NCBI GenBank assembly: GCA_018812465.1
Contig: JAHJCS010000277.1
Coordinates: 1 to 13,495, forward strand
Length of the DNA: 13,495 nucleotides
Direction: 5' to 3'
Source: Nanobdellota archaeon
GTDB taxonomy: Archaea; Nanobdellota; Nanobdellia; Woesearchaeales; UBA12501
Part shown: piece by piece, positions 1-13,495 of the stretch
How the letters are laid out: each line of letters opens with the position of its first letter
Numbering within the stretch: position 1 is the stretch's first letter
Notes under the pieces: model-generated
Told to the model about the DNA's origin: nothing
Databases searched by the model: none
Seen by the model: only the letters and a program-made list of their open reading frames with translations
Position numbers and translations under genes: made by a program

Positions 1-1353
1 GAAACTGCGAATGCAGCAGCTATGAACAAGGCAAACAATCTCATTGCAATAGTTGATGTGAACAGGCTTGGACAGTCACAGCAGACAATGCACGGCCATA
101 ACCTAGATGCTTACAGAAGAAAGTTTGAGGCATTCGGCTGGAATACTGCTGTCATAGACGGCCATGATGTTGATGCAATACTCAAAGCATTGAAGTCTTC
201 AGGCAAAGGAGACCAGCCTCTTGTGATACTTGCCAAGACAAGGAAAGGAAAAGGATTCTCTGAAGCTGAAGGAAGAGAAGGATGGCATGGAAAGCCTTTT
301 GACAAGGATGTGATGCAGAGAGCTCTCAAGGAGATAAAGGCCAAAGGAGCTGATGCAAAACTGAAGTCACAGGTCAGATACAGGAAACTTCCTGAGATCA
401 ATTATTTAGGTTTCACAATAACAAATTATAATATAGGAGAGATGGTGGCAACAAGGAATGCTTTTGGCAATGCGCTTGTGAAGCTTGGCGAAGACTGCAA
501 AGAGACGGTTGTTGTAGATGGTGATGTCAAGAACTCCACTATGACAGACGGATTCTTCAAGAGATTCCCTGAAAGGTCTTTTGAATCATACATCGCAGAG
601 CAGAACATGATAGGCATGACAATGGGATTCTCTGCTGCAGGGCTTTTGCCTTTCACAGCAACATTCGCTGCTTTCCTCACAAGAGCCCATGATTTCATAA
701 GAATGGCCACATACTCAGGATCAAACATAAAGATCTGCGGAAGCCATGCAGGAATAAGCATTGGAGAGGATGGAGCATCGCAGATGGGGCTTGAGGATAT
801 CTCTATGTTCCTCAGCATGCCTGACTCACTCGTCCTATATCCAAGTGATGCTGTGTCAGCAGAGAAATGTGTGCAGATAATGGCAGCACACAATGGAATC
901 TCTTATCTTAGGACAACAAGATCAAAGACTCCAGTCATCTACAGCATCAATGATGAGTTCAAGGCAGGAGGCCTTAAGGTATTAAGGAAAAGCTCAAAGG
1001 ACAAAGCCCTTGTGATAGGAGCAGGAATAACCCTCCATGAAGCACTCAAGGCTTATGATAATCTCAAAAATAAGAATAAGAACATAAGAGTCATTGATTT
1101 GTACTCTGTAAGACCAGTTGATTCAGCGTTACTCATCAAGAATGCCAAAGAATGCAAAAACAGGGTGATTGTGGTAGAGGACCATTATTTTGGAGGCATT
1201 GGAGCTGTTGTGAAGGATGTTCTTGGCAAAGGATGCGAGATACAGCATCTTTATGTGAAGGATACACCCAGATCAGGAAGTCCTGAACAACTGATGAAGA
1301 AGTACTACATAGACAGCTCTGCAATAGTCAAGGCTGCAGGCAAATGGGCATAA
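1..1353 (+). CDS. tkt: transketolase, 5' end cut by window edge
   Basis: Transketolase moves two-carbon ketol units between sugar phosphates in the non-oxidative pentose phosphate pathway, using thiamine diphosphate (TPP). The frame is open from base 1, so the first internal ATG (base 22) is not the start; about 110-150 N-terminal residues should lie upstream. Visible parts in order: the end of the TPP-binding domain (IAIVDVNRLGQS, then AKTRKGKG and GWHGKPF), the pyrimidine-binding domain with VVVDGDVKNST and the catalytic-Glu motif YIAEQNM, and the C-terminal domain (VIDLYSVRPVD, VVEDHYFGGIGAV, TPRSGSPEQL). The NRLGQS and WHGKP signatures resemble the animal-type branch. Both halves are in one chain, whereas several archaea split them over two genes. 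It heads a run of plus-strand metabolic genes. The family call is secure; substrate range cannot be read from sequence. Confidence 0.96.
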   Translation, partial: ETANAAAMNKANNLIAIVDVNRLGQSQQTMHGHNLDAYRRKFEAFGWNTAVIDGHDVDAILKALKSSGKGDQPLVILAKTRKGKGFSEAEGREGWHGKPFDKDVMQRALKEIKAKGADAKLKSQVRYRKLPEINYLGFTITNYNIGEMVATRNAFGNALVKLGEDCKETVVVDGDVKNSTMTDGFFKRFPERSFESYIAEQNMIGMTMGFSAAGLLPFTATFAAFLTRAHDFIRMATYSGSNIKICGSHAGISIGEDGASQMGLEDISMFLSMPDSLVLYPSDAVSAEKCVQIMAAHNGISYLRTTRSKTPVIYSINDEFKAGGLKVLRKSSKDKALVIGAGITLHEALKAYDNLKNKNKNIRVIDLYSVRPVDSALLIKNAKECKNRVIVVEDHYFGGIGAVVKDVLGKGCEIQHLYVKDTPRSGSPEQLMKKYYIDSSAIVKAAGKWA

Positions 1354-1354
1354 T

Positions 1355-1429
1355 ATGACAGATCAATCATTGAAAGATAATATGGATATCAATAAGAAAG
1401 ATATCATATTGAATAAGGAGGTATCATAA
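1355..1429 (+). CDS. possible 24-aa leader peptide
   Basis: A short frame starts one base after the transketolase stop and ends one base before the next ATG (1431). It reads roughly MTDQSLKDNMDINKKD then IILNKEVS. It matches nothing I recognise. Its tail overlaps the strong ribosome-binding site of the next gene, so its only likely role would be translational coupling. It may equally be spacer DNA that happens to be open. Confidence 0.2.
   Translation: MTDQSLKDNMDINKKDIILNKEVS
1415..1422 (+). promoter_or_regulatory. strong ribosome-binding site of the Cys-rich gene
   Basis: AAGGAGGT sits 8 nt before the ATG at 1431. It is a near-perfect complement to the 16S 3' end and is the main reason to call the 43-aa frame a real gene. 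Confidence 0.75.
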
Positions 1430-1430
1430 G

Positions 1431-1562
1431 ATGGTAAAGAAGGTTTGTGAAGAATGCAGCGGAACAAACATCTGCCATGACTGCGGAGGATGCAAAGACT
1501 GCAAGAAGTGCACCTGCAAGGCCATAGAGGAGTCAGGCGGAGCAGAAGGAGAATCTGAATAA
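1431..1562 (+). CDS. 43-aa cysteine-rich metal-binding-type miniprotein
   Basis: This 43-residue protein carries eight cysteines, at residues 6, 9, 15, 18, 21, 24, 27 and 29. They form CxxC-type pairs (CEEC, CHDC, CKDC, CTC) with one histidine at 16. The spacing suggests one or two zinc sites or a metallothionein-like cluster. The last 13 residues are acidic and probably disordered. A strong AAGGAGGT site precedes the ATG, and a TATA-like box for the next gene starts just after the stop, so it is probably cotranscribed with transketolase. I do not recognise a family. A zinc-ribbon adaptor, a metal store or an iron-sulfur carrier are all possible. That it is a gene is likely; its function is unknown. 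Confidence 0.75.
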   Translation: MVKKVCEECSGTNICHDCGGCKDCKKCTCKAIEESGGAEGESE

Positions 1563-1564
1563 GA

Positions 1565-1572
1565 TTTTTATA
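1565..1572 (+). promoter_or_regulatory. TATA-like box before the 6-phosphogluconolactonase gene
   Basis: TTTTTATA would place a transcript start near 1595. That gives a short leader containing the AGGTG ribosome-binding site at 1607-1611, 6 nt before the ATG at 1618. It suggests this gene can be expressed apart from transketolase. Confidence 0.5.
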
Positions 1573-1617
1573 GATAACAGAACACAAATAAATAAGAAAG
1601 ATAAAAAGGTGTAAAAT

Positions 1618-2334
1618 ATGGTTAAGAGAGAAGTCATAAGCACAATATTCAATCAGGATGAGAAAGAGATATACCGAGGAGCCGCTGCAATAATACAGGG
1701 CGCAATAACAGACATCCTTGAGAATAAGGATCATGTTGTGCTTGCTGTTCCAGGAGGAAGAAGTGTGCCGAATGTATTCAGGCTGCTGAAAGAAAAGGAT
1801 ATCCCTTGGGAGAAAGTGCATATATTCATGGTTGATGAGAGGCTTGTACCTGTTGATGATAAAGAAAGCAATTATAGGCTTGCTAAAGAGGAATTTATAG
1901 ATTACCTTATCAAAAAGAAGAAGCTTCCAAAAGAGAATGCTCATCCATTCATACTTGATAATTCAAGTCCTGATAAAGGTATTGAAGCTTATGCACAGGA
2001 GCTTGACAGTCTTGGAGGAATGTATGATGTTGTCCTGCTGAGCGCAGGAGAAGACGGCCATGTAGGAGCATTATACCCAAACCATCATTCTGTTGAGGAT
2101 CAATCAGAGAAATTTATTGTGATGAATGACTCTCCAAAGCCGCCTCCAGACAGGATGACAATGTCAAGGAAGCTGCTGCTCAAAGCAAAGACAGCTCTGG
2201 TGCTTTTTGTGGGAGAATCAAAGAGAGAGGCTTTGCAGAAATTCCTTGATGAGAAAGTCAGCTTCAAACAGTGCCCTGCAAAGATGATTCAGGATATAAC
2301 TGACTCTTATGCCATGACTGATATGAGGATGTGA
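1618..2334 (+). CDS. pgl: 6-phosphogluconolactonase-type protein
   Basis: A 238-aa member of the 6-phosphogluconolactonase/glucosamine-6-phosphate isomerase fold, close to the usual DevB-type length. The family reaction is hydrolysis of 6-phosphogluconolactone in the oxidative pentose phosphate pathway. Motifs in order: the phosphate loop PGGRS (45-49), DERLVP (73-78) followed by SN (84-85), GEDGHVGALYP (144-154, equivalent to the usual GPDGHTASLFP) and SPKPPPDRMT (172-181). The last two favour the lactonase over the deaminase branch. The start is supported by AGGTG 6 nt upstream. The gene abuts nnrE with a 1-bp gap, and transketolase lies upstream, so the pentose phosphate assignment fits. 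No glucose-6-phosphate dehydrogenase or 6-phosphogluconate dehydrogenase is in the window. Confidence 0.88.
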   Translation: MVKREVISTIFNQDEKEIYRGAAAIIQGAITDILENKDHVVLAVPGGRSVPNVFRLLKEKDIPWEKVHIFMVDERLVPVDDKESNYRLAKEEFIDYLIKKKKLPKENAHPFILDNSSPDKGIEAYAQELDSLGGMYDVVLLSAGEDGHVGALYPNHHSVEDQSEKFIVMNDSPKPPPDRMTMSRKLLLKAKTALVLFVGESKREALQKFLDEKVSFKQCPAKMIQDITDSYAMTDMRM

Positions 2335-2335
2335 A

Positions 2336-3157
2336 ATGACAATTCCAACAGTGACAGCCCAGCAGATGAAAGAAGCAGACAGGATAATGACTGAGGATCT
2401 CAATATATCTGTGATCCAGATAATGGAGAATGCAGGAAGGCTTCTTGCAAATGCTGCTCAGGAGATCTTCAGTCCAAAAAGTGCTGTTGTCCTTGTAGGC
2501 CCAGGCAACAATGGAGCAGACGGGCTTGTCGCAGCAAGATATCTTCATAACAAAAATATAAATGTCGAGGTTGTGCTGAGCACTGATGAAGGAGATCTCA
2601 GCGAGATTGGCGCAGGCCATCTTGACACACTAAAAAGGATGGGCATTCCAGTAAGCAATAGCATAGGCAAGAGGCCTGATGTCTTCATTGACTGCCTTCT
2701 TGGATACAATGCAAAAGGAGCTCCGCATGGAAGAGTTGCTGAACTTATCAGGGAAGCGAAAGTCCTTGAATCCTCTGTGATATCATGCGATGTGCCGTCA
2801 GGATTCAACCTCACTTCTGGCCAATGGCATGATCCTGCTTTCAAAGGCTCTGTGTGCGTGACATTAGGATTGCCTAAGAAAGGCATGATCCTTAATTCTG
2901 GAATAAAAATGACACTAGTCGGAGATATTGGAATTCCTCCAGAAGTCTACAAAAAGATTGGCGTTGATGTTCCGAATATATTCCTGGACAAGGATCTTGT
3001 TGAGATAGCAAAGCAGGAAGATGAGGAGAGCATAACAGAAGAACAGCCTGAAGAAGATGCAGAGATTCCTGAAGAAGAATCAGATGATGATTCTGAAGAG
3101 GAATCAAATCAGTCAGATGACGGGCCTGATGATATGCCTTTCATAGAAAGCAATTGA
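2336..3157 (+). CDS. nnrE: NAD(P)HX epimerase with acidic C-terminal tail
   Basis: A 273-aa protein with a YjeF N-terminal domain, which epimerises damaged hydrated NADH/NADPH so that a partner dehydratase can repair it. Motifs: MENAGR (30-35), the nucleotide loop GPGNNGADGL (55-64), the Asp-containing segment IDCLLGY (118-124) and CDVPSG (151-156). The dehydratase domain (NnrD), often fused in archaea and bacteria, is absent. Instead residues from about 227 to the end are mostly Glu, Asp and Ser, probably a disordered tail. Translation is probably coupled to the lactonase gene because only 1 bp separates them. The domain call is strong; the tail's role is unknown. The dehydratase may be encoded elsewhere. 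Confidence 0.9.
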   Translation: MTIPTVTAQQMKEADRIMTEDLNISVIQIMENAGRLLANAAQEIFSPKSAVVLVGPGNNGADGLVAARYLHNKNINVEVVLSTDEGDLSEIGAGHLDTLKRMGIPVSNSIGKRPDVFIDCLLGYNAKGAPHGRVAELIREAKVLESSVISCDVPSGFNLTSGQWHDPAFKGSVCVTLGLPKKGMILNSGIKMTLVGDIGIPPEVYKKIGVDVPNIFLDKDLVEIAKQEDEESITEEQPEEDAEIPEEESDDDSEEESNQSDDGPDDMPFIESN

Positions 3158-3190
3158 TCAAGTGTCGATATCGTGATTCCTGACATAATA

Positions 3191-3199
3191 TTTATATAA
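3191..3199 (+). promoter_or_regulatory. TATA-like box for the redox pair
   Basis: TTTATATAA lies in the 113-bp gap after nnrE. A second candidate, AGTATATAA (3232-3240), is nearer the gene. An AAGGTGA ribosome-binding site is at 3261-3267, just before the ATG at 3271. The redox pair therefore probably has its own promoter. Confidence 0.5.
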
Positions 3200-3270
3200 T
3201 AATATAGAATATCAATAACCAGTATCAGGTCAGTATATAAGAATCATAAATGACTCCAAAAAGGTGAACC

Positions 3271-3540
3271 ATGAACAGGAACACACTTAATTATATGATT
3301 GACATTGGACTTGCGATAACATTCTTGATATCATCTGTCACAGGAATAATAAAATTCAAGCAGATATTCAGGATAACAGGAATAAGCTACAGTTCTCTGC
3401 CGATGTATGAGATATCTGTTCTGCATGACTGGTCTGGAATCATCATGGCTCTGCTTGTACTGATCCATATTGTGCTGCACTGGAGCTGGATTGTCTGCAC
3501 AACAAAGGGCTTCTTCAACAAGGGTAAAAAATGCAAGTGA
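3271..3540 (+). CDS. two-helix membrane cytochrome-b-like protein (DUF4405-like)
   Basis: An 89-aa membrane protein with two predicted transmembrane helices (about residues 8-27 and 54-76), the first followed by a short polar stretch. Histidines at 52 (HDWSG), 66 and 70 (HIVLHW) sit at or in the second helix, as in small heme-b proteins of the DUF4405 type. It probably carries electrons between the membrane and the molybdoenzyme encoded next, since the two genes overlap by 10 bp. An AAGGTGA site precedes the ATG. The C-terminus is lysine-rich and probably cytoplasmic. The membrane topology is clear; heme binding is inferred from histidine placement and context. Confidence 0.75.
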   Translation: MNRNTLNYMIDIGLAITFLISSVTGIIKFKQIFRITGISYSSLPMYEISVLHDWSGIIMALLVLIHIVLHWSWIVCTTKGFFNKGKKCK

Positions 3541-4181
3541 AACCAGTTATAATGATTCTGTTGTTGATTCTTTTAGTTGGCTGCACCCCAAAAGAGATAA
3601 AAGAGCTTAAAGCTGCTGAAGTGAGAGATTATGAAGGAGAGAAGCTCGGCTCTTTAGGCGATTTCAGGGAGAACTCTATCAAAGGAGTGCAGCATGTTGA
3701 TATTGATTCTTACAGGCTTGGAATAACAGGCCTTGTTGAAGAGCCACAGTCATTCACATATGAGGAAGTGATCTCTAACCAGAGATATTCAAAGATTGTC
3801 AGGATATACTGTGTTGAAGGATGGGATGTCAACATATTATGGGAGGGTGTTCTTGTAAGAGACCTTATCTCCAAGGCAGGCGTCATGCCCCAGGCAAACA
3901 CAATAATATTCCATGCTTATGATGGATATACAACATCTTTCCCTCTGAATTATGTGATGGATAATGAGATAATCATTGCTTACAAGATGAATGATGTCAC
4001 AATACCTCCGGAGAGAGGCTTCCCATTCCAGCTTGTCGCAGAAGACAAATGGGGATATAAATGGATAAAATGGATAACAGGTATAGAGCTGTCAAACAAC
4101 ACAGATTATAGGGGCACATGGGAATCAGCAGGATATAATAATCTGGGTAGTCTTGAAGGCCCAAAGTTTGAGAGAGGATAG
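3531..4181 (+). CDS. lipoprotein with sulfite-oxidase/YedY-type molybdopterin domain
   Basis: A 216-aa protein with a hydrophobic signal and lipobox (LLVGC, Cys18), so it is probably exported and anchored by lipid outside the membrane. Residues about 60-190 match the oxidoreductase molybdopterin-binding domain. RIYCVEGW holds the expected molybdenum ligand Cys94, followed by GYTTSFPL (132-139) and GFPFQL...WGYKWIKWITGIEL (163-187). The dimerisation domain of eukaryotic sulfite oxidase is absent, as in YedY (MsrP). AGGGT lies 5 nt before the ATG, inside the upstream gene. The pairing with a small membrane cytochrome recalls MsrPQ. There is no twin-arginine motif, although proteins of this family usually leave the cell folded by Tat. 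The substrate is unknown. Confidence 0.85.
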   Translation: MQVKPVIMILLLILLVGCTPKEIKELKAAEVRDYEGEKLGSLGDFRENSIKGVQHVDIDSYRLGITGLVEEPQSFTYEEVISNQRYSKIVRIYCVEGWDVNILWEGVLVRDLISKAGVMPQANTIIFHAYDGYTTSFPLNYVMDNEIIIAYKMNDVTIPPERGFPFQLVAEDKWGYKWIKWITGIELSNNTDYRGTWESAGYNNLGSLEGPKFERG

Positions 4182-4221
4182 GACCACAATCCCGTATCTC
4201 AGAGCCTTCTGAATAGCAATA

Positions 4222-4229
4222 TTTATATA
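4222..4229 (+). promoter_or_regulatory. TATA-like box before the 85-aa gene
   Basis: TTTATATA lies about 70 nt before the ATG at 4294. It would give a leader of about 40 nt with no clear ribosome-binding site. Confidence 0.45.
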
Positions 4230-4293
4230 ACATTTTTGTATAATCCAGCCAAAAGAGAGTGAGACATAAATTATCATAGTTGTTGTGGTAAAT

Positions 4294-4551
4294 ATGCCTG
4301 AAAAAGTATATGAAAGCGATGGATGCTGTGTAACAGTATGCAGAAAACAAGAAAGGTATTATGCTGGCCTTACTGAAGAAGAAGTTGTCAGAAGAGTCAT
4401 AGAGGATTTCTGGTTTAATTCAGTCAGTGCAATGGGAAGCCAGGGAAAAGAGGCTTTGGGCGATAGAGTCTCAATTGGGCCTTACAAAACTAGACCAAAA
4501 GAAAAAGATCATCAGTATCATCCTGGAAATCCGGGTTCACCGGGTTTATAG
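4294..4551 (+). CDS. hypothetical 85-aa protein
   Basis: An unrecognised small protein. The N-terminal part has a cysteine cluster (GCCVTVC) and then a predicted amphipathic helix (GLTEEEVVRRVIEDFW). The C-terminal third is polar and ends in PGNPGSPG, a short Gly/Pro run that is probably disordered. I chose ATG 4294; an in-frame GTG at 4285 would add three residues. The gene has its own TATA-like box and sits alone between the molybdoenzyme and the phosphoglycerate mutase. A balanced amino-acid composition and lack of competing frames support coding. No function is proposed. Confidence 0.55.
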   Translation: MPEKVYESDGCCVTVCRKQERYYAGLTEEEVVRRVIEDFWFNSVSAMGSQGKEALGDRVSIGPYKTRPKEKDHQYHPGNPGSPGL

Positions 4552-4614
4552 AATAGTATACCGGAAATGTTGAGAATTCTTATCAAGAGATTGCTGGTTT
4601 GATATCATCAAAAA

Positions 4615-4623
4615 CTATATAAA
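4615..4623 (+). promoter_or_regulatory. TATA-like box; leaderless start of phosphoglycerate mutase
   Basis: CTATATAAA is centred about 27 nt before the ATG at 4646, the spacing expected when transcription begins at the start codon. No ribosome-binding site is visible. This supports the long form of the enzyme with its lysine-rich extension over the shorter internal start. Confidence 0.65.
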
Positions 4624-4645
4624 CAGCAATTCTAACCTTATTCTT

Positions 4646-6268
4646 ATGCCGAAGAAAAAGAGGAAAAAGGCTAAGCAGAACAGGCCAAAGGCTAAGAAAG
4701 CCAGGCAAAACAGGTCCAAGGCAAAGCCTGATAGCAAGGCAAAGAACACAAAGACTTCTCTACAGGTTCCTAAGCTAAAGAAAGCTCCTTTAAGACTCGA
4801 GAATGTTATGCTTATAGTCATGGATGGCTGGGGAATAAGGGCCTCAAAAAAAGACAATGCAGTAAAGCTTGCTCACACGCCGAATATTGATTTCATAGCA
4901 AAGCATTATCCTGCAGGAATACTGTGCGCTTCTGACGGCTGTGTCGGCCTGCCAAAAGGACAGATGGGCAACAGCGAAGTCGGCCACATGAACATAGGCG
5001 CTGGAAGGGTTGTGGGACAGGAGCTTGTTATAATATCAAAGTCAATAAAGAACAGGAGTTTCTTCAGGAACAAAGCATTGAATGATGCTTTTAAGAAAGG
5101 CAATAGTGTACATATAATGGGGCTGCTTTCTGATGGAGGAATACACTCTCACATAGAACATCTGTATGCTCTGCTCAAGATGGCCAGGAAATACAAGAAG
5201 TATGTCCATCTTCATGCATTCCTTGACGGAAGAGACACCCCAAAGAGATCTGCTTTAAAATATATCAAAGCAGTCAGCAAAAGACTCAAAGGCATAGGAG
5301 AGATTGCGACAATCTCAGGCAGGTATTATGCAATGGACAGAGACAGAAGGTGGGACAGGACAGAGAAAGCCTACAACTGCATTGTACTAGGACAGGGAAC
5401 ATACTCCCAGGATGTTTTTGACGGACTGAATGAGGCTTATAGAAGAGGGGAGAATGATGAATTTGTCCAGCCCACACTCACATCCCTGACATACAAAGGG
5501 ATATATGATGGAGATTCAGTGATATTCTTCAATTTCAGGGAGGACAGGGCAAGGCAGCTGACTAATGCCTTCATTGAGAAGGAATTCCTTGATTTCAGAA
5601 GAGAGAAGAAGAATGTATTTTTTGTAGAGATGGTGAGATATGAGAAGAATGACAAGACAGCTGTGGCATTTGAGCAGCTCAGCCCTCCAAATGTTCTTGG
5701 AGAGATAATAAGCCAGAACAAGATGAAGCAGCTAAGGATAGCAGAGACAGAGAAATACGCGCATGTTACCTTCTTCTTCAATGGATCAAGAGAGACTCCA
5801 TTCCCAGGAGAGAGCAGGATACTTGTGCCATCACCAAAAGTAGCCACTTATGACCTGCAGCCTGAGATGAGCGCAGCAAAGATAAAAGAAGAGGTCATAA
5901 GAAGCATAAAGACAAAGCAGTACAATCTGATAATACTAAATTTCGCAAACCCTGATATGGTAGGCCATTCAGGAATGCTTGATGCAGCGATAAAGGCGTG
6001 CGAGACAGTTGATTCCTGTGTTGGAGAGATAGTAAAAGAGATGCTTGCCATAAACGGAGCAGCAGTCATAATAGCAGACCATGGAAATGCAGAGGAGATG
6101 GCTGGTCCCAAGGCAACAACACATACAACAAACCCTGTTCCATTCATGCTGGTATCCAATTATAGGTACAAGATAAAGAAGAGAGGTGCATTGTGCAATG
6201 TTGCTCCGACAATCCTTAAGCTGCTTGGAGTAAAGAGGCCTAAAGAGATGGATAGTGGAATGTTATAA
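4646..6268 (+). CDS. gpmI: cofactor-independent phosphoglycerate mutase with basic N-terminal extension
   Basis: Interconverts 3- and 2-phosphoglycerate in glycolysis and gluconeogenesis through a phosphoserine intermediate and two metal ions. The 540-aa protein has all GpmI signatures: metal Asp60 in IVMDGWG, catalytic Ser110 in GQMGNSEVGH, DGRDTP (194-199), GRYYAMDRDRRWDR (225-238), NFREDRARQ (296-304), Asp437/His441 in NPDMVGH, ADHGN (477-481) and His493 in THTTNPVP. It is the bacterial-type GpmI, not the archaeal ApgM. Ser110 lies about 48 residues later than in typical GpmI, because residues 1-48 form an added tail rich in Lys, Arg, Ala and Gln (KAKQNR and KKARQNR repeats). A TATA box 27 nt upstream supports this start. 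The tail may bind RNA, DNA or ribosomes; its role is unknown. Confidence 0.96.
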   Translation: MPKKKRKKAKQNRPKAKKARQNRSKAKPDSKAKNTKTSLQVPKLKKAPLRLENVMLIVMDGWGIRASKKDNAVKLAHTPNIDFIAKHYPAGILCASDGCVGLPKGQMGNSEVGHMNIGAGRVVGQELVIISKSIKNRSFFRNKALNDAFKKGNSVHIMGLLSDGGIHSHIEHLYALLKMARKYKKYVHLHAFLDGRDTPKRSALKYIKAVSKRLKGIGEIATISGRYYAMDRDRRWDRTEKAYNCIVLGQGTYSQDVFDGLNEAYRRGENDEFVQPTLTSLTYKGIYDGDSVIFFNFREDRARQLTNAFIEKEFLDFRREKKNVFFVEMVRYEKNDKTAVAFEQLSPPNVLGEIISQNKMKQLRIAETEKYAHVTFFFNGSRETPFPGESRILVPSPKVATYDLQPEMSAAKIKEEVIRSIKTKQYNLIILNFANPDMVGHSGMLDAAIKACETVDSCVGEIVKEMLAINGAAVIIADHGNAEEMAGPKATTHTTNPVPFMLVSNYRYKIKKRGALCNVAPTILKLLGVKRPKEMDSGML

Positions 6269-6270
6269 AT
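6263..6270 (+). promoter_or_regulatory. possible TATA box for the structured RNA
   Basis: TTATAAAT overlaps the mutase stop codon. It would start a transcript near 6294, about 30 nt before the folded core at 6324. Weak evidence: a terminator-like hairpin lies between the two, so the RNA's true 5' end is uncertain. Confidence 0.25.
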
Positions 6271-6289
6271 ATTTGATTTCTTAGTTATT

Positions 6290-6323
6290 TGCACTTGAAG
6301 TACTTTATTATTGTGCATTTTTT
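6290..6323 (+). terminator. hairpin plus T run after phosphoglycerate mutase
   Basis: TGCAC (6290-6294) pairs with GTGCA (6313-6317), and six T follow (6318-6323). It could end the mutase transcript, or it could be a 5' hairpin of the RNA that follows. The stem is only 5 bp. Confidence 0.4.
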
Positions 6324-6460
6324 CCTAGCCTCGGCAACAAATACCTGCAAATAGACCATGCCGAGGTGAAGCTTCCTGTCCCCTCCTGAGAGTTCAACAA
6401 GGACTGGAAAGCGTCACCTTTTCCATGTCAAGAAGTTGTGCTATGGAGGAAAAGGCTAGG
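6324..6460 (+). ncRNA. structured RNA with four-way junction, copy A
   Basis: A 137-nt stretch with no credible gene that folds into four helices meeting with no unpaired bases. P1: 6324-6330 with 6454-6460 (7 bp). P2: 6331-6335 with 6360-6364, loop 24 nt. P3: 6365-6381 with 6401-6418, a long arm with one A-G mismatch, one T-T mismatch and a bulged A, closed by GTCC/GGAC around a 19-nt loop. P4: TTTTCC 6419-6424 with GGAAAA 6448-6453, loop 23 nt holding GTTGTGCTATGGA. A second copy at 13252-13386 on the other strand keeps the same fold with different bases in several pairs. Copy A lies between the mutase and the promoter of the helicase gene, so it is probably an independent transcript. It does not look like tRNA, RNase P, SRP or C/D RNA. 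The fold was done by eye, without energy calculation. Confidence 0.78.
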
Positions 6461-6483
6461 GGGCATTATCAATACACAAAAGA

Positions 6484-6491
6484 TTTAAATA
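6484..6491 (+). promoter_or_regulatory. TATA-like box; leaderless start of the helicase gene
   Basis: TTTAAATA is centred 26-27 nt before the ATG at 6514, and no ribosome-binding site is present, so a leaderless transcript is likely. It lies after the RNA at 6324-6460, which is therefore probably not the leader of this gene. Confidence 0.65.
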
Positions 6492-6513
6492 AAGACTCCA
6501 GAATCATTTCTTT

Positions 6514-7188
6514 ATGACTTTAGAATCACTTAAATCAAAAATACCTCCTGACCTTTATGAGGTACTAAAACAAGATGGCATAACCCATCTCAGGCCCAGC
6601 CAGAGAAAAGCGATCCAGGCAGGCCTTCTTGATGGAAAGAACCTTCTTGTGTGCACTCCTACTGCATCAGGAAAGACTTTGATCGCAGAGCTTGCTGGAG
6701 TCTCTTCAATAATGGAGAGGAAAGGAAAATGCATCTATATAGTTCCTCTGAAATCCCTTGCGACAGAGAAGTACCATGAGTTCAAGAAGAAGTATGACAA
6801 GTTCTTCAGGATTGCATTATCCATAGGTGATATGGATGCGTCTGATCCTTATCTGAGGGATTATGATCTCATAATCTCCACATCAGAGAAATTGGATTCC
6901 CTGATAAGGCACAGAGCAGACTGGCTCAAGGATATAAAGACAGTTGTTGTTGATGAGATCCATCTCCTCAATGATCCTGGCAGAGGACCTACTCTTGAGA
7001 TTCTCATAACAATACTCAGGCAATTGCTCAAGAATGTGCAGATACTTGGACTCAGCGCAACAATAGGAAATCCAGAAGAGCTTGCTGCATGGCTTGGAGC
7101 AGAGCTTGTCATGGATGATTGGAGACCAGTAGAGCTGAGAAAAGGAGTATACCTTAATGGTGAGATAGAATTCAGATATTCAGATTAG
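6514..7188 (+). CDS. Hel308-type helicase, RecA1 domain only (truncated or split)
   Basis: The first motor domain of a Hel308-family superfamily 2 helicase, an enzyme that in archaea acts on stalled replication forks. Visible in 224 aa: a Q-motif region (HLRPSQRKAI, 25-34), Walker A CTPTASGKT (47-55), motif Ia PLKSLA (78-83), STSEKLDSL (122-130), Walker B DEIH (147-150) and motif III SAT (181-183). It ends just after WRPVELRKGVYLNGEIEF, the usual linker to the second RecA domain. RecA2, the winged helix and the ratchet domain, about 480 residues, are missing, so it cannot be a complete helicase alone. The last codons overlap the end of the convergent gene by 17 bp. It is either a remnant of a deletion or the N-terminal half of a split gene. 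The promoter and all motifs of this domain are intact. Confidence 0.88.
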   Translation: MTLESLKSKIPPDLYEVLKQDGITHLRPSQRKAIQAGLLDGKNLLVCTPTASGKTLIAELAGVSSIMERKGKCIYIVPLKSLATEKYHEFKKKYDKFFRIALSIGDMDASDPYLRDYDLIISTSEKLDSLIRHRADWLKDIKTVVVDEIHLLNDPGRGPTLEILITILRQLLKNVQILGLSATIGNPEELAAWLGAELVMDDWRPVELRKGVYLNGEIEFRYSD

Positions 7189-7762
7189 AAATAAACTCCT
7201 CAACATCCAAAGCTTCTTTCATAGGAAAGACAAAATCCTCATCAGCTATTTCTGCCTTGACACATATTGCTGTCTCAGGTGTAGTCAGGTTAATCAGCTC
7301 GTATTCAGAGAGTATCCCATGAGTCTTCTGTTTTGTGGCAAGTTCAGCATCAGGAGCATATGGGAACTTAAGCCATTTGCTATAATCAGCTGAATACCTG
7401 TACACCCTGTCTTCGATTAGATATGCTGTTGTGGTCCCCGCACCCCATATAACATCTTCCCGGATCATGCCTTTCTTTACTTTGAGAGCCATTGGACCAT
7501 AGGAGGTCTGGATAGCACATACATAATTGTCTTTCTCAGAAAGGACAGTATCAATAGGTATCACATCATTGCCCTGATTGAGCATTTCCTGCACAATCAG
7601 TATTCCAGGCTCAATAGGAGTTCCAATAACAGCAGGGTCAAGAGTGACCTGCTCAACAAAATCCTTCTGGCTGTTTCCGAGATACCAGTAGATTATGATA
7701 GAAATGGAACTCACAAGGATGATTGCGACAATCACCAGAAAGTATTTTTCACCTCTGTTCAT
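7172..7762 (-). CDS. membrane-anchored protein of unknown function
   Basis: A 196-aa protein with a short basic N-terminus (MNRGEK), one hydrophobic helix (about 7-28) and a soluble domain that should lie outside the cell. The domain shows alternating strand-like segments (NYVCAIQTSYGPMALKVKKG, AYLIEDRVYRYSADYSKWLKFPYA) and one ETAICVKAE stretch. I recognise no family or catalytic motif. It has its own promoter and starts leaderless. Its final codons overlap the end of the Hel308 fragment gene on the other strand. A 60-bp gap separates it from ftsY upstream in the window, which runs in the same direction but ends before it on the map; they do not share a start signal. Confidence 0.75.
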   Translation of the reverse strand: MNRGEKYFLVIVAIILVSSISIIIYWYLGNSQKDFVEQVTLDPAVIGTPIEPGILIVQEMLNQGNDVIPIDTVLSEKDNYVCAIQTSYGPMALKVKKGMIREDVIWGAGTTTAYLIEDRVYRYSADYSKWLKFPYAPDAELATKQKTHGILSEYELINLTTPETAICVKAEIADEDFVFPMKEALDVEEFISNLNI

Positions 7763-7784
7763 GAGGCATATTAGTGAGATAGAG

Positions 7785-7792
7785 TTTATAAA
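7785..7792 (-). promoter_or_regulatory. TATA-like box of the membrane-anchored protein gene
   Basis: TTTATAAA on the minus strand is centred 26 nt before the ATG (7762). This fits a leaderless transcript and sets the start codon. Confidence 0.65.
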
Positions 7793-7822
7793 GGTTTTGC
7801 AAAGAGAGAAATTGTGAACAGA

Positions 7823-9346
7823 TTATAACAGCCCGATATTCTCCATTATCAGCTTCTTGTCAAACTCTTTTAGGTCATCATATCCCTGACCCATGCCCAT
7901 GAAAAGTATCGGCTTGCCTGTCACATAGCTGACAGAGACTGCTGCTCCTCCTTTCTCATCAACATCAGCTTTTGTAAGGACAATAGCATCAATGCCTATT
8001 GCTTCATCAAATCTCTTGGCCTGCTCAATGCAGTCATTGCCTGTTATTGACTCTCCTATGAATACTTTAAGGTCAGGTTTTGTGACTCTGATTATCTTCT
8101 TCATCTCATCCATGAGGTTTGTATTGGAATGCTGTCTTCCTGCAGTATCTATGAGCACAACATCAAGGCCTTTTGAGCCAGCATATTTTATTGCATCAAA
8201 AGCGACTGCTGCAGGATCAGATCCATAATCATGCTTTATTACTTTGACTCCAAGATTCTTTCCATGCTCTTCTAACTGCTGGATTGCTGCTGCCCTGAAG
8301 GTGTCTGCTGCTGCGATGACTGGCTTCAGTCCCTTGTTCTGCATCAGTTTTGCCACTTTTGAGATTGTTGTTGTCTTGCCAGAGCCATTCACTCCGACAA
8401 AGACTATTATGTAAGGCTTCTTTGCCTTGATTGCCTTGTCAAGATCTATCTTCTCAATGTCAAACAGGGATCTTATTGAGCTGACCAGTGTTGTTCCTAC
8501 CATCTGCTCAAACTTGCCTCTCTCTATCCTCTTTTCCACAAGGCTTGATTTCATGTCCTCTTTTATTTTGTCAACAACTTCCATTGCAACATTATTCTCA
8601 AGGAGCGCAATCTCAAGATCAAAGAACATCTCATCGAACTGCTTCTCTGAAAGGACCTTGGTTGAGACAGCATCTTTTATCCTGTCAAAGAATCCTTTCT
8701 TCTCCTTAGGCTCTTCTTCAGGTTCTTCAGGAGCTTCTTCCTTATCTTCTTCATGTTCCTCAGCAGCCTCTTTTTCTTCAGGTTGCTCTTTCTTTACTTC
8801 TTCTTCTGGCTCTTCTTCCTTCTCTTCCTCAGGAAGCTCTTCAGCCTCTGCTTCTTCTGGCTCTTCTTCTTTCTCAGCAGGCTTCTCTTCTTTCTTAGTG
8901 AATCTGTCTTTAAGCTTTCCGAAGAAACCTTTCTTTTCCTCTTTAGGCTCCTCTTTCTCCTCTTCCTCAGGCTCTTCAGGAACTTCTTCTTTCTCTTCAG
9001 ATTCCTCAGCAGTTTCCTCTTCTTCAGGCTGAGGCTCAACAGGTTTCTCAGAAATCTTTACAGGTTTAGGCTCTTTCTTTTTCTCTTCTTTCTTTGGCTC
9101 TGGCTTTTTCTCTGCTTTCTTAGGCTCTTCTTTCTTAAGTTTCTCAGGCTTTGCCTCTTTCTTTTTTTGCTCTGCCTTTGGCTTTACTTCTTTCTTCTTC
9201 TCAATCTTCTTAGGCTCCTTTGCCTCTTTCTTCCTGGATGCCTTCTTCTCTTGTTTAGGCTCTTCAATAACTTCGGCCTCTTCCTCGGCCTTCTTAGAAA
9301 AAGATGATATTGCGCTCTTCAGTTTTTCCTTGAGGAAATTAAACAT
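7823..9346 (-). CDS. ftsY: signal recognition particle receptor FtsY with long charged N-terminal region
   Basis: The SRP receptor GTPase, which docks ribosome-SRP complexes at the membrane. The C-terminal NG part (about 215-507) has G1 GVNGSGKTTT (318-327), DTFRAAA (348-354), G3 DTAGRQ (400-405), G4 TKAD (458-461), DEKGGAAVSV (463-472) and GMGQGYDDL (484-492). Residues 20-215 are Lys/Glu/Pro-rich, far longer than in most archaeal FtsY, first basic and then acidic. Within it are three short basic amphipathic segments: 1-19 (MFNFLKEKLKSAISSFSKK), 138-151 (KKGFFGKLKDRFTK) and 217-230 (KKGFFDRIKDAVST). The last is the usual membrane-targeting helix; the others look like extra copies. The gene follows pfdA with a 1-bp gap, as in many archaea. 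Confidence 0.97.
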   Translation of the reverse strand: MFNFLKEKLKSAISSFSKKAEEEAEVIEEPKQEKKASRKKEAKEPKKIEKKKEVKPKAEQKKKEAKPEKLKKEEPKKAEKKPEPKKEEKKKEPKPVKISEKPVEPQPEEEETAEESEEKEEVPEEPEEEEKEEPKEEKKGFFGKLKDRFTKKEEKPAEKEEEPEEAEAEELPEEEKEEEPEEEVKKEQPEEKEAAEEHEEDKEEAPEEPEEEPKEKKGFFDRIKDAVSTKVLSEKQFDEMFFDLEIALLENNVAMEVVDKIKEDMKSSLVEKRIERGKFEQMVGTTLVSSIRSLFDIEKIDLDKAIKAKKPYIIVFVGVNGSGKTTTISKVAKLMQNKGLKPVIAAADTFRAAAIQQLEEHGKNLGVKVIKHDYGSDPAAVAFDAIKYAGSKGLDVVLIDTAGRQHSNTNLMDEMKKIIRVTKPDLKVFIGESITGNDCIEQAKRFDEAIGIDAIVLTKADVDEKGGAAVSVSYVTGKPILFMGMGQGYDDLKEFDKKLIMENIGLL

Positions 9347-9347
9347 T

Positions 9348-9761
9348 TTATTCTTTCTCCTGAATCTCCTGGAGCTCTTCCTGTATCTTCTGGGCTTTCC
9401 TTACAGCCTTCTGCAGCTGCTCAAGAAGCTGGTCTCTTGTATCAGCAATCTCATTGATCTGATTTGAGATCATATCCCTGGTCTCAGGTATGGACTTATT
9501 CACAGTTGTTCCTGCTCCGACATTCACAAGAAGATTCTTGTTGTCCTTGAGTTCAGCCTTTGCAAAGACGCCTCCTGTGACAGGAACAAATATCTCAGTG
9601 CCTTCTTTCACACTGGTGAGGTCGTCCAATGCCTGGTTTATCTGGTCAAGCTCTGAAAGCTGATTCTCAATGAGCTCAACATTCTGCTGAATCTGCTTGA
9701 TATGCTGGTCAAGCATCTGTAATTCAAGATATTTCTGCTGCAGTTCTTTGTTCATGATCAT
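9348..9761 (-). CDS. pfdA: prefoldin alpha subunit
   Basis: A subunit of the hexameric chaperone that passes unfolded proteins to the thermosome, whose gene lies in this window. The 137-aa protein has the family layout: an N-terminal coiled coil (about 4-50), a central beta-hairpin region (TEIFVPVTGGVFAKAEL...NLLVNVGAGTTVNKS, about 55-90) and a C-terminal coiled coil rich in Gln and Glu (about 95-137). The hairpin region is typical of alpha rather than beta subunits. Its start overlaps the aIF6 stop by 4 bp (ATGA), and ftsY follows after 1 bp, so the three are probably one transcript. A second in-frame ATG two codons later is an equally possible start. Confidence 0.95.
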   Translation of the reverse strand: MIMNKELQQKYLELQMLDQHIKQIQQNVELIENQLSELDQINQALDDLTSVKEGTEIFVPVTGGVFAKAELKDNKNLLVNVGAGTTVNKSIPETRDMISNQINEIADTRDQLLEQLQKAVRKAQKIQEELQEIQEKE

Positions 9762-10444
9762 TTACCCCCGAATTTCTCAAGATAGCCAAGCACTTCGTCA
9801 GCATTGGTGACTTCTGGACCTCCGCTGCTGTCTCCTACAAGGATTCCATTGCTGTTGCAGACAATGCCTGACCTTAGATAAGGATTGGCCATGTTCACAG
9901 TCCCAGTATCTGCATTGACCTTTAAAATTTTTGCTATGCCTGCAACCTCTTTTGGGTCAGCGTCGCGGTGCACCAGGCAGTGGGTCTGGTTTGTTACAGC
10001 GCATGAACCCACTGTACTCATCTCAGCTATCATGCCAGTGAAAACATTCACTTTCAATGCTTCTTTTATCTGGTTCTTCTCTTCTTCAGTGAACTCAGGA
10101 TTGATTATGCATCCATTGTCATTGCAAAGGATGTTGTTGCCAAGAGCAGTGAGCTTTGTGTCTATGACTTTGTATTTTATGTTCAGCCGGTCCAATGCTT
10201 CAAGCTCATCATCAAAAGCTATTGAAGGTATCAGAAGGCAGTTATTGTTGCCTGCGACAAAGACGCCTACAAGAGGCGTGCCTGCTATTGTGACATAATG
10301 CACAGGGACCTTTAGCAGATTCTCTATATGTTTCTTCAGTGACTGCTTAAAGTCATATCCCACAAGGCAGAACTTGTCTGTAGCGAATGCATACAGGCCT
10401 ATGTTAGGATTGCCGTAAAAGTTCAGTGTGTCTATATGAGCCAT
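9758..10444 (-). CDS. eif6: translation initiation factor aIF6
   Basis: An anti-association factor that binds the large ribosomal subunit and blocks premature joining, also used in subunit maturation. The 228-aa length is normal. The five-fold pentein repeat is visible as recurring segments: NPNIGLYAFAT, GTPLVGVFVAGN, NDNGCIINPEF, GSCAVTNQTHCLVHRDAD and RSGIVCNSNGILVGDSSGGPE. It starts a minus-strand operon with pfdA and ftsY. A GGGGGAT ribosome-binding site lies 6 nt upstream. In many archaea the ribosomal protein LX gene lies between eif6 and pfdA, and L39e/L31e lie before eif6; none of these is here. Confidence 0.96.
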   Translation of the reverse strand: MAHIDTLNFYGNPNIGLYAFATDKFCLVGYDFKQSLKKHIENLLKVPVHYVTIAGTPLVGVFVAGNNNCLLIPSIAFDDELEALDRLNIKYKVIDTKLTALGNNILCNDNGCIINPEFTEEEKNQIKEALKVNVFTGMIAEMSTVGSCAVTNQTHCLVHRDADPKEVAGIAKILKVNADTGTVNMANPYLRSGIVCNSNGILVGDSSGGPEVTNADEVLGYLEKFGGK

Positions 10445-10450
10445 ATATGA

Positions 10451-10457
10451 ATCCCCC
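10451..10457 (-). promoter_or_regulatory. ribosome-binding site of aIF6
   Basis: GGGGGAT on the minus strand, 6 nt before the ATG at 10444, fixes the start. Confidence 0.6.
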
Positions 10458-10486
10458 TATTCTTTATATATGATTTCAAGGGTGGT

Positions 10487-10494
10487 TTTTAAAT
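10487..10494 (-). promoter_or_regulatory. TATA-like box of the aIF6-pfdA-ftsY operon
   Basis: ATTTAAAA on the minus strand would give a start near 10463, just before the GGGGGAT site. A second candidate (TATATAAAG, 10463-10471) is too close unless the message is leaderless. The 69-bp gap after scpA thus probably holds a promoter. Confidence 0.45.
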
Positions 10495-10513
10495 GTTTGG
10501 GATATAAGAAAAA

Positions 10514-11338
10514 TCATTCGTCAGGCACAGCCTCAATCTCATCCAGCTCAGAAGAAAGCTCCTTATCGACCTGCTTATCTGCATTCAGCCTTACCTCAAC
10601 CTCTCCGAAAGGCATCTCCTGGATGAGGTCAATCTTCCTCTGGTTTGTGAGATGAAGCAATGGGATGAATGTCTGGATCTTGGCCATCTTTTCATCTGTT
10701 GGCACAAGCTGTGTGAATGTGAGCTTTCCTCCTGCATCTCCTGTGAAGAAATCTATTATATTCTTGTACACTAATTTCATTGCTGCTGAGATATCAAATT
10801 TCCTCTCAGGAAGCACCATCTCTATTGGCCTTATCCTGACCAGTCTTCTCCTGTCTGTTTCCAATGCAAGCCTAAGAGCATCCACAAGCTCAAAGATAGA
10901 GACCTTTCTTTTCCTTGGCTGAGGTGTTCTTGGAATAAGGCTGATGCCATCAATCTTTATCCTTACTTTTGATACCTCTTCAAGAGATTCTCCTTCAAGC
11001 AGTGATTCCTCATCCTGTCCTGAGAGCATGTTATCAAATGCCTCAAGGTCATCTGTCAGAAGCTTCTTTGATTTTATCTTTAGAAGGATAGCAGAAGCAA
11101 GGACAACTTTTCCTGAGAGAGCCATGTCAAACTCTTTCAGCTTCTTCAGAGTCTCTATATATTTATGAGAAAGCAGAGAGACATCAATATCCCATGGGTC
11201 CATCTGCTCTGTCTTCACAAGCTCATACAAGACAGACTGCCAGGTGATCTCATCCTTGTTTGAAAGAATACTCAGAATATGCTCATGATAAGGTCCTGAA
11301 ATCGGCTGGTTTATAGCAACTGTTTCTATTGGATCCAT
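10514..11338 (-). CDS. scpA: segregation and condensation protein A (kleisin)
   Basis: The kleisin subunit that bridges the two SMC heads in the chromosome-organising complex. The 274-aa protein has the typical N-terminal helical domain with WQSVLYELVKTEQMDPWDIDVSLLSHKYI-type sequence (34-62) and a helical stretch ALSGKVVLASAILLKIKSKKLL (73-94). A middle linker of acidic residues (105-125) follows, then a C-terminal winged-helix region (about 185-250). The C-terminus is acidic. Its N-terminal start lies 8 nt or less from the predicted transcript start, so the message is almost leaderless. It is divergent from the thermosome gene. ScpB and SMC are not in the window. Confidence 0.92.
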   Translation of the reverse strand: MDPIETVAINQPISGPYHEHILSILSNKDEITWQSVLYELVKTEQMDPWDIDVSLLSHKYIETLKKLKEFDMALSGKVVLASAILLKIKSKKLLTDDLEAFDNMLSGQDEESLLEGESLEEVSKVRIKIDGISLIPRTPQPRKRKVSIFELVDALRLALETDRRRLVRIRPIEMVLPERKFDISAAMKLVYKNIIDFFTGDAGGKLTFTQLVPTDEKMAKIQTFIPLLHLTNQRKIDLIQEMPFGEVEVRLNADKQVDKELSSELDEIEAVPDE

Positions 11339-11366
11339 GTTGGGGTCACAGGTGTTTAAAAGTTTG

Positions 11367-11378
11367 TTTATATATAAA
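11367..11378 (-). promoter_or_regulatory. TATA-like box of scpA
   Basis: The palindromic TTTATATATAAA is centred 34 nt before the scpA ATG on the minus strand, giving a leader of about 8 nt. Being palindromic it could also be read on the plus strand, but it lies about 115 nt before the thermosome ATG. Confidence 0.55.
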
Positions 11379-11413
11379 GGTTATGTTGTCACTGATATAT
11401 GGGAATCGTTAGC

Positions 11414-11443
11414 TTTATATAGAACCTGTTATTCATTTTTATA
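11414..11443 (+). promoter_or_regulatory. two TATA-like boxes of the thermosome gene
   Basis: TTTATATA (11414-11421) and TTTTTATA (11436-11443) lie in tandem. The first would give a leader of about 45 nt and the second about 20 nt. Both leaders include the ribosome-binding site at 11474. Two boxes may reflect strong or heat-responsive expression, but I see no recognisable heat-shock operator. Confidence 0.45.
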
Positions 11444-11473
11444 ACAAATTCTTGATATAGAATACAAGAAACA

Positions 11474-11479
11474 GGGGGT
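11474..11479 (+). promoter_or_regulatory. ribosome-binding site of the thermosome gene
   Basis: GGGGGT lies 8 nt before the ATG at 11488 and decides that start. Confidence 0.6.
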
Positions 11480-11487
11480 AGATATAT

Positions 11488-13119
11488 ATGAGCAATCAGA
11501 TGCAGCCGATCTTTATTTTGCCTGAAGGAACACAGAGGACCACAGGCAGGAATGCACAGAGGACAAATATAATGGCAGCAAAGCTTGTTGCCGAGACTGT
11601 GAGGACAACTCTTGGCCCAAAAGGCATGGACAAGATGATAGTTGATTCTTTAGGTGATGTGATTGTCACAAATGATGGAGTCACAATTCTTAATGAGATG
11701 AACATAGAGCATCCTTCAGCAAAGATGATTGTTGAAGTCGCAAAGACTCAGGAAGATGAGGTCGGCGACGGAACAACTACAGCAGTGGTTATTGCAGGAG
11801 AGCTTCTTAAGAGAGCAGAAGAGCTTCTTGACCAGGAAATACATCCTACTGTTGTGTCAAAAGGATATAGGATAGCTGCTGAGAAAGCTCAGACAATACT
11901 CTTGAACATATCAGAGCAGGTCACAGAGAAGGACACTGAACTCCTCATAAATATCGCAATAACTGCGATGACAGGCAAAGGATCAGAGGCTGCAAAAGAG
12001 AAGCTGGCTGAGCTCACAGTCAAGGCTGTGAAAAGCGTCATGGAAAAAGAAGGCAGCAAGATAATGATAGACAGAGGAGACATCAAGCTTGAGAAGAAAG
12101 TAGGCGGATGTGTTGAGGATTCTGAGTTTGTCGAAGGTATTGTGCTTGACAAGGAGAAAGTCCATACTGGCATGCCTCGTCAGGTAAAAAATGCCAAGAT
12201 AGCGCTGATAGACTGTGCTCTTGAGATAAAGAGCACAGAGATAGATGCAAAGATACAGATAACAGACCCAAGCCAGATGCAGGCCTTCCTTGATATGGAA
12301 GAGAAGATGCTCAGGCAGATGGTGGACAAGGTATCCAAGTCAGGAGCTAATGTTGTGTTCTGCCAGAAAGGCATTGATGACATGGCACAGCATTTCCTTG
12401 CAAAGAAAGGGATCTATGCAGCAAGAAGAGTGAAAAAATCAGATATGGAAGCTCTTGCAAGAGCGACAGCAGGAAAGATTGTCACAAACCTTGATGACCT
12501 AAATGAGTCTGACCTTGGAAAATCAGGCCTTGTTGAAGAGAAGAAAGTAGGCGACGAGGACATGACCTATGTACAGGAATGCAGGAATGCAAAGTCAGTC
12601 ACAATCCTGATAAGAGGAGGTACTGAACATGTCATTGATGAAGTCAAGAGAGCTATGGAAGATGCTGTAGGAGATGTTGCCTCTGCATTGGTTTCAGGAA
12701 GAGTTGTCGCAGGAGCAGGCGCTCCAGAGATAGAGCTTGCAAGAAACCTAAGACTATTCTCTGATTCATTGTCAGGAAGAGAGCAGCTCGCAGTCAAAGC
12801 ATTCGCTGATGCTATTGAGATCATACCAAGGACTCTTGCAGAGAACTCAGGCCTTGATCCGATTGATATCATGACAGAGCTAAAAGCAATGCATGACAAA
12901 GGCAAGAAATGGGCAGGAGTAGATGTCTTCACAGGAAAAGTGATTGACTCATGGAAAGCAGGAGTCATAGAGCCATTGAAGATAAAGACACAGGCGATCA
13001 GCTCAGCAGCAGAGGTTGCGATGATGATACTCAGGATTGATGATGTCATCGCAGGCAGCAACAAGGACTCAGGCCATGGAGGAATGCCTCCTGGAATGGG
13101 CGGAATGCCTGATATGTGA
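11488..13119 (+). CDS. ths: thermosome subunit (group II chaperonin)
   Basis: An ATP-driven ring chaperonin that folds cytosolic proteins, working with prefoldin. The 543-aa length is normal. Family motifs: [10 protein letters not shown] (41-50), VTNDGVTIL (60-68), the ATP site GDGTTTAVV (93-101), the apical and lid region in the middle, and [14 protein letters not shown] in the C-terminal equatorial part. The tail is the flexible Gly/Met repeat [13 protein letters not shown]. The gene has tandem TATA boxes and a strong ribosome-binding site and stands alone, divergent from scpA. No frameshift or missing key residue is visible. Whether other subunits exist in the genome is not known from this window. 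Confidence 0.98.
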
Positions 13120-13137
13120 ATTATTCTTTAGATTAAT

Positions 13138-13174
13138 CTTTTTCTTATTCTCTTTTTTGCATTTTCTGTTTTTA
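13138..13174 (+). terminator. T-rich terminator of the thermosome gene
   Basis: Four T runs of four to six bases follow the stop codon within 55 nt, with no strong hairpin. This is the usual archaeal transcription terminator form. Confidence 0.6.
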
Positions 13175-13210
13175 TAGATTGCACGCTTTTTCCTGGCCTC
13201 AACTAATGAT

Positions 13211-13247
13211 TTAAGCATTTGAAGTTTGAGATTTTTATAGTGCTTAA
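13211..13247. repeat. 9-bp inverted repeat beside RNA copy B
   Basis: TTAAGCATT (13211-13219) faces AGTGCTTAA (13239-13247) around a 19-nt loop, with one G-T pair. It starts 4 nt beyond the 3' end of RNA copy B (minus strand), so it could be a 3' hairpin or end signal of that RNA. Nothing like it follows copy A. Confidence 0.4.
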
Positions 13248-13251
13248 TCCT

Positions 13252-13386
13252 CCTAACCTTTCCTTCCATAGCACAAACAGTAGAGATAGGAAAGGTGAGG
13301 CTTTTATGTCCTCTGTGAATCTTAATCATAGGACAAGAGGCCTCACTCGGCCAGGTCAAGCTGCTGCGAGAACAGGCCGAGCCAGG
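13252..13386 (-). ncRNA. structured RNA with four-way junction, copy B
   Basis: A 135-nt minus-strand relative of the RNA at 6324-6460. Numbered from its own 5' end at 13386, it folds as P1 1-6/130-135, P2 7-12/35-40, P3 41-47/86-92 with an apical GTCC/GGAC stem around a 19-nt loop, and P4 93-98/124-129. Again no unpaired base lies between helices. Compared with copy A, P1 uses G-T pairs where A has A-T and G-C, the base of P3 is GTGAGGC/GCCTCAC, and P4 starts with C-G instead of T-A. The P4 loop keeps GTTTGTGCTATGGA, and the P2 loop keeps GACC before its 3' strand. It lies in the 376-bp end region, convergent with the thermosome gene, with no clear gene after it. I see no convincing promoter in the 109 bases upstream. 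Confidence 0.75.
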
Positions 13387-13495
13387 ATTATTTCTTTAAT
13401 GATCTATAATACTAGCTAAAATCATCTAAACTTTTCTCATATCTTATTTTGCCTCTTTTGTCCCAGTTCCGTAAGTAATTTACCATTTTAGAATA
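13387..13495. other. AT-rich end region without a visible gene
   Basis: These last 109 bases show no frame with coding character on either strand and no clear TATA box. They should contain the promoter of RNA copy B if it is transcribed independently. A weak TTTAGA-type or ATTATAG stretch on the minus strand is the best I can offer. Confidence 0.3.

Follow-up and report, generated by a model that had tools for sequence, protein, structure and literature searches.

The question raised by this locus is whether a 137-nt segment that can close into a perfect four-way junction between two protein-coding genes is a structured RNA or a DNA element. The window, that is, the whole stretch of 13,495 nucleotides analysed, corresponds to contig C186 of genome G000 (1.35 Mb, 79% complete). 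The segment at 6324–6460 has as its 5' neighbour a phosphoglycerate mutase gene (4646–6268, domains iPGM_N and Metalloenzyme) and as its 3' neighbour a gene for a small DEAD-box protein (helicase, 6514–7188). A sequence-only reading had described 7-bp pairing of the segment ends enclosing three hairpins, one of them with GTCC/GGAC around a 19-nt loop, and had considered the segment the best candidate for an undescribed RNA family. The end pairing and this arm are read directly in the DNA. The features of the segment, termed copy 1, are as follows (R2 is the covariance model of the repeat family described below).

6291..6316, + strand: outer motif of copy 1, GCACTTGA at 6291–6298 followed by GTGC at 6313–6316, from the motif count in copy flanks.
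6324..6460, + strand: element copy 1, an inverted pair of hairpin modules forming a four-way junction; model R2 98.2 bits (+), 65.9 bits (-) at 6322–6462.
6324..6330, + strand: CCTAGCC, the 5' side of the closing stem, pairing with 6454–6460; over 19 aligned copies, 87.7% of the cells of this stem are paired.
6331..6364, + strand: arm 1, the hairpin of the left module, TCGGCA/TGCCGA; 98.2% of cells paired, two-sided changes in 5 of 6 pairs.
6365..6418, + strand: arm 2, a central imperfect hairpin linking both modules, with the base GGTGA/TCACC and GTCC (6378–6381) and GGAC (6401–6404) around the 19-nt loop.
6419..6453, + strand: arm 3, the hairpin of the right module, TTTTCC/GGAAAA, carrying GTTGTGCTATGGA; 91.2% of cells paired, two-sided changes in 6 of 6 pairs.
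6454..6460, + strand: GGCTAGG, the 3' side of the closing stem, pairing with 6324–6330 (7 bp), read directly.

The junction of copy 1 is gap-free, positions 6330/6331, 6364/6365, 6418/6419 and 6453/6454 being adjacent with no unpaired base. This register, which is also that of the family alignment and of the covariation, agrees with the perfect junction proposed from the sequence; in the minimum-energy fold, arm 3 is displaced and three nucleotides (6451–6453) stay unpaired. The forward RNA fold has an energy of -48 kcal/mol (z -3.5), and none of 200 shuffled sequences folds as low, in agreement with the earlier view that the fold exceeds chance. The reverse strand folds about equally well (-51.7, z -3.15, 2 of 200 shuffles as low), and folding with DNA parameters gives z -3.57 (2 of 200 shuffles as low). 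Arm 3 aligns with arm 1 once reverse complemented, i.e., it is inverted relative to arm 1. Judged by reading alone, a TATA-like stretch (6484–6491) between copy 1 and the ATG of the helicase suggests that copy 1 lies outside the helicase leader. As for comparison with an empty site, in genome G002 the mutase and the helicase are separated by about 1.2 kb of different sequence, and the corresponding contig of the sister genome G001 (Candidatus Woesearchaeota archaeon Bin_534) starts 515 bases upstream of the helicase. A search against Rfam 15 returned no match for the segment (best score 11.6 bits versus a cut-off of 59) or for related loci, so the earlier reading, which could match it to no RNA class or riboswitch it considered, stands and a known RNA is rejected.

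The second locus with the same fold, announced from the sequence alone, is also present in the window, on the opposite strand. It folds at -56.4 kcal/mol (z -4.1) into a clean four-way junction; a plain DNA search with copy 1 places it at 13245–13357.

13215..13222, + strand: outer motif of copy 2, GCATTTGA, with one mismatch, from the motif search in flanks.
13251..13388, - strand: element copy 2, four-way junction; model R2 99.5 bits (-), 91.7 bits (+).

Beside copy 2, at 13185–13202, lies a degenerate fragment, TTTTTCCTGGCCTC, which resembles the start of another module.

The two window copies belong to a larger repeat family. A plain DNA search with 6290–6480 as the query matches 14 places in G000, the segment itself included. 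The family was extended by a relaxed motif search, and covariance model R2 was then built on alignment A1, which comprises 19 full copies and omits C26 and every partial copy. In G000, R2 gives at least 73 matches (150 of 360 candidates scored); merged by hand across strands, they represent at least 39 distinct places, at least 20 of them full length, defined as a best R2 score above 90 bits. Further homologs with covarying helices, named beforehand as the check to make, are thus found, arms 1 and 3 being the covarying ones. Every one of the 20 full-length copies scores on both strands; C26, which is outside the model, reaches 92.2 and 87.6 bits on its two strands. A tRNA control in the same genome yields matches on one strand only at 20 of 20 places. 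Eighteen of the 20 copies are clear of called reading frames. Their flanking genes are tandem in seven cases, convergent in three and divergent in three, and the remaining seven copies have no called gene on at least one side; there is no fixed relation of the copies to gene direction.

The basic unit of the family is a hairpin module of about 50 nt, TCCTaGCctcgCC ... gctgcA...tgA ... GgCgagGTGAgGc, and the full-length copies of G000 consist of two such modules inverted around a spacer of about 40 nt. Left halves and reverse-complemented right halves show an identity of 0.53, compared with 0.54 among right halves, 0.63 among left halves and 0.40 in the unreversed control, and a given hairpin type can sit on the left in one copy and on the right in another. 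The element is made of one module paired with itself in inverted order.

In the four-way structure 90.2% of the A1 cells are paired, and the covariation score is 0.314 versus 0.146 after shuffling (0 of 500 as high), with the signal concentrated in arms 1 and 3. The closing stem has a two-sided change in one pair, and one of its pairs is broken in 11 of 19 copies; the basal helix of arm 2 is 89.5% paired with two-sided change in no pair, and the distal GTCC/GGAC helix is 81.6% paired with two-sided changes in two of four pairs. The two helices that make the junction, closing stem and basal helix of arm 2, therefore vary little and hardly covary. An alternative fold into two separate extended hairpins pairs 86.4% of the A1 cells and is the form preferred by unconstrained RNAalifold. 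Given the near-invariant junction helices and this alternative, it is the hairpins that are independently supported.

When the pairs are enforced, the junction is lower in energy than the two hairpins in 5 of the 19 copies with RNA parameters and in 3 of 19 with DNA parameters, copy 1 giving -40.0 for the junction versus -28.0 for two hairpins. When folding is left free, the ends close in 12 of 19 copies on the forward and 11 of 19 on the reverse strand with RNA parameters, and in 8 and 6 of 19, respectively, with DNA parameters. These models suggest that both the junction and the two-hairpin form are available to the element, and that the four-way junction may simply follow from two inverted hairpins. 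Such a pair can give a cruciform in double-stranded DNA and a four-arm fold in single-stranded DNA.

The sister genome carries the module in another arrangement. G001 contains 108 units in 49 direct arrays of one to six units (1.12 Mb covered), with a period of 78–84, spacers of about 30 nt and no neighbouring units inverted. Of the 45 arrays uncut by a contig end, 40 are followed within 150 nt by a second, loosely matched terminal repeat, which starts like GGCAGCAAC. Hairpins and spacers are combined in 53 distinct ways among 69 units, and the types are weakly associated (mutual information 1.57 versus 1.46 shuffled, 18 of 1000 as high). Some copies in G000 likewise consist of a single module joined to the second repeat, e.g., C136, C142, C215 and C225.

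The second repeat (GGCAGCAACAAC...GTTGTTGCTGCC; L117:3036–3175 in G001) resembles a three-way junction by eye. It is also dispersed on its own, with 14 matches in G000, 20 in G001, four in G035 and one weak match in G056 among 60 genomes, some of them partial. A third hairpin-rich repeat (L034:1240–1440, L035:3200–3520), with ends like GGCAACAACAATGGC / GCGCCATTGTTGTTGCC and variable inner hairpins, adjoins some half elements.

The distribution of the family is narrow. The covariance-model search of relatives proposed by the sequence-only reading uncovered further copies in G000 and G001, and nothing beyond one genus: these two were the only genomes with R2 matches among 60 related genomes, and again among 352 genomes of the order, where stricter filters were applied and few candidates were scored per genome. 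No R2 match occurs in G002, which completes the three genomes of this genus. Completeness is 79% for G000, 91% for G001 and 76% for G002.

Several positions are nevertheless shared between the two genomes. The synteny test was restricted to the 28 places, out of 39, that had long flanks; 21 of these were testable in G001. A unit is present at the orthologous G001 place for 9 of 21 copies, representing seven distinct sites (the same-site pairs being C118/C21 and C142a/b), versus 1 of 46 control gene ends; the Fisher p value of 5.6e-5 is computed on partly non-independent copies and with control gene ends unmatched for spacer length. At C84 and C18 the G001 array is framed by both flanking genes, and the flanks of C93, like those of C70, are next to each other in G001 with no unit in the gap. 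The shared positions exceed the expectation for a recently jumping element. As shared and differing sites coexist, some positions appear to be older than the species split, with modules rearranged since, and others to be species-specific.

Two further observations concern individual loci. On G000 contig C142, the stretch that separates two half elements has the opposite orientation to its G001 counterpart (L023:786–903 and L023:3544–3640 versus L105), as would be expected after a flip by recombination between repeats. At L023:240–510, by reading, the 5' part of a tRNA and its upstream region occur twice with a hairpin-rich insert between them; the intact tRNA is at 436–507.

The rival explanation that survives best is a multi-copy structured RNA family with a transcript from every copy and with the four-way junction as the fold in which the RNA functions. 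Selection on an RNA should favour G-U replacing A-C on one strand. In 19 copies from G000, three of them flipped to a common orientation, 20 G-T and 13 A-C cells were counted, and 16 and 10 in the 108 hairpins of G001. The tRNA acceptor-stem control gave 7 and 0 for 10 G000 tRNAs, retained from 19 loci after those longer than 95 nt or uncalled were dropped, and read in the best-pairing register, which biases it slightly. The ratio in the G001 hairpins does not differ significantly from that in the tRNA stems (16:10 versus 7:0, p 0.07). Folding energies on the forward and reverse strands are -51.4 and -50.7 for the 19 copies (p 0.70), -17.05 and -16.86 for the 108 G001 hairpins (p 0.78), and -31.15 and -29.68 for the 10 tRNAs (p 0.29). 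In a smaller set of 37 G001 units the reverse strand was lower in energy (inner stem p 0.007), an effect that is gone in the larger sets. Since the energies of tRNAs also fail to separate the strands, these tests have limited power; they show no significant strand preference and lean toward DNA without being decisive.

The both-strand matches of the model and the inverted-module composition are more telling than the strand tests. An RNA family would accommodate the slight excess of G-T over A-C in both sets, within the low power of these tests, the z values of both window copies and the strong covariation of arms 1 and 3, but these two arms represent a single module in opposite orientations, there is hardly any covariation in the junction helices, and both strands fold about equally and are scored by the model in all 20 full copies. 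It would also agree with the fixed direction of the G001 arrays relative to the terminal repeat and with the sites common to G000 and G001; the lack of a relation to gene direction, the place of copy 1 outside the helicase leader as read from the TATA-like stretch, and the negative Rfam result speak against it. Overall, this explanation is unlikely. As to the undescribed RNA family proposed earlier, the family is real and, as far as searched, undescribed, but its RNA nature does not fit the both-strand matches, the inverted module, the lack of a significant strand bias (in low-power tests), the free gene direction and the confinement to 2 of 352 genomes; the RNA interpretation of the segment is probably wrong.

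Somewhat less probable still is a classical MITE, i.e., a non-autonomous element that has terminal inverted repeats and derives from a DDE-type insertion sequence. Inverted CCT...AGG ends, constituting terminal inverted repeats, are present in 19 of 19 aligned copies, copy number is high, placement is intergenic, and the outer GCACTTGA motif occurs with at most one mismatch on the left side of 7 and the right side of 8 of the 20 full copies, versus 1.25% in shuffled flanks. However, the motif is found within one mismatch on both sides in only one of the 20 copies, C75; no target-site duplication is visible by eye in the flanks of full copies, and C75 itself has no exact duplication. Internal sub-hairpins, direct arrays and mixed modules likewise exceed what a simple terminal-repeat element would contain.

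The search for a mobilising enzyme covered three families, PF01797, PF07282 and PF00589, in incomplete genomes. For the Y1 transposase PF01797, there are no matches in G000, G001 and G002, and one of 10 genomes searched (G008) is positive; the control gives a signal in 5 of 14 genomes. The TnpB zinc ribbon PF07282 was not found in the six genomes searched, including G000, G001 and G002, and a TnpB guide RNA is rejected on this ground. The tyrosine recombinase family PF00589 has no match in G000 (79% complete) and one in G001. A viral origin is also rejected: a 17-base terminal-repeat pattern matched five viral stretches, all without the surrounding repeat, and two other patterns matched none. 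Folded single-stranded hairpins of the attC type, shuffled by a tyrosine recombinase into short-spacer arrays, would account for the direct arrays of one to six hairpins with a period of 78–84 and recombined spacers and for the recombinase of G001, but an integron attC array is very improbable and is rejected, as the 2,865-base locus of that recombinase contains no unit by pattern, no PF00589 recombinase is detected in incomplete G000, spacers of about 30 nt are too short for genes, and the full-length copies of G000 are inverted pairs.

The best explanation, with a probability of roughly 0.7, is that the segment is one copy of a palindromic, modular DNA repeat that is specific to this lineage and works like REPIN or BOX elements. 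The family is a dispersed pseudo-palindrome matched on both strands, with inverted arms, no significant strand bias, free gene direction and confinement to one genus among the genomes searched, which together argue for a DNA repeat. Palindromic modular repeats are known in bacteria, where a trans-acting enzyme is believed to assist their multiplication. By analogy with BOX elements and with what is proposed for REPINs, the most likely mechanism would be a trans-acting enzyme that works on the folded hairpins and lets the modules of this DNA repeat spread and recombine in DNA form. A more specific version is tentative: an independently evolved archaeal counterpart of REPIN and BOX elements, in which a dedicated enzyme of a Woesearchaeota system, recognising the folded hairpin or the four-way junction, might assemble hairpins and AT-rich spacers, as inverted pairs or as directional arrays, at intergenic sites retained over long periods. 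No description of such repeats in Woesearchaeota or DPANN was found in the titles and abstract openings of the open-licence literature. If confirmed, the DNA repeat would mean that modular palindromic repeat systems exist in very small archaeal genomes. For RNA discovery, it is a caution that inverted DNA hairpins can yield strong covariation together with a perfect multi-way junction; a candidate RNA family can be checked quickly by asking whether its model gives scores on both strands.

Among known systems, archaeal MITEs are described as short, multicopy elements with inverted ends in Sulfolobus, Halobacterium and others (PMC10969869). The present element shares these three properties as there described, but no target duplication is seen and no parent transposon was identified with PF01797, PF07282 and PF00589. 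REPINs, or REP dimers, consist of two inverted short palindromes with a pairable spacer, occur between genes in high copy and also as singlets, and show compensatory changes; some REP dimers combine different elements (PMC3116915, PMC3733652). The element is alike in being composed of two inverted palindromic units and a spacer, foldable, multicopy and intergenic. It differs in its DPANN archaeal host, and REPINs proper are rejected: the consensus of 38 half elements, by reading, has no GTAG/CGTC tag, and no Y1/RAYT transposase was found in the genomes searched. Of these enzymes, the IS200-like subclass is the only one that a survey of complete genomes published in 2018 reports for Archaea (PMC6006769). 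The streptococcal BOX elements, boxA-boxB(n)-boxC, are portrayed as composite, with variable tandem modules, different end modules and predicted stem-loops (PMC3049150). The G001 arrays, with their variable tandem units and distinct terminal repeat, are similar to BOX elements in architecture as portrayed there, and the window copies are arranged otherwise. Unlike BOX, the module described here also occurs as inverted pairs, and its spacers vary along with its hairpins.
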